64,000 bases of DNA, taken from assembly GCF_900129985.1 (NCBI RefSeq), contig NZ_FQXN01000001.1:1-64000 (forward strand), in the 5' to 3' direction. Every line of letters begins with the position of its first letter. Within the stretch, counting starts at the first letter, position 1. A model generated the notes under the pieces. It had not been told where the DNA came from, searched no databases, and saw nothing but the letters and a program-made list of their open reading frames with translations. Position numbers and translations under genes: made by a program. The stretch is from Thermosipho atlanticus DSM 15807 (GTDB lineage: Bacteria; Thermotogota; Thermotogae; Thermotogales; Fervidobacteriaceae). Below are positions 1 through 64,000 of the stretch, in pieces.

Positions 1-237
1 GATAGAGATGGAGCAAATATATTCTTCCAACTAATCTCAAAAAGATATGAAAAACATTCAACAATAATAACAACCAATACTCCGTTTTCAGAATGGAGCG
101 AGATATTTGGTTCTCCTGTACTATCTCAAGCAATATTAGATAGACTATTACACCATTCCCACGTAATCTTAATTAAAGGAAAATCTTATAGATTAAAGGA
201 AAAACTTGAATTTTTCTCTAATTCTTCTAAACAATAA
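1..237 (+). CDS. istB: IstB-like ATP-binding transposition helper (C-terminal fragment)
   Basis: This is the last 78 codons of an IS21 helper ATPase; the 5' part is off the window. The visible residues include the late IstB features RDGANIFFQLISKRYE (the Arg-rich sensor region), then TTNTPFSEWSEIFG and the terminal LDRLLHHSHVILIKGKSYR segment that precedes the stop in this family. IstB is the AAA+ protein that works with the IstA transposase, whose gene should lie upstream. The frame runs from base 1 to a TAA at 235-237. Whether the full element is intact cannot be judged here. Confidence 0.85.
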   Translation, partial: DRDGANIFFQLISKRYEKHSTIITTNTPFSEWSEIFGSPVLSQAILDRLLHHSHVILIKGKSYRLKEKLEFFSNSSKQ

Positions 238-326
238 TATCTAAACAACAATAATGAACCTTATTTATCCTTTTTTTGTACATTTTTATTTTCCCTTTTT
301 TATACATTTTTATGTTGACTTTTACA
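1..326 (+). mobile_element. Right end of an IS21-family insertion sequence
   Basis: The window opens inside an IS21-type element. An istB tail (1-237) is followed by about 90 bp of non-coding sequence holding two imperfect direct repeats of about 24 bp, starting with TACATTTTTAT at 279 and at 303. IS21 elements are known to carry multiple short repeats near their ends and to terminate in CA-3'. The second repeat ends ...TTTTACA at 326, and from 327 the sequence is CRISPR repeat. I infer that 326 is the element's edge. The left end and any target duplication lie outside the window. Confidence 0.65.
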
Positions 327-551
327 TTAATTATCCATAGTGGAATGTAAAGTGATGAAAGAATTAAGTGGAAACTTGGAGAATTAGAAGTTATTAATTA
401 TCCATAGTGGAATGTAAAGTTTAATACCACCAAAGAGTCTTGGAGTTGAATTATCGGTTATTAATTATCCATAGTGGAATGTAAAGCTTGAATTATCAAA
501 AGATAGTGATTATGTTGAATAGTTATTAATTATCCATAGTGGAATATAAAA
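326..551 (+). CRISPR. Short CRISPR array, 4 repeats and 3 spacers
   Basis: A 30-bp repeat beginning GTTATTAATTATCC and ending GGAATGTAAAG occurs at 390-419 and 457-486 with no mismatch. At 522-551 it has two changes near its 3' end, as expected of a terminal repeat. At 326-352 the first three bases are missing. Spacers are 353-389 (37 bp), 420-456 (37 bp) and 487-521 (35 bp), all different. The repeat contains a small TCCA/TGGA hairpin. A degenerate last repeat and the ATGTAAAG-type 3' end suggest transcription in the plus direction, so the leader should lie to the left, where the insertion sequence now sits. No cas gene is in the window. Confidence 0.88.
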
Positions 552-733
552 GCTATGTTTTTAAAGCGATTTGTTTGTAAATGTAAAAATTTATTTCAAG
601 GTAGAGGGTTCAATTTATAGAAGATAAAAAAATTGAAGAAAATAAAAGAAGTTTTAAATACTGAAGGAAAAGTTTAAAAATTACAATTGTTGCTCTATAG
701 ATTACTTTTTTTGGTTATTCATGGAAGCAATAG

Positions 734-1555
734 TTATTTTTTATAATTTGGTAAAACTGCTAGTATTAATGCAAATGTGGTCAGAAAAATGCCTAAGAAT
801 TGGAAATATGTTAAATTTTCTGAAAGTATGATTATTGAAAAAATAGTTGCGAATACGGGTTCGCCAACGAATATTAAGGCTGAGGTGTTACTCCCCACTA
901 CTTTTTGATATCTTATTTGAGCAATCAATGCGTAGATAGTAGCAAAGATTGCTGTAAAACTAGCTACACTAAATATGTTCAAGCTTATTTTCCAAGATGA
1001 GCCAATGCCAAGAAAGGAATTTAATAATGCTACAACAAAGAATTGGGAAGTAAGTAGGTGTTCTTCTTTCATTTTTTTTGAGAAATGAGTTACCATTACG
1101 ACGTGTAATGCATATAATATTGCACAAATTAATGTTAAAAAATCTCCAACATTAAAGTAATCTATACCTCCAGATAAGAAATACTCTCCGACTATTGCAA
1201 TGAAAAAACCTGTTATTTGAAAAAATGTTGGCTTTTCTTTCTCAATAATATAAGAAAACAAGGGAATTAAAACAATATAAAATGCTGTAATAAAACCACT
1301 TTTGGATGAAGTAGTTATTGCTAATCCCCATGTTTGTGCCGCGTATGCAAATCCTAAAACAATTCCAAGCAAGAGGCCAAATTTATTTCCTTTACCGAAC
1401 AAAAGAAATGATAAAAGGGTTGCAATCCAAAAACGAATTGCATTGTAAACAAACGGAGAAATGCTGGGCAGGATTAATTTTTGTATGGGAAAAGTAAGTC
1501 CCCAAATAGCTGTAACTAACAAAAGATTGGAGACTGCTATCCATTTTTTACTCAA
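734..1555 (-). CDS. EamA/DMT-family transporter
   Basis: A 273-residue, very hydrophobic protein with about ten predicted membrane helices arranged as two EamA repeats. The N-terminal AIWGLTFPIQK and the C-terminal GEPVFATIFSIIILSE segments are typical of the drug/metabolite transporter superfamily in the cytoplasmic membrane. The substrate cannot be inferred. It starts at a TTG (1553-1555) with AGGAGG just upstream. It overlaps the stop of the phosphatase gene by 8 nt, so the two are probably cotranscribed and coupled. A second, unlinked EamA protein lies at 14267. Confidence 0.85.
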   Translation of the reverse strand: MSKKWIAVSNLLLVTAIWGLTFPIQKLILPSISPFVYNAIRFWIATLLSFLLFGKGNKFGLLLGIVLGFAYAAQTWGLAITTSSKSGFITAFYIVLIPLFSYIIEKEKPTFFQITGFFIAIVGEYFLSGGIDYFNVGDFLTLICAILYALHVVMVTHFSKKMKEEHLLTSQFFVVALLNSFLGIGSSWKISLNIFSVASFTAIFATIYALIAQIRYQKVVGSNTSALIFVGEPVFATIFSIIILSENLTYFQFLGIFLTTFALILAVLPNYKK

Positions 1556-2312
1556 AATTATTCCTCCTAAATAAATCTTCTAAAGAACAAAGGGGCCTAC
1601 TCGAAACTTTTGATTTAGACGATATTTGATAAATTGTTGTGTCTTTTTTGATCTCATCGTCAGTATATGGAATTTTTAATGCAGTTAAACAACCACCATA
1701 TACTGCACCAGTATCTATATTTATCTCAAATATTTTATTTTTGTATCTATTCAAAAACACACTATTGAATGGTGTGTGACCATGAACCACGACGTAATTT
1801 CCTGTTGGCTTTTCAAAGATATTTCTTTCCCATATATTGGTTTCGTTAAATGAAATTAATTTCTCTTGTATTTTTTCATAATATTCATCATAGGTTTTTA
1901 TACCCAGTATTTCTTTAACAGGAAATTTTGGATTAATATTTCCATGGCTAAATAAAATGTTTACTCCCATGATGTTTTCCAAATGAAGAAATCTCAAACT
2001 TGTGAAAAAATCTAAATATGTTATGACTTTTTCAGGTGAACCAAACGACTTTATTGTTGCATATCCGCCGTTATTTGGATGTAACCACGAACTACTATAT
2101 CCATTGAAGTATCTGATCAGCATATCTTCGTGGTTCCCCATTAGAGGTACTGCATTTTTTAAATCTTTTACTAAGTCAACTACTTCTTTAGATTTAGGCC
2201 CTCTATCAATGTAATCACCTAAAAAGATAATCTTTGAATTATCTTCAATTTGATCTATTATTTTTATTAAATCATCAAAACAACCGTGAATATCTCCGAT
2301 AACATAAAGCAT
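1548..2312 (-). CDS. PPP-family serine/threonine phosphatase (metallophosphoesterase)
   Basis: A 254-residue protein with the dimetal phosphoesterase signatures in order: GDIHG at residues 6-10, GDYIDRG at 32-38, GNHE at 59-62, then an SHGN histidine near 124 and HGHTPF near 178. These are the metal- and phosphate-binding residues of PP1/PP2A-like and lambda-type phosphatases, so it should hydrolyse phosphoester bonds in the cytoplasm; a protein or a dinucleotide could be the substrate. It is the first gene of a two-gene minus-strand unit with the EamA transporter and diverges from the HD-domain gene at 2389. Confidence 0.88.
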   Translation of the reverse strand: MLYVIGDIHGCFDDLIKIIDQIEDNSKIIFLGDYIDRGPKSKEVVDLVKDLKNAVPLMGNHEDMLIRYFNGYSSSWLHPNNGGYATIKSFGSPEKVITYLDFFTSLRFLHLENIMGVNILFSHGNINPKFPVKEILGIKTYDEYYEKIQEKLISFNETNIWERNIFEKPTGNYVVVHGHTPFNSVFLNRYKNKIFEINIDTGAVYGGCLTALKIPYTDDEIKKDTTIYQISSKSKVSSRPLCSLEDLFRRNNFE

Positions 2313-2334
2313 AATAAATCACCTCTAAAATATA

Positions 2335-2367
2335 ATTGTATCAAATAATTATTATATGTGATACAAT
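2335..2367. promoter_or_regulatory. Perfect 9-bp inverted repeat in a divergent promoter region
   Basis: ATTGTATCA (2335-2343) and TGATACAAT (2359-2367) are exact inverted copies separated by 15 bp. They sit in the 76-bp gap between the phosphatase (minus) and the HD-domain gene (plus). Each arm contains a sequence resembling -35 (TTGTAT) or -10 (TACAAT) elements for one direction, so this may be an operator overlapping two divergent promoters. No cognate regulator is adjacent. Confidence 0.45.
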
Positions 2368-2388
2368 AATTTCAAGGAGGAGACAAAA

Positions 2389-3441
2389 ATGGGTTTTGGT
2401 AGATTAATATTTATGCTGGGAAATTTATTTACTATTCAAAGATGGAATAATAAGCCGGCAATAATTAAGTTTTCAGAAGCTGATAATGCTTATACAACAC
2501 TTTTAATTTCTTTTTTCTTAAAAGATAGATACGAAAAAAAAGTTGAAGAGTCTGTTCAGTGGAGATTGTCGCGGGTTTTACCCAAACTTGTGTTGTCAGA
2601 TATATCCCTTGAATTAAAGGAAAGAGTAGAGAGATTCTCGCCTGATGTATGGAAAAAAGTCAGAGAAAAAGCTTTTAATGATTTATACAAAGTAATAGAT
2701 AAAGCTTTTATAAAGCAAATAACAACGGATGAACAATCTGTATATGATAAATTTGCAGATGTTATAACCAGTTTATTTGAGGCAAAAGTTAATGGAAAAT
2801 TATTTGATTATGAAATTCCAATTGAAGAGTTAAACGCAAAATTGGAACAGATTGAAATTGAAGAGAAAGAAGAACTTTTAGAAATATCTAAAATAATCTT
2901 TTCTATAGTACTTAATATGATTTCAATGACAAGATGGAATAGGGTTCACAGGAACATAAAAACTACAGTTGCGGGACATTCGTTCATTGTAGTAGTTGTT
3001 GCATACATAATTTCTACCTTGTTATCTTTATCCGAAGAGAAGAAAGAGGAAGTAATCAAAAGAGCTTTGCTACATGACTTACCTGAAGCGTTTACTGGAG
3101 ATGTAATAACCCCTACCAAGAAAAAAAGTCCTGAGCTAGATAATTTAGTTTCCTTAGTTGAAAAGGAAATGTTTTTAGATTGGATAAGTGTAAATCCTTC
3201 AATTTCTTATATAAGTGATTATTTGGAATTTGTAATTAATCCTTTTGAAGGTTATTTGGGAAAAATAGTTAGAGCGGCAGATCATTTTGCAGCACTTTTG
3301 GAATGTTCGTTGGAAATGTTTTCAGGGAACAAGGAAGATGTCTTTAGAGATGCATTTTTTGATTTCAAAAAGAAATTAAAGAATTTTTCTGAGCTTGATT
3401 TATCTGAATGGATTGATGAAATAGAAGATTTGATATTTTAG
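2389..3441 (+). CDS. HD-domain phosphohydrolase (YfbR-like)
   Basis: A 350-residue protein. Residues about 195-320 form an HD domain with the metal-binding order TVAGHSF, ALLHDLPEAFTGDV and ADHF, which matches the YfbR/HD_3 group of nucleotide-directed phosphohydrolases. The first 190 residues are helical and also resemble a repeat of this fold with the key histidines missing, so only the second half is likely to be catalytic. The start is ATG after AAGGAGGAG. minC follows within 12 nt and then secA, suggesting one transcript. The substrate (dNMPs in YfbR) is a family-level inference. Confidence 0.8.
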   Translation: MGFGRLIFMLGNLFTIQRWNNKPAIIKFSEADNAYTTLLISFFLKDRYEKKVEESVQWRLSRVLPKLVLSDISLELKERVERFSPDVWKKVREKAFNDLYKVIDKAFIKQITTDEQSVYDKFADVITSLFEAKVNGKLFDYEIPIEELNAKLEQIEIEEKEELLEISKIIFSIVLNMISMTRWNRVHRNIKTTVAGHSFIVVVVAYIISTLLSLSEEKKEEVIKRALLHDLPEAFTGDVITPTKKKSPELDNLVSLVEKEMFLDWISVNPSISYISDYLEFVINPFEGYLGKIVRAADHFAALLECSLEMFSGNKEDVFRDAFFDFKKKLKNFSELDLSEWIDEIEDLIF

Positions 3442-3452
3442 GGGGGGACTTG

Positions 3453-4061
3453 ATGGTTGAACTTAAAATGCTCAAATCTGGAATTGTTTTGTATATTGAT
3501 GAGTATGAAGACCTTAAAAGTTTACTTTTAGAGATAAATAACATATTTGAAAATGTAAGCCATATTTTCCAACCTGGAGACAAAATAATGTTGAAAGTTG
3601 AAGAATACAGAAAAAAAATAAAAGATATTCCGAAGATTATTGAAAAGATAGAATCATATGATTTGAAAGTATCGAGTATTTTGACGGAAAATTATGATGA
3701 AAATGATGCTATCGTAAGAGTGAAGGAAAAAGATGAGCCCAAAATGGAAACATTGATAATTTCTAGAAATTTACGTTCTGGACAAAAGTTAAATCATTCT
3801 GGGCATTTAATTTTCATTGGAGATGTACATTCAGGCTCGGAAATAATTGCCGGCGGTACTTTGGTAATTTTTGGTAACTGCTTTGGTATTGTAAGAGCGG
3901 GTTTGAAAGTTGCCAATTCGTATATCTTGTCACTTAATTTAAAGAGTTCCCTTATTCAAATTGGTGAAATAAAACAAGTTCTTTCAAAACAGTATGAGTC
4001 ACCAGTTTTTGTATATGGAAAAGGTGGAAAGATATATATTGAAGAATTAGGAAACGAGTAG
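3453..4061 (+). CDS. minC: Septum-site inhibitor MinC
   Basis: A 202-residue protein with a short N-terminal MinC domain and a C-terminal beta-helix domain (about residues 105-200). The latter contains the diagnostic RSGQKLNHSGHLIFIGDVHSG start and the glycine-spaced turns that follow. MinC blocks FtsZ assembly away from midcell. No minD or minE is adjacent, so its partner must be encoded elsewhere. The ATG at 3453 is preferred over the TTG at 3450 because it sits 5 nt after a run of seven Gs that serves as ribosome-binding site. It lies between the HD-domain gene and secA. Confidence 0.9.
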   Translation: MVELKMLKSGIVLYIDEYEDLKSLLLEINNIFENVSHIFQPGDKIMLKVEEYRKKIKDIPKIIEKIESYDLKVSSILTENYDENDAIVRVKEKDEPKMETLIISRNLRSGQKLNHSGHLIFIGDVHSGSEIIAGGTLVIFGNCFGIVRAGLKVANSYILSLNLKSSLIQIGEIKQVLSKQYESPVFVYGKGGKIYIEELGNE

Positions 4062-4082
4062 AAATAAAATGGAGGTTTTAGG

Positions 4083-6653
4083 ATGAAATTGTTTGATAAA
4101 AATGAGAGAATGATAAAAAAATATTTTAAAAGAGTAGCAAAAATTAATGAAAAAAATTATGAAAATACTGTCTCAGAAGAATTAAGAAAAAAATTTTTAA
4201 AAATAAAGGAAAATATTGATGAAGAGAACATTGATGAATATTTAAATGAAGTTTTTGCGATCGTTAGGGAAATTGCAAAAAGAACTATTGGAATGCGTCC
4301 TTTTGATGTTCAACTTATTGGAGGTATGGTGCTTCACGAGGGAAAAGTAGCCGAAATGAAAACAGGTGAAGGTAAAACATTAGTTGCGACGATGCCAATA
4401 GTCTTGAATGCATTACTTGGTAAGGGTGTTCATTTGGTTACCGTGAACGACTATCTTGCCAAGCGAGATGCAATGTGGATGGGCCCCATATACCTTGCTT
4501 TGGGTTTAAGGGTGAGTGTAATAAATACACAAAATAAATCGTTTGAAATTGTATGGAAAAATCCTGACCTTGCTGAAAAAGCTCTTCATGAAAACTGGAG
4601 TGTATGGCCTGAGAATTTTACAGGAGAGTTTTTATCGGATGAAGAAAAAGTAAAAAAGGCTGTTGAAGCTTTTGAAGTAGACTTAAAGGAAATTTCGAGA
4701 AAAGAAGCGTATCGCTGTGATATTACCTATGGAACAAATACTGAATTTGGTTTCGATTACCTGAGAGATAATTTAGTAATAGATTTAGATGATAGAGTTC
4801 AAAGAGGACATTTTTATGCAATTGTGGATGAAGTAGACAGTATCCTTATTGACGAAGCTAGAACACCTTTAATAATTAGTGGACCTTCAAAAACCAGGGC
4901 TTCTGATTACCGAAGATTTGATCAAATAGCAAAAAGGTTAATTAAAGACAAACATTTTGTGGTTGATGAAAAAAAGAAAACAGTGATTTTAACTGACGAT
5001 GGTATAGAACATATTGAAAAGCTGTTAAAAATTGATAACTTATATGATCCTGAACATGTCAATAAAATGTATTTCCTATTAAACGCATTAAAAGCTCATC
5101 ATTTGTTTAAAAAGGATGTTGACTATATAGTTTATAACGGTGAAGTAGTTATTGTTGATGAATTTACCGGACGTTTGCTCCCAGGGCGAAGATATAGTGG
5201 AGGTTTACACCAAGCTATTGAAGCAAAAGAAGGCGTTGCAATAAAAGAAGAATCAGTTACTTATGCAACTATCACATACCAAAATTATTTTAGAATGTAT
5301 CAAAAACTTTCAGGTATGACTGGTACCGCAAAAACGGAAGAGGAGGAATTTAAACAAATTTACGGCATGGAGGTTGTTGTTATCCCAACTCATAAGCCTA
5401 TGATAAGGATTGATAGGGATGATTTGATATATAGAACCGCTGAAGAGAAATATAAAGCGATTGTCGAAGAAATAAAGAAACGTCATGCAAAGGGGCAACC
5501 TGTATTAGTTGGAACAACTTCAATTGAGAAAAGTGAAATCTTAAGTAAAATGTTATCAAAAGAAAGTATTCCGCATGAAGTTTTAAATGCTAAGTATCAT
5601 GAAAAAGAAGCACAAATTATAGCAAAAGCTGGACAAAAGGGAGCAGTAACTATTGCAACAAATATGGCTGGGAGAGGTACTGATATCAAATTAGGGCCAG
5701 GTGTTAAAGAACTTGGTGGTTTGTTAATTATAGGGACTGAAAGGCACGAAAGTAGAAGGATAGACAACCAACTTCGTGGTAGAGCTGGTAGACAAGGGGA
5801 TCCTGGAGAATCAATATTCTTTCTTTCGGTTGAAGATGATATTGTAAGAATTTTTGGTGGAGATAAAATTTCAAAAATCATGGATATGGTAAGAATACAA
5901 AAAGGAGAACCTATTTATCATCCAATGTTGACAAGATTAATTGAACAAGTACAGAAAAAAGTTGAAAGTATAAATTTTTCTATAAGAAAAAATCTGTTAC
6001 AAATGGATACAGTTTTAGATGCACAAAGAAAAGCTATATATGGTTATAGAGAGTATTTGCTGGCAGGCAATATAGAGGAACATTTTAAAGAAGCCATCGA
6101 GGATTTTGTTGAAAGAAGGTTAGAAGAATTTTGTGAAAAGGGAGTTTGTGACACAGCTGGCATTTTAGAATCATTAAAGTTGTGGGGAATTACTGATAAA
6201 CTTCCTGATACAAGGGATGAACTCCGGGAAGTTTTAATAAATAAATTTAGTGAAAGATTTGAAGCAAAGAGGAAAGAATTTGGTGAAGATTTTCCAAAAA
6301 TAGGTAAGTTTATAGCTTTGAGAGTATTAGATGAAAATTGGAGACAATATTTGGAAGAAGTAGAACATGTTAAAGAGGCGGTAAGTTTAAGGACATATGG
6401 ACAGAAAGATCCCATAATTGAGTTTAAGAAAGAGACATTTAGAATGTTTGATGAAATGATGGCTAGAATATATGAACAAACAATCATGCTAATAATGAAT
6501 CTTAGAAAAATTGACGAGAAGGCGGAAAAAGAATCTAAGAAAGATTTAGAAAAGTTAAGAGTTGTCCATGAGGAATTCAGTCTTGTAAGTAGAAAAGAGA
6601 GAAGGGCGACAAAAAAGTCAACGAAAAAGAAATTGAAAGTTAAAAGGAATTAA
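4083..6653 (+). CDS. secA: Preprotein translocase ATPase SecA
   Basis: An 856-residue motor ATPase that drives proteins through SecYEG. Visible features are the Walker A MKTGEGKT near residue 95, the DEAD-type box [14 protein letters not shown] near 255, TTSIEKSE and the helicase motif VI region [13 protein letters not shown] in the second nucleotide-binding domain. Compared with usual SecA, about 55 extra residues separate INTQ from [10 protein letters not shown] in the first nucleotide-binding domain, an insertion remembered from Thermotoga SecA. The C-terminus ends in a lysine-rich tail and lacks the cysteine zinc motif. It starts at ATG after GGAGGTTTTAGG. Confidence 0.98.
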
Positions 6654-6670
6654 TAGTAATTTTTGTAAAA

Positions 6671-6796
6671 TTGAACTTAAACCTTAAAGATGAAATTAAT
6701 GGTTGGATTAAACTTTTAATTGAATCTAACTTTTTATTTTTAGAATTGCCTAAGCTTTTTCATGATGTTAAAATCAATCTGGAGGTGGTTGTGTGA
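6671..6796 (+). CDS. Possible small ORF between secA and the epimerase
   Basis: A 41-codon frame starts at TTG 6671 and ends in TGA at 6794-6796, overlapping the GTG start of the epimerase by 4 nt. That spacing is common for coupled genes in this window. The predicted peptide (…DEINGWIKLLIESNFLFLELPK…, cut here) looks amphipathic. No clear ribosome-binding site precedes the TTG. The frame stays open further upstream towards an AAAAGGA at 6642-6648, but without ATG or GTG. It could be a small gene with a rare start, a decayed gene, or chance. I do not recognise it. Confidence 0.25.
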   Translation: MNLNLKDEINGWIKLLIESNFLFLELPKLFHDVKINLEVVV

Positions 6797-7203
6797 AAGC
6801 TATTAAAATAGATCACATTGGTATAGTAGTTAGAGACGCGAAAGAGCGTTTAAAACTATATAGAGATTTTTTAGGCTTAAAAGTAGAAAAAATCGAAGAA
6901 TTACCTGAAAGGGGTTTAAAAGTTTATTTTATTCAAATTGGCGAGACACGTTTTGAACTTCTTGAGCCTTTATCTGAAAGTTCGGAGATAACCAAGTTTC
7001 TTGAGACAAGAGGAGAAGGAATTCATCATATTGCGGTTAATATAACTAATATTGAGGAGGCAGTTAAACTAGCTAAAGAAAATGGTTTTAAACCTCTCTC
7101 GGAGGAACCAAAAAAAGGGGCTGGGGGAACAAAAGTCTTGTTTTTACATCCTAAAACAACAGGTGGGGTACTTCTTGAGTTAGTTGAAGGTGAACATAAG
7201 TAA
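6793..7203 (+). CDS. mce: Methylmalonyl-CoA epimerase
   Basis: A 136-residue single-domain VOC-superfamily enzyme that interconverts (R)- and (S)-methylmalonyl-CoA. It shows the paired beta-alpha modules with metal-ligand candidates in IDHIGIVV (His8), GIHHIAVN and LLELVEGE near the C-terminus, which is the normal arrangement and length for the family. The start is GTG, preceded by GGAGGTGG. It heads a six-gene run with decarboxylase subunits, the mutase B12 subunit and the mutase GTPase, which supports methylmalonyl-CoA epimerase over other VOC functions. Confidence 0.93.
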   Translation: MKAIKIDHIGIVVRDAKERLKLYRDFLGLKVEKIEELPERGLKVYFIQIGETRFELLEPLSESSEITKFLETRGEGIHHIAVNITNIEEAVKLAKENGFKPLSEEPKKGAGGTKVLFLHPKTTGGVLLELVEGEHK

Positions 7204-7217
7204 AAGGAGGCAAAAAC

Positions 7218-8756
7218 ATGGAGGAGTTGATCAAAAAATTAAAGGAAATGTCTGAAAGAATAGAACTTGGTGGTGGTGAGAAACAAATTCAGAAACAGCA
7301 CAGTGCTGGAAAGTTAACTGCTCGTGAAAGACTTAAATTATTATTCGATGAAGGTACTTTTGAGGAAATTGACAAATTTGTTAAACATAGAAATACTTAC
7401 TTTGGTTTAGATAAAAAAGAATTACCTGCTGATGGAGTAGTTACTGGAATTGGTAAAGTAAATGGGAGAACAGTGGCCGCGTTTTCCCAAGATTTTACAG
7501 TAATGGGTGGTTCCCTGGGTGAAATGCACGCTAAGAAGATTGTAAAATTGATGGATTTGGCAATAAAACTTGGTATCCCCCTTATTGGCATTAATGATTC
7601 TGGAGGTGCCAGAATTCATGAAGGAGTTGATTCATTATATGGTTATGGGGAAATATTTTTTAGGAATACGTTAGCTTCTGGTGTTATTCCTCAAATCACC
7701 TTGATTGCTGGTCCATGTGCTGGAGGAGCTGTATATTCACCGGCAATAACTGATTTTGTAATAATGGTTGATAAGACTGCTCAAATGTTTATTACTGGCC
7801 CTAATGTAATAAAAGCTGTTACTGGTGAGGAAATAACGAAAGAAGAATTAGGTGGTGCCCTTGTTCATAATACTAAAAGTGGTAATGCTCATTTTGTAGC
7901 TTCAAGTGATGAAGAAGCTATAGAGATTGTTAAGAAAATTTTAAGTTACATACCTCAGAATAATATGGAAGAGCCACCGATAGGTGTTTCTTCTGATCTT
8001 TCATTAGATGATGGCATATTGAATATAGTATCATCTGATTCAAAGAAGGCATATGATGTGAGAGATGTTATTAGAAAAATAGTTGATAATGGAGAGTTTT
8101 TAGAAGTTCATGAAAATTTTGCAAAAAATATTGTAGTAGGATTTGCGAGGATTAACGGTTATAGTGTAGGGATAGTTGCAAATCAACCAAATGTTTTTGC
8201 AGGGGCTTTAGATATAGATTCTTCAGATAAAGCTGCTAGATTTATTAGATTTTTGGATGCCTTTAACATACCAATAATCACATTTGTGGATACTCCAGGA
8301 TATTTACCGGGTACAAAACAAGAACATGGTGGAATTATTAGGCATGGCGCTAAATTGTTGTATGCATATAGTGAAGCTAGTACTTTGAAAGTTACTATTA
8401 TACTTAGAAAAGCGTATGGTGGGGCTTATATTGCGATGGGAAGCAAACATTTAGGTGCAGATTTTGTTGCTGGATGGCCTACAGCAGAAATAGCAGTTAT
8501 GGGTCCTGAGGGTGCTGCAAATATCATATTTAAGAAAGAAATTGAAGCAGCCGAAAATCCTGAAGAGCTAAGAGCACAAAAAATAAAATTATATAAAGAA
8601 ATGTTTGCAAACCCATATGTTGCTGCTGCTAGAGGTTATATCGATGCAGTTATAGATCCAAGAGAAACAAGGAAGTGGATAGCAAAAGCAATTGAATATG
8701 GTGTAACAAAAGTTGAACCGCGTCCAAAGAAAAAGCATGGAAATATTCCATTATGA
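7218..8756 (+). CDS. mmdA: Methylmalonyl-CoA decarboxylase / acyl-CoA carboxylase, carboxyltransferase (alpha) subunit
   Basis: A 512-residue biotin-dependent carboxyltransferase made of two crotonase-like halves. Signatures are GKLTARERL near residue 35, GINDSGGARI in the N-half, and DTPGYLPGTKQEHGGIIRHGAKLLYA-type residues (cut) in the C-half. It moves a carboxyl group between methylmalonyl-CoA (or propionyl-CoA) and carboxybiotin. The neighbouring OadG-like gamma and biotin-carrier genes favour the sodium-pumping decarboxylase MmdA over a propionyl-CoA carboxylase beta chain, although the sequence alone cannot settle direction. The membrane beta subunit is not encoded in this window. Confidence 0.92.
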   Translation: MEELIKKLKEMSERIELGGGEKQIQKQHSAGKLTARERLKLLFDEGTFEEIDKFVKHRNTYFGLDKKELPADGVVTGIGKVNGRTVAAFSQDFTVMGGSLGEMHAKKIVKLMDLAIKLGIPLIGINDSGGARIHEGVDSLYGYGEIFFRNTLASGVIPQITLIAGPCAGGAVYSPAITDFVIMVDKTAQMFITGPNVIKAVTGEEITKEELGGALVHNTKSGNAHFVASSDEEAIEIVKKILSYIPQNNMEEPPIGVSSDLSLDDGILNIVSSDSKKAYDVRDVIRKIVDNGEFLEVHENFAKNIVVGFARINGYSVGIVANQPNVFAGALDIDSSDKAARFIRFLDAFNIPIITFVDTPGYLPGTKQEHGGIIRHGAKLLYAYSEASTLKVTIILRKAYGGAYIAMGSKHLGADFVAGWPTAEIAVMGPEGAANIIFKKEIEAAENPEELRAQKIKLYKEMFANPYVAAARGYIDAVIDPRETRKWIAKAIEYGVTKVEPRPKKKHGNIPL

Positions 8757-8765
8757 GGTGAGCAG

Positions 8766-9077
8766 ATGCAGGAGGCATTAATCGTTTTTATAGGTTTGAT
8801 AACGGTTTTTTTTGTTTTTACGATTTTATTTATTATTTTCAAATTATTTGGTTTTTTCTCAAAAAAGGCTACTGTAAAGCTTCCTAAAAAATTGCCAGTA
8901 AGAGAAAAAGTAAAAGATAAAGAGGAAGAAATTGCAGCAGTTATTGCAGCAGTGTACGCCATGTTGGGAAATAATGTGAAGATAATCTCCGTGAAAAAGA
9001 TAAATCGTAGAAAATATGGAAAACGCGAATGGGAATATTGGAAAAAATCTGGCTGGCGAGGTGTAAAAGAATGGTAA
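8766..9077 (+). CDS. OadG-like gamma/delta subunit of a sodium-pump decarboxylase
   Basis: A 103-residue protein with one N-terminal membrane helix (about residues 5-28, IVFIGLITVFFVFTILFIIF) and a charged cytoplasmic tail. This is the layout of OadG/MmdD subunits that hold the carboxyltransferase to the membrane complex. A short segment, EIAAVIAAVYAMLG, resembles the conserved helix found in these subunits. Its stop overlaps the ATG of the biotin-carrier gene by 7 nt (ATGGTAA), and it follows the alpha subunit gene by 9 nt. Sequence conservation in this family is low, so the assignment relies partly on position. Confidence 0.82.
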   Translation: MQEALIVFIGLITVFFVFTILFIIFKLFGFFSKKATVKLPKKLPVREKVKDKEEEIAAVIAAVYAMLGNNVKIISVKKINRRKYGKREWEYWKKSGWRGVKEW

Positions 9078-9478
9078 GAAAATTTAAAGTTAAGTTAAAT
9101 GGTAAAGAGTATTTTGTTGAAATTGAGGAAATAACTACGGGTATTCAGAACAAAGAAGAGGCAAAGATGATTACAAAACAGGATGTTCAAATGACAACAA
9201 GTAAAAAGAAGATAGAAACAAAAATAGAAAAAAAAGTAGAAGAAAAAGTGGAAGTTTCGAAAGGGGAAAAGAAAATTCTTTCTCCTATGTCGGGGGTAAT
9301 TTTAAAGGTGTTTGTTTCAACAGGTCAAAAAGTTGACGTGGGAGACAAAATTGTAATTTTAGAAGCTATGAAAATGGAGAATGAGATAAAGTCTGATGTT
9401 GCAGGGACTGTCAAAGCGGTACTTGTCAAAGAAGGAGATAATATAGATACGGGACAAGTTATAGTTGAGCTCGAATAA
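9071..9478 (+). CDS. mmdC: Biotin carboxyl carrier protein of methylmalonyl-CoA decarboxylase
   Basis: A 135-residue protein. Residues about 65-135 form a biotinyl domain with the biotinylation motif EAMKMENE; the lysine between the methionines carries biotin. A flexible lysine/glutamate-rich linker (about residues 30-65) separates it from a small N-terminal beta segment FKVKLNGKEYFVEIEE. I chose the ATG at 9071 because GAGGTG lies 7 nt upstream and the family N-terminus begins there; a longer reading from 9029 would run inside the gamma subunit gene. It shuttles the carboxyl group between alpha and beta subunits. Confidence 0.92.
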   Translation: MVRKFKVKLNGKEYFVEIEEITTGIQNKEEAKMITKQDVQMTTSKKKIETKIEKKVEEKVEVSKGEKKILSPMSGVILKVFVSTGQKVDVGDKIVILEAMKMENEIKSDVAGTVKAVLVKEGDNIDTGQVIVELE

Positions 9479-9490
9479 GGGGGAATTATC

Positions 9491-9895
9491 GTGAAAAAGA
9501 AAATAAGAGTTTTGATAGCTAAGCCTGGGTTAGATGGGCATGATAGAGGGGCAAAAGTTGTTGCAAAAGCTTTGAGAGATGCAGGGATGGAAGTAATTTA
9601 TACTGGTCTTAGACAGACGCCTGAACAAATAGTAAGAAGCGCCATACAAGAAGATGTTGATTTAATTGGTTTATCAATCTTATCTGGCGCACATATGAAT
9701 ATTTGTGAGAAATTATTAAAATTCATGAAAGAAAACGGAATAGAAGATGTTCCTGTTTTCGTTGGTGGAATAATTCCACCGGATGATGTAGAAACTTTGA
9801 AAAAAATGGGAATTAAAGAAGTTTTTGGACCTGGAACACCTCTTTCTACAATTGTGGAAAAAATAAGAAAAATATTTTCGGAGGTAGAAAGTTGA
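9491..9895 (+). CDS. Methylmalonyl-CoA mutase, B12-binding (small) subunit
   Basis: A 134-residue stand-alone cobalamin-binding domain with the DxHxxG motif in [14 protein letters not shown], where the histidine is the lower cobalt ligand, followed by LSILSGAH and VFVGGIIPP, which wrap the nucleotide tail. It is equivalent to the C-terminal domain of the large mutase chain, so a separate catalytic TIM-barrel subunit is needed; none is in the window. It shares four bases with the following GTPase gene, consistent with linked expression. Confidence 0.93.
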
Positions 9896-10767
9896 AAGAT
9901 ATTATAGAAAAAATGCAAAACAGAGATATCAGAGCACTTGCAAAGTTAATTTCTTATGTGGAAAATAATCCACATGACAGGTTTGTAGATAGTCTTCCTT
10001 CAACAGGTGCGAAGATTATAGGTTTTACAGGTAGTCCTGGTACAGGGAAAAGCACGTTGGTTAATAAAGTGATTTCGTATCTTAGAAAAGAAAAGTACTC
10101 AGTAGGCGTTATTGCAATCGATCCAACTAGTCCATTTAGTGGTGGTTCATTTTTGGGTGACAGAATAAGAATGAAGACTCATTTTTTGGACGAAAAAGTG
10201 TTTATCCGAAGTATGGGGAGTGGTTCAAGTCTTGGTGGATTGAATGAAAGCATTTTCGATGTTATAAAGTTGATGGACGCATTTGGGTTTGATTATGTTT
10301 TGGTTGAAACTGTAGGTGCTGGGCAAAGTGAAATTGATATAGTTTATGTTTCAGATGTTGTTGTGCTAGTTTTATCGCCAGGTTCAGGAGATGATATTCA
10401 ATTTTTAAAATCCGGAATTATGGAAATAGGAGATATTTATGTTATCAATAAAGCTGATCTTGAGGGTGCGGATTATTTAAAAGCAAGACTCGAAGCTACT
10501 TTTTCACTTTCAAACATAAAAAAACCAATTATTAAAACGATTGCTACATCTGGTATAGGTGTTGATGATCTTGTAGAAAACATCCAAAAGGTTTTAGAAC
10601 AGTTTTATAAAAATGGTGAGATTAGGAAAAGAAATGAACGTAGATTGAAAAAACATGCTGAGGCCATTTTGATTAGAAAAATTCAAGAATGTGTAGATAA
10701 TGTGAAAAAGGTCGAAAGTGTAGAAGGTATTATCAATGAGGTTTTAAAGAACATTTGTAACAAGTGA
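9892..10767 (+). CDS. meaB: MeaB/ArgK-type GTPase chaperone of methylmalonyl-CoA mutase
   Basis: A 291-residue G3E-family GTPase. The P-loop GSPGTGKST is near residue 45, [20 protein letters not shown] follows, then the Walker B region [10 protein letters not shown] and the base-recognition NKAD. These are MeaB hallmarks. It protects and reloads the B12 cofactor of methylmalonyl-CoA mutase, matching the adjacent B12-subunit gene. Translation starts at TTG 9892, eight bases after GGAGGT, overlapping the previous stop as TTGA. The older name ArgK (arginine transport kinase) is a misannotation of this family. Confidence 0.95.
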
Positions 10768-10794
10768 TATAATTTTTTAATTAGGGGGGATAGT

Positions 10795-11529
10795 ATGAAA
10801 AAAGTGATAGTAGCTTTAATGATCTTATTAGCAATATTATCTTTTTCTCTGAATTTTAAATCGTTACAATTTAAGGTTGTTGAAGCCAAATTTCTAACAG
10901 CTAGGAGTTTTCATAATGCAGCTCATATGAAAGAAGTCATAGATGTTTTAGAAGAAAATTTGCAAGAGGATACAGATATATACACATTGTTAGCAGAAGC
11001 GTATATGGAATATGGACTTTGGGGAGTGGAAGGTGAGAAAAAAGAAGAGATGTATGAAAAGGCCTTGGAATATGCAAAAAAAGCGATTGAGTTGGATGAA
11101 ACTAATGGAAGAGCTTACTATGTAGCTGGAGCTACCATTGGAAGGTTGGCTCAATTCAAAGGAATAGTTAAAAGTCTATTTATGCTTGGAGATTTTGATA
11201 ATTATATTGACAAAGCGATTGAATTGTTGGATGATAATTTTTATAAAGGATTGGCTTATCTTGCAAAAGGGATGAGATACAGAGATGTTCCCTGGCCATT
11301 GAATAACTATAAGAAGTCGGAGGCTTATTTACTGAAAGCCCTCGATTTTTTACCAAACTATCCTAATATACATTTAGAATTAGGGAAATTATACGAGAAA
11401 TGGGGTAAAAAGGAACTAGCAATAAAGGAATTGAATATAGTACTTGAAAGTCTTCCTCATCCATTGTTAATAAAAACTCATGAAGAAGCAAAGGCTGAGG
11501 CAGAAGAAATTTTAAAAAGATTGAAGTGA
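10795..11529 (+). CDS. Secreted or membrane-anchored TPR protein
   Basis: A 244-residue protein with an N-terminal signal sequence (KK then VIVALMILLAILSFSL, about residues 2-19) and several tetratricopeptide-like helical pairs, clearest at about 75-105 (YAKKAIELDETNGRAYYVAG) and 190-235 (LELGKLYEKWGKKELAIKEL). No lipobox cysteine is present. It probably acts outside the membrane as a scaffold. The wide helical layout recalls TatT-like TPR proteins associated with TRAP transporters, but no TRAP genes are near, so this is only a resemblance. It follows meaB by 27 nt with its own GGGGGGA site. Confidence 0.7.
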   Translation: MKKVIVALMILLAILSFSLNFKSLQFKVVEAKFLTARSFHNAAHMKEVIDVLEENLQEDTDIYTLLAEAYMEYGLWGVEGEKKEEMYEKALEYAKKAIELDETNGRAYYVAGATIGRLAQFKGIVKSLFMLGDFDNYIDKAIELLDDNFYKGLAYLAKGMRYRDVPWPLNNYKKSEAYLLKALDFLPNYPNIHLELGKLYEKWGKKELAIKELNIVLESLPHPLLIKTHEEAKAEAEEILKRLK

Positions 11530-11538
11530 GGTGCTTAT

Positions 11539-12501
11539 GTGGCAATAATCAAAAAAATTCGTATACCTGAGGACATTATTATAGTTGAAGTTTTTGGACA
11601 ATACGATAATAGAATTAGATATCTTAGAAAGAGGTTCAACTTAGACATAACTATTAAAGGAAATGAAGTGGTAATAAAAGGAGAAGATAGTGAAAACGTT
11701 GAAATTGCTGAGAGTATTATTCAAGAGATGATTAATATTACTAGAGATGGGCATTTAATTGACAAACAAGAGTTTGAATATTTAGTAGATGAAAAGGAGA
11801 TAGAAAAAAGTTCAAAAGTATTAACGGATGTAGTTACTAAAACAATAGCAAGAGGTAGAGTTAAACCTAAAACCCAGGGGCAAAAGAGATATATTGAAGC
11901 CATAGAGAAAAATGATATAGTTTTTTCAATAGGTCCAGCTGGTACGGGAAAGACTTATCTTGCGTCAGCATTAGCAATTGATTATTTAAGATCCGGAAAG
12001 GTAAACAGAATAATTTTAACTAGACCTGCAGTTGAAGCTGGCGAAAAATTAGGTTTTCTTCCTGGCGATCTTGCTGAGAAAGTTGATCCGTATTTAAGAC
12101 CTTTATTTGATGCACTTATGGATATGTTGCCGTTAGAAAAATTTATTTCCTATAGAGAAAGAAATATTATAGAAATAGCACCACTTGCTTATATGCGTGG
12201 CAGAACTTTGAATAATGCTTTTATTATTCTTGATGAAGCACAAAATACAACTTATGAACAAATGAAAATGTTTCTAACAAGAATTGGATTTAATTCAAAA
12301 GCGGTTATAACTGGTGATATTACTCAGATAGATATAAAAGAGCATTCAGGTCTAGTTATAGCCCAGAAAATATTGAGTGGAATAGAAGGAATAAGCTTTG
12401 TTTACTTAACTGAAGCTGATGTTGTCAGACATCCATTAGTTAAAAAAATTATCAAAGCATATGAAAATTATGAAAAGGGAGTAAAAAAACAGGATGAATG
12501 A
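11539..12501 (+). CDS. PhoH-family ATPase
   Basis: A 320-residue protein with an N-terminal KH-like region (about 1-75) and a PhoH ATPase domain. Motifs are the Walker A GPAGTGKTYLA near residue 138, the Walker B-type AFIILDEAQNTT near 230 and the ITGDITQID segment. PhoH proteins are linked to RNA metabolism and are often encoded beside ybeY, as here two genes downstream. The start is GTG after GAGGTG. Its end overlaps the start of the HD membrane protein by 8 nt. Confidence 0.93.
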   Translation: MAIIKKIRIPEDIIIVEVFGQYDNRIRYLRKRFNLDITIKGNEVVIKGEDSENVEIAESIIQEMINITRDGHLIDKQEFEYLVDEKEIEKSSKVLTDVVTKTIARGRVKPKTQGQKRYIEAIEKNDIVFSIGPAGTGKTYLASALAIDYLRSGKVNRIILTRPAVEAGEKLGFLPGDLAEKVDPYLRPLFDALMDMLPLEKFISYRERNIIEIAPLAYMRGRTLNNAFIILDEAQNTTYEQMKMFLTRIGFNSKAVITGDITQIDIKEHSGLVIAQKILSGIEGISFVYLTEADVVRHPLVKKIIKAYENYEKGVKKQDE

Positions 12502-13861
12502 ATTTTTTAAAAGGTTAAACTCGAGATCTTTTGAAGGATTATTGGTATCGATTGTTGCAGTTTTAATATTTAATATTTTTGATTTTGAAATATCAACATC
12601 ATTTAACGAGTTTGTATTGTTAATTTTTATTTGGTATTTAGTTATTGAATTATTGTTGAAAAGTATTTATTATTTTAAATTACATGTAATTTATAGGATA
12701 ACTTTTTATTTGCTATTCCTTTTGGGAATTTTAATAACTTATCCTTTCGTCATAAAGTTTGATTTTATGCTTTCACCATTTTTGATTACCAGTTTGCTTT
12801 TAACACTTTTGATGTCTTATGAAATTGGTATAGCGGCTGGAATGTTACAAAGCCTTTTAATAGCTTTTCATTCAAATAACTTTTATATATTGTTGTTTTT
12901 TGTTCCACAAATAATTTTTATGAATTTTCTTATAAGAAATGTCAATAGAAGAATAGAAGTTGCAAAGGCTGCATTGTATACATCTATTCTTGCTGTTATT
13001 ATATTGTTATTTAATCCAAAATATCTAAATGTTTATCATTTAACAATTTCGTTTTTAAATCCATTCATTTCAACAGTTCTTATTCTAGGGCTCCTGCCAT
13101 ATATTGAATATTTTACAAGAATATATTCTAACATTGGTTTATCAGAACTTGCAAATATGAATCATCCTTTGTTGAAAAAACTCTCTATACAGGCTCCTGG
13201 GACATATTATCACAGTATTATGGTTGCTACGCTTGCAGAAGCTGCAGCTGAAAGAATAGGAATAAATTCGACTTTTACCAGAGTAGCTTCTTATTTTCAC
13301 GATATTGGTAAAATAATTAGACCTTACTTTTTTGTCGAGAATCTTCCAGAAGATGCTGAAAACCCTCACGATAAGGTTAGCCCATTTTTGAGTCATATCA
13401 TTTTGGAGGATCACATAAAATCAGGAATAGAGCTTGCTAGAAAATATAGGTTACCGTTAAGAATTGAATTTATAATTCCGCAGCATCACGGAACTAGAGT
13501 TCAAAAGTATTTCTATCACAAAGCAAAAAAGATAGAACCAGATACTTCAGAAGATGCATTTAAATATCCTGGGCCTAAACCACAATTTAAAGAAGCAGGG
13601 ATAATAATGCTTGCTGATAGTGTAGAAGCAGCATTAAAGAGTATAAAATCATCAAGTTATCAAAGTATAAAAGAAGTGGTTGAAAAAATAGTATCTGGGA
13701 TATACAATGAAAGGCAATTGGATGAATCGGGATTAAACTTAAAAGAGTTAGAGTTAATTGTTGAGGAATTTATTAAAGTGATTGTAAATATTACTAAGGT
13801 TAGGGTTGAGTATCCTAAGGAGGATATTCAAAAGGTGGTGCAAATCGATGATATACAATGA
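12494..13861 (+). CDS. Membrane-anchored HD-domain phosphodiesterase (PgpH-like)
   Basis: A 455-residue protein. About 215 N-terminal residues form a multi-helix membrane domain, followed by a cytoplasmic HD domain. The HD order is [32 protein letters not shown] and ADSVEAA, as in PgpH (YqfF), which hydrolyses c-di-AMP. Full PgpH proteins are about 700 residues and carry an extracytoplasmic domain before the membrane helices; that domain is missing here, a trimmed form. Its place between phoH and ybeY is the usual one for this family. c-di-AMP as substrate is inferred from the family. Confidence 0.88.
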
Positions 13862-14249
13862 AAATTTTGAATACGATGAGAAATTTCTGGAAATCATGAA
13901 TGAAGTTTTAAAAGAAGAGTTGAAGAAGGAAGTGAACGTAGGTTTAGTTTTTGTAGATAGAGATGAAATCGAAAAATTGAACAAGGAATACAGGCGGATG
14001 GAAGGCCCTACAGATGTTCTTACTTTTGTTTACGGTGATGAAGATCTTTATGCAGAAGTTTTTGTTTGCGAAGAAATTGTCAGAGAAAATGCAGAAAAGT
14101 TTTTAAGTAGCTTTGAGGATGAATTATTGACTGTCTTAATACATGCCGCTTTACATGTTGCGGGGTATGATCACGAATACGACACTTCAAAATCTGAAGA
14201 AATGTTTAGAAAGCAGGAATATTATCTAAGAAAGTATAAAGATAATTAG
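13848..14249 (+). CDS. ybeY: Endoribonuclease YbeY
   Basis: A 133-residue metalloprotein with the YbeY signature H-x3-H-x5-H, seen as [11 protein letters not shown] near residues 99-109, which binds the catalytic zinc. YbeY matures rRNA 3' ends and acts in ribosome quality control. The ATG at 13848 is chosen because homologues start there and AAAGGTGG lies upstream; a longer frame from 13806 would sit wholly inside the HD gene. The gene overlaps the preceding stop by 14 nt. The linked phoH and pgpH-like genes support the assignment. Confidence 0.94.
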
Positions 14250-14266
14250 AATATTGAGGTTATTTC

Positions 14267-15121
14267 ATGTCATTCCTATGGATATCACTCCGAATTTTGC
14301 TTTTAAGTTTTGAAAGAATTACTGGGAAAAAGATAGTTGAAAATCAATCAGTTATAACCGCTTCTTGGGGGTTTTTTAGTTTTTCTTTATTAACATTGTT
14401 ACCATTTTTGAATAAGGTTAATTTAGATATTATAAAAGTATCCTTCATTAGTGGAACTATTTACTTTTTTTCATTCTTCCTCTATATGTATGCACTCTCC
14501 AATGAAGATGTTTCAGTTGTAGCCCCTCTTTACAATATTAATGCTATTTTCCTGATTTTTGTTGCATTTATCTTTTTAAGTGAGAAGGTAACTGTAAATA
14601 AACTTTTGGGAAGTATAATGATGGTGTATGGAGTTTCTTATCTAAAAAAATCTGGAAGTTTTATGAAATCTTATGTAAATATCTTAAAAAGTAAAGGGGC
14701 TTTTGCAATGATAATTTCTTCAATGCTAATTGCAGTAGGTAGAACTGTCGATGGTTTTTTAACTATACACAGATACTATGATCCAATTGGGTATTCCATT
14801 GGTGTGTATTTAACAATGACTTTATATTTTTTTATTGCTAGTTTTATAAAAGAAAAAAGTATAAAAAACTATGTTGTTTTTATAAAAAACAAATGGATGT
14901 ATTTGATTGGAGGAGGATTTTGCAATGCATACGCCTATATATTTCTTTTAAAAGCCTTTAAGTATATCGATGTAAGTATAGCAGAACCACTTTCTATGGT
15001 TTCTGCTTTAGTTTCTATAATTTTCGTGTATATCTTTTTCAAGGAGAAAATTAAGCTTAGATTTATTGGAACTGTTTTCTTGATTTTAGGAGCGTTTGTA
15101 ATATATAGAAAAGTTGTATAA
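14267..15121 (+). CDS. EamA/DMT-family transporter
   Basis: A 284-residue protein with about ten hydrophobic helices in two EamA halves. Telling segments are YMYALSNEDVSVVAPLYNIN in the first half and LLKAFKYIDVSIAEPLSMVS in the second, the symmetric conserved stretches of this superfamily. The transported molecule is unknown. ATG start, GAGGTT upstream. It lies 17 nt after ybeY and 28 nt before an oxidoreductase gene. It is not closely similar in sequence to the EamA protein at 734. Confidence 0.83.
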   Translation: MSFLWISLRILLLSFERITGKKIVENQSVITASWGFFSFSLLTLLPFLNKVNLDIIKVSFISGTIYFFSFFLYMYALSNEDVSVVAPLYNINAIFLIFVAFIFLSEKVTVNKLLGSIMMVYGVSYLKKSGSFMKSYVNILKSKGAFAMIISSMLIAVGRTVDGFLTIHRYYDPIGYSIGVYLTMTLYFFIASFIKEKSIKNYVVFIKNKWMYLIGGGFCNAYAYIFLLKAFKYIDVSIAEPLSMVSALVSIIFVYIFFKEKIKLRFIGTVFLILGAFVIYRKVV

Positions 15122-15149
15122 TATTTGGTGAACTTAGGGAGTGATTGGT

Positions 15150-16121
15150 GTGAGAAAAATACGTTTAGGGATAGTGGGTTGTGGTATAGCTGCTAAGGAA
15201 CTTCATTGGCCAATTTTGAAAGAGTTAAGGGACAAGTTTGAAATAACGGCTGTGAATAGTAGAACCAGAAAACATGCAGAAGAATTTGCAAAGTTAGTAG
15301 GCTCACCTGAAATTTTCGATACATATGAAGAGCTTTTAGATTCTGGAGTTATTGAAGCTGTTGATTTAACTATTCCAATCGAACTAAATGTTCAGTTTAC
15401 CGAAAAAGCTATACTTAAAAATATTCATGTAATATGTGAAAAGCCAATCTCTACTGATGTTGAAACTGGTAAAATATTGGTAAATTTAGCTAAACAAACT
15501 GATAAAGTAATCTACATTGCAGAAAACTGGAGACATATAAAAAAATATTATAAAGTAAAAGAAGTTCTATCGAAAATAGGTAAGCCTTTATACTTTAATT
15601 GGAAAATTTGGATAGGAATGGATAGAAATAATAAATATGCGCAAACAGAATGGAGAAAAACCCCAAAACATATTGGAGGTTTTCTATCAGATGGTGGTGT
15701 TCATCATGTGGCTGCTATGAGATTAATATTTGGTGATATTAAATGGGTTTCAGCAATTACTAAAAAACATGCTAGTTTTTTAGGTGGTCCCGATTTTTTG
15801 GAGGCAGTATTTGAATTTGAAAATCAAGTTGTTGGAAATTATACGGTTTCATATGCTATAAAATCTGAGGAAACTTTTGAAGTCATTGGCACAATAGGAA
15901 AGATCAAATTAGAAGGAAATAAAATTATAGTAAATGATGAAATAATTGAAGTGGAAGAAAATATGGGGTATAAAGAAGAATTCGAGGATTTTTATGAAAT
16001 TATACTAGGTGTTCGTAAAAATGAACTCGGTTCTCCTGAAGAAGCTTTAAAAGATTTAGCGTTTTTTGAAGCGGCGTTAAAATCTAATGGGGACAGAATA
16101 GATTTAACTTCATTGTTATAG
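15150..16121 (+). CDS. Gfo/Idh/MocA-family NAD(P)-dependent oxidoreductase
   Basis: A 323-residue protein with an N-terminal Rossmann domain (GIVGCGIAAKELHWP, residues about 7-21) and the family's catalytic-lysine motif CEKPIS near residue 97. A C-terminal alpha/beta domain follows, containing GGFLSDGGVHHVAAMR. Members oxidise or reduce sugars and related alcohols; the exact substrate is unknown. I chose the GTG at 15150, because the AGGGA at 15136-15140 is 9 nt upstream, whereas the GTG at 15141 would directly touch it. Confidence 0.87.
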   Translation: MRKIRLGIVGCGIAAKELHWPILKELRDKFEITAVNSRTRKHAEEFAKLVGSPEIFDTYEELLDSGVIEAVDLTIPIELNVQFTEKAILKNIHVICEKPISTDVETGKILVNLAKQTDKVIYIAENWRHIKKYYKVKEVLSKIGKPLYFNWKIWIGMDRNNKYAQTEWRKTPKHIGGFLSDGGVHHVAAMRLIFGDIKWVSAITKKHASFLGGPDFLEAVFEFENQVVGNYTVSYAIKSEETFEVIGTIGKIKLEGNKIIVNDEIIEVEENMGYKEEFEDFYEIILGVRKNELGSPEEALKDLAFFEAALKSNGDRIDLTSLL

Positions 16122-16134
16122 GAGGTGGTTTATC

Positions 16135-16800
16135 ATAATCACTGCAGTAATTAATGCTATAGCCGTTGTAATCGGTAGTACGATAGGTATTTTGTTAAAA
16201 AGGGGTTTACCAGAAAGAATAAAAAAAATACTATTTTACGCGGTTGGACTTTCAACTGTTGGACTTGGTATTACAATGATTTTAAAAGTAAATAATTTTT
16301 TGATAGTCCTTGGTTCTATGGCACTGGGTGGAATAATAGGTGAAATTATCGATATTGAAAATTTTCTGAGAAAGGTTGGAAATTCTATTAAGGAAGGAGA
16401 TTTTTCTACTGGTTTTGTGGCTTCTTCTCTACTCTTTCTTGTAGGGCCTATGACAATAGTTGGTTCAATTACTGCGGGTTTAACTGGTGATGGTTCAATA
16501 ATATACATGAAATCACTTTTAGATGGAATTTCCTCTGTTGTTTTAGCTTCGGTGTATGGTTTAGGAGTAATGTTATCTTCACTATCAGTTTTAATAATAC
16601 AAGGAGTTATTGTTTTTTCTTCTTCGAAACTTTCTTTCCTAACTCAGGAAGTTTACCTTAACGACTTGATTGCTGTTGGAGGATTGATGGTATTAGGAAT
16701 AGGTTTGAAAATACTTGAAATTAAAGATACAAAAATAGGTAATTTTTTACCTGCATTGTTTGTCTCACCATTTCTTGTATTTATAGTGTCTAAATTTTAG
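16135..16800 (+). CDS. DUF554 membrane protein with an apparent non-canonical start codon
   Basis: A protein of about 221 residues with six or so membrane helices, matching the DUF554 family (glycine-rich GTIxNALAVxxGSxxGLL-type N-terminus; internal FLVGPMTIVGSI and GDGSIIYMKSLLDG). Function is unknown. The family N-terminus is encoded here as ITAVINAIAVVIGSTIG from about 16138. The frame has no ATG, GTG or TTG between the strong GGAGGTGG site (16121-16128) and TTG 16192. Starting at TTG 16192 would delete the first helix. I infer initiation at ATC 16132 or ATA 16135, or a mutated start. The boundary is therefore approximate. Confidence 0.7.
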   Translation: MITAVINAIAVVIGSTIGILLKRGLPERIKKILFYAVGLSTVGLGITMILKVNNFLIVLGSMALGGIIGEIIDIENFLRKVGNSIKEGDFSTGFVASSLLFLVGPMTIVGSITAGLTGDGSIIYMKSLLDGISSVVLASVYGLGVMLSSLSVLIIQGVIVFSSSKLSFLTQEVYLNDLIAVGGLMVLGIGLKILEIKDTKIGNFLPALFVSPFLVFIVSKF

Positions 16801-16811
16801 GGGTGCATAAA

Positions 16812-17588
16812 ATGTTAATTAATGTTGCTGGTGTTGGAAAAGTAACAAGCGCTTTACTATTTAATTTGAAAGATAAAGTTGAAATTGGCTATGTGCTTTC
16901 GAGGAATAAAAGAAAAGCGGAAAAATTATGTGAAGAAATGGGTCAAGGAACACCAGTAGATTATAATGATAGTTTTAAGTTTGAAGGAATTCTTTTTGTT
17001 GGATATCCAGATTCAATATTACCTGAAGCATCTAGCATATTAAAAAAGTATGTTAACGAAAAGACCATTGAAGTTATCCATTTTAGTGGTTATTTTTCAT
17101 CAAATATTTTTCCAACAAATTGGAATCCTGCGTCTGTACATCCAAATTGTCCTGTTTTAGGAAAAGAAACGAACTTGAAAAATGTTGTGTTTGGGATAGA
17201 AGGGAATTTGGAAGTTGCAAAAAAAATAGTTTCTTTATTAGGTGGAGAATATTTTATAATTCCCCCTGAATCAAAAACATATTATCATTTAGCAGCTGTA
17301 TTGATTAGCAACTTTTCATTAGCTTTAGCATATCTTTCAGAAAAGTTATATGAACAAGGAAAAATTTCTAAAGAAAAATTTTCTCGTGTAGTTGAGAGTT
17401 TATTAAATAATATGGTTGAGAATATAAAGAAAAACGGGACCGTAGAGTCTATAACTGGTCCCATTGCAAGGAAAGATTATAATATTGTGAGAAAAGAAAG
17501 AGAACTTTTTTGCAAAACTTTTCCAGAGTATTGTGGTTTATACGATAAATTTATTCATATCATACTCTCAATGAAGGAAAAAAAGTAG
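16812..17588 (+). CDS. Rossmann-fold DUF2520 protein
   Basis: A 258-residue protein with an N-terminal NAD(P)-binding-like domain (VAGVGKVTSALLFNL, residues about 5-19) and a helical C-terminal DUF2520 domain from about residue 130. The latter contains SVHPNCPVLGK earlier and GSITGPIARKD-type residues (seen as ESITGPIARKDY) later. It is related to 6-phosphogluconate and F420-dependent dehydrogenases, but its substrate is unknown. ATG 16812 is preferred over GTG 16803 since GGGGTG lies 6 nt upstream of it. Its 3' end overlaps the oppositely oriented phosphohexomutase gene by 34 nt. Confidence 0.82.
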   Translation: MLINVAGVGKVTSALLFNLKDKVEIGYVLSRNKRKAEKLCEEMGQGTPVDYNDSFKFEGILFVGYPDSILPEASSILKKYVNEKTIEVIHFSGYFSSNIFPTNWNPASVHPNCPVLGKETNLKNVVFGIEGNLEVAKKIVSLLGGEYFIIPPESKTYYHLAAVLISNFSLALAYLSEKLYEQGKISKEKFSRVVESLLNNMVENIKKNGTVESITGPIARKDYNIVRKERELFCKTFPEYCGLYDKFIHIILSMKEKK

Positions 17589-18988
17589 TTAGACAATTTT
17601 TCAATATTTCTTTCTGCTTCTTCCTTTATTTTTGAATTTGTCATTACATATGCCTTTAGTTTGGGTTCGGTTCCTGAGGGTCTTACATATATTTTTCCCT
17701 CGTCAAAAACGATTTTAAGAGTTTCGTTAGGTAAGATGCCATCTATTCCTTTTGAATAGTCGATTATTTTTTTTGCTGATTTGGGAAGTGTACCATTTTT
17801 GATCTTTTCATATAATTCTTTTGCAATCTTAATATCTTTGAATTTAAAGTTAAGGAGTTTTTCATAGTAATAGCCATACTTAGCATACAATTCTTCCAGT
17901 GTTTCAATTAAATCATTATTTTTGGCACTTACAGCTACAAGTGCAGAACCAATAACTCCATCTTTGTCTCTAGCATGGTTTCCAGTAAGGTAACCACAAC
18001 TTTCTTCAAAACCGAATAAGAAACTCAGTTTACTTTTTTCAATAAGGTCACCTATAAATTTAAAACCTGTTGGAGTTTCATAGACTTTTACGTTTTTTTC
18101 GGAACACATTGGCTTTACCATATCTGTAGTAACAATGGTTTTAATAACCATTGAATTATGTTGTGCTTTCTCTAAAAGAAGATTCGTTAATATAACTCCA
18201 ACTTGATTTCCAGTAAGCCTTGTATCCTTCCAAATAACTCCCACTCTATCACAATCGGGATCAGTTGCAATCCCAAGTGAAACTTTAAATTTTTTCATAT
18301 AAAGTTTTAACAATTCAAGAGCTTCATCGTCTTCAGGATTTGGAGATTTAACAGTTGGAAAGTTTCCATTAGGTTCCATTTGTTCTTCAACTTTAATAAC
18401 TTTTGCCCCAAGTTTTTCAAGTACTTTTATTACAGGTTTTGCACCTGTTCCATGAAGTGGAGTGTAGACAATTTCTAAACCTGTTAAATCAGTATTTACT
18501 GTTTCGCACACGATTTCAACAAATTTGTTTAAAATTTTATCATCTATCAATTTAAAGTTATCTGAAAGGTGTATAGGTAAGTTCCAAGCGTGTTCAACAT
18601 ATTTTGAAAGGATGTTTGTAACTTGGGGTATTGCTTGTACACCATTTGAAGTATACACTTTATACCCATTATATTCAGGAGGATTATGGCTGGCAGTTAT
18701 TACGATTCCAATATCTGCTTTTAAATATCTTACTGCGAACGAAAGTACAGGTGTTGGAACAGGTTCAGAAAATAATAAAACTTTATGCTGATCCGCTGCA
18801 AAAACTTTAGCTGTTAATTCTGCAAATTTTCTTGAATTGTTTCTTGTATCATAAGCTATTACAACACTTTTTAGGTTATTATCTTTCATGTAATTTGAAA
18901 CCCCTTTAGTTGCTACCATGATTGTTTTTTCATCAAATTCTCCCTCTTTCATGATTCCTCTTATTCCACCGGTTCCAAATAATATCAT
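17555..18988 (-). CDS. Phosphoglucomutase/phosphomannomutase
   Basis: A 477-residue alpha-D-phosphohexomutase. It shows the N-terminal FGTGGIRG, the phosphoserine loop TASHNPPEYNGYK near residue 100, the magnesium loop DPDCDRVG, the sugar loop FGFEESCGY and the phosphate-binding RPSGTEPK near the end. It converts hexose 1- and 6-phosphates. ATG start after GGAGGGA. Single-gene minus-strand unit with its own promoter, back-to-back with the polyamine cluster. Whether glucose or mannose phosphate is preferred cannot be read from these motifs. Confidence 0.95.
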   Translation of the reverse strand: MILFGTGGIRGIMKEGEFDEKTIMVATKGVSNYMKDNNLKSVVIAYDTRNNSRKFAELTAKVFAADQHKVLLFSEPVPTPVLSFAVRYLKADIGIVITASHNPPEYNGYKVYTSNGVQAIPQVTNILSKYVEHAWNLPIHLSDNFKLIDDKILNKFVEIVCETVNTDLTGLEIVYTPLHGTGAKPVIKVLEKLGAKVIKVEEQMEPNGNFPTVKSPNPEDDEALELLKLYMKKFKVSLGIATDPDCDRVGVIWKDTRLTGNQVGVILTNLLLEKAQHNSMVIKTIVTTDMVKPMCSEKNVKVYETPTGFKFIGDLIEKSKLSFLFGFEESCGYLTGNHARDKDGVIGSALVAVSAKNNDLIETLEELYAKYGYYYEKLLNFKFKDIKIAKELYEKIKNGTLPKSAKKIIDYSKGIDGILPNETLKIVFDEGKIYVRPSGTEPKLKAYVMTNSKIKEEAERNIEKLSNYFFSFIESMI

Positions 18989-19014
18989 GTAGTTCCCTCC
19001 TTCCTTTCAATAAT

Positions 19015-19042
19015 ATTATACTATGCATTAACTCTCGTTAAA
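19015..19042 (-). promoter_or_regulatory. Probable promoter of the phosphohexomutase gene
   Basis: On the minus strand TTTAAC (19042-19037) and TATAAT (19020-19015) are separated by 16 bp, and the start codon follows about 26 bp downstream. The -10 is perfect and the -35 is weak. Confidence 0.5.
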
Positions 19043-19079
19043 TGTAAGCTTGATGCGACGTTTACATAAAAGTTACATT
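19041..19079. promoter_or_regulatory. Repeated TGTAA/TTACA boxes, possible operator
   Basis: Between the divergent promoters AATGTAA (19041-19047) faces TTTACAT (19061-19067) and TTACATT (19073-19079), giving one inverted and one direct arrangement of the same 7-mer. They lie just upstream of the promoter for the cupin regulator, so that regulator could bind here. In such an AT-rich gap chance is also possible. Confidence 0.3.
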
Positions 19080-19087
19080 AAATTTAC

Positions 19088-19115
19088 TTGAAAGGTGTAA
19101 GAAAGGTTATATAAT
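19088..19115 (+). promoter_or_regulatory. Promoter of the polyamine cluster
   Basis: TTGAAA (19088-19093) and TATAAT (19110-19115) with a 16-bp spacer. The regulator's TTG start is at 19174, leaving a leader of about 50 nt. A second TATAAT at 19124-19129 lacks a good -35. Confidence 0.6.
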
Positions 19116-19173
19116 ATGTTGTGTATAATGGACAGATTTTGATTAGTATTATAGACATATACGAGGTGAAAAT

Positions 19174-19707
19174 TTGAAATTAGGTAGAAAAATAAGAAAT
19201 TTAAGGGTAGCAAGGGGTTATACTCAAGAAGAATTGGCTGATAGATGTGATTTATCGAGAAGTTTCATTTCCCAACTGGAAAATGATCAAGTTTCACCTT
19301 CAATAGATACACTTGAAAGAATTTTAAGAGTTTTAGGTTCAGACTTGAAAAGTTTTTTTGCTTCTGATGAAAAACGGGAAAAAATAGTATTTAAAGTTGA
19401 AGAGAGAGTACCAATGTATTTAGATGAACTTGGGATTAAAGGGTATATATTGATGGATAATATAGAAGATAAATCGATAGATCCAAAATTAATTGAGTTG
19501 GTACCAGGTGCCGAAACAGAAGAAGAAGAACCTCATGAAGGAGACGAATTTGGATATGTAATAAAGGGAAAATTGGAATTAATCCTTGATAATAAGGTAT
19601 ATAAAGTTGGTGAAGGCGATTGTTTTTATTATTGTGCTGATAGGAAACATAAAATAAGAAATCCTTATAAAAATAATGTGAAATTTTTGTGGATAAACAT
19701 TGAATAA
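19174..19707 (+). CDS. XRE-family regulator with cupin domain, likely controlling polyamine genes
   Basis: A 177-residue protein. Residues about 1-62 are a helix-turn-helix of the XRE type ([20 protein letters not shown]; cut). Residues about 105-175 are a cupin sensor ([16 protein letters not shown]). This pairing is that of PuuR-like regulators that bind small molecules, often polyamines. It is the first gene of a cluster with speD, speE and potD-A-B-C, which supports autogenous control in response to spermidine or putrescine. TTG start with GAGGTG 8 nt upstream. The ligand is inferred from context only. Confidence 0.87.
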
Positions 19708-19733
19708 AAAAATTAGAACGGGGAGGGATTAAA

Positions 19734-20126
19734 TTGAAAAGTTTAGGAAGACACATCATAGCTGAGTTTTATGACTGTGATAAAGAAATACTAGATGATG
19801 TAGAATTAATTGAAAAAACAATGAAAGATGCAGCATATGAAACTGGTGCAACTATTGTCAATTCCTCGTTTCATAGGTTCCTCCCCTATGGGGTTAGTGG
19901 AGTGGTAGTTATTTCAGAATCACATTTAACTATACATACATGGCCGGAGTACGGATATGCGGCGGTTGATTTATTTACATGTGGTGATGATGTTGATCCC
20001 TGGAAAGCATTTTCGTATTTGAAGAAGATATTGAAATCTCAAAGAGTTCACGTAGTCGAGCATTTAAGGGGAAAATATGATGAAATAGGAATACCAGAAG
20101 ATTCACCACATAAAATGGAGGTGTAA
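19734..20126 (+). CDS. speD: S-adenosylmethionine decarboxylase proenzyme
   Basis: A 130-residue class 1B pyruvoyl enzyme. Self-cleavage between Glu62 and Ser63 ([13 protein letters not shown]) would create the pyruvoyl group. His68 and Cys83 match the catalytic positions known from Thermotoga maritima SpeD. It makes decarboxylated SAM, the aminopropyl donor for spermidine. The start is TTG at 19734 with GGGGAGGGA upstream. It lies between the regulator and speE, only 3 nt before the latter. Confidence 0.97.
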
Positions 20127-20129
20127 GCG

Positions 20130-21002
20130 ATGGAGTATGGTTTTGTTCCAAACAGACATTTATGGTACTTTGAATATTACACACCTGGTAATTGTGGAAT
20201 ATTTATGAAAATGAACAGACATTTATACAGTGCACAAAGTAAATATCAGAGAATAGATATATTTGAAACAGACTTCTTTGGAAGAGTTTTTTCTCTTGAT
20301 GGGATAACTATGACCACTGAAAAGGATGACTTTTTTTATCACGAGATGCTTGTACATGTTCCTATGTTTATGCACCCAAATCCAAAAAAGGTTCTTGTAA
20401 TAGGTGGAGGCGATGGAGGAAGTGTTAGGGAAGTTTTGAAACATAAAAGTGTTGAGAAAGTAATCATGTGTGAAATAGATGAAATGGTTGTTGAGGCAGC
20501 AAAGAAATACCTCCCTGTCACAGCAAGTAAATTGGATGATCCCAGAGTAGAATTAGTGTTTGAGGATGGTTCAAAATTTGTTAGAAATTTTAAAAATGAA
20601 TTTGATGTGATTATAATTGATTCTACTGATCCTACAGCTGGAGAAGGTGGGCATTTATTTACAGAAGATTTTTATAAAGCATGTTACGATGCGTTAACTG
20701 AAAATGGAACATTTTCTGCAGAGTCAGAAGACTGGTTATATGATGGAGCTTGGATGAGATTAGCATATTCTAGAATTAAAAAAGTTTTTCCTGTTACCAA
20801 ACTATATTTAGGATTTATGCCTTCATATCCAAGTGGAATGTGGGCTTACACGTTTGGTTCAAAAGGTCTTGATCCTCTAAAAGACTTTGATTCCGAAAGA
20901 GTTAAGGGTTTTGAGGAAGAGCTAAAATATTATAATGAAGAGATTCACAGAGCAGCATTTGCTCTACCAACCTTTTTGAAAAAAGAATTGGAGAAGCTAT
21001 GA
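20130..21002 (+). CDS. speE: Spermidine (polyamine aminopropyl-) synthase
   Basis: A 290-residue aminopropyltransferase with an N-terminal beta domain and a Rossmann methyltransferase-like domain. It shows VIGGGDGGSVREVLKH near residues 90-105 (decarboxylated-SAM binding) and the catalytic loop DSTDPTAGEGGHLF near 167-180. It transfers an aminopropyl group to putrescine or a related amine. ATG start, AGGTG upstream. A strong intrinsic terminator follows 25 nt after the stop, separating it from the transporter genes. Confidence 0.96.
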   Translation: MEYGFVPNRHLWYFEYYTPGNCGIFMKMNRHLYSAQSKYQRIDIFETDFFGRVFSLDGITMTTEKDDFFYHEMLVHVPMFMHPNPKKVLVIGGGDGGSVREVLKHKSVEKVIMCEIDEMVVEAAKKYLPVTASKLDDPRVELVFEDGSKFVRNFKNEFDVIIIDSTDPTAGEGGHLFTEDFYKACYDALTENGTFSAESEDWLYDGAWMRLAYSRIKKVFPVTKLYLGFMPSYPSGMWAYTFGSKGLDPLKDFDSERVKGFEEELKYYNEEIHRAAFALPTFLKKELEKL

Positions 21003-21027
21003 AGTTGAGTGAAAAGTTTTTGTATAT

Positions 21028-21053
21028 GGATGGACAAGTGTCCATCCTTTTTT
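21028..21053 (+). terminator. Intrinsic terminator after speE
   Basis: GGATGGACA (21028-21036) pairs perfectly with TGTCCATCC (21039-21047), followed by six Ts. It should end or attenuate transcription between speE and potD; potD has no obvious separate promoter in the 28 nt that remain, so partial readthrough is likely. Confidence 0.88.
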
Positions 21054-21081
21054 ATACTGTGTAAAAAAAGGAGGGATGTAT

Positions 21082-22104
21082 ATGAAAAAGTTTTGGATAT
21101 CTTTAGTATTAGTCGTAATTGTGATTGTTGTAGTGATTGTAAGTATTCCAAAGGAACAAGTATTATACATCTACAACTGGGAAGAATATATTCCAGATGA
21201 AGTGATTAAAGCATTTGAAGAGGAATATAATTGTAAAGTTGTATATGATTCTTTTGCATCTAATGAAGAGATGTATGCGAAAATCAAAGCAGGTGGCAGT
21301 GGATATGATATAGTGTTTCCCTCAGGTGATCACGTGTCAATAATGAAGAAGGAGGGAATGCTTTTAAAGCTTGATCTGTCTAAAATTCCTAATTTCAAGT
21401 ATTTGGACGAAACAGTTTTGAGTAAAACAACGTATGATCCGAATCATGAATATAGTGTTCCGTACATGTTGGGGTCAACAGGTATAACTGTTAATAAAAA
21501 ATATGTACAAGATTACAAACGTTCGTGGTCTATTTTTGAAGACGAGAGACTGAAAGGGCATATGACTTTACTTGACGATATGAGAGAGGTATTAGGTGCT
21601 GCTTTGAAATATTTGGGATACTCTGTTAATTCAACTAATCCTAAAGAGATTGAAGAAGCGAAACAACTAGTCTTAAAGTGGAAAAAGAATATAGTTAAAT
21701 TTGATGCTTCTTCTTATGCAAATGGAATTGTTAATGGGGAATATTGGGTAGTTCATGGATATGCTGAAGACATTTTTCAAAGAATTCCTGAAGGTGAGGA
21801 AAAATACTATGACTTTTTTATTCCTGAAGAGGGCGGAACCTTATGGATTGACAATATGGTGATTTTGAAAAACGCTAAACACGTTGATTTAGCTTATAAA
21901 TTTATTAATTTCATTCTTGAGCCTCATAACGCAGCGAAAATTGCAGATTTTCTTGGTTTACCGTCTCCAAATGTTGAGGCAAGAAAATATATTAAAGAAG
22001 AACCGATATATACAATCGAAGAATTAAAAAATTGTGAGTTTATTGAAGATATAGGGGAATATATTGAATTGTATAACAAAGCATGGCAAGAAATAATTAT
22101 GTGA
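21082..22104 (+). CDS. potD: Spermidine/putrescine ABC transporter, substrate-binding protein
   Basis: A 340-residue periplasmic-type binding protein. An uncleaved or signal helix spans about residues 3-22 (FWISLVLVVIVIVVVIVS). The mature domain begins LYIYNWEEYIPDEVI, the PotD signature, and contains YDIVFPSGDHV and YMLGSTGITVN. There is no lipobox cysteine. ATG 21082 is chosen over ATG 21076, because GGAGGG ends at 21075 and needs the 6-nt gap. It captures polyamine for the potABC permease encoded directly downstream. Confidence 0.94.
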   Translation: MKKFWISLVLVVIVIVVVIVSIPKEQVLYIYNWEEYIPDEVIKAFEEEYNCKVVYDSFASNEEMYAKIKAGGSGYDIVFPSGDHVSIMKKEGMLLKLDLSKIPNFKYLDETVLSKTTYDPNHEYSVPYMLGSTGITVNKKYVQDYKRSWSIFEDERLKGHMTLLDDMREVLGAALKYLGYSVNSTNPKEIEEAKQLVLKWKKNIVKFDASSYANGIVNGEYWVVHGYAEDIFQRIPEGEEKYYDFFIPEEGGTLWIDNMVILKNAKHVDLAYKFINFILEPHNAAKIADFLGLPSPNVEARKYIKEEPIYTIEELKNCEFIEDIGEYIELYNKAWQEIIM

Positions 22105-22114
22105 GGAGTTTAAG

Positions 22115-23212
22115 ATGATAGGAAGTAAGGTGACTGTAAAAAAAGTAAGTAAATTTTTTGGAAGTTTTCAAGCATTAAAAGATGTTAATTTAGAAATCCA
22201 AAAGGGAGAATTTTTCTCCCTTTTGGGGCCTTCTGGTTGTGGCAAAACAACTTTACTTAGAATAATTGCAGGACTTGAAAAACCAGATACTGGTGATGTA
22301 TTTTTTGATGAGGTATCAGTTATTAATATTCCACCGCACAAGAGAAAAGTAAATACTATTTTTCAAAATTACGCATTATTTCCACATTTAAGTGTTTTCG
22401 AAAATGTTGCATTTTCTTTGAGATTGAAAAAAGTCTCAGAATCAGAAATTAAAGAGAGAGTTGAAAAGCTATTGAATCTGGTTAGGCTTGAAGAACATGC
22501 AAGTAAAAAGCCATCTCAACTATCCGGAGGACAAATGCAAAGAGTGGCAATAGCTAGAGCTCTTGCAAATGAGCCGAATGTTTTACTTTTAGATGAACCA
22601 GTTAGTGCATTAGATGCCAAACTGAGGCAAGAGTTACTTGTTGAACTTGATAATTTGCACGATAAAGTAGGGATAACTTTTATATATGTTACTCATGATC
22701 AAGCAGAAGCAATTAGTGTTTCTGATCATGTTGCTGTAATGAATAAAGGAGAGATTGTTCAAATTGGTACTCCGTACGAAATATATGAAAGTCCATCAAA
22801 TCAATTTGTAGCGTCGTTTATAGGAGAAACAAATTTAATGAAAGCAAAGGTTATTGATGTGCAAGAAGAATTTGTAAGGGTAGAAGCTCAAGGAATTGGA
22901 GAATTTGAGTGTTATAAAGATAAAAAGGTAGAAAAAGGTGACAAATTATTAATAACCTTGCGTCCAGAAAAAATTAGAATTTCGAGTAAACCTCTAAAGG
23001 GAGCTAATAGTTTTCATGGAATAGTTGAGGAAGAAATATATATGGGATACCAAACAAAATATTTTGTTAAATTAGATGAAGGTTACATTATGAAGATATA
23101 TAAACAGCACGTAAAGTATCTTTTGGATGAATCGATAATCCATTGGAATGACGAAGTATACATAACCTGGGATCCAAATGACAGTTTTATTGTTGAGGTG
23201 AGCAAAAATTGA
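22115..23212 (+). CDS. potA: Spermidine/putrescine ABC transporter ATP-binding protein
   Basis: A 365-residue ABC ATPase: Walker A GPSGCGKTT near 39-47, Q-loop FQNYALFPH, signature LSGGQMQRVAIARAL, Walker B VLLLDEPVSALD, switch histidine THDQAEA. A C-terminal TOBE domain (about 280-360) is present, as in PotA. It energises polyamine import. Its stop overlaps potB's TTG start by 4 nt. Confidence 0.96.
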   Translation: MIGSKVTVKKVSKFFGSFQALKDVNLEIQKGEFFSLLGPSGCGKTTLLRIIAGLEKPDTGDVFFDEVSVINIPPHKRKVNTIFQNYALFPHLSVFENVAFSLRLKKVSESEIKERVEKLLNLVRLEEHASKKPSQLSGGQMQRVAIARALANEPNVLLLDEPVSALDAKLRQELLVELDNLHDKVGITFIYVTHDQAEAISVSDHVAVMNKGEIVQIGTPYEIYESPSNQFVASFIGETNLMKAKVIDVQEEFVRVEAQGIGEFECYKDKKVEKGDKLLITLRPEKIRISSKPLKGANSFHGIVEEEIYMGYQTKYFVKLDEGYIMKIYKQHVKYLLDESIIHWNDEVYITWDPNDSFIVEVSKN

Positions 23213-24024
23213 AGCTTGTATCTGGATATGCATTTTGGTTGATAATCTTTTTTATAATACCTTTGTTAATAATTTTAAGTTATAGTTTTTTAGAAAAGAC
23301 ACCTTATGGAGGTGTTTATTTTAGATTTTCTTTAGAAGGTTATAAATCGTTTTTTACTGTTAGTTATTTAAAAATTCTTTGGCGTACAATTTGGATTTCT
23401 TTAATCTCTACAATTGTTACTATTTTATTGGCGCTTCCAACGGCTTATTATATTTCAAAAAGTAAGTTTAAAAATTTATTACTGCTTCTTGTGGTGATCC
23501 CATTTTGGACTAATTCTTTGATAAGAATTTATGCCTGGATCTTTGTATTAGGAAACAATGGACTTGTAAATCAATTACTAAGGGCAATAGGGCTTGTAGA
23601 TGGATATATACAATTTTTATATAACCCATTTGCAGTAATTTTAGTTATAGTATATGCCTATTTACCTTATGCAATAATACCGCTATATGCTTCTATTGAA
23701 AGACTAGATAACTCTATTCTTGAAGCTGCGTTAGACTTGGGGTGTAATAAAAGAAAAGCTTTCTTTAAGGTGTTAATTCCAAATATAAAGTCTGGTTTAA
23801 TTACTTCAATAATTTTTGTGTTTATTCCTGCAATGGGCTCATATGCTATTCCTGATTTAGTTGGAGGAATAAATTCTAAAATGATTGGAAATGAGATAGC
23901 TAGGCAACTTACAACCGCCAAAAACTGGCCAGCTGCGGCTGCAATTTCTTCAGTACTTACGTTTATAACTTTAATTGGGGTTATAGTATTTGTAAGAAAA
24001 AGTCAGAAGGAAGTGTTACAGTGA
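23209..24024 (+). CDS. potB: Spermidine/putrescine ABC transporter permease PotB
   Basis: A 271-residue membrane permease with six predicted helices and the EAA loop LEAALDLGCNKRKAFFKVLIP (about residues 168-188; read here in part) that docks on the ATPase. It starts at TTG 23209, inside the potA stop (TTGA), and its own end overlaps potC's GTG by 4 nt. It belongs to the PotB/PotH family. Confidence 0.94.
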   Translation: MKLVSGYAFWLIIFFIIPLLIILSYSFLEKTPYGGVYFRFSLEGYKSFFTVSYLKILWRTIWISLISTIVTILLALPTAYYISKSKFKNLLLLLVVIPFWTNSLIRIYAWIFVLGNNGLVNQLLRAIGLVDGYIQFLYNPFAVILVIVYAYLPYAIIPLYASIERLDNSILEAALDLGCNKRKAFFKVLIPNIKSGLITSIIFVFIPAMGSYAIPDLVGGINSKMIGNEIARQLTTAKNWPAAAAISSVLTFITLIGVIVFVRKSQKEVLQ

Positions 24025-24791
24025 ATTCTGGTAAATTTGTGCAAACTATATCATTTTTAGTATTCATATTTTTCTATATTCCTATAGCTATAGTTATCTT
24101 TTTTTCATTTAATGCTTCCAAATCTCCTGTTTGGACAGGATTTAGTCTCATGTGGTATAAAGAATTATTCTTTGATTCATATACTATATGGAAAGCTTTT
24201 TGGAATTCAATGATCGTTGCAATTTCTTCAAGTTTTATAGCGACAGTTTTAGGAACTTTGGGAGCTATAGGGCTTTATTGGGGAAAATTTAAGGGAAAAG
24301 AGACAATCTGGATTATTTCTTATTTGCCATTAATTATCCCAGATATAATTATTGGTGTTTCTCTTTTAATATTTTTTGTTTTTATCAAACTTAGACTTAG
24401 CTTGTTAACCATCTTTATTGCTCATGTTACCTTTTCTATTCCATATGTTTTGATGATAGTATATTCGAGACTTCAAGATTTCGAATACAGTATTGTTGAA
24501 GCAGCATATGATTTAGGAGCAACCGAAAATGTTGCACTTTTTAAAGTTATTATTCCAATATCTTTTCCTGGGATCTTGGCGGCATTTTTTATGTCTCTGA
24601 CGCTTTCTATTGATGATTTTGTCATAACATTTTTTGTTGCAGGGCCTGGTTCGACAACACTTCCATTGAAAATTTATTCAATGATAAGATTTGGAATTTC
24701 TCCCTCAATAAATGCAATTTCTACTCTTATGTTGATTGGAACAATTACTTTAAGTGTCATTCTAAAAAAATATTTAAAGTACATTTTTTAA
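24021..24791 (+). CDS. potC: Spermidine/putrescine ABC transporter permease PotC
   Basis: A 256-residue permease with six helices and the EAA motif VEAAYDLGATENVALFKVI. It pairs with PotB. An N-terminal YIPIAIVIFFSFNASKSPVWTG-type segment (partly quoted) and IDDFVITFF are typical of PotC/PotI. GTG start. The gene ends the cluster and overlaps the convergent rsmD gene by 18 nt, with no terminator between them. Confidence 0.94.
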   Translation: MNSGKFVQTISFLVFIFFYIPIAIVIFFSFNASKSPVWTGFSLMWYKELFFDSYTIWKAFWNSMIVAISSSFIATVLGTLGAIGLYWGKFKGKETIWIISYLPLIIPDIIIGVSLLIFFVFIKLRLSLLTIFIAHVTFSIPYVLMIVYSRLQDFEYSIVEAAYDLGATENVALFKVIIPISFPGILAAFFMSLTLSIDDFVITFFVAGPGSTTLPLKIYSMIRFGISPSINAISTLMLIGTITLSVILKKYLKYIF

Positions 24792-25313
24792 CCTAAAAAA
24801 ATCCAAGTGAATATCTCCAAATCTTTTAGTAACTAATAATTCAAGGCTATCGGGAATGCTCAATTTTTCTTTTTTTGAATGTTCAACTATTATAATTCCA
24901 TCTTTTGTTACAATGTTGGAGATGTTTACTAAGAGGTTATTTACAATTCCCAGTTCAAATGGAGGATCTGTAAAGACGATTTCATACCTATTTTTTGAAG
25001 TTCTTAGGAAAATTCTTGCGTCTTTTTTGAAAATCTTTATTCTTTTTTCAACTCCTAGGATTCTTGAATTAGCAGCAATGGTTTTAACCGCTTTGCTTGA
25101 TATTTCAACAAAGTGAACGTACTTTGCACCGTTACTTAAAAACTCAAAACCAACTATACCACTTCCTGCACATAAATCGAGTACAGTTTTATTATTTAAG
25201 TTAAGTATATTTACTAAAGCCATTCTTACTTTACCGGGGGTATACCTTGTTCTTTTATCAGGAACCATTTCTAGTCTTTTCCTTTTAAAACTACCTGTTT
25301 CTATAACTAGCAT
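24774..25313 (-). CDS. rsmD: 16S rRNA m2G966 methyltransferase RsmD
   Basis: A 179-residue SAM-dependent methyltransferase. It shows RYTPGKVRMALVNIL (the RsmD N-terminal motif), the SAM loop LDLCAGSGIVGFE and the catalytic FTDPPFEL, which flips and methylates guanine N2. ATG 25313 is preferred to TTG 25325, because GAGGTGG lies between them. It is the last gene of a minus-strand run and directly follows the remains of a carboxypeptidase gene. Confidence 0.93.
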   Translation of the reverse strand: MLVIETGSFKRKRLEMVPDKRTRYTPGKVRMALVNILNLNNKTVLDLCAGSGIVGFEFLSNGAKYVHFVEISSKAVKTIAANSRILGVEKRIKIFKKDARIFLRTSKNRYEIVFTDPPFELGIVNNLLVNISNIVTKDGIIIVEHSKKEKLSIPDSLELLVTKRFGDIHLDFFRLKNVL

Positions 25314-25330
25314 GTTCCACCTCAAAATAG

Positions 25331-25887
25331 GGTTATATAGTCCGTAAACTTTTTCAAATTTTGTTTTTACGTAGTTTATAAAATAGTTTGGATTTAATGT
25401 TTCATCTTTTAATAAATCTTGTGGGCCATAAATTGATTATTCTCAATTTTGTAGGTAAAATCTTTTATTTCTTTTAACATTGCATAATAAATTTGTGCGG
25501 CATATAAATTACCAAGCATATAAGAAAGAAAAAATCCCAAAGAACTATGAGTCCAAAGGATATCCTGTAGTACTTCTCACTGTAGGTTTTGGGTGTAATC
25601 CTAAAATATTTTTTCGTTTTTTCATTCCAAATTTGGGGAAGTTCTAAGACCTTAATCATATCGTTTATTAAACCCTACTATAATATATAAGTTGTAAGTT
25701 ACTTTATCAGCTTTTGTGCATGTTAGCGTCTTTTTAACTATGTTTATATTTTTCCAAAGTTCTTTATTATTTCTACAGTATTTTTTGGGCATGCAAGTTC
25801 TTGATCCCAACAAAGTAAAGCAATAGTGCTTTCAAACTTTGAAATTTTTCTCAAGTGGTTTTTAAGTTTTTTTAGATTTATGTCCAT
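25331..25887 (-). pseudogene. Decayed M32 (Taq-type) carboxypeptidase
   Basis: Reading the minus strand in all frames gives successive pieces of one M32 carboxypeptidase. The N-terminus is at 25887-25744 (LLCWDQELACPKN). Then come TKADKVTYNLYIIVGF (about 25750-25652), LPQIWNEKTKKYFRITPKTYSEK (about 25650-25570; read in part), DILWTHSSLGFFLSYMLGN (from about 25565) and the C-terminus LNPNYFINYVKTKFEKVYGL. The pieces lie in different frames, with at least three shifts. About 300 residues between the first and second pieces, including the HEXXH zinc site, are deleted. M32 enzymes are about 500 residues. The 61-codon frame at 25474-25659 is only one of these fragments. Confidence 0.85.
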
Positions 25888-25902
25888 AAACGTTTTAACC
25901 CT

Positions 25903-26745
25903 TTAAGTTAGTTCCTTTTCCATTTCGGATTGAATCAGAAAAGGTTTAAATCCTAAGTTTTTTAAAGATTTAAATAATTCATCGTCTTCTGGAACAGCTG
26001 AAATTAGAATATTTTTACATTTTGTTGTATTAGTTAAATATTGTACAGAAGCTTTTGTAATTTTATTCCAATCATCTTTTGTTCCAATATCTATAATGTA
26101 AACATTTTCATTGTCTGATTTTCCCCAGACAAGATATCCTTCACTTTCATCGGTAATTATTTTTTCAAAGTTATACCTTCCATCCGACAAAAGAAGGGAA
26201 ATAGGTTCTCTTTGCCAATTTAGTTTTCTACCAGAAAAATAAATTTCTAATGCTTGTGTGTACACCGTTCTAGATTCAACTGAAATATGTTTGTATTTGA
26301 CTGAAAAACTTTTTGGATTTTCTAGGTTCATGGAATGTAATAATCTTTTTTCTCTAAAGCCATGTTTCTCATAAAACTTAAAAGCCCTTAAGTCATCTTT
26401 AACAACTTCAAGTTGAATTTTTTTAATTCCTCGCCATTTTAAATAATTTATCGAATGTTCTAAAATATAACTTGCAGCACCTGTTCCTCTCTCTTCTCTA
26501 ATAACCCCCATAGCATCTATACGAGCTCTTTCTTTTCTAATGCTTATTACTATAAAGCCAAAAGGTTTGTTATCTTTAAGAAAAATAAAACTATCAGATA
26601 GCGAAATCGAATTTTCTCTAGCATCTAATTGGAAACTTACAACATTCCACTTAATTGGTACAGTGTAGTCTTCAAATACCTTATTGAGAAGATTTATGAA
26701 TTCTATTTGTGAGTATTCATCTAAAGTTAAAATTTTCATAACCAT
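25903..26745 (-). CDS. GNAT-family N-acetyltransferase
   Basis: A 280-residue protein. The N-terminal half (about 1-150) is a GNAT domain with the acetyl-CoA loop region IREERGTGAASYILEH (the usual RxxGxG/A) and FYEKHGF. The C-terminal 130 residues look like a second, weaker GNAT-like or dimerisation domain. The substrate is unknown. ATG 26745 follows AGGGGTG by five bases. It lies 13 nt after the L7Ae-type gene in a minus-strand operon. Confidence 0.82.
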   Translation of the reverse strand: MVMKILTLDEYSQIEFINLLNKVFEDYTVPIKWNVVSFQLDARENSISLSDSFIFLKDNKPFGFIVISIRKERARIDAMGVIREERGTGAASYILEHSINYLKWRGIKKIQLEVVKDDLRAFKFYEKHGFREKRLLHSMNLENPKSFSVKYKHISVESRTVYTQALEIYFSGRKLNWQREPISLLLSDGRYNFEKIITDESEGYLVWGKSDNENVYIIDIGTKDDWNKITKASVQYLTNTTKCKNILISAVPEDDELFKSLKNLGFKPFLIQSEMEKELT

Positions 26746-26758
26746 TATATCACCCCTT

Positions 26759-27067
26759 TCAGGTGATTAAATCAATTATGCTTTTCACAATATTTTCGTC
26801 TTTAATACCCAATACGGAAACATTCAACATACCAGTTGCTTTTGATAATTCATCTTTTTTTGAGAATTCAATGTAAGGAACTCGTGAAATTTCACATCTG
26901 ATTTTTACATCTCTTTTAACTCTTTCTCCAGCATCGGAAGCTATTATAATTACTTTATGTTTTTGTTTAAAATCTTTTATGTATTCTCTGATATTGTCTT
27001 TTCCGTAAACTAACTTTTTTGCTTTTGAAGCAAATCCTAATAGAGTTAAAACTTTTTTTTCTGTCAT
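26759..27067 (-). CDS. L7Ae/L30e-family RNA-binding protein (YlxQ-like)
   Basis: A 102-residue protein with the compact L7Ae fold: LLGFASKAKKLVYGKDN near the start, VIIIASDAGERV in the middle and VSVLGIKDENI at the end. Bacterial members such as YlxQ bind kink-turn RNA or ribosomes. ATG 27067 is chosen, since AGGAGGTG precedes it by 6 nt; an upstream GTG overlaps that site. It lies between folE2 and the GNAT gene. Confidence 0.85.
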   Translation of the reverse strand: MTEKKVLTLLGFASKAKKLVYGKDNIREYIKDFKQKHKVIIIASDAGERVKRDVKIRCEISRVPYIEFSKKDELSKATGMLNVSVLGIKDENIVKSIIDLIT

Positions 27068-27079
27068 TTTTAACACCTC

Positions 27080-27856
27080 CTACAGTGTTAACGAATCAAC
27101 ACAGGCGTATGCATTATGTGTGTGAATAGATTCGTAACTTTCTACTTCAACTTTAAACCATTTTATTCTTTTATCTTCCTTTAGTTTCAGCGCAACATCT
27201 CTCGCAACATCTTCAACGAATTTTGGATTTTCGTATGCGTTTTCAGTCACATGCTTTTCATCAGGTCTTTTTAAAAGCGTATATAAAGGACTACTTGCTG
27301 AATGCTCTGCTATTGCTATTAACTCTTCAAACCAGATTAATTCATATGTTTCAACTTCAATCAGTATTTTTGCTCTTTGGTTATGTGCATTGTACTTGCT
27401 AATTTCTTTTGAACAAGGGCATAAAGTTTGTACAGGTACTTCAACAACTAAATAAAAATTATACTTTTTATCATTATCATATGCTTTGAATCCACATTTA
27501 TATTCAAGAAAACTTTCTATTTTTGTTACAGGAGCTTCTTTTTTCAAAAAATATGGGAAAGAAATTTCTATCTTTGCACTCTGAGCATTTAAAGACTTTT
27601 TCAAATCATCCAAAATCTCTTTTATGGTTTTTGGTTCGATTTTAAAATGAAAATTATTCAAGATTTCTACAAATCTGCTCATATGAGTTCCTCTAAAATC
27701 TTTTGGTAGATCTACGAACATATTGATATCTGCAACTGTATGCTGAATTTTATTCTTTTTATCAAGAACAATTATTGGATATCTTAGATTTTTAATACCT
27801 ACATGTTTTAATGGGATATTTCTTAGGTCTTTTTCATTTTGCACATCCTTGAGCAT
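27080..27856 (-). CDS. folE2: GTP cyclohydrolase FolE2
   Basis: A 258-residue type IB GTP cyclohydrolase that makes dihydroneopterin triphosphate for folate or queuosine-type pathways. It shows the GTHMSRFVE metal/substrate segment, the catalytic cysteine region VQTLCPCSKEIS near residue 147, NQRAK and IAEHSASSPLYTLLKR. It is zinc-independent in the sense that FolE2 can use other metals. ATG after AAAGGATGG. It lies 18 nt after the glycosyltransferase gene. Type IA FolE is not seen in the window. Confidence 0.95.
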   Translation of the reverse strand: MLKDVQNEKDLRNIPLKHVGIKNLRYPIIVLDKKNKIQHTVADINMFVDLPKDFRGTHMSRFVEILNNFHFKIEPKTIKEILDDLKKSLNAQSAKIEISFPYFLKKEAPVTKIESFLEYKCGFKAYDNDKKYNFYLVVEVPVQTLCPCSKEISKYNAHNQRAKILIEVETYELIWFEELIAIAEHSASSPLYTLLKRPDEKHVTENAYENPKFVEDVARDVALKLKEDKRIKWFKVEVESYESIHTHNAYACVDSLTL

Positions 27857-27874
27857 GGTTCCATCCTTTCTGTT

Positions 27875-29254
27875 TTATATTTGTTTCAAAAAGAATTTCG
27901 GAAGCTCTATATTTTCAATTTTTCTGTTTTTGGAATGTAAGATTTTTTCCAGATATTTTTCCGCAGTGCTTTTCCAAGTGTAGTTAGATAAGACTCTTTT
28001 AATTCCAATTTCTTTGTAATAAATATAATTGTTAGCAATTTCAAGTATTTTTTTTGAAATATCTTCAATATCATCCGGGTCCACTAATTTGCCGTATACT
28101 CCATTGTCTAGAATTTCAACAGGTCCTCCAAATTTTGTGGCCAAAATCGGTAGGCCGCATGCCATTGCTTCAACGATCGCGAGTCCAAAAGGTTCATATT
28201 TTGAAGTTAGAGCAAAAATTGAGTGAAATTTCGAAGCGGCTTTATAGAGAGCTGCAAGTTCATGCTGACTTTGAATATTTAAGAAAATAATATTAGAAAG
28301 CAAATTTTTGTTTTTTGCAAGTGTAATTATTTTATTCAAAATTTTTGCTTCATCAGTGTTTTTTTGAGAGTATTTATAAACATCGTCTATTCCTCGAACG
28401 ACTATTATCAAATTAAATTTTTCTTGAAGTCTTTTGTTGCTAACATAACTTTTTACAACAGATATATGGTTTTTTTTCGGATCTATTCTGCTTGATAGGA
28501 TAATAAAACTTTTATTGAATTTACCTAAAATATTTTCATAATATTTAGATTGTTCATTTTCAACATTATTGAAAATACTTGTATTAACACCTGGTGGAAT
28601 GACAAAAAACTTTTTAATATTTTGAATGGAAATGTCTTTGTAAGCCGGATGCATATATTGAACTTCTTTTTCTTGTTTTGTACTTGTGACAATCAAAGAT
28701 GCATATTTTATAGCAGTCCTTTCTGCAGAAATCCTAATTGAAAACCGATATTTTTCTTCAAGGAATTTTTCATCAAAATTCGAAAATTTATCTTTTTTTT
28801 GTGCCCCAAGAGAATGAGCTGTAAATGAATAATTAATACCTGTTTTGTATAAAAACATTGTGCCAGAAATTCCTCCATCGCCATAGTGTGTGGTTACAAA
28901 GTCAGGAAACTTTTTTTCTTTGCTATAAAAATTGATAATTTGTTTTACATATTCGCCAAGATGGTCCCATAATTTTTCTTTGTTAAGGAATTTATTTCCT
29001 CCAAAAGGGACGCGAATTATTCTAAGATTTTCATAACCAGGATAATAATCAAAATTATCAGAAAACTCAGGCCATTTTTCATCAACAATTTTTCTGGTGA
29101 TTATATCAACTTTAATTCCCAGTTTTGAAATTTCTTTTGCAAGCTCTTTTACATAAATAAGTTGTCCGCCGAAATCTGGATGTTCAGTCAAATGACTATC
29201 ATTTTTGTCGAAATTTCCTTGGGGATTAAAGAAAGCTAATTTAGTTATTTTCAT
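27875..29254 (-). CDS. GT4 glycosyltransferase, sucrose-phosphate-synthase-like
   Basis: A 459-residue retaining GT-B enzyme. The N-terminal domain carries HPDFGGQLIYVKELAKE and FTAHSLG, and the C-terminal domain carries SSRIDPKKNH and the nucleotide-sugar motif EPFGLAIVEAMACGLP. The GGQxxY and TAHSLG segments are those of sucrose-phosphate synthases. The adjacent PfkB kinase gene (14-nt overlap) fits a sucrose or other sugar-phosphate pathway for solute or storage sugar. Related transferases with other acceptors share these motifs, so the substrate is not certain. ATG with AAAGGAG upstream. Confidence 0.8.
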   Translation of the reverse strand: MKITKLAFFNPQGNFDKNDSHLTEHPDFGGQLIYVKELAKEISKLGIKVDIITRKIVDEKWPEFSDNFDYYPGYENLRIIRVPFGGNKFLNKEKLWDHLGEYVKQIINFYSKEKKFPDFVTTHYGDGGISGTMFLYKTGINYSFTAHSLGAQKKDKFSNFDEKFLEEKYRFSIRISAERTAIKYASLIVTSTKQEKEVQYMHPAYKDISIQNIKKFFVIPPGVNTSIFNNVENEQSKYYENILGKFNKSFIILSSRIDPKKNHISVVKSYVSNKRLQEKFNLIIVVRGIDDVYKYSQKNTDEAKILNKIITLAKNKNLLSNIIFLNIQSQHELAALYKAASKFHSIFALTSKYEPFGLAIVEAMACGLPILATKFGGPVEILDNGVYGKLVDPDDIEDISKKILEIANNYIYYKEIGIKRVLSNYTWKSTAEKYLEKILHSKNRKIENIELPKFFLKQI

Positions 29255-30152
29255 TTTCTAACTCCTTTATATAGTTTTTTGCTTCTGTTAAGTTAGAAAT
29301 AGCTCCCACATTTTTTAAAACAATTGAAGAAAGGATACTTCCAAATTTAGCTGCTTTAAATATCGGCCAATTATTTAGAAGTCCAAAGTAAATACCGGCC
29401 CAGAAGGCATCACCTGCTCCAGTAGAATCAATAACTTTAGTTGCTTTTGAAGGAATGTGTTCAATTTTTGTTCCATCCGACACGAGGGCACCATCTTTTC
29501 CTAAAGTTAATATTACATATTTTATACCAAATTTGTGTAAGAGTTCTATGTAACTTTCTTTTGGAAGAGGGCCAAATATTTCTCTTGCATCATCTAAAGA
29601 AGGTTTAATGATGAAGGTGTTTTTAAGGATTTCAAAAATCTTATCGAGGTCAATTTTGTGAGAGCAAAAAATTTTTTGGCGACAATTTGGATCAAAACCA
29701 ATTTTTACTCCGCAATTTTTAGCTTGTTCTATTAACTTAATTGTTTTAGTAAAATTTTCTTCATGTGTAATTGTCCAACAACTTAAATGTAGAAATTTTG
29801 CATTATCAAAATTAATTTTTGGGATTTCGTAAAATTTGTCAGCACCTCTTATAATAAAAAAGTCGGGGGTGCCTTTTGATTTTGATACGAAAACTACGGT
29901 TGTGTTATGAAATTCATCAACTTGAATGTGGTCGGTGTTTATGTTATACTTTTTCAAATTCTCCATGATGAATTTTCCAAACGGGTCATTACCTATTCGA
30001 GAAATAATTGAGGATCTGATACCTAATTGTGATAAATTTATTGCTATGTTTAAAGGACTTCCACCCATTTTTTTTGTAAAGGATACTGTATCTTTTAAAT
30101 TTTCTTTTGAGATTAAATCTATTAAAATCTCACCCAAAAATATTATTTTCAT
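29241..30152 (-). CDS. PfkB-family sugar kinase (fructokinase-like)
   Basis: A 303-residue ribokinase-superfamily kinase: N-terminal LGEILIDLIS and KKMGGSPLNIAINLSQLG (sugar binding), and the C-terminal catalytic DSTGAGDAFWAG, whose aspartate is the base. Linkage to a sucrose-phosphate-synthase-like gene suggests fructose as substrate. ATG 30152 is chosen, because GGGGTG lies 6 nt upstream and the longer GTG reading overlaps that site. First gene of a long minus-strand operon diverging from dnaN. Confidence 0.87.
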   Translation of the reverse strand: MKIIFLGEILIDLISKENLKDTVSFTKKMGGSPLNIAINLSQLGIRSSIISRIGNDPFGKFIMENLKKYNINTDHIQVDEFHNTTVVFVSKSKGTPDFFIIRGADKFYEIPKINFDNAKFLHLSCWTITHEENFTKTIKLIEQAKNCGVKIGFDPNCRQKIFCSHKIDLDKIFEILKNTFIIKPSLDDAREIFGPLPKESYIELLHKFGIKYVILTLGKDGALVSDGTKIEHIPSKATKVIDSTGAGDAFWAGIYFGLLNNWPIFKAAKFGSILSSIVLKNVGAISNLTEAKNYIKELENENN

Positions 30153-30170
30153 TATTTTCACCCCATTTAT

Positions 30171-30197
30171 ATTTTACCTTATTTTGTAAAAAATCAA
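30171..30197 (-). promoter_or_regulatory. Probable promoter of the pfkB-to-rsmD operon
   Basis: On the minus strand TTGATT (30197-30192) and TAAAAT (30176-30171) are separated by 15 bp, slightly short, and lie just upstream of the kinase start. The dnaN promoter must share this 100-bp gap; TTGTAA at 30184 and TAAAAT at 30209 are weak candidates with a 19-bp spacer. Confidence 0.4.
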
Positions 30198-30252
30198 AAA
30201 GATTATGTTAAAATAAAAAATGAAAGTAAAATGTGATAAAAGGAGGGGAATT

Positions 30253-31356
30253 ATGCTTAAATTTGCAATTAACAAGCAAGAATTTGCTAAAAAGATTTCT
30301 GTTGCTGCACAAGCGGTAGGTTCAAGAACAGTGGACCCAATTCTTCAATGTTTACTTTTTAAACCTGAAAATGGTGCTATAAATATTTATTCGACAGATA
30401 TGCAAACTTTTGTGGTAGCGAAGCTTCCCGTTAGCGAATTTGATGGTAATGATTTTTTTGCTGTGGATGCCAAGCTTTTAGAAGAAATTGTAAAAAATAT
30501 TGATGAAGATGAAGTGATTTTCGAATATAATTTTGGAAAACTTAACATACGGAGTGGGAAAACTTCATTTAATATTACCACTTATTCAAATCCAGAAAAG
30601 TTTCCTCCTTTAGAATTTGAAAAAGCTGGTATAAGTTTTGAGATTGAAACTTCAATTTTGTCAGAAATGATAGATAAAGTTATCTTTTGTGCTTCAACAG
30701 AGAGTGCAATGAGAGCTTTAAATGGAGTGTATTGGGAAATTAAGAATAAATATTTGAGACTTGTGGCTAGTGATGGTTATAGATTGGCTTTAGTAGAACA
30801 GATGTTAAATGTTGAAGCTGAAATTGATTTTATAATCTCACTAAAGAGTATGAAAGAATTACAAAATATGCTATCAGGAACTGATGAACCAGTGATTAAA
30901 GTTACTTGCGATCACAAAAAAATGTCGGTTACAGCTGGAGATGTTACTGTAATTACTAGAGTTGTAGAAGAAGTTTTCCCGGATTACAGACGAGTTTTAC
31001 CCAAAGCTTTTAAAACAAGAATTTCATTTAATAAGGATGAATTTTTAGAAGCACTGAAAAGAAATATGATAATTGCTAAAAGAGGTAACGACAAAGTAAA
31101 GTTAGAAATAGGAGAAAATGTTATGGTTTTAACTAGTCAAAGTCCAGAATACGGAGAAGTTAGAGAAGAATTAAATATAGAAAAAGAAGGAGAAGATTTA
31201 ATAATTAACTTTAATCCTAGATTCTTAAATGAGGCTGTAAAAAACATAGATGAAGAAGAAATTGTTTTTAATTTTGTAGATGAATTAAGCCCTATGCAAG
31301 TAAATTCAAAAGATATGGAGGGCTATTTATATATTGTTCTTCCTGTTAGAGCATAA
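30253..31356 (+). CDS. dnaN: DNA polymerase III beta subunit (sliding clamp)
   Basis: A 367-residue clamp with three similar domains. Recognisable stretches are STDMQTFVV, SGKTSFNITTY, the second-domain ASDGYRLALVE and the C-terminal YLYIVLPVRA. A ring dimer tethers polymerase to DNA. ATG 30253 sits 7 nt after AGGAGGGG; the upstream in-frame ATG lacks such a site. No dnaA is adjacent, so this is not the classical dnaA-dnaN origin arrangement. Its stop codon overlaps a following small frame as TAATG. Confidence 0.96.
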   Translation: MLKFAINKQEFAKKISVAAQAVGSRTVDPILQCLLFKPENGAINIYSTDMQTFVVAKLPVSEFDGNDFFAVDAKLLEEIVKNIDEDEVIFEYNFGKLNIRSGKTSFNITTYSNPEKFPPLEFEKAGISFEIETSILSEMIDKVIFCASTESAMRALNGVYWEIKNKYLRLVASDGYRLALVEQMLNVEAEIDFIISLKSMKELQNMLSGTDEPVIKVTCDHKKMSVTAGDVTVITRVVEEVFPDYRRVLPKAFKTRISFNKDEFLEALKRNMIIAKRGNDKVKLEIGENVMVLTSQSPEYGEVREELNIEKEGEDLIINFNPRFLNEAVKNIDEEEIVFNFVDELSPMQVNSKDMEGYLYIVLPVRA

Positions 31357-31582
31357 TGTATGAAAATAAAAAAGGGCTTTCAAAGGAAAATCAAGGTTGC
31401 AAAAATTGTATAGTTGAGTCAGATTTGTTTTTAAAAAGATATGGGATGAATCTTTCTGAAGTTAAGGTTACAAGATAAGTTATATAGACAATGATATTGA
31501 CTATTTATTAGTAGTTTCTGTAAATCTAATCATGAAAATAGATGATGACCAAACAATTTATATGGAGGTACCCAAAGCTTGA
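31356..31582 (+). pseudogene. Frameshifted small gene between dnaN and an ABC ATPase
   Basis: An ATG at 31356 overlaps the dnaN stop (TAATG) and runs 40 codons to TAA 31476, including a CKNC pair. In the -1 frame, coding resumes from about 31466-31475 (SYIDNDIDYLLVVSVN…) and ends in TGA 31580-31582, overlapping the TTG of the next gene. Both outer junctions look like intact coupled genes, so a roughly 75-residue gene with one base lost, or a frameshift-expressed gene, fits best. I do not recognise the protein. Confidence 0.45.
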
Positions 31583-32385
31583 TCGAAGTAAAAAATTTAG
31601 GGAAGAAATTTAAAAATTTTTGGGCTTTAAAAAATCTAAATTTTAAATTGGAAGATGGTGAAGTTTTAGGAGTTGTAGGAAAAAATGGATGTGGCAAAAC
31701 GACATTATTAAAATTAATTGCAGGAATATTAAAACCAAGTTCTGGTAAGGTAATAACTAACTTAAAGGTAATATCTTATATTCCCGAAAAACCAATTTTA
31801 ATTCCCGAATTGTCTTTGGAAGATAATCTAAAGTATTTTGCAAGCCTTAGAAAAATTTCTAAAGAAAGAATATACGAAGAAATTAAGTATTTCGAGTTGC
31901 AAGTTCATATGAAAAAGAAAACACAGGAACTTTCGAAAGGATTACAACAAAGATTATCAATGATAATAGCTTTATTACCTGATCCTGATATTATCTTAAT
32001 GGACGAACCCACGAGTGGTTTGGATGCGGAATCAAAGAAACTAATTGTTAATAGAATAAGAAAATTAAGAGAATCGAATAAGACTGTTTTGTATGTAACA
32101 CACGATGATGAGGAAATAGAAAAAGTGTGTAATAAAGTATTAATTTTAGATGAAGGCGAATTAATGTTTTTTGGTTCGGTGGAGGACTTTTGGAAAAAAT
32201 ATGAGAGATATATTTATGTGATTTTGGAAGGTAACAATGAACCGCTGCTTGTAAAAATAGAGGAATTAAAAAATTTGAGGAATGTAATGCATGTGAGAAG
32301 TGTAGGAATAAGAGAGTTCCTTTCTGGAGGTGTAAATCTTGAAATTAATGGGAAAGCTAATTTTATTAAGACCCATGGAGATTGA
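31579..32385 (+). CDS. ABC transporter ATP-binding protein (orphan)
   Basis: A 268-residue ABC ATPase: Walker A VGKNGCGKTT near 36-45, signature ELSKGLQQRLSMIIALL, Walker B IILMDEPTSGLDAES, switch THDDEE. The SKGLQQR form of the signature is usual in ABC-2-type exporters. No permease gene is adjacent, so its partner is elsewhere or lost. TTG start after GGAGG at 31564-31568. The last 47 nt overlap the next gene. Confidence 0.88.
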   Translation: MIEVKNLGKKFKNFWALKNLNFKLEDGEVLGVVGKNGCGKTTLLKLIAGILKPSSGKVITNLKVISYIPEKPILIPELSLEDNLKYFASLRKISKERIYEEIKYFELQVHMKKKTQELSKGLQQRLSMIIALLPDPDIILMDEPTSGLDAESKKLIVNRIRKLRESNKTVLYVTHDDEEIEKVCNKVLILDEGELMFFGSVEDFWKKYERYIYVILEGNNEPLLVKIEELKNLRNVMHVRSVGIREFLSGGVNLEINGKANFIKTHGD

Positions 32386-32881
32386 GGATGCCGAAAAATT
32401 TGTGGAATTAATTAATGATGAAGAACTGAGACAATATTTATCTTTGGTTTTGCCAATTAATAAATACGCAGAAGAAAATTGGATAAAGAATAATACAAAC
32501 AAACTTGATGTTGTTAATTTCTCTATAGAGACATTAGATGGAGTATTAATAGGTGGAACTGGATTGAAAGACATTGATTGGATAAATAGATCTGCAGAGT
32601 TTGGTATTGGAATATTTGATAAAAGGTATTGGAATAAAGGTATGGGTACTGAAGCAACAAGATTAATGTTGAAATATTCGTTTGAATATTTAAATTTAAA
32701 TAGAATATATTTGCGAGCCTATGAATTTAATAAAAGAGCAATAAGAGTTTATGAAAAATGTGGTTTTCTTATAGAGGGTAAAGAAAGACAAGCACGTTAT
32801 ATAAAAGGAAAATATTGGGATGTAATTAGAATGTCTATATTGGCGGATGATTATTGGAGAAATTTTGAATCGCAAGTTTAA
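32339..32881 (+). CDS. RimJ/RimL-type GNAT acetyltransferase
   Basis: A 180-residue GNAT enzyme with LRPMEIEDAEKFVELIND at the N-terminus, GGTGLKDIDWINRSAEFGI in the centre, the acetyl-CoA site region RYWNKGMGTEATRLML and IRVYEKCGFLIEGKERQ. This family acetylates ribosomal proteins, aminoglycosides or polyamines; the target here is unknown. TTG 32339 is supported by GGAGGTG six bases upstream; ATG 32348 is an alternative. It overlaps the ABC gene by 47 nt, unusually long for this window. A terminator follows. Confidence 0.85.
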   Translation: MKLMGKLILLRPMEIEDAEKFVELINDEELRQYLSLVLPINKYAEENWIKNNTNKLDVVNFSIETLDGVLIGGTGLKDIDWINRSAEFGIGIFDKRYWNKGMGTEATRLMLKYSFEYLNLNRIYLRAYEFNKRAIRVYEKCGFLIEGKERQARYIKGKYWDVIRMSILADDYWRNFESQV

Positions 32882-32909
32882 AATTGATTATGGGTTTTAC
32901 AGGATGATG

Positions 32910-32930
32910 GCCGCTTAGGCGGCTTTTTTT
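32910..32930 (+). terminator. Intrinsic terminator after the GNAT gene
   Basis: GCCGC (32910-32914), loop TTAG, GCGGC (32919-32923), then seven Ts. A TATAAT at 32935-32940 just after it may be the -10 element for the next gene, with no good -35. Confidence 0.82.
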
Positions 32931-32968
32931 ATGTTATAATTTATATAGTAGAGATAGGTGGTGTTAAT

Positions 32969-33955
32969 ATGAAAAAGATGGCTACTTTTTTCGAAGAAAA
33001 AGGCGAAGGAGTAATATGTAATTTATGTCCTCATAAATGTTTCTTGAAAGATGGGGACCTGGGTATATGTGGCGTGCGTTTTAATGAGAAAGGAATTTTA
33101 TACACTAAAAATTATGGTGATATTTCTTCCATTGCTATGGACCCAATCGAAAAAAAACCATTGTATCATTTCGATCCTGGTGCTAAAATTCTTTCAGTTG
33201 GCACTTGGGGTTGTAATTTTAAATGTAAGTTTTGTCAAAATTGGGAAATTTCACAAGAAAAACCTGCAGTCAAATTGGTTACTCCTGATCAATTGGTTGA
33301 GATAGCAATCTCTAGAGGTTCAAAAGGAATTGCGTATACTTATAGTGAGCCTGTAGTTTGGTATGAGTTTGTTTTAGATACAGCAAGAATTGCACACAAA
33401 AAAGGCTTATATAATGTTCTAGTAACTAATGGTTATATAGAAAAGGAACCTTTAAAATTGTTATTACAAAATATTGACGCAATGAATATAGATTTAAAAG
33501 GATTTAATAGTGAATTTTACAAAAAAGAGTGCTTAGGAGATTACAAACCAGTTATGGATGTCATTGAACTTGCATATAAGCTGGGGGTCCATATAGAAGT
33601 AACTACTTTAATTATTCCTGGAAAAAATGACAAAGAAGAAGAACTTATTGAAGAATTTAAGGCATTGTCAAAAATAAGTAAGGATATTCCTTTACATTTA
33701 TCAAGATATTTTCCCGCTTATAAGTATGAGATTTTTCCTACTTCAATTGAAGAGTTAAAGAAACTGTACTTCTTAGCTAAGGAATTTTTGAATTTCGTGT
33801 ATATAGGAAATATTTTTGAGTCTGAATATGAAACGACACGATGTCCTGAATGTCATACTCCGGTGATAGTTAGAGAAGGGTATGATATAAAAACTTTCAA
33901 TTTGACTAAGGAGGGTAAATGTAAAATATGCGGAAAAGAAATCGTCAAGATTTAA
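32969..33955 (+). CDS. AmmeMemoRadiSam-type radical SAM enzyme
   Basis: A 328-residue radical-SAM protein. The iron-sulfur motif C-x3-C-x2-C appears as GCNFKCKFCQNW near residue 80. A cysteine pair region CNLCPHKC lies at the N-terminus and a zinc-ribbon-like CPECHTP…CKICGKE at the C-terminus. This layout and DPIEKKPLYHF match the radical-SAM member of the AmmeMemoRadiSam system, once annotated as a pyruvate formate-lyase activator. The partner AMMECR1 and Memo-like proteins are not in the window. It overlaps apbE by 28 nt. Confidence 0.88.
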   Translation: MKKMATFFEEKGEGVICNLCPHKCFLKDGDLGICGVRFNEKGILYTKNYGDISSIAMDPIEKKPLYHFDPGAKILSVGTWGCNFKCKFCQNWEISQEKPAVKLVTPDQLVEIAISRGSKGIAYTYSEPVVWYEFVLDTARIAHKKGLYNVLVTNGYIEKEPLKLLLQNIDAMNIDLKGFNSEFYKKECLGDYKPVMDVIELAYKLGVHIEVTTLIIPGKNDKEEELIEEFKALSKISKDIPLHLSRYFPAYKYEIFPTSIEELKKLYFLAKEFLNFVYIGNIFESEYETTRCPECHTPVIVREGYDIKTFNLTKEGKCKICGKEIVKI

Positions 33956-34992
33956 ATAAATTTAGTAGAATTTCCCTTTTTTCGTTATTGATTTTATTAG
34001 GTATTGTTGTGATTGTGATTTTTGTTGCTGTGTTTTTTAGAAATCCCAAGATGTATAGTGACTTTGAGACATTTTCTTTGGGAACTTATGTTCACTTAAA
34101 AATATCTACTAAATTAAATCCTGATATAATAGCTAGGGAAATATTTGCTGAATTGGACAGAATTACAAATAAGTTTGACCCATATAAAGAAGGCTCTGTA
34201 ATTCACAAATTAAATCATAGTAAGGATTGGGTTGAAGTTGATGACGAGACATTTGCTTTAATCGAATTAGCATTAAGATACGCAAAAATAACTGATGGAG
34301 CATTTGATCCAAGCTTGGGAAGATTAATTGATTTGTGGGGATTTTCGAAATATACTGAGAAAGTATCTGAGAATGTAGAAAGAGAAGTACCATCTGAATT
34401 AGATATAAATGAGGCGTTAAAAAATAGTGGATTTAAAAAGATTCAAATTGATTATAACAAGAAAGCAATTAAAACAAATGGTGTTTGGATTGATCTAGGT
34501 GGGCTTGCAAAAGGGTATGCACTGGAAAGAGCCTATCAAATTGCAAAGTCTGCTGATCAGGAATGTACAGGATTTATAGAAGCTGGTGGTGACATTAGAA
34601 TTTTGGGACCTAAGTTTGGAAAAGATTATTGGATAATTGGTATTAGAAATCCTCGGGGAACAGATAGTATAGATTATATTTATTTAAGAAGTGGAGCAGT
34701 TGCTACAAGTGGCGATTATGAAAGATATTTCATTAAAGATGGTATAAGGTATCACCATTTAATTAATCCTAAAACGGGATATCCTGCAGATGGTGCAATT
34801 AGTGCAACAGTAATTTCTGATGATGCAATAAGTGCAGATGCTTATTCAACAGCTGCTTTTGTTTTAGGTGTTCAAAATTGGTTATTTGTTAGGACAGTGT
34901 TTCCAAAAAATAATGCAGAAGTGTTTTTAGTTGCTCCTGATCAACAAATATTCAAAACAGATGGTTTTTCATTTTATGAACAAATTTATTAA
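33928..34992 (+). CDS. apbE: FAD:protein FMN transferase (ApbE family)
   Basis: A 354-residue protein with a single N-terminal membrane helix (about 16-38, [20 protein letters not shown]) and an exported ApbE domain. Motifs are [44 protein letters not shown] and [11 protein letters not shown] with the metal-binding aspartates. ApbE attaches FMN to threonine in electron-transport proteins such as Rnf or Nqr subunits, outside the membrane. It overlaps the preceding radical-SAM gene by 28 nt. Confidence 0.93.
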
Positions 34993-35006
34993 GTAGGAGG
35001 TATATT

Positions 35007-35354
35007 ATGAAAAAATTAAAAAGTTTTGGTGGTAAAAGTCTTGGCGGAAAAACAAAGCAATTGGAACAACTCCAAAAGCTTCAGGAGGAAGTTCAAAAGA
35101 AAATACAAGAAGTAGAAGCTAACTTTTCCAATGTTGAAGTTGAGGTTAGTGTAGGTGGAGGAGCAGTAAGAATTGTTGGAAGTGCTGATAGAAAAGTAAA
35201 GGATATAGAAATTGATGAAGATTTGTTTGAAGATAAGGAAATGTTAAAAGATCTACTAATTGCTGGATTTGATGAGTTAATGGAGAAAATTGAACAAAAA
35301 AGAGAAGAGGAACTTTCAAAAGTTACACAAGAAATGTTACCATTTGGAATTTGA
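35007..35354 (+). CDS. YbaB/EbfC-family nucleoid-associated protein
   Basis: A 115-residue protein with an N-terminal helix rich in Q, K and E ([20 protein letters not shown]), then the family core [16 protein letters not shown] and a closing helix. YbaB dimers bind DNA with tweezer-like helices. Often found beside dnaX-recR, but here it sits between apbE and a rhomboid protease. ATG after AGGAGG. Confidence 0.9.
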
Positions 35355-35363
35355 GGAGATAGG

Positions 35364-36041
35364 ATGAAAAGAGAAAGTTTTTACTATCTTATATTGGTTA
35401 ATGTTATTATTCTGCTTTTAATGCAAATTATGAAATATTATTTTTCGGATAGTACTATGGTTTATATATTATTTGGTGCACAGTTTGGGCCATTAGTCTC
35501 GGGTGGGCAATGGTACAGACTTATAACTGCTATGTTTGTTCATGGAGGGTTTTTACATTTATTATTTAATATGTATGCTTTGTATTATTTGGGTAGAATT
35601 GTTGAAGGAATATATGGCACTGATAAATTCTTATCATTTTATTTTGTTAGTGGTTTAATTGGCAATATTGCAACTCAATTATTTTATTACAATTCACTTT
35701 CTGTTGGAGCAAGTGGAGCAATTTTTGGATTAGTAGGTGTACTTTTCGCTGCGGGATTCAGAAAAGATACCCCTTATATTTTGAAACCATTAACTGGAAC
35801 AGTCTTTTTACCAATGATTTTAATAAATATACTTTTTGGTTTCATGCCCGGGACAAATATTAACAATGCTGCTCATATTGGAGGATTTCTAACTGGTATG
35901 ATTTTAGGATACCTTATTCCTTTACGCGATTATTCTTTGAAATCTAGGAAGATTTGGCGCAATTTAAGAATAATTTTTGTGGCTACGATTATTATTTCCT
36001 TTGTGTTTCTGATAATTAATTCAATTACGGTTTTTGTTTAA
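35364..36041 (+). CDS. Rhomboid-family intramembrane serine protease
   Basis: A 225-residue protein with about six membrane helices. It carries the rhomboid catalytic serine in VGASGAIFGLVG (about residue 118), the histidine in NAAHIGGFLTG (about 172), and the upstream FVHGGFLHLLFNMYAL, which supplies the oxyanion-hole asparagine. It cleaves within membranes; substrates are unknown. ATG start. It ends in a shared terminator with the convergent ackA gene. Confidence 0.93.
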   Translation: MKRESFYYLILVNVIILLLMQIMKYYFSDSTMVYILFGAQFGPLVSGGQWYRLITAMFVHGGFLHLLFNMYALYYLGRIVEGIYGTDKFLSFYFVSGLIGNIATQLFYYNSLSVGASGAIFGLVGVLFAAGFRKDTPYILKPLTGTVFLPMILINILFGFMPGTNINNAAHIGGFLTGMILGYLIPLRDYSLKSRKIWRNLRIIFVATIIISFVFLIINSITVFV

Positions 36042-36058
36042 ATTGAATAAAAATGAAA

Positions 36059-36085
36059 AAAAAAGCTGGCTTAAGCCAGCTTTTT
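36059..36085. terminator. Bidirectional terminator between rhomboid and ackA genes
   Basis: An A-run, then GCTGGC (36065-36070), loop TTAA, GCCAGC (36075-36080), then a T-run. The symmetric A/T flanks let it work for both convergent transcripts. Confidence 0.85.
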
Positions 36086-36086
36086 C

Positions 36087-37307
36087 TTAATATTCCAGTT
36101 GTTTGATACCTTTTTCGATTATCTCTTTTGTATCCCTGGCAATCATTAATTCTTCATTTGTTGGAACAATTAAAACTGACACTTTGGAGTCAGGTGTGGA
36201 AATAACTCTTTCGACACCTTTTACGTTGTTTTTCTCTTTATCAATTTTTATACCTAGGTAAGAAAGATAGTTTTCGCATATTTCTTCTCGGGTAATTGGG
36301 GAATTTTCGCCGACTCCTGCTGTAAACGAAATAGCATCCACACCATTCATAGCTGCAACATAAGCGCCAATATATTTAGCAATACGATATTCATATATAT
36401 CTAATACTAATCTACAAAGAGGATCGTTTTCTAAAGCTTTGTCTTCAATATCTCGCATGTCAGAGCTGAAATTATCAGTTAAGCCCAAAACACCACTTTT
36501 TTTATTGAGAATAGTATAAACTTCTTCAGAGGTTAAACCTTCTTTTTCCATTAAAAAAGTAACTATTGAAGGGTCTAAATCTCCAGATCTTGTTCCCATT
36601 ACAAGCCCTTCGAGAGGAGTAAATCCCATTGAAGTATCAACACTTTTTCCATTTTTAACTGCTGCGACAGATGCACCATTCCCTAGATGAACAGTTATGA
36701 TTTTAGAGTTGTTATAGTCAATTCCTAATATTTCTGCAGTTCTTCTCGATACATATCTATGGCTTGTTCCGTGAAATCCATATCTTCTAATTTTATACTT
36801 TTCGTAGTATTTGTAAGGTATAGCATAAAGGTAAGCTTTTTTAGGCATTTTTGCATGGAAAGCCGTATCGAATACACCAACATTTGGTACACCGGGTAAG
36901 AGCCTCATTATTGCTTTGATTCCCATCAAATTTGGTGGATTGTGAAGTGGTGCGAGATACGAAAACTCTTCTATTGCCTTAATCACTTCATCATCAATTA
37001 ACACTGAACCTGAGAATTTTTCACCACCGTGTACAACTCTATGACCAACAGCATCAATTTCTTTGAAATCATTTATTACACCATATTTTTCGTCCTTTAA
37101 GGTTTCAAGAACAAATTTTAGTGCATCATCATGGTTTGCCATAGGTTTTTCAATAACGAATTTTTCACCTGCTTTTTTGTGAATAATCCTACTTCCAGGA
37201 ATACCTATTCTTTCAGCCATGCCTTTGCAAAGCACAGTTTCATCTTCCATGTTTAATAGTTGATACTTTATAGATGAACTACCACTGTTTACAACAAGTA
37301 CAATCAT
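36087..37307 (-). CDS. ackA: Acetate kinase
   Basis: A 406-residue ASKHA-fold kinase: VVNSGSSSIKYQLL at the N-terminus, GHRVVHGG, PLHNPPNL, the catalytic-region VFDTAFH, RYGFHGTSHRYVS, and HLGNGASV for ATP. It converts acetyl phosphate and ADP to acetate and ATP, the energy-yielding end of fermentation. ATG after AAAAGGAGG. It lies 21 nt downstream of fba on the same strand, probably one transcript. Confidence 0.97.
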   Translation of the reverse strand: MIVLVVNSGSSSIKYQLLNMEDETVLCKGMAERIGIPGSRIIHKKAGEKFVIEKPMANHDDALKFVLETLKDEKYGVINDFKEIDAVGHRVVHGGEKFSGSVLIDDEVIKAIEEFSYLAPLHNPPNLMGIKAIMRLLPGVPNVGVFDTAFHAKMPKKAYLYAIPYKYYEKYKIRRYGFHGTSHRYVSRRTAEILGIDYNNSKIITVHLGNGASVAAVKNGKSVDTSMGFTPLEGLVMGTRSGDLDPSIVTFLMEKEGLTSEEVYTILNKKSGVLGLTDNFSSDMRDIEDKALENDPLCRLVLDIYEYRIAKYIGAYVAAMNGVDAISFTAGVGENSPITREEICENYLSYLGIKIDKEKNNVKGVERVISTPDSKVSVLIVPTNEELMIARDTKEIIEKGIKQLEY

Positions 37308-37328
37308 TTTATGAGCCTCCTTTTCATA

Positions 37329-38264
37329 TTATGCTTTTCCAGATGCTCCTAAGAATTCCAATCTATCCATAACTACTTCTTTTACATAATTCATTCCTTC
37401 TTTGAAGTATTTTCTAGGATCAAATTCTTTTGGGTTTTCTTTTAAATATTTCCTGACACCAGCTACGAATGCAATTCTTAAATCAGTATCTGTATTGACC
37501 TTATTTATACCTAATTCAACACATTTTTTAATTTCTTCTGCAGGTACGCCTTTTGCCCCTCCAAAGTCTGCACCAAATTCTTCGGCTATATCTACAAATT
37601 GTTTTAATACGCTAGATGCACCGTGAAGCACAAGAGGAATATTCGTGAGTTCTTTAACTTTTTTCAATCTGTCAAAATCAAGTTTTGCTTCGCCCTTAAA
37701 TTTAAAAGCGCCATGACTAGTCCCAATTGCGGGAGCGAGAAAGTCTACACCAGTTTCTTCGACGAAAATTTTAGCCTGTTCAGGATCAACCAAGACATTT
37801 TCAGCAGCGTAAACATTATCTTCAATCCCAGAAAGTTGTCCAAGTTCAGCTTCTACAGAAACACCACTTGCGTGGGCCCACTTTACTACTTCCTTTGTGA
37901 TGGTTAAATTTTTCTCAAATTCTTCATGAGAAGCATCAATCATCACAGAAGAATATCCAGCTTTAACTGCAGCGGCAATGTATTCCAAATGTTTTCCATG
38001 ATCAAGATGTAAAGCTATAGGTATTTTTACACTATCAGCATATTCTCTAACCATTTTAACAAATAAATTTGCTCCACGATAAATATCACCATTTCCAGCG
38101 TATTTGATTGCTCCTTCGGAGGTTTCGATAATAACTGGAGCGTTTTTTTCAATAGCTCCTTCAATTATAGCAATTAAAAATTCAAGGTTGTTGATGTTAA
38201 AAGCTGGAATAGCATAAAAATTCTTACTGGCTTTTTCCAATATTTCTTTAGTATTTACGTACAT
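37329..38264 (-). CDS. fba: Class II fructose-bisphosphate aldolase
   Basis: A 311-residue zinc aldolase: the N-terminal YAIPAFNINNLE, zinc-ligand region ALHLDHGKHLEY (near residues 80-90), MIDASHEEFEKN, the DFLAPAIGTSHG loop and LHGASSV. It splits fructose 1,6-bisphosphate in glycolysis. ATG after AAAGGAGGG. A TATAAT on the minus strand at 38295-38290 is its likely -10. It lies just downstream of the RNase P RNA on the same strand and in front of ackA. Confidence 0.96.
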   Translation of the reverse strand: MYVNTKEILEKASKNFYAIPAFNINNLEFLIAIIEGAIEKNAPVIIETSEGAIKYAGNGDIYRGANLFVKMVREYADSVKIPIALHLDHGKHLEYIAAAVKAGYSSVMIDASHEEFEKNLTITKEVVKWAHASGVSVEAELGQLSGIEDNVYAAENVLVDPEQAKIFVEETGVDFLAPAIGTSHGAFKFKGEAKLDFDRLKKVKELTNIPLVLHGASSVLKQFVDIAEEFGADFGGAKGVPAEEIKKCVELGINKVNTDTDLRIAFVAGVRKYLKENPKEFDPRKYFKEGMNYVKEVVMDRLEFLGASGKA

Positions 38265-38289
38265 ATTTTCCCTCCTTTATCCATAGTTT

Positions 38290-38295
38290 ATTATA
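38290..38295 (-). promoter_or_regulatory. Probable -10 element of fba
   Basis: A perfect TATAAT read on the minus strand, about 26 bp before the fba start codon. No recognisable -35 is found, as the region upstream is the 3' end of the RNase P RNA. Confidence 0.4.
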
Positions 38296-38312
38296 CCATA
38301 TTGGAAAAATTA

Positions 38313-38642
38313 GGAGTGGGGCTATAAGCCGGATTCTGTTTACAAGCATCTATCTAGGAAATTTGTTACCAAATTTCTCTTGCGGTCTACCCGGGATATG
38401 GGCGGAGCCACCCTTTCCCTGCTCGACCTTGCTCCAGGTAGGGGTTGCCAAGCACATGGATTGCTCCATGCCTGGTGAGCTCTTACCTCACCGTTCCACC
38501 CTTACCTTTGCAGGTGGTTTTCTTTTCTATGGCCCTTTCCAGGGATCACTCCCTCCGGACGTTATCCGGTACCTCGCCCACGGAGTCCGGACTTTCCTCG
38601 ACTAATCTGGGTTCGATTAGTCGCGCTTGTGAGCCCCACTCC
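38313..38642 (-). ncRNA. rnpB: RNase P RNA (catalytic subunit)
   Basis: The minus-strand RNA begins GGAGTGGGGCT (38642 downwards) and ends AGCCCCACTCC (38313), which pair as the P1 helix. Internal hallmarks are the 5' CRI-type GAGGAAAGTCCGGACTCC, the central GGTAAGAGCTCACC (a P10/P11-type element), and the 3' CAGAATCCGGCTTAT. The length of about 330 nt is right for bacterial RNase P RNA, which processes tRNA 5' ends. It is GC-rich against its surroundings, as expected in a thermophile. Frames read across it on the plus strand are not genes. Confidence 0.97.
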
Positions 38643-38713
38643 ATATTTTTAAAATTTAAATGTTTTATGTTAAAATTAAAGAAAAGTATGATAAAATATT
38701 GTTTAGTGATTAT

Positions 38714-39196
38714 ATGAAAAAAACATATTTTTTAACAGTATTGTTTGTTTTATTTATTATTTTGAATTCAACATTTTTTTTAGAGAAAAAGTTTGAGGAG
38801 CCTAGTTTTGAGAAGTATTCCTCAGCTACTTTTATTTTACCATATAAAAATAAATTATGGATGGTCAATAATGAAGGAAAAATTTTTGATTTAATCCAAA
38901 GTATTAGCGAATTTCAGAAGACTCCAATATTAAAAATTCCCAAAGATTTTATAGATGAAAAAAGTGGTACGATATCTTTAGCGATTTTAAAGTATATTCC
39001 TCAGAAGGTTCCAACGATTGTTTATGAAATAAATTTAGAAGATAATAGCTTTATTTTATTAAATAATGCTAAAATCTTTTTTGAAGATATAGAGAAATTA
39101 GCAATTTATTTTGAAAATATAAAGATTCTATATAAATATACAGAAAGTAATGCGATATATTATATAAAGGATGATATGTTGATAAAAGTGAGGTGA
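38714..39196 (+). CDS. Single-pass membrane protein upstream of ftsA (FtsQ-like position)
   Basis: A 160-residue protein with one N-terminal membrane helix (about residues 4-22, TYFLTVLFVLFIILNSTFFL) and an extracytoplasmic remainder without a motif I recognise. Its place, 4 nt before ftsA and then ftsZ, and its topology are those of FtsQ/DivIB, but it is shorter and the POTRA domain is not evident. A divergent FtsQ is therefore possible but unproven. ATG 38714 is taken because the membrane helix begins there; the ribosome-binding site is weak. Confidence 0.65.
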   Translation: MKKTYFLTVLFVLFIILNSTFFLEKKFEEPSFEKYSSATFILPYKNKLWMVNNEGKIFDLIQSISEFQKTPILKIPKDFIDEKSGTISLAILKYIPQKVPTIVYEINLEDNSFILLNNAKIFFEDIEKLAIYFENIKILYKYTESNAIYYIKDDMLIKVR

Positions 39197-39200
39197 AATA

Positions 39201-40457
39201 ATGAGCAGGTGGTCTCCAGTTATATCTATAGACATAGGAAATGATACACTGAAAGGAATTGTAATTAATTATACAAGTGATGGAAAGGAAATACTAGCAT
39301 ATTCTGCTGTTAAATCAAAAGGAATAGAATTAGGTGATATCAAAGATGTTGTGTCATTAAATGATTCGATGAACATATTAATTGAAAATCTTGAAGAACA
39401 AGTTGGAAAAATTTTAAAGGGAGACTTTTTAGTTTCTTCAAGTTGTGGGAATTTTGAGTTACGAGAAATTAGAGAAGAGTTAATTCTTTCAGAGGATGAA
39501 AATAATGCAGTTGTTAATGAAAAACATTTAGATGAAATAAAGGAATTATTGTTAAGAGAAGTAATAAATGACAATAACCTTGTGTATCACCTTTTCACAA
39601 AAAGGTATATTTTGGATGGAAAGAAGATAGTTTTTAACCCGGTGGATATGACAGCTAAAAAGCTTGAGGCTGTTTATTCTCTAATTATTGGTGATACTAT
39701 TCATAGAAGTATTGTTGACTATGCTACAAGAGATACAATTGGTGAAGCTGATTATTTTTTGTCTACAGTTTCTGCAGGAGAAGCGATTTTAACTGGTATG
39801 GAAAAAGATAGTGGAGTAATGCATGTTGATATGGGATACCATACTACTGTGGTTACGGTTTATTTAAATAATGCACCTGTAATGTTAGTAAGAATTCCTG
39901 TTGCTATAAGACATGTGATACTTGATATAGCAAGAGTCTTGAGAACTTCTATTTATGAAGCAGAGAGGCTACTTAAAATACATGGTATAGCTATGTTTGA
40001 AAATATAGAACCTTTTAAAATAGAATATAAAGCTTTAGATGGTAGAACAAGCCTTGAAACTGAAAGAGAAAGATTAGCTAGAATCATCCATGCAAGATTA
40101 AGGGAAATATTTATGAAAGTTAGAAGAGTTTACAGAGATGCAGTTTTAAATTTTGATGAATTTAAAGATTTAGGTATTCCTGGAGGAATAGTTTTATCAG
40201 GTGGAGGAGCAAATATTGCGAGAATCACGGATGTTGCTTCTGATATAATGAGGTGTTCTGTAAGAGTTGGTAATTTTATATATACCGAAGATTTTATAAT
40301 AGAAGAGAATGAAAATGTATTAAATGATCCTATGTTTGCCTCGACATTAGGAAATATAGTATTATATGAAAAAACTGAGGACTATTATAATAATCCCGTG
40401 AAAAGTCGAAGAAGTTTTTCAGAAATTATTTCTAATTTTTTCAAAAAATTGTTTTGA
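39201..40457 (+). CDS. ftsA: Cell division protein FtsA
   Basis: A 418-residue actin-like ATPase: VISIDIGNDTLKGIV (phosphate 1), VMHVDMGYHTTVVTVY (phosphate 2) and GIPGGIVLSGGGANI (adenosine region), and the 1C-type subdomain between. The C-terminal FSEIISNFFKKLF is an amphipathic helix that would tether FtsZ to the membrane. ATG start. It precedes ftsZ by 12 nt. Confidence 0.94.
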   Translation: MSRWSPVISIDIGNDTLKGIVINYTSDGKEILAYSAVKSKGIELGDIKDVVSLNDSMNILIENLEEQVGKILKGDFLVSSSCGNFELREIREELILSEDENNAVVNEKHLDEIKELLLREVINDNNLVYHLFTKRYILDGKKIVFNPVDMTAKKLEAVYSLIIGDTIHRSIVDYATRDTIGEADYFLSTVSAGEAILTGMEKDSGVMHVDMGYHTTVVTVYLNNAPVMLVRIPVAIRHVILDIARVLRTSIYEAERLLKIHGIAMFENIEPFKIEYKALDGRTSLETERERLARIIHARLREIFMKVRRVYRDAVLNFDEFKDLGIPGGIVLSGGGANIARITDVASDIMRCSVRVGNFIYTEDFIIEENENVLNDPMFASTLGNIVLYEKTEDYYNNPVKSRRSFSEIISNFFKKLF

Positions 40458-40469
40458 GGAGGAATTAAT

Positions 40470-41525
40470 ATGGGATTTAATGTAAGACGAGAAAATAATG
40501 TTTCCAAAACAATGCCAGTTATAAAAGTAATAGGTGTAGGTGGAGCTGGGTGTAATGCTGTTAATAGGATGGTTGAGGCAGGTATAAAAGATGTTATTTT
40601 TGTTGCTGTAAACACCGATGTACAGGTTTTAGAAATTAGTAAGGCAGATGAAGTAGTTCAAATTGGTGAAAAATTAACAAAAGGTTTAGGAGCAGGAGGT
40701 AATCCGAAAGTTGGTGAAGAGGCTGCACTTGAGGACAAGAAAAAGTTAGAAGAATTACTAAGAGGAACTGATATGTTGTTTATTACAGCAGGATTTGGTG
40801 GTGGAACGGGAACAGGAGCCGCTCCTGTAATTGCAGAAATAGCAAAGAGCTTGGGAATCCTAACTGTGGCTATTATTACAACACCTTTCTTTTTCGAAGG
40901 TACTCCGAGATGGAAAGCCGCAATGGAAGGAATTAAAAGAATTCATGGAAAAGTTGATACATTAATAAAAATTAGTAATAATAAGCTTTTGGAAGAACTT
41001 TCGCCAGAGATACCTTTAGTTAACGCTTTTGCAAAAGCAGATGAAACGTTACATCAGGGTATTAAAGGAATTTCTGAATTAATAACTAAAAGGGGTTATA
41101 TTAATTTAGATTTTGCAGATATTGAATCTGTAATGCGTGGTGCAGGGGCTGCAATGTTAGGTATAGGTGTGGGAAAAGGTGAAAATAGAGCAATAGAGGC
41201 TGCAAGGAGTGCAATGGAAAGTCGATTGATTGAACATCCCATTGAGAATGCTAGTTCCTTAATATTAAATATTACTGCTCCCAAAACTTTTAAATTGCAA
41301 GAAATGCAAGAAGCTGCGATGATTATCAGACAAACATGTAGTGAAGACGCAGATATGAAATTTGGAGTGATAATTGATGAAGAAGTTCCGGAAGATGAAA
41401 TAAGAGTAACTTTAATAGCTACTGGATTTGAACAAGAGGAGGATTTCTTATTCTCAGAAGAGGACATTCCTGCGCTCTTTAAATTTGGCTTGGAGGTTAT
41501 GGGAGATGATGGAAAAAAGATATAA
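40470..41525 (+). CDS. ftsZ: Cell division GTPase FtsZ
   Basis: A 351-residue tubulin homologue: VGGAGCNAVNRM near residue 25, the GTP signature GGGTGTGAAP near 105-115, and the T7-loop region DFADIESVM. The short C-terminal peptide EDIPALFKFG corresponds to the FtsA/MinC-binding tail, unusually close to the globular domain. It forms the division ring; MinC (3453) would restrain it. Its last 20 bases overlap the start of the pilB-like gene. Confidence 0.97.
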   Translation: MGFNVRRENNVSKTMPVIKVIGVGGAGCNAVNRMVEAGIKDVIFVAVNTDVQVLEISKADEVVQIGEKLTKGLGAGGNPKVGEEAALEDKKKLEELLRGTDMLFITAGFGGGTGTGAAPVIAEIAKSLGILTVAIITTPFFFEGTPRWKAAMEGIKRIHGKVDTLIKISNNKLLEELSPEIPLVNAFAKADETLHQGIKGISELITKRGYINLDFADIESVMRGAGAAMLGIGVGKGENRAIEAARSAMESRLIEHPIENASSLILNITAPKTFKLQEMQEAAMIIRQTCSEDADMKFGVIIDEEVPEDEIRVTLIATGFEQEEDFLFSEEDIPALFKFGLEVMGDDGKKI

Positions 41526-43203
41526 AAGGTTGGGTGATATTTTAATTGAAAAGGGAATCATTTCTCAAACTGATTTACAATATGCGTTAAGTATTCAAAA
41601 AGAAACTAAAAGACCAATAGGTGAGATATTGGTGGATCTAGGGCTTTGTACCTGGTATCAAATTACAAAAGCTTTAGCTGAGCAGTATGGTTTAAAGTTT
41701 TTTTCTGAGAAGCCTAAAATAGACTTAGATTTAAAAAATCGAATAAAAATAGATTTAATGGAAGAATTAAGGTTTATTCCGATAAAAGAGGAAGGCGATA
41801 AACTAGTTGTTACAACCGATAATGTTTATAATTTATCTCTTATAAAGAAAAGATTAAAATTTTTATTTAATAAAGATGTAGAAATTTATTTAATTGCACC
41901 AAATTTATTTGAAGAATTGATGTTTGAAATTAAACATGAAAAAGGATTTGATTTTGAGGTTTCAAATGAACTTTTCATGGAGGAAGAAGAGGAAGAAGAA
42001 CCGATTACTGAAGAAGAACTTCTTGATGATAGTACACCAATAGTTAGAATGGTTAATAATATAATCGAGCGTGCTCTTCAGTTGGAAGCAAGTGACATTC
42101 ATATTGAGCCAAGAAGCAGGAGAATGGTTGCAGTTAGATATAGAATCGACGGCGTTTTAAGAAAAATCACGGAATATCCTAGATCGACTCACAATTCTAT
42201 TGTGACAAGAATAAAAATTTTGTCAAATTTAAACATTACAGAAAGAAGGCTCCCGCAAGATGGGAAGTTTTATTTAAAAAAGGAAAATGAACAGTATGAT
42301 TTCAGGGTTTCTACTATGCCTTCCGTTTATGGAGAAAAAGTTGTTATAAGGATTTTAAGAGTTTCGCAGTCTCATAGAAAACTGGAAGAGTTAGGATATT
42401 CAGAATATAATTTCAAAAGAATACAAGAACTTATTAAACATCCTTATGGCATTATTCTTGTTACCGGTCCAACTGGAAGTGGTAAAAGTACAACTTTGGT
42501 AGGAATTATAAATTCTTTAAATCATGAAGGAGTAAATATAATCACAGCGGAGGATCCTGTCGAATATACAATAGATGGTATTACTCAATGTCAAGTAAAT
42601 CCAGAAATTGGATTGACATTTGCTAAATATCTAAGAACGTTTTTAAGGCAAGATCCAGATATAATAATGGTAGGAGAAATAAGAGATAAAGAAACAGCTC
42701 AATTAGCTGTTGAGGCTTCTTTAACAGGACATTTGGTTTTATCTACTTTGCATACCAATACAGCTCCAGGAGCAATTGATAGATTAGTTAATATGGGCAT
42801 CGAACCTTCGTTGATTAGTTCATCACTAGTGGGAGTTATAGGTCAAAGACTTGTGAGAAAAGTATGTAAAAGATGTGCTGTAAAGTCAGATTTGCCAGAT
42901 AAATATAGAGATATTGCCATGAAACTTTATCCTGAATATGAACCGTATCAATTTGTTGCGCAAGGTTGTGACGCATGTAATGATACAGGTTATAAGGGAA
43001 GAACAGCAATTGCTGAGGTCTTGATAGTGGATGAAAGAATTAGAAAACTTATCAAAAGAGGAAATTCTATAATAGAAGTTACTGAAGCAGCAAAAGAAGA
43101 GGGAATGAGGACGTTGTTTGAAGATGGAATGTACAAAGTTTTAAATGGTGAGACTACATTGGAAGAAATTTTGAGAGTAACAGGTGGTGAGGAAGAAGAA
43201 TAA
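41506..43203 (+). CDS. pilB: Type IV pilus / type II secretion assembly ATPase (PilB/GspE)
   Basis: A 565-residue secretion ATPase with an N-terminal MshEN-type domain (RLGDILIEKGIISQTDL) and a RecA-like domain: Walker A VTGPTGSGKSTT, Asp box ITAEDPVEY, Walker B IIMVGEIRDKETA, His box LVLSTLHTN. A tetracysteine zinc site follows in VCKRCAVK…CDACNDTGY. ATG 41506 follows GGAGG by 9 nt. It powers pilus extension or secretion. Coupling with ftsZ by a 20-nt overlap is notable. Confidence 0.93.
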   Translation: MMEKRYKRLGDILIEKGIISQTDLQYALSIQKETKRPIGEILVDLGLCTWYQITKALAEQYGLKFFSEKPKIDLDLKNRIKIDLMEELRFIPIKEEGDKLVVTTDNVYNLSLIKKRLKFLFNKDVEIYLIAPNLFEELMFEIKHEKGFDFEVSNELFMEEEEEEEPITEEELLDDSTPIVRMVNNIIERALQLEASDIHIEPRSRRMVAVRYRIDGVLRKITEYPRSTHNSIVTRIKILSNLNITERRLPQDGKFYLKKENEQYDFRVSTMPSVYGEKVVIRILRVSQSHRKLEELGYSEYNFKRIQELIKHPYGIILVTGPTGSGKSTTLVGIINSLNHEGVNIITAEDPVEYTIDGITQCQVNPEIGLTFAKYLRTFLRQDPDIIMVGEIRDKETAQLAVEASLTGHLVLSTLHTNTAPGAIDRLVNMGIEPSLISSSLVGVIGQRLVRKVCKRCAVKSDLPDKYRDIAMKLYPEYEPYQFVAQGCDACNDTGYKGRTAIAEVLIVDERIRKLIKRGNSIIEVTEAAKEEGMRTLFEDGMYKVLNGETTLEEILRVTGGEEEE

Positions 43204-43220
43204 GGTGATTTTTAATAATA

Positions 43221-43248
43221 TTGTTCTTAAAATTTAGCATGATATAAT
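43221..43248 (+). promoter_or_regulatory. Promoter upstream of frr
   Basis: TTGTTC (43221-43226), 16-bp spacer, TATAAT (43243-43248). The frr start lies 38 nt further on, so frr-uppS-cdsA-alaS and perhaps later genes start here. Confidence 0.6.
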
Positions 43249-43285
43249 ATAAATAGAAATAAAATAACGATCAGGAGGTGTTTAA

Positions 43286-43843
43286 ATGAAGCCTGTATTT
43301 ATAAAAGAGACTGAAGAAAAAATGAAAAAATCAATTGAAGCGATTAGTGACGAATTGAGAAAGTTAAGGACTGGAAGGCCTTCCCCTGCATTACTAGAAG
43401 AAATCAAAGTGGATTACTATGGCGTTCCTACTCCTATAAATCAAGTAGCTACCGTTAGTGTCTCTGAAGAAAGGGCATTAATTATCAAACCTTGGGAAAG
43501 GAATCTATTAGGGGCAATTGAGAAAGCAATTCAAGCGAGTGATTTAGGTTTAAATCCTATGAATGATGGAAATGTGATTAGGCTTATTTTTCCAACACCT
43601 ACAACTGAACAAAGAGAAAAATGGGTAAAAAAAGCAAAAGAAATTGTTGAACACGGAAAAATTGCTGTTCGTAATATTAGAAGGGATATTCTAAAAGAGT
43701 TGAAAGAAATGAAGAAAAACGGAGAAATTTCAGAGGATGATGAAAAAAGATATGAGAAAGAAGTTCAAAATTTAACTGATAAATATATTGAAGAGCTAAA
43801 TAAATTATTTGAAAAGAAGGAAAAGGAGATAATGGAATTTTGA
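43286..43843 (+). CDS. frr: Ribosome recycling factor
   Basis: A 185-residue protein of normal length. It has [19 protein letters not shown] near residues 30-48, then [13 protein letters not shown] and [13 protein letters not shown], all classic RRF segments, and a long C-terminal helix bundle. It splits post-termination ribosomes with EF-G. ATG after AGGAGGTG. Its stop overlaps the uppS start (TTGA). Confidence 0.97.
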
Positions 43844-44520
43844 GACTTCAACATATAGCTTTTATAATGGATGGTAATGGTCGTTGGGCGAAGAAGAGAA
43901 ATAAACCGAGGGTTTATGGGCACCTTAAAGGTGCTTATAAAATAGAAGAAGTGGTTAGGTGGTGTGCTCAAAGAGGGATTCGGTACACCACCTTTTATGC
44001 ATTTTCAACAGAAAATTGGAAAAGACCCAAATCTGAAGTGAATTACATTTTTGGACTTTTGGTAAATAAGATTTCTGAATTTTATGAAAGAATGGAAAAA
44101 GAAAATGTTAGACTGATATTTTCAGGTCGTATAAAAGAAGCCGGAGAGAAAGTGTACGAAATTTGCAAAGAATATGAAGAGAAAACAAAAGGTAATAATA
44201 GGATAGTTGTTAATATGGCATTAAATTATGGGGGAAGGGCTGAAATTGTAGATGCGGTGAATAAAATAATTAAAAATGGTATTTCTCAAGTGGATGAAGA
44301 AATATTTAAAAAATTCCTTTATACTCCAGAAATTCCTGATCCTGATTTAATTATAAGAACGTCTGGCGAGAAACGATTAAGTAATTTTTTGATTTGGCAA
44401 TCTGCGTATAGTGAACTGTATTTTACAGACGTATATTGGCCTGACTTTAACGAGAAGGAGTTAGATAAAGCAATTGAAGATTTCAAGCAGCGTCAGAGAC
44501 GGTTTGGAGGGATAAAGTGA
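43840..44520 (+). CDS. uppS: Isoprenyl transferase (undecaprenyl diphosphate synthase)
   Basis: A 226-residue cis-prenyltransferase: [16 protein letters not shown] at the N-terminus with the catalytic aspartate, [13 protein letters not shown], and [15 protein letters not shown] near 185-200. It builds the lipid carrier for wall synthesis. TTG start within the frr stop; AAGGAGAT upstream. It overlaps cdsA by 4 nt. Confidence 0.95.
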
Positions 44521-45329
44521 GTGAAACAAGAATTAGAATTATTTCTGCGTTAATTATTGCTCCTTTCGTAGTGGCTTGCTTTGTCTCATATAAAAGTCTT
44601 GTAGGTCTAGTTTCTTCAATTGTTTTACTTGCAAGTGCTGAATTGTTTTTTTCAACTTTGATGAGGTATAAAAGAATAGGAATTGTTATTTTATACACTT
44701 CTTTAGTTTCAATATTTCCTATATTATATGGTTTGTGGTTTATTAATAGACCAGTTGAATTATTAAGTTCAATTTTTATTATTGCTATGACTTTGACTTT
44801 ATTTACTATAAAAGATAAAAATAAAGTTATGGAGTTTTATGGGATTTTTTTAATTGCTCTTGTATATATTTCGATGAATTTATCTTTTTTTATTCCTTTA
44901 TATATGAAACATGGGGCAGCGGTTGCTTTGTTAACTCTAACATTGAGTTGGGCGTATGATTCTTTCGCTTATTTTTTTGGAATATCGTTTGGAAAACATA
45001 AACTACCTTCTATTTACAGTCCAAACAAGAGTTATGAAGGATTAATTGGTGGGATTCTTGGGACAATTATTTATACTATTATTTATTTCATGATAATAAA
45101 CAGATTTTTTGACTATAATCTTCCTTATTGGTACTCTTTGGTCTTTGGTATTATTACGGGTATATTTGATACATTTGGTGATTTATTTGAATCTTCAATA
45201 AAAAGAGCTTATGATTTAAAACATATGGGGAATTTTATGCCTGGACATGGTGGTATGTTTGACAGAATCGATGGTTTATTATTTGTTGCACCTGTGATAT
45301 ATATATTCTTGGAATTTATGAGTAAATAA
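44517..45329 (+). CDS. cdsA: Phosphatidate cytidylyltransferase
   Basis: A 270-residue membrane enzyme with about seven or eight helices and the signature [20 protein letters not shown] followed by GMFDRIDG near residues 225-250. It makes CDP-diacylglycerol for phospholipids. GTG start overlapping uppS by 4 nt. It is followed by alaS. Confidence 0.94.
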
Positions 45330-45352
45330 TCAATGGAGGTGGGTTTCATTAC

Positions 45353-47932
45353 ATGCGTAGCGATGAAATAAGAAAATTATTTTTAGAATTTTTTAAGAAA
45401 AAAAACCATAAAATTTTACCGAGTGCTTCTTTAGTACCAGATGACCCTCAACTTCTCTTTACTGTAGCAGGGATGGTTCCGTTTAAGTCGATTTTTTGGG
45501 GTAAAGTGGATCCCGTTTATACTAGAATAGCTACCTGTCAGAAATGTTTGAGAACAACGGATATAGAAAACGTAGGGAAAACGCCTAGACATCACACTTT
45601 TTTTGAGATGCTTGGCAATTTTTCTTTTGGTGATTATTTTAAAGAAGAAGCTATAGAATGGGCCTGGGAATTTATTACACAAGTTTTAAAAATTCCAGAA
45701 GAAAAACTGTGGATATCCGTTTATGAGAAAGATGACGAAGCATATGAAATATGGAGAAGGATTGGAGTACCAACTAATAAAATTCTAAAGTTAGGAAAAG
45801 AAGACAATTTTTGGGGCCCTGCAGGTCCGACAGGTCCTTGTGGACCTGATACGGAGATTTTTTATGATACTGGTATTGAAGTACCAACATTTGATGGTAA
45901 GGAACCTAATCCTGCAAATACAGAAGGTAGATTTGTAGAAATTTGGAATTTAGTGTTCACAGAATTTTATCAAGATGAAGAAGGAAATTTACAACCGTTA
46001 AAAAGGAAAAACATAGATACAGGTGCTGGTTTGGAAAGACTGGCGGCAATGATGCAAAAAGTATATTATAACTTTGATACTGATCTTTTTAAACCTATAA
46101 TAGATACCATATGTAACATTTTAAATGTCAGATACAAAGAAAATGAAGAAACCGATGTTTCTATTAGAGTTATAGCTGATCATATAAGAGCAATTACTTT
46201 TTTGATTTCTGATGGAGTTTTACCTTCCAACGAAGGAAGAGGATATGTTTTAAGAAGAATTTTGAGAAGAGCAGCAAGACATGGAGCTCTCTTAGGCGCA
46301 AAAAGACCTTTTTTGTATCACATAGTTTCTGCTGTTGTAGAAAAAATGAATTCTGTTTATCCAGAAATAAAAGAAAAAGAAGAGTTTGTTAAAAAGATTG
46401 TATTAGGTGAGGAAGAAAGATTTTTGCAAAATTTAAATAGAGGTATTGAAATAGTTCATAGGATAGCAAAGGAAAATAATGGTGTTATAAGTGGGGAAGA
46501 CGCTTTTAAAATGTACGATACTTATGGTTTTCCTATCGACATATTGAGAGATATTGCTGAAGAGAATAATTACAAACTTGATGTAAAAGGTTTTGAACAA
46601 TATATGGAGCAACAAAGAAAAAGAGGAAGAGAAGCAATAGGTGAAATTGAATTTTCTAAAAAGACAGTATATGAATCTTTATCAATAAAGACAGAATTTG
46701 TTGGATACGAGAAAATGGAGGAAGATTCGAAAATTCTTTATATTAGAACTGACGATTTTGTGACTGAAGCAAACGATGTCGATTGTGAAATAATTTTAGA
46801 TAAAACTCCTTTTTATGCAGAAAAAGGTGGCCAAGTTTCTGATAAAGGTGTTATTAAAGGAGATTATGGAGAATTTTATGTGGAATATGTTTATAGTCCA
46901 AAGGAAGGGATTATAGTACATAAGGGCAAGTTGAAAGGTAAGTTAAAAGTAGGCGAAGTTGTTAAATCTAAAGTAGATGTTGATAAGAGAAAAGCGACGA
47001 TGAGAAACCATACGGCGACTCATTTATTACATGCTGCATTAAGAAAAGTATTAGGTAACCATGTAAAACAATCGGGATCATTAGTAGCTCCTGAAAAGCT
47101 AAGATTTGACTTTACTCATTTTGCTGCCTTAACCCCGGAAGAGATAAAAGAAGTGGAAGATATAGTTAACAAAGAAATTCTTAAAGCTCAAAACGTTGTT
47201 ATTGAAGAAAAAACTTTTGAAGAAGCAATAAAAGAAGGAGCAATAGCTTTATTTGAAGAGAAATACGGAGATTATGTTAGAGTTGTTAAAGTTGGATTGT
47301 TCAGCGAAGAGTTGTGTGGAGGTACCCATGTTGCAAATACTGGGGAAATAGGACTATTCAAAATTATATCTGAAGGATCTGTAAGTGCTGGAGTTAGGAG
47401 AATTGAAGCAATTACTGGTTTGAAATCTCTGGACTATTTAAGAAATCTTGAGGAAAATTGGAAGTTAATTAAATTAGAGCTAGACGCTAATGATTCTGAA
47501 GTAATTAACAAAATCAAAAAATTCAAATCGGAGATTAAGGAGTTTGAAAACAAACTCAAAGAACAGGTGAAAAAATCAATTAATATTGAAAGTATTTTGA
47601 AGAGTTCGGAAGAAATCAATTCAATAAGATTTAATGTACTAAAGTTTGAAAACATGGACACGGAGGCTCTGAGAGAAATAGCTGATAGATTAATTGATAA
47701 AGGGTTAGATCTTGTTGTTATATTTAATAAAGTTGGGAGCAAAGTAATTATAATTGTAAAAAGAAAGAAAGATCAGGAAAGATTACATTCTGGGAAAATA
47801 GCTAAAGAACTGGCTAAAGAACTTAATGGTGGTGGAGGTGGAAGACCGGATTTTGCTCAAGCTGGTGGAAAGGACGCGTCGAAAATTGATAAAGCAATAC
47901 AAAAGTTAAGATATATTTTAAAGGAGTGTTGA
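45353..47932 (+). CDS. alaS: Alanyl-tRNA synthetase
   Basis: An 859-residue class II synthetase. It shows motif 1-3 features ([34 protein letters not shown]), the editing-domain zinc/histidine sites [13 protein letters not shown] and CGGTHV, and the C-terminal glycine-rich [14 protein letters not shown]. It charges tRNA-Ala and clears misacylated serine or glycine. The start is ATG after TGGAGGTGG. Confidence 0.98.
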
Positions 47933-47933
47933 T

Positions 47934-48947
47934 ATGTTTAAAAGGCATGATATGGGTATAGACTTAGGTACAGCAAATACATTAGTTTATGTAAAAGGGA
48001 AAGGTATAGTAATTAACGAGCCTTCAGTTGTAGCAATAAACGTTGAGACCGATGAAGTAATAAAAGTGGGGAATGAAGCAAAAAATATGATTGGGAAAAC
48101 ACCAGCATATATTAAGGCTATTAGACCTTTAAAGGATGGAGTAATTGCTGATTATAACATAGCATTAGCTATGTTAGATTATTATATCGGCAAGGCTCAA
48201 AATGGGTTTTCATTTTTCAGACCTAATGTTGTAGTTGGTGTGCCCGTAGGGATTACTGAAGTAGAAAGTAGGGCAATAATAGAAGCAGGGAACGAGGCGG
48301 GAGCTAAGAGAGTTTTTTTAATAGAGGAGCCAATGGCCACTGCAATAGGAGCTAATTTAGATGTGGAAGAGCCTTCAGGAAATATGGTTGTTGATATTGG
48401 TGGAGGTACTACTGAAATTGCGGTAATATCTTTGGGAAGTTTAGTAACGTGGACATCTATTAGAGTTGCAGGAGACGAACTCGATGAAGCTATAATCCAG
48501 TACGTTCGAGAGGTTTATAGAGTAGTAATTGGTGAGCGAACTGCTGAAAGAGTAAAAATAGAAATTGGGAATGTATATCCTGAAAAAGAATATGATGAAT
48601 TAGAAACATACGTAACAGGGATAGATCTTTCGAGTGGCCTTCCAAAAAAGTTAATTTTAAAAGGTGGAGAAATTAGAGAGGCTTTGAAACCAATAGTAAT
48701 ACAAATAATTGAATCTACAAAACTTACGTTGGAAAAAACTCCTCCTGAACTTGTTGCTGATATTACAGAAAAAGGGATAGTGGTAGCAGGTGGAGGTGCA
48801 CTGTTAAGGGGATTAACTAAACTTATTACAAAAGAAACAGGAATTGACGCATTAATTGCAGATGATCCTCTTACTTGTGTTGCAAGAGGCGCTGGAATGG
48901 TTTTAAATAAAGTATCTATTTTGTCCAGGCTTAGGAGGAACGAATGA
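47934..48947 (+). CDS. mreB: Rod-shape protein MreB
   Basis: A 337-residue bacterial actin: [19 protein letters not shown] at the N-terminus, [17 protein letters not shown] in the second phosphate loop and [12 protein letters not shown] near 285. Filaments guide side-wall synthesis. ATG, 1 nt after the alaS stop, with AAGGAG upstream. It overlaps the following gene by 4 nt. Confidence 0.97.
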
Positions 48948-49570
48948 AAAATTATAAAAATGAAGTTTTACTTTTTGTATTGCTCATTTTGATATCAATT
49001 TTTTTAGTTAATGTTCTTTTAGAAAATAGAATAGTCAAAGTTGCAAAAGAGAGTTATTCAAGAATTTTTAATCCATTTTTTCTGTTGAGGAAGGTTTTAA
49101 ATGAATTGATGGAAAGAAAAGAAGTAACATATGAAGTAAATTTATTTGATTCCAAACTTGATGTTTTGGAAGTATTAAGTTATTCGATTGATGGTATTTA
49201 TTTTTACGAGATAAAGAAACCTGGAATAGTTTTGACAGTAGATGGTAAGTTCGTTGGAATTGCGAAAACTACAGGAAAATACGTTTACGTAAAAAAATGG
49301 TGGTATGATACAATTAATGTTACTATTATAACCGGAAGTTTTGAACTTGAGGCAATTATAAAAGATGGAAAATTAATTATAGAAGATGAAGTTGATGTAA
49401 AATCTGGAGAGGTTTATTTATCCAAATATTCTCCTTATGGTTATTTACTGTACAAACAAGGTATCAGTTTAGGTAATATAAAAGATGGTATTTTTTTCAA
49501 AAATTTACCTAATATCTCTTTCAAAACCAAGTTTATTTTACTACCGGATTATATAAAAGGCAGAGGATGA
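48944..49570 (+). CDS. Single-pass membrane protein after mreB (MreC-like position)
   Basis: A 208-residue protein with an N-terminal membrane helix (about 8-26, [19 protein letters not shown]), a short helix and a beta-rich external part containing [18 protein letters not shown]. It directly follows mreB with a 4-nt overlap, where mreC normally sits. Topology fits MreC, but I see no clear MreC core motif and it is shorter than usual. Best called a possible divergent MreC. ATG after AGGAGG. Confidence 0.6.
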
Positions 49571-49574
49571 TAAT

Positions 49575-50822
49575 ATGGGTTTTTTTAGAGTACAGAAATC
49601 TAAATTAAGTGGAAAAGTTAAAATTTCTGGTGCTAAAAACGCAGCTCTTCCTATTTTGGCAGCATCGTTATTAACGAATGATGTTGTAATAGTTGAGAAT
49701 GTACCAGATTTGTTGGATGTACAGACAATGTTATGTATTATTAGAGAATCGGGTAAAAAAGTGGAATTTGAAAATGGAAAAATAAAAATTTCGGGGGAAG
49801 TTACTAATGGCAAAATATCATATGAATTAGTAAGGAAGATGAGAGCTTCTTTTAATGTGCTAGGTCCTCTTGCTGCTGTTTTAGGAAAAGCAAGAGTGGC
49901 TTTACCTGGTGGGTGTGCAATAGGTGTAAGACCGGTTGATTTTCATATAGAGGGTTTAAAAAAATTGGGATTTGAAATAACGATTGAACATGGGGAAGTA
50001 TATGCTGAATATAGAAAAAAAGACAAAGATGTGATAATTTCTCTGCCGTTTCCAAGTGTTGGTGCAACTGAACATTTAATGACAACAGCGGCGATATTGG
50101 AAGGAACAACTATTATAGAAAATGCTGCAATGGAGCCTGAAATAGAAGATTTACAATCTTTTTTGAACAAGATGGGAGCTAAAGTAAGCGGGGCAGGAAC
50201 TAAGAAGATTTTCATTGAAGGAGTTAATTTATTAAATAGTGTTAAGCACAAGGTCATACCCGATAGAATAGAAGCTGGAACTTATGCTATTGCGATTGCT
50301 GCAAGTGGAGGGAAAGGCTATATAGAAAACATTATTCCTTCGCATTTAGACGCCTTATGGCAAGTTTTGACTGAAACTGGCACGATATTGGAATTTTACG
50401 AAAATAAAGTTTTTGTAGATGGTTCGAGAGAGAAAAAAAGTGCGAAAATTAATATACTACCCTATCCTGGTTTTCCCACTGATTTGCAGCCACAAATAAT
50501 GGTGTATCTTTCTGTTGCGAAAGGTACAAGTATGATATCTGAAAATGTTTTTAAGAATAGGTTTCTTCATGTAGATGAATTAGTAAGAATGGGAGCTGAT
50601 ATTTACATAACAAATGGTACGGCTATAATTAACGGTGTTGAAAAATTGAGTGGTGCTAAAGTAGAAGGAACTGATTTACGAGCAAGTGCAGCTTTAATTA
50701 TTGCCGGGCTAATAGCTGAAGGGACTACAGAAGTTTATAATGACTTTCATGTTCTTAGAGGTTATGAACTAATTGTGGATAAAATAAGAAGTTTAGGTGG
50801 AAATATAGAACATTTGGGGTGA
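49575..50822 (+). CDS. murA: UDP-N-acetylglucosamine 1-carboxyvinyltransferase
   Basis: A 415-residue enolpyruvyl transferase made of two inside-out barrels. [18 protein letters not shown] is at the N-terminus, the catalytic cysteine loop [16 protein letters not shown] near 115, and [16 protein letters not shown] near 300. It performs the first committed step of peptidoglycan synthesis. The cysteine present at the loop predicts fosfomycin sensitivity by family knowledge. ATG, GAGGA upstream. Confidence 0.97.
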
Positions 50823-50826
50823 TTTT

Positions 50827-52623
50827 TTGAAAAGGAAATTATATTTATTTTCAATTGATATTCTAGCAACTGTGTTTGCTGGTGTTTTGGCTTTATTTGT
50901 AAGGTTTGGTTTTGATTTTGCAGAAATGAGCAAATATAATAAATTTATTTATGTTTATATAGTTGTTTCTGCTATTGTGTATGTTTTCAATGGAAATTAT
51001 AATATTGTTTGGAGGTATGCAACCTCAAAAGATTTTCTGATAATTTTTCGTGGGACTTTCATTTCTTATGTTGGTGTATTAACTTTTTTACATTTTTATC
51101 GAGGTATTATTCTTCCGAGATCAGTTGGGATGTTAACTTTTTTAGGTTCTTTTGTGTTGTTGATAGTTATAAGATTATTTTACCAACATTTTGTTTTTAG
51201 CGCAAAAAGCGGTAATAAAAAAATAGTAATAATAGGAGCAGGAGATGCAGGAGTAATGATAGCTAGAGAGGTTCAGCATTCAGGATATGGAACAATTTTA
51301 ACTTTTTTAGATGATGATCCTTTAAAAATTGGCAGAACAATTTCCGGTATTAGGGTTGAAGGTCCTATTTCAAGAATAATGGAATTTGTAAAAAAATACG
51401 ATATTGATGAGGTAATTATTGCAATTCCATCTGCGACTAGTGAGCAAATAAGATCAATATTAAAACATATTGATTTAGATCTAGTTAAAGTAAGAGTATT
51501 ACCACATATTAACGAACTTTTAAAAGAAGAAGTAAAACTTGAAGATATCAGGGATTTGTCTTTGGAAGATATAATAGGTAGGAAACCTGTGAAAGTAGAT
51601 TTGGAAAGAATTGGAAAATATTTGTCCAATAAAGTAGTAATGGTAACGGGTGCGGGTGGAAGTATTGGTTCTGAACTTTGCAGGCAAATATCATTACAGA
51701 AACCAAAACTGTTAATTTTGTTAGGAAGAGGCGAAAATAGTATATATGAGATAAGCGAAGATTTGGTGGCCAGGTTTGAGAATTTGGATTTTGTAAGGGT
51801 AATAGGGGATGTTGAAAATGAAGAATGGATGGAAGCTATATTTAAAAAATTTAGGCCGGAAATAATTTTTCACGCAGCAGCTCACAAACATGTTCCATTG
51901 ATGGAAGAGAATCCGTATGAAGCTATTAGAGTAAATGTATTTGGAACAATAAATTTAGTAAAACTTTCATGTAAATATAATGTAGAAAGGTTTATATTTA
52001 TATCAACGGATAAAGCGGTAAATCCCACATCTTTTATGGGATTAAGTAAGAGAATAGCAGAATTGTACGTTCTTTCTAACTCTGACGATTGTAAAACGAA
52101 ATTTGGAGTTGTTAGGTTTGGTAACGTATTAGGTAGTAGAGGAAGTGTTTTGTGGAAATTTAAAAGACAAATTGAGCAAAATAAACCCGTAACAATTACC
52201 GATCCGAAGATGAAGAGATACTTTATGAGTATACCTGAAGCAGTTTCGTTAGTGTTGGAAGCAGGTGTATATTTAAAAGGAAAAAAATTATTTGTTTTAG
52301 ATATGGGAGAGCAGATTCCAATAGAAAATGTTGCTAAATCTTTAGCAAAATTGATGGGGAAAGGAGATATAAAAATAAAGTATATAGGTATTAGGCCTGG
52401 AGAAAAACTAAGTGAAGAATTATTTTATCCATATGAAATTCCAAAAAATACCCATCATACTAAAATATTTGATATAGAATACAAACCGGATCTTTCGAGG
52501 GAAGAAATTGAAAAGAAGACAAGAGATTTACTTGAAAAATTGAAAATGGGAGATATAAAAGAAGCAGTATTACTTGCAAAAGAAATTGTTCCAGAATTTA
52601 ATTACAAGGAGGCACAAGTGTGA
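50827..52623 (+). CDS. Membrane-bound nucleotide-sugar dehydratase (CapD/PglF family)
   Basis: A 598-residue protein with four N-terminal membrane helices (about 1-115), a first Rossmann domain (IIGAGDAGVMIAREV near 140) and a second catalytic short-chain dehydratase domain starting VTGAGGSIGSELC near 275. The latter includes STDKAVNPTSFMGLSKR, in which the usual Tyr of the catalytic triad is replaced by Met, as in this family. It probably makes 4-keto-6-deoxy UDP-sugars (UDP-GlcNAc 4,6-dehydratase) for surface glycans. TTG start after GGGGTGA. Confidence 0.9.
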   Translation: MKRKLYLFSIDILATVFAGVLALFVRFGFDFAEMSKYNKFIYVYIVVSAIVYVFNGNYNIVWRYATSKDFLIIFRGTFISYVGVLTFLHFYRGIILPRSVGMLTFLGSFVLLIVIRLFYQHFVFSAKSGNKKIVIIGAGDAGVMIAREVQHSGYGTILTFLDDDPLKIGRTISGIRVEGPISRIMEFVKKYDIDEVIIAIPSATSEQIRSILKHIDLDLVKVRVLPHINELLKEEVKLEDIRDLSLEDIIGRKPVKVDLERIGKYLSNKVVMVTGAGGSIGSELCRQISLQKPKLLILLGRGENSIYEISEDLVARFENLDFVRVIGDVENEEWMEAIFKKFRPEIIFHAAAHKHVPLMEENPYEAIRVNVFGTINLVKLSCKYNVERFIFISTDKAVNPTSFMGLSKRIAELYVLSNSDDCKTKFGVVRFGNVLGSRGSVLWKFKRQIEQNKPVTITDPKMKRYFMSIPEAVSLVLEAGVYLKGKKLFVLDMGEQIPIENVAKSLAKLMGKGDIKIKYIGIRPGEKLSEELFYPYEIPKNTHHTKIFDIEYKPDLSREEIEKKTRDLLEKLKMGDIKEAVLLAKEIVPEFNYKEAQV

Positions 52624-53138
52624 AATTTATAGATGGATTTAATGTAAAGTATGTGAAGAAAGAAAAAAAGAATATGCTAACTGCTATAGTTAAGAAGTTG
52701 TCGGAGTTTCAAGAAAATGGAATTAAGTGTTCTCTTGTCCCTAACGAAAATTTTGGATATTTGCGTTTGGAAATATATGAAACAGAAAATGAAGGAGAAT
52801 TAGTTTATTTTAGTGGATTTTCTTTGACTGAAGATTTAGGTGATTGGTTAACGAAAAACTCTGAATACAGAACTTTTTCAGAGGAATTAAAGATTACTAA
52901 TTCTCTAATGTTGGATGTTGAAGTCTCTGAAATAAAAACTGAAAAAATAAAAGGATTGATTGTGAAAAACAATGTTATATACGTTTTACTAGACAAAGAA
53001 CTTACTTTTAATATGTCTAACATAGAAATAGCAAAGCTTGTAATTAGAGTTTTGGTAGAAAATGTTTTTGAAAGTATGTTTGATGAAGAAGAATACGAAT
53101 TTGAAATTGAATCTGAATTAACAGATTTTTTCTCGTGA
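52620..53138 (+). CDS. Hypothetical protein
   Basis: A 172-residue soluble, acidic protein with no recognised domain. N-terminal helix with lysines (KKEKKNMLTAIVKKLSEF), a mixed alpha/beta middle and a strongly acidic end (MFDEEEYEFEIESELTD). GTG start overlaps the dehydratase stop by 4 nt (GTGTGA), with AAGGAGG upstream, so it is likely translated. It is followed in 9 nt by a small membrane protein. Confidence 0.65.
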   Translation: MKFIDGFNVKYVKKEKKNMLTAIVKKLSEFQENGIKCSLVPNENFGYLRLEIYETENEGELVYFSGFSLTEDLGDWLTKNSEYRTFSEELKITNSLMLDVEVSEIKTEKIKGLIVKNNVIYVLLDKELTFNMSNIEIAKLVIRVLVENVFESMFDEEEYEFEIESELTDFFS

Positions 53139-53147
53139 GGTGAGAGT

Positions 53148-53444
53148 ATGTCAGGTGTATTTTTAATATCATTGGGAGTTTTGATAATTTTAGCTGTGTT
53201 TTTTTCTCTGTCGAATTCGTTTTGGATATTTATAGGGTTTTTAATAGGTACTTTTGGTGTTTTTAAGATGGTTAAATCATTTCCTAATGGAGCTGGTTCA
53301 TTGTTGGTTGGTGTTATAATTATAATAACGTCTTTAGGAGTCGTTGACATTAATTTTTGGGAATTTATTTTAGTTTTATTAGGTGCAGGATTAATAGAGG
53401 GTGGATTAAGGATTGTAGTTTCAAATATTAAAAATAATGAATGA
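53148..53444 (+). CDS. Small membrane protein of unknown function
   Basis: A 98-residue hydrophobic protein with about three or four helices (GVFLISLGVLIILAVFFSLS; SFWIFIGFLIGTFGVFKMV; SLLVGVIIIITSLGVVDI; FILVLLGAGLIEGGLRIVV). No family is recognised. Good GTGAGGTGAGAG ribosome-binding site. It may form a two-gene unit with the preceding hypothetical gene. Confidence 0.65.
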   Translation: MSGVFLISLGVLIILAVFFSLSNSFWIFIGFLIGTFGVFKMVKSFPNGAGSLLVGVIIIITSLGVVDINFWEFILVLLGAGLIEGGLRIVVSNIKNNE

Positions 53445-53496
53445 CAATAATATGATATAATTTTTCTGAATGAAAATTCATATCGGAGGTGGGCAA

Positions 53497-55557
53497 ATGT
53501 CAACTGTGGACAAGAAAAGAACACTTTCTCTAATTGGTCATAACGGATCAGGAAAAAGTTATTTACTTTCCGCTATGTTGTTTAATGCCGGAAAGTTAGA
53601 CAAAATTGGTAGTAAAGAAGTAGATTACGAACCTATTGAAGCTGAAAAAGGTGCAAGTATTTCTTCGCATGTAGCTACTTTTGACTTTAACGATATACAA
53701 TATACAGTGATTGATACCCCAGGATTTAGTGACTTTGTTGGTGAAGTCATAAATGCGCTATTTGTAACAGAAAATATTGTTTCCGTTGTCAATGCTACGG
53801 CTGGAGTGGAAATCCAAACTGAAAGAACGTGGGCGATGGCCGAAGGAATGAAAAAACCTATTATGGTTTTTGTTAACCAAATGGACAAAGAAAGAGCAAG
53901 CTTTGAGAATGTATTAAATAGTTTAAAAGAAAGATTTGAAAGAAAATTTGTACCTATTTTTTATCCAATTGGTGAAGCTGAAAATTTCAAAGGAATAGTT
54001 GATCTTTTCTCTGGTAAAGCATATTCGTACGAAAATGGAAAAGCAAAACAAACAGATATCCCTGATGAATTAAAATCAAAAATTGAAGAGTTGAAAGCTT
54101 CTATGATAGAAGATATTGTTTCTTTAGACGAAGAATTGATGGAGAAATATTTTGCTGATGAAGAAATTACAGCTGAAGAGCTTTTAAAGACATTGAAAAT
54201 AGGCTATCGTTCAGGTGAAATAGTTCCAGTTTTTTGCGGTTCTGCAGAGAAGAATATAGGTGTTGATCTCTTCTTAAAGACTGTTAAAATTTTAGGTGTC
54301 AATCCTTCTGAAGGGTTAGCTTACAAGGCAAAATTGGAATCAGGAGATGAAGTTGAGGTTAATCCTTTGGAAGAAGAACCTGTTGTAGGTTATACGTTTA
54401 AGGCAATTGTTGATCAATTTGTTGGAAAATTAAGTTTTATAAAAATCATAAGTGGAAAATTATCTGCTGGGGATACTTTAATTAATGTTAATAAAGAAAC
54501 TACAGAAAAGATTGGACATATTTACTTTACGAAATTGAAAGAAACTTTTGAAGTTTCCGAAGCTTCCTGTGGAGATATAATTGTAGTTCCTAAATTGAAG
54601 GAAAGTTCTGTAGGAGATACAATGACACACAAAGATAGAAAATTAAAAATTATTCCTCCAGAATTTCCAGAACCAATGATTTCGAAAAGTATTACACCGA
54701 AATCAAAATCTGATATTGACAAGATTAGTAATGGACTTGCAAGATTGGCAGATTCGGATCCAACCTTCCAGTGGGAATTTGATCCTGAGACAGCAGAAAC
54801 AGTTATTTCTGGTATTGGAAGTATACACCTTGAAGCAATGGTTGAAAAGTTAAAAAGCATATTTGGTGTTGATGTTGAAGTAGGAAAACCAAAAATAGCA
54901 TATAGAGAAACTATAATGTCAAAAGCTATTGGTGAACATAAACATAAAAAACAAACAGGTGGCCATGGTCAGTATGGGCATGTAAAGATTGAAATTGAAC
55001 CTCTTGAAAGAGGAAAAGGCTTTGAGTTTATTGATAAAATTGTTGGAGGAGTTATACCAAGAAACTTTATTCCATCGGTGGAAAAGGGTATAAAAGAGGC
55101 AATGAAAAAAGGTTCTCTTGCGGGATTCCCAGTAGTTGATGTTAGAGTAACATTATTTGATGGTTCATACCACGAAGTTGACTCTTCGGATATTTCATTC
55201 CAAATAGCTGCTATCCAAGCCTTTAGAAAGGCTTTTGAGCAAGCAAGACCTGTATTACTTGAACCTATTATGGAAGTTGAAGTTTTTGTTCCCGATGAAA
55301 ATGCAGGAGATGTCATGGGCGAGATAAGTTCAAGAAGAGGAAGACCATTGGGAATGGAACCAGCTGGAAAAGGAACTACAAAAGTAATGGCAGAAGTACC
55401 ATTAGCTGAGATGTTAGATTTTTCGGGAAGGCTTTCTTCTATTACAAGTGGTAGAGGGTACTTTACTATGAAGTTTTTAAAGTATGATATTGTACCACCA
55501 AATGTTCAAGAAAAAATCATTCAAGAAAGAAAGCGAGAGTTAGAGGAACAAGAATAA
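53497..55557 (+). CDS. EF-G-like translational GTPase (EF-G2 type)
   Basis: A 686-residue five-domain protein resembling EF-G. The P-loop is GHNGSGKS, unlike the AHIDAGKT of canonical EF-G. Switch II is DTPGFSDF, in which the catalytic histidine of DTPGHVDF is a phenylalanine. The G4 motif is NQMD. Domain IV begins KKQTGGHGQYGHVKIE. These changes define the EF-G-like paralogue of unclear role. ATG 53497 follows CGGAGGTGG. A terminator ends the unit. A true fusA must exist elsewhere. Confidence 0.9.
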   Translation: MSTVDKKRTLSLIGHNGSGKSYLLSAMLFNAGKLDKIGSKEVDYEPIEAEKGASISSHVATFDFNDIQYTVIDTPGFSDFVGEVINALFVTENIVSVVNATAGVEIQTERTWAMAEGMKKPIMVFVNQMDKERASFENVLNSLKERFERKFVPIFYPIGEAENFKGIVDLFSGKAYSYENGKAKQTDIPDELKSKIEELKASMIEDIVSLDEELMEKYFADEEITAEELLKTLKIGYRSGEIVPVFCGSAEKNIGVDLFLKTVKILGVNPSEGLAYKAKLESGDEVEVNPLEEEPVVGYTFKAIVDQFVGKLSFIKIISGKLSAGDTLINVNKETTEKIGHIYFTKLKETFEVSEASCGDIIVVPKLKESSVGDTMTHKDRKLKIIPPEFPEPMISKSITPKSKSDIDKISNGLARLADSDPTFQWEFDPETAETVISGIGSIHLEAMVEKLKSIFGVDVEVGKPKIAYRETIMSKAIGEHKHKKQTGGHGQYGHVKIEIEPLERGKGFEFIDKIVGGVIPRNFIPSVEKGIKEAMKKGSLAGFPVVDVRVTLFDGSYHEVDSSDISFQIAAIQAFRKAFEQARPVLLEPIMEVEVFVPDENAGDVMGEISSRRGRPLGMEPAGKGTTKVMAEVPLAEMLDFSGRLSSITSGRGYFTMKFLKYDIVPPNVQEKIIQERKRELEEQE

Positions 55558-55590
55558 TCATTAAAGTGAATTTGGTTTTATATTTTTAGG

Positions 55591-55643
55591 AAAAAACACC
55601 CCCTTCTTGCTTTTGGCTCGCCACTTCGGGGGTGTTTTTTTTT
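55591..55643 (+). terminator. Intrinsic terminator after the EF-G-like gene
   Basis: CACCCCC (55597-55603) pairs with GGGGGTG (55628-55634) across a 24-nt loop, with As before and nine Ts after. The loop has a small GGCTCGCC inner fold. Confidence 0.82.
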
Positions 55644-55715
55644 ATAAAAATTCAATTTTTTGATATTGAATAGTTTTAAAATTAAAATTAAAATTAAACA
55701 CTATAAAGTGGCTAT

Positions 55716-55770
55716 ATACCCTACTGGAGAACAAGAATCTAACATTCTTGAATAAAACATTCTTGGGTAT
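55716..55770 (+). other. Possible structured element in a long intergenic region
   Basis: The 461-bp gap 55558-56018 holds, after the terminator, an AT-rich stretch with ATTAAA tandem units (55681-55699). ATACCC (55716-55721) then pairs with GGGTAT (55765-55770) around an inner hairpin CAAGAAT/ATTCTTG (55732-55738 with 55744-55750). The word ACATTCTTG is repeated at 55742 and 55757. No known riboswitch is recognised. The strand and significance are unclear, and the only good promoter lies downstream of it. Confidence 0.25.
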
Positions 55771-55821
55771 CTTAAGTTAAAAAGTTTGATGTAAAAAATA
55801 ATGATAGATAACGGAGTATGT

Positions 55822-55850
55822 TTGACAATATAGAAACTGGAGGATAAAAT
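55822..55850 (+). promoter_or_regulatory. Strong promoter of a small ORF
   Basis: TTGACA (55822-55827), a 17-bp spacer and TAAAAT (55845-55850): the best consensus promoter noticed in the window. Transcription should start near 55857, just before a ribosome-binding site. Confidence 0.7.
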
Positions 55851-55872
55851 ATAAACGTAAAGGGGGATTAAG

Positions 55873-55989
55873 ATGAAGTATAATAAGTTTTTCAAAGTAC
55901 ATAAGTATAAATTCTTTTATGTTCTTTCTTTTAGAAAGAGAGGCTTTTTACAACAAGAGAGAAGCTTAGCTTCTCTCTTTTTATTTTAA
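55873..55989 (+). CDS. Small ORF (38 codons) with an internal terminator
   Basis: ATG 55873 follows AAAGGGGG by 7 nt, and a strong promoter lies directly upstream, so translation is plausible. The peptide is basic and aromatic (eight Phe, three Tyr; core FRKRGFLQQERSLASLF) and not recognised. An intrinsic terminator (55955-55982) lies within the frame and before the stop codon TAA at 55987-55989. Terminated transcripts would therefore lack a stop codon. It may be a leader peptide of an attenuator for the downstream genes, a ribosome-rescue-type small protein, or a chance frame. Confidence 0.4.
   Translation: MKYNKFFKVHKYKFFYVLSFRKRGFLQQERSLASLFLF
55955..55982 (+). terminator. Intrinsic terminator inside the small ORF
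   Basis: GAGAGAAGC (55957-55965), loop TTA and GCTTCTCTC (55969-55977), extended by two A-T pairs and followed by Ts. An upstream AGAGAGGC (about 55937-55944) can pair with the same GCTTCTCT arm, so an alternative fold exists. Confidence 0.8.
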
Positions 55990-56018
55990 TTTAATATACC
56001 ATTATGGAGGTTGAGATA

Positions 56019-57228
56019 ATGAAAATAGCGGTTATTGGATTTGGTGCTGCTAGTATAGGTTTTTTTGAAAAATGTAAAAGATGAAGATGTAACTGTGTTT
56101 GAGGCAAATAAAGATGTGTATTCTTCCTCAATAAGTGGGATAAGAGCTGATGGAAAATTGTTTATTTCTTCTGAAATGGGTGGAGATTTGGATGAAATAC
56201 TTTTAGATACAGATTTACAAAAAGAAATTGTGGATTTTTATTGTCGAGTATCTAATACAATTCCTGAAACAGGAACCCAAGAAGTAAATGTAAATATGAA
56301 AAGAGAGTTTCATAAATATGGATTTAAATTAATTGAATCAAAGTTTTATCATTTAGGTACAGATAAATTAAAAGTTTTCTTGAAAAATATATATAATAAT
56401 TCTGTGAAAATAAAGTACATAAAAGATGGTCAGCAATATAATGAAAAATTTGAAAAAGTTTACATTGCTGTAGGAAGGAGTGGTTCAAGATTAATTGATA
56501 CTATTAGTTCAAAATATCCTGAGCTTGTACTTCAAAACAATACTGTAGATTTAGGTGTGAGATTTGAGTTACCGAATTTTGTCGTTCAAGAATTGAACAC
56601 CATGTTATATGAATTTAAAGTAAAATATCAAGCTTCAAATGGATTTCTTGTTAGAACATTTTGTAATAATCCTTCCGGATATGTTGTGACGGAAAAATAT
56701 TCTAATTTTGTAACTGTAAATGGCCATTCTTTCCATAACAAAAAATCTTCAAATACAAATTTTGCAATTCTTGTAACCCATAGGTTTACGAAACCTTTTA
56801 ATGATCCTAATGGATATGGAGAATATATTGTTAAACTAGCTAATATCTTGGCGGGAGGGGAGAAGGTAATTTTACAGACATATGGAGATTTCAAAAAAGG
56901 AAAAAGAACAAAAAAATTGTGGAACGTTTATCCAACTTTAGATTCAAATGAATATATACTTGGAGATCTTAACCTTGTTTTACTTCATAAAACGGTGAAA
57001 GCTATTACAGAATTTTTAGATCAATTAGAAAATGTAATCCCAGGAATTTCCAATCCAACACATTTGTTGTATGGTATTGAAGTTAAGTTCTACGGTAAAA
57101 AGATGGATAATAACTTAGTATCTAATCTTAAATTTATCGGTGACTGTTCTGGTTATACTAGAAGTATTGTACATGCTACAGCGCATGGAATATTAGAGTA
57201 CTTAAAACTAAAAAAAGAGTTAAATTAA
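56019..57228 (+). pseudogene. FAD-dependent dehydrogenase (COG2509-like) with an N-terminal frameshift
   Basis: From ATG 56019, after ATGGAGGTTGAG, the frame encodes KIAVIGFGAASIGF, the FAD-binding dinucleotide fold start, and then meets a run of seven Ts (56060-56066). One T fewer joins it to the long frame that begins KNVKDEDVTVFEANKD and continues 380 residues to GDCSGYTRSIVHATAHG at the end. As written, the normal frame stops at TGA within 10 codons after the run. Either a frameshift mutation, a sequencing error, or slippage on the T-run that restores expression. The family is uncharacterised flavoproteins related to HI0933. Confidence 0.75.
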
Positions 57229-57251
57229 AATTGTTCATTAGGAGGTGCCGT

Positions 57252-58463
57252 ATGAAAATAGTAATTGTAGGGCTTCAGTGGGGAGATGAAGGGAAAGGAA
57301 AAGTTGTTGCTTATTTTTCGCAGTTTTTTGATAATGTGGTTAGATTTAGTGGTGGAAGTAATGCCGGGCATACAATTGAATATAATGAAGGAATAAAAAT
57401 TGTCAATCATCTTTTGCCCTCATTTTATAATGGAAAACAATTAAATTTGATTATATCAAACGGAGTATTAGTTGATTTAGAAACGTTAGTTGAAGAAATT
57501 GAGGAATTGAAAAATAAAATAGATTATTTACCGGAAATAAAGATTTCGAATTTGGCTCATGTTGTTCTTCCATTTCATAAAGTATTAGACGAGAAAATTG
57601 ATGAAGAGACACATATAGGTACTACAAAGAGAGGAATAGGACCAGCTTATGCTGACAAGATTAATAGGATTGGAATAAGACTAAAGGATTTTGAAAATAA
57701 AGATAATTTAATGAAAAAATTGAGGAATATCTCTGAGTTTTACTATAAAATGTATGGGATAAATCTAACTTTAAATTATAAATACATTATTGAGCTATAC
57801 GAAAAGATTAAACGTTATATTGTAAGTCAGATGGAGATAATAGAAGAGATAAAGGAAAGTAATGTACTGTTTGAAGGAACACAGGGTGTATTGTTAGATT
57901 TGGATATGGGGACTTATCCGTATGTTACGGGAACTAATTGTAATACTACTGGAGTTCAAAGTGGAGTAGGATATCCAGTTAAAATTGATAAATATTTAGG
58001 AGTTTTTAAAGCGTATTTAACTAGAGTCGGAAATGGGCCATTTCCAACAGAAATTTATGGTGAAGAAGCAGCGATGTTAAGAGAAAAAGGTAAAGAATTT
58101 GGGGCAACAACTGGAAGGCCTAGAAGGGTAGGCTGGTTAGATTTGATTCTATTGAAATATGCTATTAAGGTCTCAGGTGTCGAAGAGTTGGTGTTGACAA
58201 AAGGTGATATACTTAGTAAAATAACAAAAATTCCAGTATGTATAGGATATAAAATTGGAAGTAAAGTGAAGGAAAATATCACTAGTATTGATGAAATAAA
58301 AGAAGTTACACCAGTATATACATATTTGGATGGTTGGGAAACTTTAAATGATTTAAATTTTAAAAGGTTCTTGGAATTTATTGAAAATTTTGTGGATGTT
58401 AAAATTAAATACGTATCCTATGGACCAAAGGTTGACCAAATTAAGCAAATTAGGCAAAATTGA
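57252..58463 (+). CDS. purA: Adenylosuccinate synthetase
   Basis: A 403-residue GTP-dependent enzyme that condenses IMP and aspartate. QWGDEGKGK is at residues 9-17, then SGGSNAGHTIEY, TTKRGIGPAYADK, EGTQGVLLDLDMGTYPYVT (in part) and TTGRPRRVGWLD. It is some 25 residues shorter than the E. coli enzyme. ATG 57252 is chosen for GGAGGTG seven bases upstream and since homologues start at MK-I-V. It is followed by guaA and purB, giving an AMP/GMP branch cluster. Confidence 0.97.
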   Translation: MKIVIVGLQWGDEGKGKVVAYFSQFFDNVVRFSGGSNAGHTIEYNEGIKIVNHLLPSFYNGKQLNLIISNGVLVDLETLVEEIEELKNKIDYLPEIKISNLAHVVLPFHKVLDEKIDEETHIGTTKRGIGPAYADKINRIGIRLKDFENKDNLMKKLRNISEFYYKMYGINLTLNYKYIIELYEKIKRYIVSQMEIIEEIKESNVLFEGTQGVLLDLDMGTYPYVTGTNCNTTGVQSGVGYPVKIDKYLGVFKAYLTRVGNGPFPTEIYGEEAAMLREKGKEFGATTGRPRRVGWLDLILLKYAIKVSGVEELVLTKGDILSKITKIPVCIGYKIGSKVKENITSIDEIKEVTPVYTYLDGWETLNDLNFKRFLEFIENFVDVKIKYVSYGPKVDQIKQIRQN

Positions 58464-58480
58464 ATTTTTGGAGGTGAGTT

Positions 58481-60034
58481 ATGTATACCATTAAAACAGT
58501 TGTTGTTATCGACTTTGGTTCACAATATACACAGTTAATTGTAAGGAGAATAAGAGAAATTGGATATTATGCCGAACTTTTATCCTGGGATGTATCGAAG
58601 GAAGAAGTGGTTGAATTAAATCCAGCTGCGATAATTTTCTCAGGTGGTCCAGCAAGTGTATTTGAAGAAGGGGCGCCATATATCCAAGATTATTTTTTTG
58701 AGCTAAATGTACCAATTCTTGGCATATGTTATGGACTACAGAGCATAATTCAGAAATTTGGTGGGAAAGTAGAAAAGTCTTCAAAAAGAGAATTTGGACG
58801 TACATTTTTAGAAATAATCAAAAAAGATCCAATTTTTGATGGTATTCCTAAAAAATCTGAGGTATGGATGAGCCATTCAGATAGAGTTGAAGAGTTGCCA
58901 GAAAATTTTTATGTTATAGCTCAGAGTGAGAATTCACCGTATGCGGTTGTAAGAAATGTGGAAGGGAACATATATGGTGTACAATTTCATCCTGAGGTTA
59001 CTCATAGTCAGTATGGGCGAAAACTGTTATCAAATTTTATTGAAAAAGTTGTAGGAATTGAGAAGAACTGGAGAATGGAAGATTTTCTTGAGAAAAAAAT
59101 TAGGGAAATAAGAGAAACAGTAGGAGAAAATAAGGTAATATTGGGACTATCTGGAGGAGTTGATTCATCTGTTCTAGCAATTTTGTTAAATAAAGCTATA
59201 GGTAATAATTTGATACCAATTTTTGTGGACACGGGACTTTTAAGATTAAACGAAAAATCTGAAGTTGTTGAAAATTTTGAGGATTTAGGTATTGACTTAG
59301 TAATAGTAGACGCTCAAGAAAAGTTTTTTGAAGTTTTAAAAGGTGTAGAAGCACCAGAAGAAAAGAGAAAAATTATAGGACATACATTTATTGAGATATT
59401 TAACGAAACTGCGAAAAAGTTACTAGAAAAACATGGTGATATTAAATTTCTTGCTCAAGGTACACTTTATCCGGATGTTATAGAAAGTAAGGTGTGCGGA
59501 AGCAAATCAGCAGCGAAAATAAAAACTCATCATAATGTAGGAGGATTACCAGAAAAATTACCGTTCAAAGTTATAGAACCTTTCCGAAATTTATTTAAAG
59601 ATGAAGTTAGACAGATAGGAAAAATTTTAAATATTCCTGAAAAGATAATTAATAGACATCCATTCCCTGGTCCAGGCCTTGCTGTAAGAATTATCGGAGA
59701 GGTAACAAAAGAATCCGTTGAAAAACTTCGAAAAGCGGATTATATATTCATTGAGGAACTGAGGAAAGAAAATTTATATGACAAGGTGTGGCAAGCATTT
59801 TCCGTATTGTTACCAATAAAAACGGTAGGAGTTATGGGGGATTATAGAAGTTATGAAAATGTAATAGCTCTTCGTGCTGTGAATAGCGAAGATGGTATGA
59901 CTGCAGATTGGGCAAAATTACCATCCGAGTTTTTAAATCAAGTGGCAAAGAGAATTATTAATGAAGTTAGTGGAATAAATAGAGTAGTATACGATATTAC
60001 TTCAAAACCTCCAGCAACAATTGAGTGGGAGTAA
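58481..60034 (+). CDS. guaA: GMP synthase (glutamine-hydrolysing)
   Basis: A 517-residue two-part enzyme. The class I glutamine amidotransferase has its nucleophile in GICYGLQSI (about residue 85) and the HPE of FHPEVTH. The ATP-pyrophosphatase domain has the P-loop LSGGVDSSV near 226, and a C-terminal dimerisation domain ends TSKPPATIEWE, which is the usual GuaA end. It aminates XMP to GMP. ATG after GGAGGTGAG. Confidence 0.98.
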   Translation: MYTIKTVVVIDFGSQYTQLIVRRIREIGYYAELLSWDVSKEEVVELNPAAIIFSGGPASVFEEGAPYIQDYFFELNVPILGICYGLQSIIQKFGGKVEKSSKREFGRTFLEIIKKDPIFDGIPKKSEVWMSHSDRVEELPENFYVIAQSENSPYAVVRNVEGNIYGVQFHPEVTHSQYGRKLLSNFIEKVVGIEKNWRMEDFLEKKIREIRETVGENKVILGLSGGVDSSVLAILLNKAIGNNLIPIFVDTGLLRLNEKSEVVENFEDLGIDLVIVDAQEKFFEVLKGVEAPEEKRKIIGHTFIEIFNETAKKLLEKHGDIKFLAQGTLYPDVIESKVCGSKSAAKIKTHHNVGGLPEKLPFKVIEPFRNLFKDEVRQIGKILNIPEKIINRHPFPGPGLAVRIIGEVTKESVEKLRKADYIFIEELRKENLYDKVWQAFSVLLPIKTVGVMGDYRSYENVIALRAVNSEDGMTADWAKLPSEFLNQVAKRIINEVSGINRVVYDITSKPPATIEWE

Positions 60035-60049
60035 GGAGGGAAAAATAAA

Positions 60050-61336
60050 GTGGTTGAAAGATATGCATTAGAACCAATTAAAAGCTTATGGACTCTTGAA
60101 AATCAATATGAAAGATGGCTAGAAGTGGAGTTGGCTGTAATTAGAGCATATGAGGAATTAGAAAAAATACCTAAAGGTACTTATGAAAAAATAAAAGATA
60201 ATATTTATTTTAATATCGAAGAGTTTTTAGAAATGGAAAAGGAAATAAAACATGATGTAATAGCATTTATCAAAGTTGTAACTTCAAAAATGGGAGATGA
60301 GGCAAAATATTTTCACTATGGATTAACCTCTTCAGATGTAGTAGATACTGCTAACATTTTAGCTTTGATTCGTTCAACAAAATATATTCTTAGTGAAATT
60401 GAATTGCTTAGGAAGTTGTTATATGAAAAAGCTTTAAAATATAAATATTTACCAACTATTGGGAGAACACATGGTGTTCATGCCGAACCAACATCTTTTG
60501 GTTTAAAATTTCTTTCTTGGTACGATGAATTTGGTAGAAATCTGAGAAGGTTAGAAAAAGCTTATGAAGAACTTTCTATTGGAAAGTTATCTGGAGCGGT
60601 TGGAAATTATGCCAATATCGATCCTCAAGTAGAAGAGTTGGCATTATCGTATTTATCATTAAAACCTGCTTTGACGGTTTCTCAAGTAATTCCAAGGGAT
60701 TATCACGCTTATTTAGTTGAAGTATTTGCTCTAATTGCGTCTGCCATTGAAAGAATGGCAGTGGAAATTAGACATTTGCAGAGAACAGAAGTTTTTGAAG
60801 TGCAAGAACCGTTTAGAAAAGGGCAAAGGGGTTCTTCAGCTATGCCACATAAGAAAAATCCAATTTTGAGTGAGAGATTAACAGGTTTGGCAAGAATAGT
60901 AAAAAACTATGTTAACATTGCTCTTGAAAATATAGTTTTATGGCATGAAAGAGATATTTCTCATTCTTCTGCAGAAAGATTTATGTTTCCAGATATAACT
61001 ATGTTGGTATTTTATATGTTGAAAAAAGCACAAGAATTAATAGAAAACTTAGTAATTTTTGAAAAAAATATAAGAAGAAACATTGATATTACCAAAGGTT
61101 TAGTTTATTCTCAAAGGGTTTTCCACGCGCTAATGAATGAAGGATTTTCAAGAGAAGAAGCATATAAAAAGGTCCAAGGAGTTGCCTTAATTTGTACAAA
61201 GAAAAATTTATCGTTTAAGAAGGAAGTTGAAAATCATTTTGGAAACATATTTACAAACAAAGAACTTAAAGAGTTATTTAATCCTTCGTATTATTTAAGA
61301 AATATCGATAAAATTTATGAAAGATTTGAAGGTTAA
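60050..61336 (+). CDS. purB: Adenylosuccinate lyase
   Basis: A 428-residue lyase of the fumarase superfamily. HYGLTSSDVVDTA is near residue 85, GRTHGVHAEPTSFG near 138, and the signature loop GSSAMPHKKNPILSE near 265 carries the catalytic serine. It releases fumarate from SAICAR and adenylosuccinate. GTG start after AAGGAGGG. Its stop overlaps by 4 nt the end of the convergent AAA ATPase gene. Confidence 0.97.
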   Translation: MVERYALEPIKSLWTLENQYERWLEVELAVIRAYEELEKIPKGTYEKIKDNIYFNIEEFLEMEKEIKHDVIAFIKVVTSKMGDEAKYFHYGLTSSDVVDTANILALIRSTKYILSEIELLRKLLYEKALKYKYLPTIGRTHGVHAEPTSFGLKFLSWYDEFGRNLRRLEKAYEELSIGKLSGAVGNYANIDPQVEELALSYLSLKPALTVSQVIPRDYHAYLVEVFALIASAIERMAVEIRHLQRTEVFEVQEPFRKGQRGSSAMPHKKNPILSERLTGLARIVKNYVNIALENIVLWHERDISHSSAERFMFPDITMLVFYMLKKAQELIENLVIFEKNIRRNIDITKGLVYSQRVFHALMNEGFSREEAYKKVQGVALICTKKNLSFKKEVENHFGNIFTNKELKELFNPSYYLRNIDKIYERFEG

Positions 61337-62364
61337 TCGTTGAAACTTATTTTTTCAATTATTTTATCACAGAGTTGACCTTTATAACCACTTTCATTAG
61401 ATAATTCACTTAAAAGTCTAACTAAACTGAAGAAACTATCTTTCGGGATAATTTTTGATAACTTTAAAAGATTATTAGAAATAGTTTCAACGTTTTCAAT
61501 CATTGTTTTTGCTTCATCTTCTGAAATATTTGAAATAAAATCTACAATTCTTATAATTATAGAATTTACTTCATGAATTTCCAGTTTTTCAGGAATATTA
61601 CCTTCTAAAATTATATCTCGTGCATTTGGAATTTCAAAAAACATATTTTCGATGAAAACTTTCGCTGCTTCTGATCCTAAAATTCCTGAAGCAAGTTGAT
61701 ATCCAAATCTTTTTTTATCTTCTTTTGAAAGTTTTTTAAGAACATTTCCTAATTTATACCAGCTTCTAGGACTTGGTTTTATATTAGCTTTTAAAGAAAC
61801 ATTTATTCTTGGAAACAAGAATTCAGGATTTTTTTCTACAAATTTTTTGATTTCTTCTGGTAATCCAATTTGATCAGCCCATTGTAACCATTCATCAACA
61901 CTTGGAGAAATTTCAAGAATAAAAAATCTTGAAAGAAAAGCGGGATCTGTAATTAAATCCACCTGATCATAGTCTTCATCAGGAGGATTCATTGAAGCAG
62001 CTATCCAAGTACCTTTTGGTAAGACGTGGTTGTGTATTCGTTTATCAATTAAAAGTTGCATAATCGCATTTCTTATGCTTCTGTGTGAACGATTTATTTC
62101 ATCTAGAAAAATTATATAGTTTTCATTATCAGGCCACCAGTCTGGTGCCAAAAAGACTGTTTTATTATTTTCTCTAGAAGGCAAACCAATAAGATCACCT
62201 GGTTCCATTTGTGAAAGTACTAAAATTACAAGTTTTCTATTGGTTTCATTAGCTATTTCTCTCATTAGATCTGTTTTACCAACCCCAAAATGTCCAACTA
62301 ATAGGGGAACTTCTCCAGATTCCATGATTTTTTTTGATAAATATTTAGCTTCCTGAATAGTCAA
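61333..62364 (-). CDS. MoxR-type AAA+ ATPase linked to scpB
   Basis: A 343-residue AAA+ ATPase. The Walker A is GHFGVGKTDLM near residue 27, the Walker B IIFLDEINRS near 90 with sensor 1 ASMNPP, and an arginine-finger candidate is near FLSRFF. The remainder is helical. MoxR ATPases usually act as chaperones with VWA-domain partners; none is seen here. TTG 62364 is preferred, being 6 nt after GGAGGTG. It overlaps scpB by 20 nt, so it is translated with the SMC-condensin subunits. That link suggests a role near chromosome upkeep, but this is inference. Confidence 0.82.
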   Translation of the reverse strand: MTIQEAKYLSKKIMESGEVPLLVGHFGVGKTDLMREIANETNRKLVILVLSQMEPGDLIGLPSRENNKTVFLAPDWWPDNENYIIFLDEINRSHRSIRNAIMQLLIDKRIHNHVLPKGTWIAASMNPPDEDYDQVDLITDPAFLSRFFILEISPSVDEWLQWADQIGLPEEIKKFVEKNPEFLFPRINVSLKANIKPSPRSWYKLGNVLKKLSKEDKKRFGYQLASGILGSEAAKVFIENMFFEIPNARDIILEGNIPEKLEIHEVNSIIIRIVDFISNISEDEAKTMIENVETISNNLLKLSKIIPKDSFFSLVRLLSELSNESGYKGQLCDKIIEKISFND

Positions 62365-62857
62365 GTTCAGCACCTCCAAGGTCTTTTACAAGTTCTTCTA
62401 CCATAGTTTCGTCTTTAAAAACGTTAGTCAGAGAATATATATAGCCTCTTCCTTTTTTTTGTCTCTTTACTACTCCACTTGACAGTAATTGTTTAAGTAC
62501 ATTATAGGAATCTTTTCCTCTTATACCATCAATTTCAGATTTAGTTAACTTATTTTTAGTAGCTAAAAGTAAAACAATTTCTAACTGAGCTTCAGAAAGA
62601 CTACTTAAAGATCTTTTTCTTACAATTTTGGATACTTCTGATGAAAATTGTTCTTTAGTGTAAAATCTTAAGAATCCGTCAATATTCCTTAGTTCAATGC
62701 CATGTTCTTCGGAGGAATTATATTTTTTTTGAAGTTGTAAAATAATTTCATCTAAAACGTTCTCCGAAATGTCAGTTATTTTTTGAAGATCTTGTTTTTT
62801 AATACCTCTTGAAGCAAATATCATTGCTTCAACCAAGGCTATTTGATTTTTTTGCAT
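62345..62857 (-). CDS. scpB: Segregation and condensation protein B
   Basis: A 170-residue protein with two winged-helix domains. LVEAMIFASRGIKKQDLQKI begins the first and SLSEAQLEIVLLLATKNKLTKSEIDGIRG (in part) begins the second, both typical of ScpB. It binds ScpA at the SMC heads. ATG with weak site; the gene overlaps scpA by 29 nt. Confidence 0.93.
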   Translation of the reverse strand: MQKNQIALVEAMIFASRGIKKQDLQKITDISENVLDEIILQLQKKYNSSEEHGIELRNIDGFLRFYTKEQFSSEVSKIVRKRSLSSLSEAQLEIVLLLATKNKLTKSEIDGIRGKDSYNVLKQLLSSGVVKRQKKGRGYIYSLTNVFKDETMVEELVKDLGGAELDYSGS

Positions 62858-63515
62858 TTCTGACCACTCTCTTGATTTTAAATTTTTTGTCTAAAAAGAT
62901 TTTATTGAGTTTTATTAATTCTAGGATCGCTAAAAATTTAACTATAAACTCGTATCTATTTTTAGATTCTTTTAGTACATCAAAGAGATTTTTATCAATA
63001 TATTCGTTGAGAATTTTTGTCATGACTACCTCGATTGAAAGAGATTCTTTTTTTATTTGATATACCTTTTGTTTTAGTTCGATTTCTTGAAGAGTGTTTT
63101 TTAATAGTTTCTCAAACTTTTTTTCGTTTATTTTTGGAAAAACAACTCTTACATTTATGGGGTAGTTTTTTATCTTCTTGTTATCTAGTTTTCTAACATT
63201 TTCAACCATTTCTTTTAATTTAGCATATTGTTCGACTTGTGCATAAAAATTTTCCTTTGAATATTGGAATTCTTTATCTTCATTACTCCGAGGCAATAAA
63301 CTTTTTGATTTTAATTCCATTAAGTATGAAGCAGTGGCAATAAACTCTGAAGTTATATTTAGGTTCATTTTTTTCATATTATTTAGATAATTCATAAATT
63401 CATCAGCAAGAAGAGATAAGGGAATTTCCCTTATGCTCAATTTATTCTTTTTTACTAAAAACAATATTAAATCCAAAGGACCTTCAAAATTTTCAAATTT
63501 GAAAAGTAATTCCAT
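62829..63515 (-). CDS. scpA: Segregation and condensation protein A
   Basis: A 228-residue kleisin: N-terminal FENFEGPLDLILFLVKKNK, which is the ScpA signature, then ITSEFIATASYLMELKSKSLLP and a C-terminal winged-helix region (FLAILELIKLNKIFL). It bridges the SMC heads. ATG in TAATG overlap with the preceding CBS-ACT gene. Confidence 0.93.
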   Translation of the reverse strand: MELLFKFENFEGPLDLILFLVKKNKLSIREIPLSLLADEFMNYLNNMKKMNLNITSEFIATASYLMELKSKSLLPRSNEDKEFQYSKENFYAQVEQYAKLKEMVENVRKLDNKKIKNYPINVRVVFPKINEKKFEKLLKNTLQEIELKQKVYQIKKESLSIEVVMTKILNEYIDKNLFDVLKESKNRYEFIVKFLAILELIKLNKIFLDKKFKIKRVVRNAKKSNSLG

Positions 63516-64000
63516 TAAAAACCTTCTTCTTCTATAATAGAGGTATAATGAATTTCATATATTTCTAGTAGATTAGCGATTGTTTCAGGGTCATCACATT
63601 GAACTTTGATTGAAACTTGTCTTTTTCCATCATCTTTTAAAGTTAAAATTGACAAAATATTCATTTTATTGTTTGCTAATACATCAATTACTCTCTTTAA
63701 CTCTCCAGGTTTATCGGGAAGTTCAAGAATTATTCTTGTTCCCGGTTCATCCATAGCAGAAAGTTCAGTGAATGCTTCTAATACTTCTTGTACTGTCAGG
63801 ATACCAATTACTTCTGCATTGTTATTTACGACTGGAAGTATTTGATCCCTATTTTCAATTAACATTAAAGCTGCCTCTTCGACATTTGAATCTTCTACAA
63901 CATAAAAGTCTGGAAATGTAACGTAATTATTAACTGATTCTTCAAGTTCCGAATCTCTAATGCTTGATTTATAAAGTACCCCTTCGAATTTGTCGTTTTC
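63515..64000 (-). CDS. CBS-domain and ACT-domain protein (5' part missing)
   Basis: The visible 161 residues, cut at the right window edge, contain the second half of a CBS pair (EEAALMLIENRDQILPVVNNNAEVIGIL; in part) and a C-terminal ACT domain (GTRIILELPDKPGELKRVIDVLANN; in part). AcuB-like proteins of this layout sense nucleotides and small ligands. The first CBS domain is expected beyond 64000. The frame is open through 64000, so ATG 63865 is internal. It is coupled to scpA. Confidence 0.85.
   Translation of the reverse strand, partial: ENDKFEGVLYKSSIRDSELEESVNNYVTFPDFYVVEDSNVEEAALMLIENRDQILPVVNNNAEVIGILTVQEVLEAFTELSAMDEPGTRIILELPDKPGELKRVIDVLANNKMNILSILTLKDDGKRQVSIKVQCDDPETIANLLEIYEIHYTSIIEEEGF

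Follow-up and report, generated by a model that had tools for sequence, protein, structure and literature searches.

A terminator-spanning leader frame ahead of the purA-guaA operon of Thermosipho atlanticus is most likely part of a purine operon switch rather than a new ribosome-rescue gene

The analyzed window comprises 64,000 nt of Thermosipho atlanticus DSM 15807 (genome G000), and the leader studied here lies on its forward strand. The initial annotation had reported a promoter, a strong ribosome-binding site, a 38-codon frame and a terminator ahead of the TAA stop codon, all of which were found where it had placed them. The promoter (TTGACA-17-TAAAAT, 55822 to 55850) has an 11/12 match to the consensus, and transcription probably starts at G 55857, 7 nt 3′ of the −10 hexamer, a G that is invariant in four genomes. 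Since promoter-like matches are common by chance in the AT-rich surroundings (15 observed versus 13.7 expected in 3 kb), support for the promoter comes from its conservation in relatives. A Shine-Dalgarno (SD) sequence, GGGGG (55862 to 55866), is located 6 nt upstream of the ATG at 55873, which opens the 38-codon leader ORF (55873 to 55989) for the basic peptide MKYNKFFKVHKYKFFYVLSFRKRGFLQQERSLASLFLF. The ORF runs across a hairpin, termed hairpin 1 (55923 to 55943, core UCUUUCU-UUU-AGAAAGA), whose 3′ arm is an 11-nt purine run (55933 to 55943), and then across the predicted intrinsic terminator (55955 to 55986), before it ends with TAA at 55987 to 55989. The terminator, a candidate attenuator, has an 11-bp stem (55955 to 55979) with five G-C pairs and a UUA loop, followed by TTTATTTT, and its U tract finishes just upstream of the TAA. 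Its presence within the frame was as first described, but the stem is longer than the 9 bp then assigned to it and stronger, with a computed stability of −14.9 kcal/mol at 37°C and −6.9 kcal/mol at 65°C. Elsewhere in the window, a long-loop terminator-like structure (CACCCCC..GGGGGTG, 55593 to 55640) lies 3′ of an EF-G-like gene and would isolate the leader from upstream transcription, and the bacterial class A RNase P RNA on the minus strand (38309 to 38642) was the only Rfam match.

Downstream of the leader, a frameshifted gene for an FAD-dependent protein (56019 to 57228), recognized by a match to domain PF21688, is the first gene of an operon that continues on the forward strand with purA for adenylosuccinate synthetase (57252 to 58463; PF00709, 442 bits) and guaA for GMP synthetase (58481 to 60034; GATase and GMP_synt_C domains). 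The FAD gene of T. atlanticus may be decaying, possibly as a pseudogene heading the purA-guaA operon: its frame is broken near the start by a run of seven T at 56060 to 56066, where relatives have five or six, and it lacks 22 residues present in three congeners (a 66-nt in-frame deletion near 56400). A sequencing error could account for the T run, but not for the deletion.

For comparison, a DNA search provided three congeneric genomes, G001, G002 and G003 (Thermosipho sp. MAGs in GTDB). In all four genomes the order is the same: EF-G-like gene, promoter, SD or G-rich site, hairpin 1, terminator, FAD gene, purA and guaA. The leader thus stands between a promoter and nucleotide-synthesis genes, whose products make AMP and GMP, in each of them. 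The aligned leaders retain TTGACA, the 17-nt spacer, TARAAT, the G located 7 nt past the −10 hexamer, the G tract, a CUUUC..GAAAG hairpin 13 to 18 nt upstream of the terminator, and the terminator itself, whereas the region between the SD sequence and hairpin 1 shows low similarity. Read from the sequences, pair 3 of the terminator stem is G-C in three genomes and A-U in G003, and pair 11 is C-G, U-G or U-A, so that the pairing appears to be maintained via compensatory changes. The gap between the terminator and the FAD gene is only ~40 nt and holds no conserved promoter; therefore, the operon depends on read-through of the leader terminator. As transcription from the conserved promoter or from further upstream must pass this same terminator, it would act as an attenuator of the operon in all four genomes, a general statement that we make with good confidence. 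That the leader attenuates the flavoprotein-purA operon had been offered initially as an alternative, and this proposal is the best supported one, with promoter, terminator and downstream operon syntenic in the four genomes.

Leader terminators are not unique on the 449-kb contig, where nine terminator-like sites are preceded by a gap of 90 nt or more and followed by a gene in the same orientation. In a scan of the contig that found 39 intergenic terminator-like sites, an SD-led frame crossed the terminator here and at only one other place (91463), where the peptide in our judgement resembles tRNA-gene sequence. When the stretch from the start codon to the stem was shuffled by dinucleotides, 11% of the shuffles left the T. 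atlanticus frame open up to 15 nt or less from the stem and 6% left it open across the terminator, so the layout of this single genome is suggestive but not significant on its own. This frequency, the unconserved peptide and the fact that hairpin 1 is significant in none of the four leaders taken singly (p 0.06 to 0.45) would suit a simple terminator that lets a fixed share of transcripts through, or one that ends a small non-coding RNA, with no regulated switch and no functional peptide. Such an explanation is improbable in our assessment: the promoter, the +1 G, the G tract, hairpin 1 and the compensated terminator persist while the adjoining leader diverges, and their position ahead of purA-guaA is retained in four genomes.

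The reach of the frames is shared by the congeners. The SD-led frame of each of the four leaders either stops no more than 4 nt short of the stem or passes into it, the end of the stop codon lying at −4 nt (G002), +15 nt (G001), +35 nt (G000) and +39 nt (G003) relative to the stem start. The SD sequence and ATG are clear in three of the four genomes. G003 has no obvious ATG; its frame of about 35 codons depends on a weak GTG a short distance from the SD sequence, and a frame begun at the normally spaced ATT would terminate early. Frames that came as close as 15 nt to the stem, or closer, arose in 17% (G002), 17% (G001), 11% (G000) and 23% (G003) of the shuffles. The joint product, with the genomes treated as independent, is ~0.003 when only the three leaders with an evident start are counted and 0.0007 with G003 included, values that are rough because the four sequences share common ancestry.

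A terminator ahead of the stop codon had initially been read as the non-stop layout of a ribosome-rescue gene of the ArfA or BrfA kind, expressed only when trans-translation fails. T. atlanticus does resemble Bacillus subtilis BrfA and Escherichia coli ArfA in this layout and in the presence of tmRNA and SmpB, both found in the genome and needed by such backup systems; the peptide is basic, and the frame of G003 is also open through the terminator. The initial annotation had itself named stops in the orthologous frames as a refutation of this reading, and such stops were found. In G002 the stop codon ends 4 nt before the stem, and in G001 a TAG lies inside the terminator loop, so the mRNAs of both keep their stop codon. 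On these sequences, non-stop RNA would be expected from T. atlanticus and possibly G003 only; the layout is thus not kept in two of the three congeners, and the leader lacks the conservation expected of an ArfA/BrfA-like gene. The peptides predicted from the SD-proximal starts of G001 (MNFRCYHIKVIDFWFSFLLKERRDYYTKREV) and G002 (MKKNRLLNLNSTLFLFLFERKI), like that of G003, do not appear convincingly homologous to or alignable with the T. atlanticus peptide, at 78 to 85% identity of the flavoproteins among the congeners. The lack of similarity to ArfA or BrfA that had already been remarked on was borne out, as the leader peptides had no match in Pfam, NCBIfam or PDB and a search of the genome with the ArfA model was negative. 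The peptide is also only about half the size of ArfA and BrfA, which have 72 and 71 codons, respectively (PMC8012679, PMC6881298), and it belongs to the leader of a purine operon. A new rescue factor is therefore very improbable, and the feature most probably serves the purine operon as an on/off control.

What operates this switch is a separate question. In E. coli pyrBI, a hairpin lies upstream of the terminator and no obvious antiterminator is known. The Thermosipho leaders share both traits, since hairpin 1 precedes the terminator and no obvious antiterminator was seen in the four leaders by eye or in predicted folds. A classical 2:3 antiterminator was rejected, both candidate arms being purine-rich and unable to pair. 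The alternative arm at 55937 to 55944, initially proposed to compete for the terminator, is indeed complementary, but already forms part of the 3′ arm of hairpin 1. As a competitor it is weak; occupancy of the terminator by a ribosome fits better. A published comparison (PMC4824070) sets amino-acid attenuators, in which over 20 bp separate the leader gene from the terminator, apart from pyrBI, whose 135-bp leader gene contains the terminator. In pyrBI, close coupling prevents the terminator from forming (PMC5021804). With a leader gene of 117 bp, the T. atlanticus arrangement resembles pyrBI and its pyrL leader peptide as a nucleotide-synthesis operon with a short leader ORF enclosing an intrinsic terminator. 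It differs in belonging to the Thermotogae, in the purine (AMP/GMP) products, in the FAD protein gene in front and in its purine-rich stretches besides U-rich ones; translation and the NTP response are putative here, and no sequence relationship is claimed. With the trp and his attenuators it shares a leader ORF, hairpin 1 and a terminator ahead of a biosynthetic operon. We rejected this class, as on reading the sequences no run of regulatory codons and no obvious 2:3 antiterminator was seen, and the frames extend close to the hairpin or past it instead of stopping over 20 nt short of it (distance as given in PMC4824070). The frames reaching the stem, the absence of an obvious antiterminator and the frame/terminator geometry on the pyrBI side favour a ribosome as the operator.

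Purine operons are frequently under riboswitch control. The same synteny and terminator evidence would also fit an attenuator that responds to a ligand, to an RNA-binding protein or to an antitermination factor instead of a translating ribosome, the small frame being incidental, and folds predicted at 37°C provide this explanation with long-range pairings, of the 5′ end with the segment immediately upstream of the terminator in T. atlanticus and of the SD sequence with a U/C-rich arm in G002. These pairings vary between genomes and are mostly gone at 65°C, at which three of the four leaders form hairpin 1 and the terminator only. Moreover, the leader had no Rfam match, which led us to reject a riboswitch of a described class, and the sequence between the SD site and hairpin 1 is unconserved among congeners, unlike a riboswitch core. 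We regard control by such a factor as somewhat unlikely. In the predicted 65°C fold of the G002 leader (L003, 1500 to 1580), the SD region pairs with the U/C-rich arm of hairpin 1; this pairing, absent in the other three leaders, could tie the choice of hairpin to translation of the leader.

We tentatively favour a leader that controls the flavoprotein-purA-guaA operon by transcription attenuation, with ribosome coupling of the pyrBI type, a reading whose chances we judge to be nearly balanced. It builds on the conserved architecture, the synteny and the frames reaching the hairpin, and posits the coupling and a slowing signal from low ATP/GTP. Transcription would start at ~55857 and a closely following ribosome would translate the leader ORF, with transcription-translation coupling in Thermotogae as an assumption of the mechanism. 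If the polymerase ran ahead of the ribosome, the hairpin at 55955 to 55979 would form and transcription would end at ~55985, giving an RNA of ~130 nt, and the missing stop codon on this RNA would be a by-product. If the polymerase were slowed at hairpin 1, a possible pause hairpin predicted to be marginal at 75°C, at the purine run (55933 to 55943) and in the purine-rich 5′ arm of the terminator, the ribosome could catch up and cover this 5′ arm, allowing read-through into the operon. Each of the four stems is preceded by a purine run 10 to 15 nt in length (p 0.017, 0.002, 0.12 and 0.09), but these runs were picked post hoc and overlap hairpin 1, and U-rich stretches also occur in the leaders beside them. 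Low ATP/GTP as the slowing signal acting through the purine runs was proposed after the fact, and the U-rich stretches leave other nucleotides as candidates. By analogy with pyrBI, the complete chain, in which low ATP/GTP would slow the polymerase on purine-rich stretches and a ribosome on a throwaway leader peptide would obstruct the terminator and so turn on purA-guaA, is conceivable, though we consider it unlikely.

If the reading is true, translation-coupled attenuation would extend to a thermophilic lineage of the Thermotogae and to the AMP/GMP branch, a setting in which the literature searched yielded no such case. It would also call for caution, because a terminator inside a short frame, a signature for spotting ArfA/BrfA-like genes, equally marks coupled attenuators.

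Within the family, the flavoprotein is confined to this genus. In those family members outside the genus whose purA upstream regions were inspected, neither the FAD gene nor a similar leader was seen, and other genes precede purA there. The leader is therefore comparable only among congeners. In Marinitoga lauensis, the flavoprotein gene comes after a small HTH-like gene and a different terminator, and its 6.3-kb locus contains no purA; in this region (L024, 2257 to 2500) the terminator-like hairpin lies past the HTH-like gene, just upstream of the start of the flavoprotein homologue.
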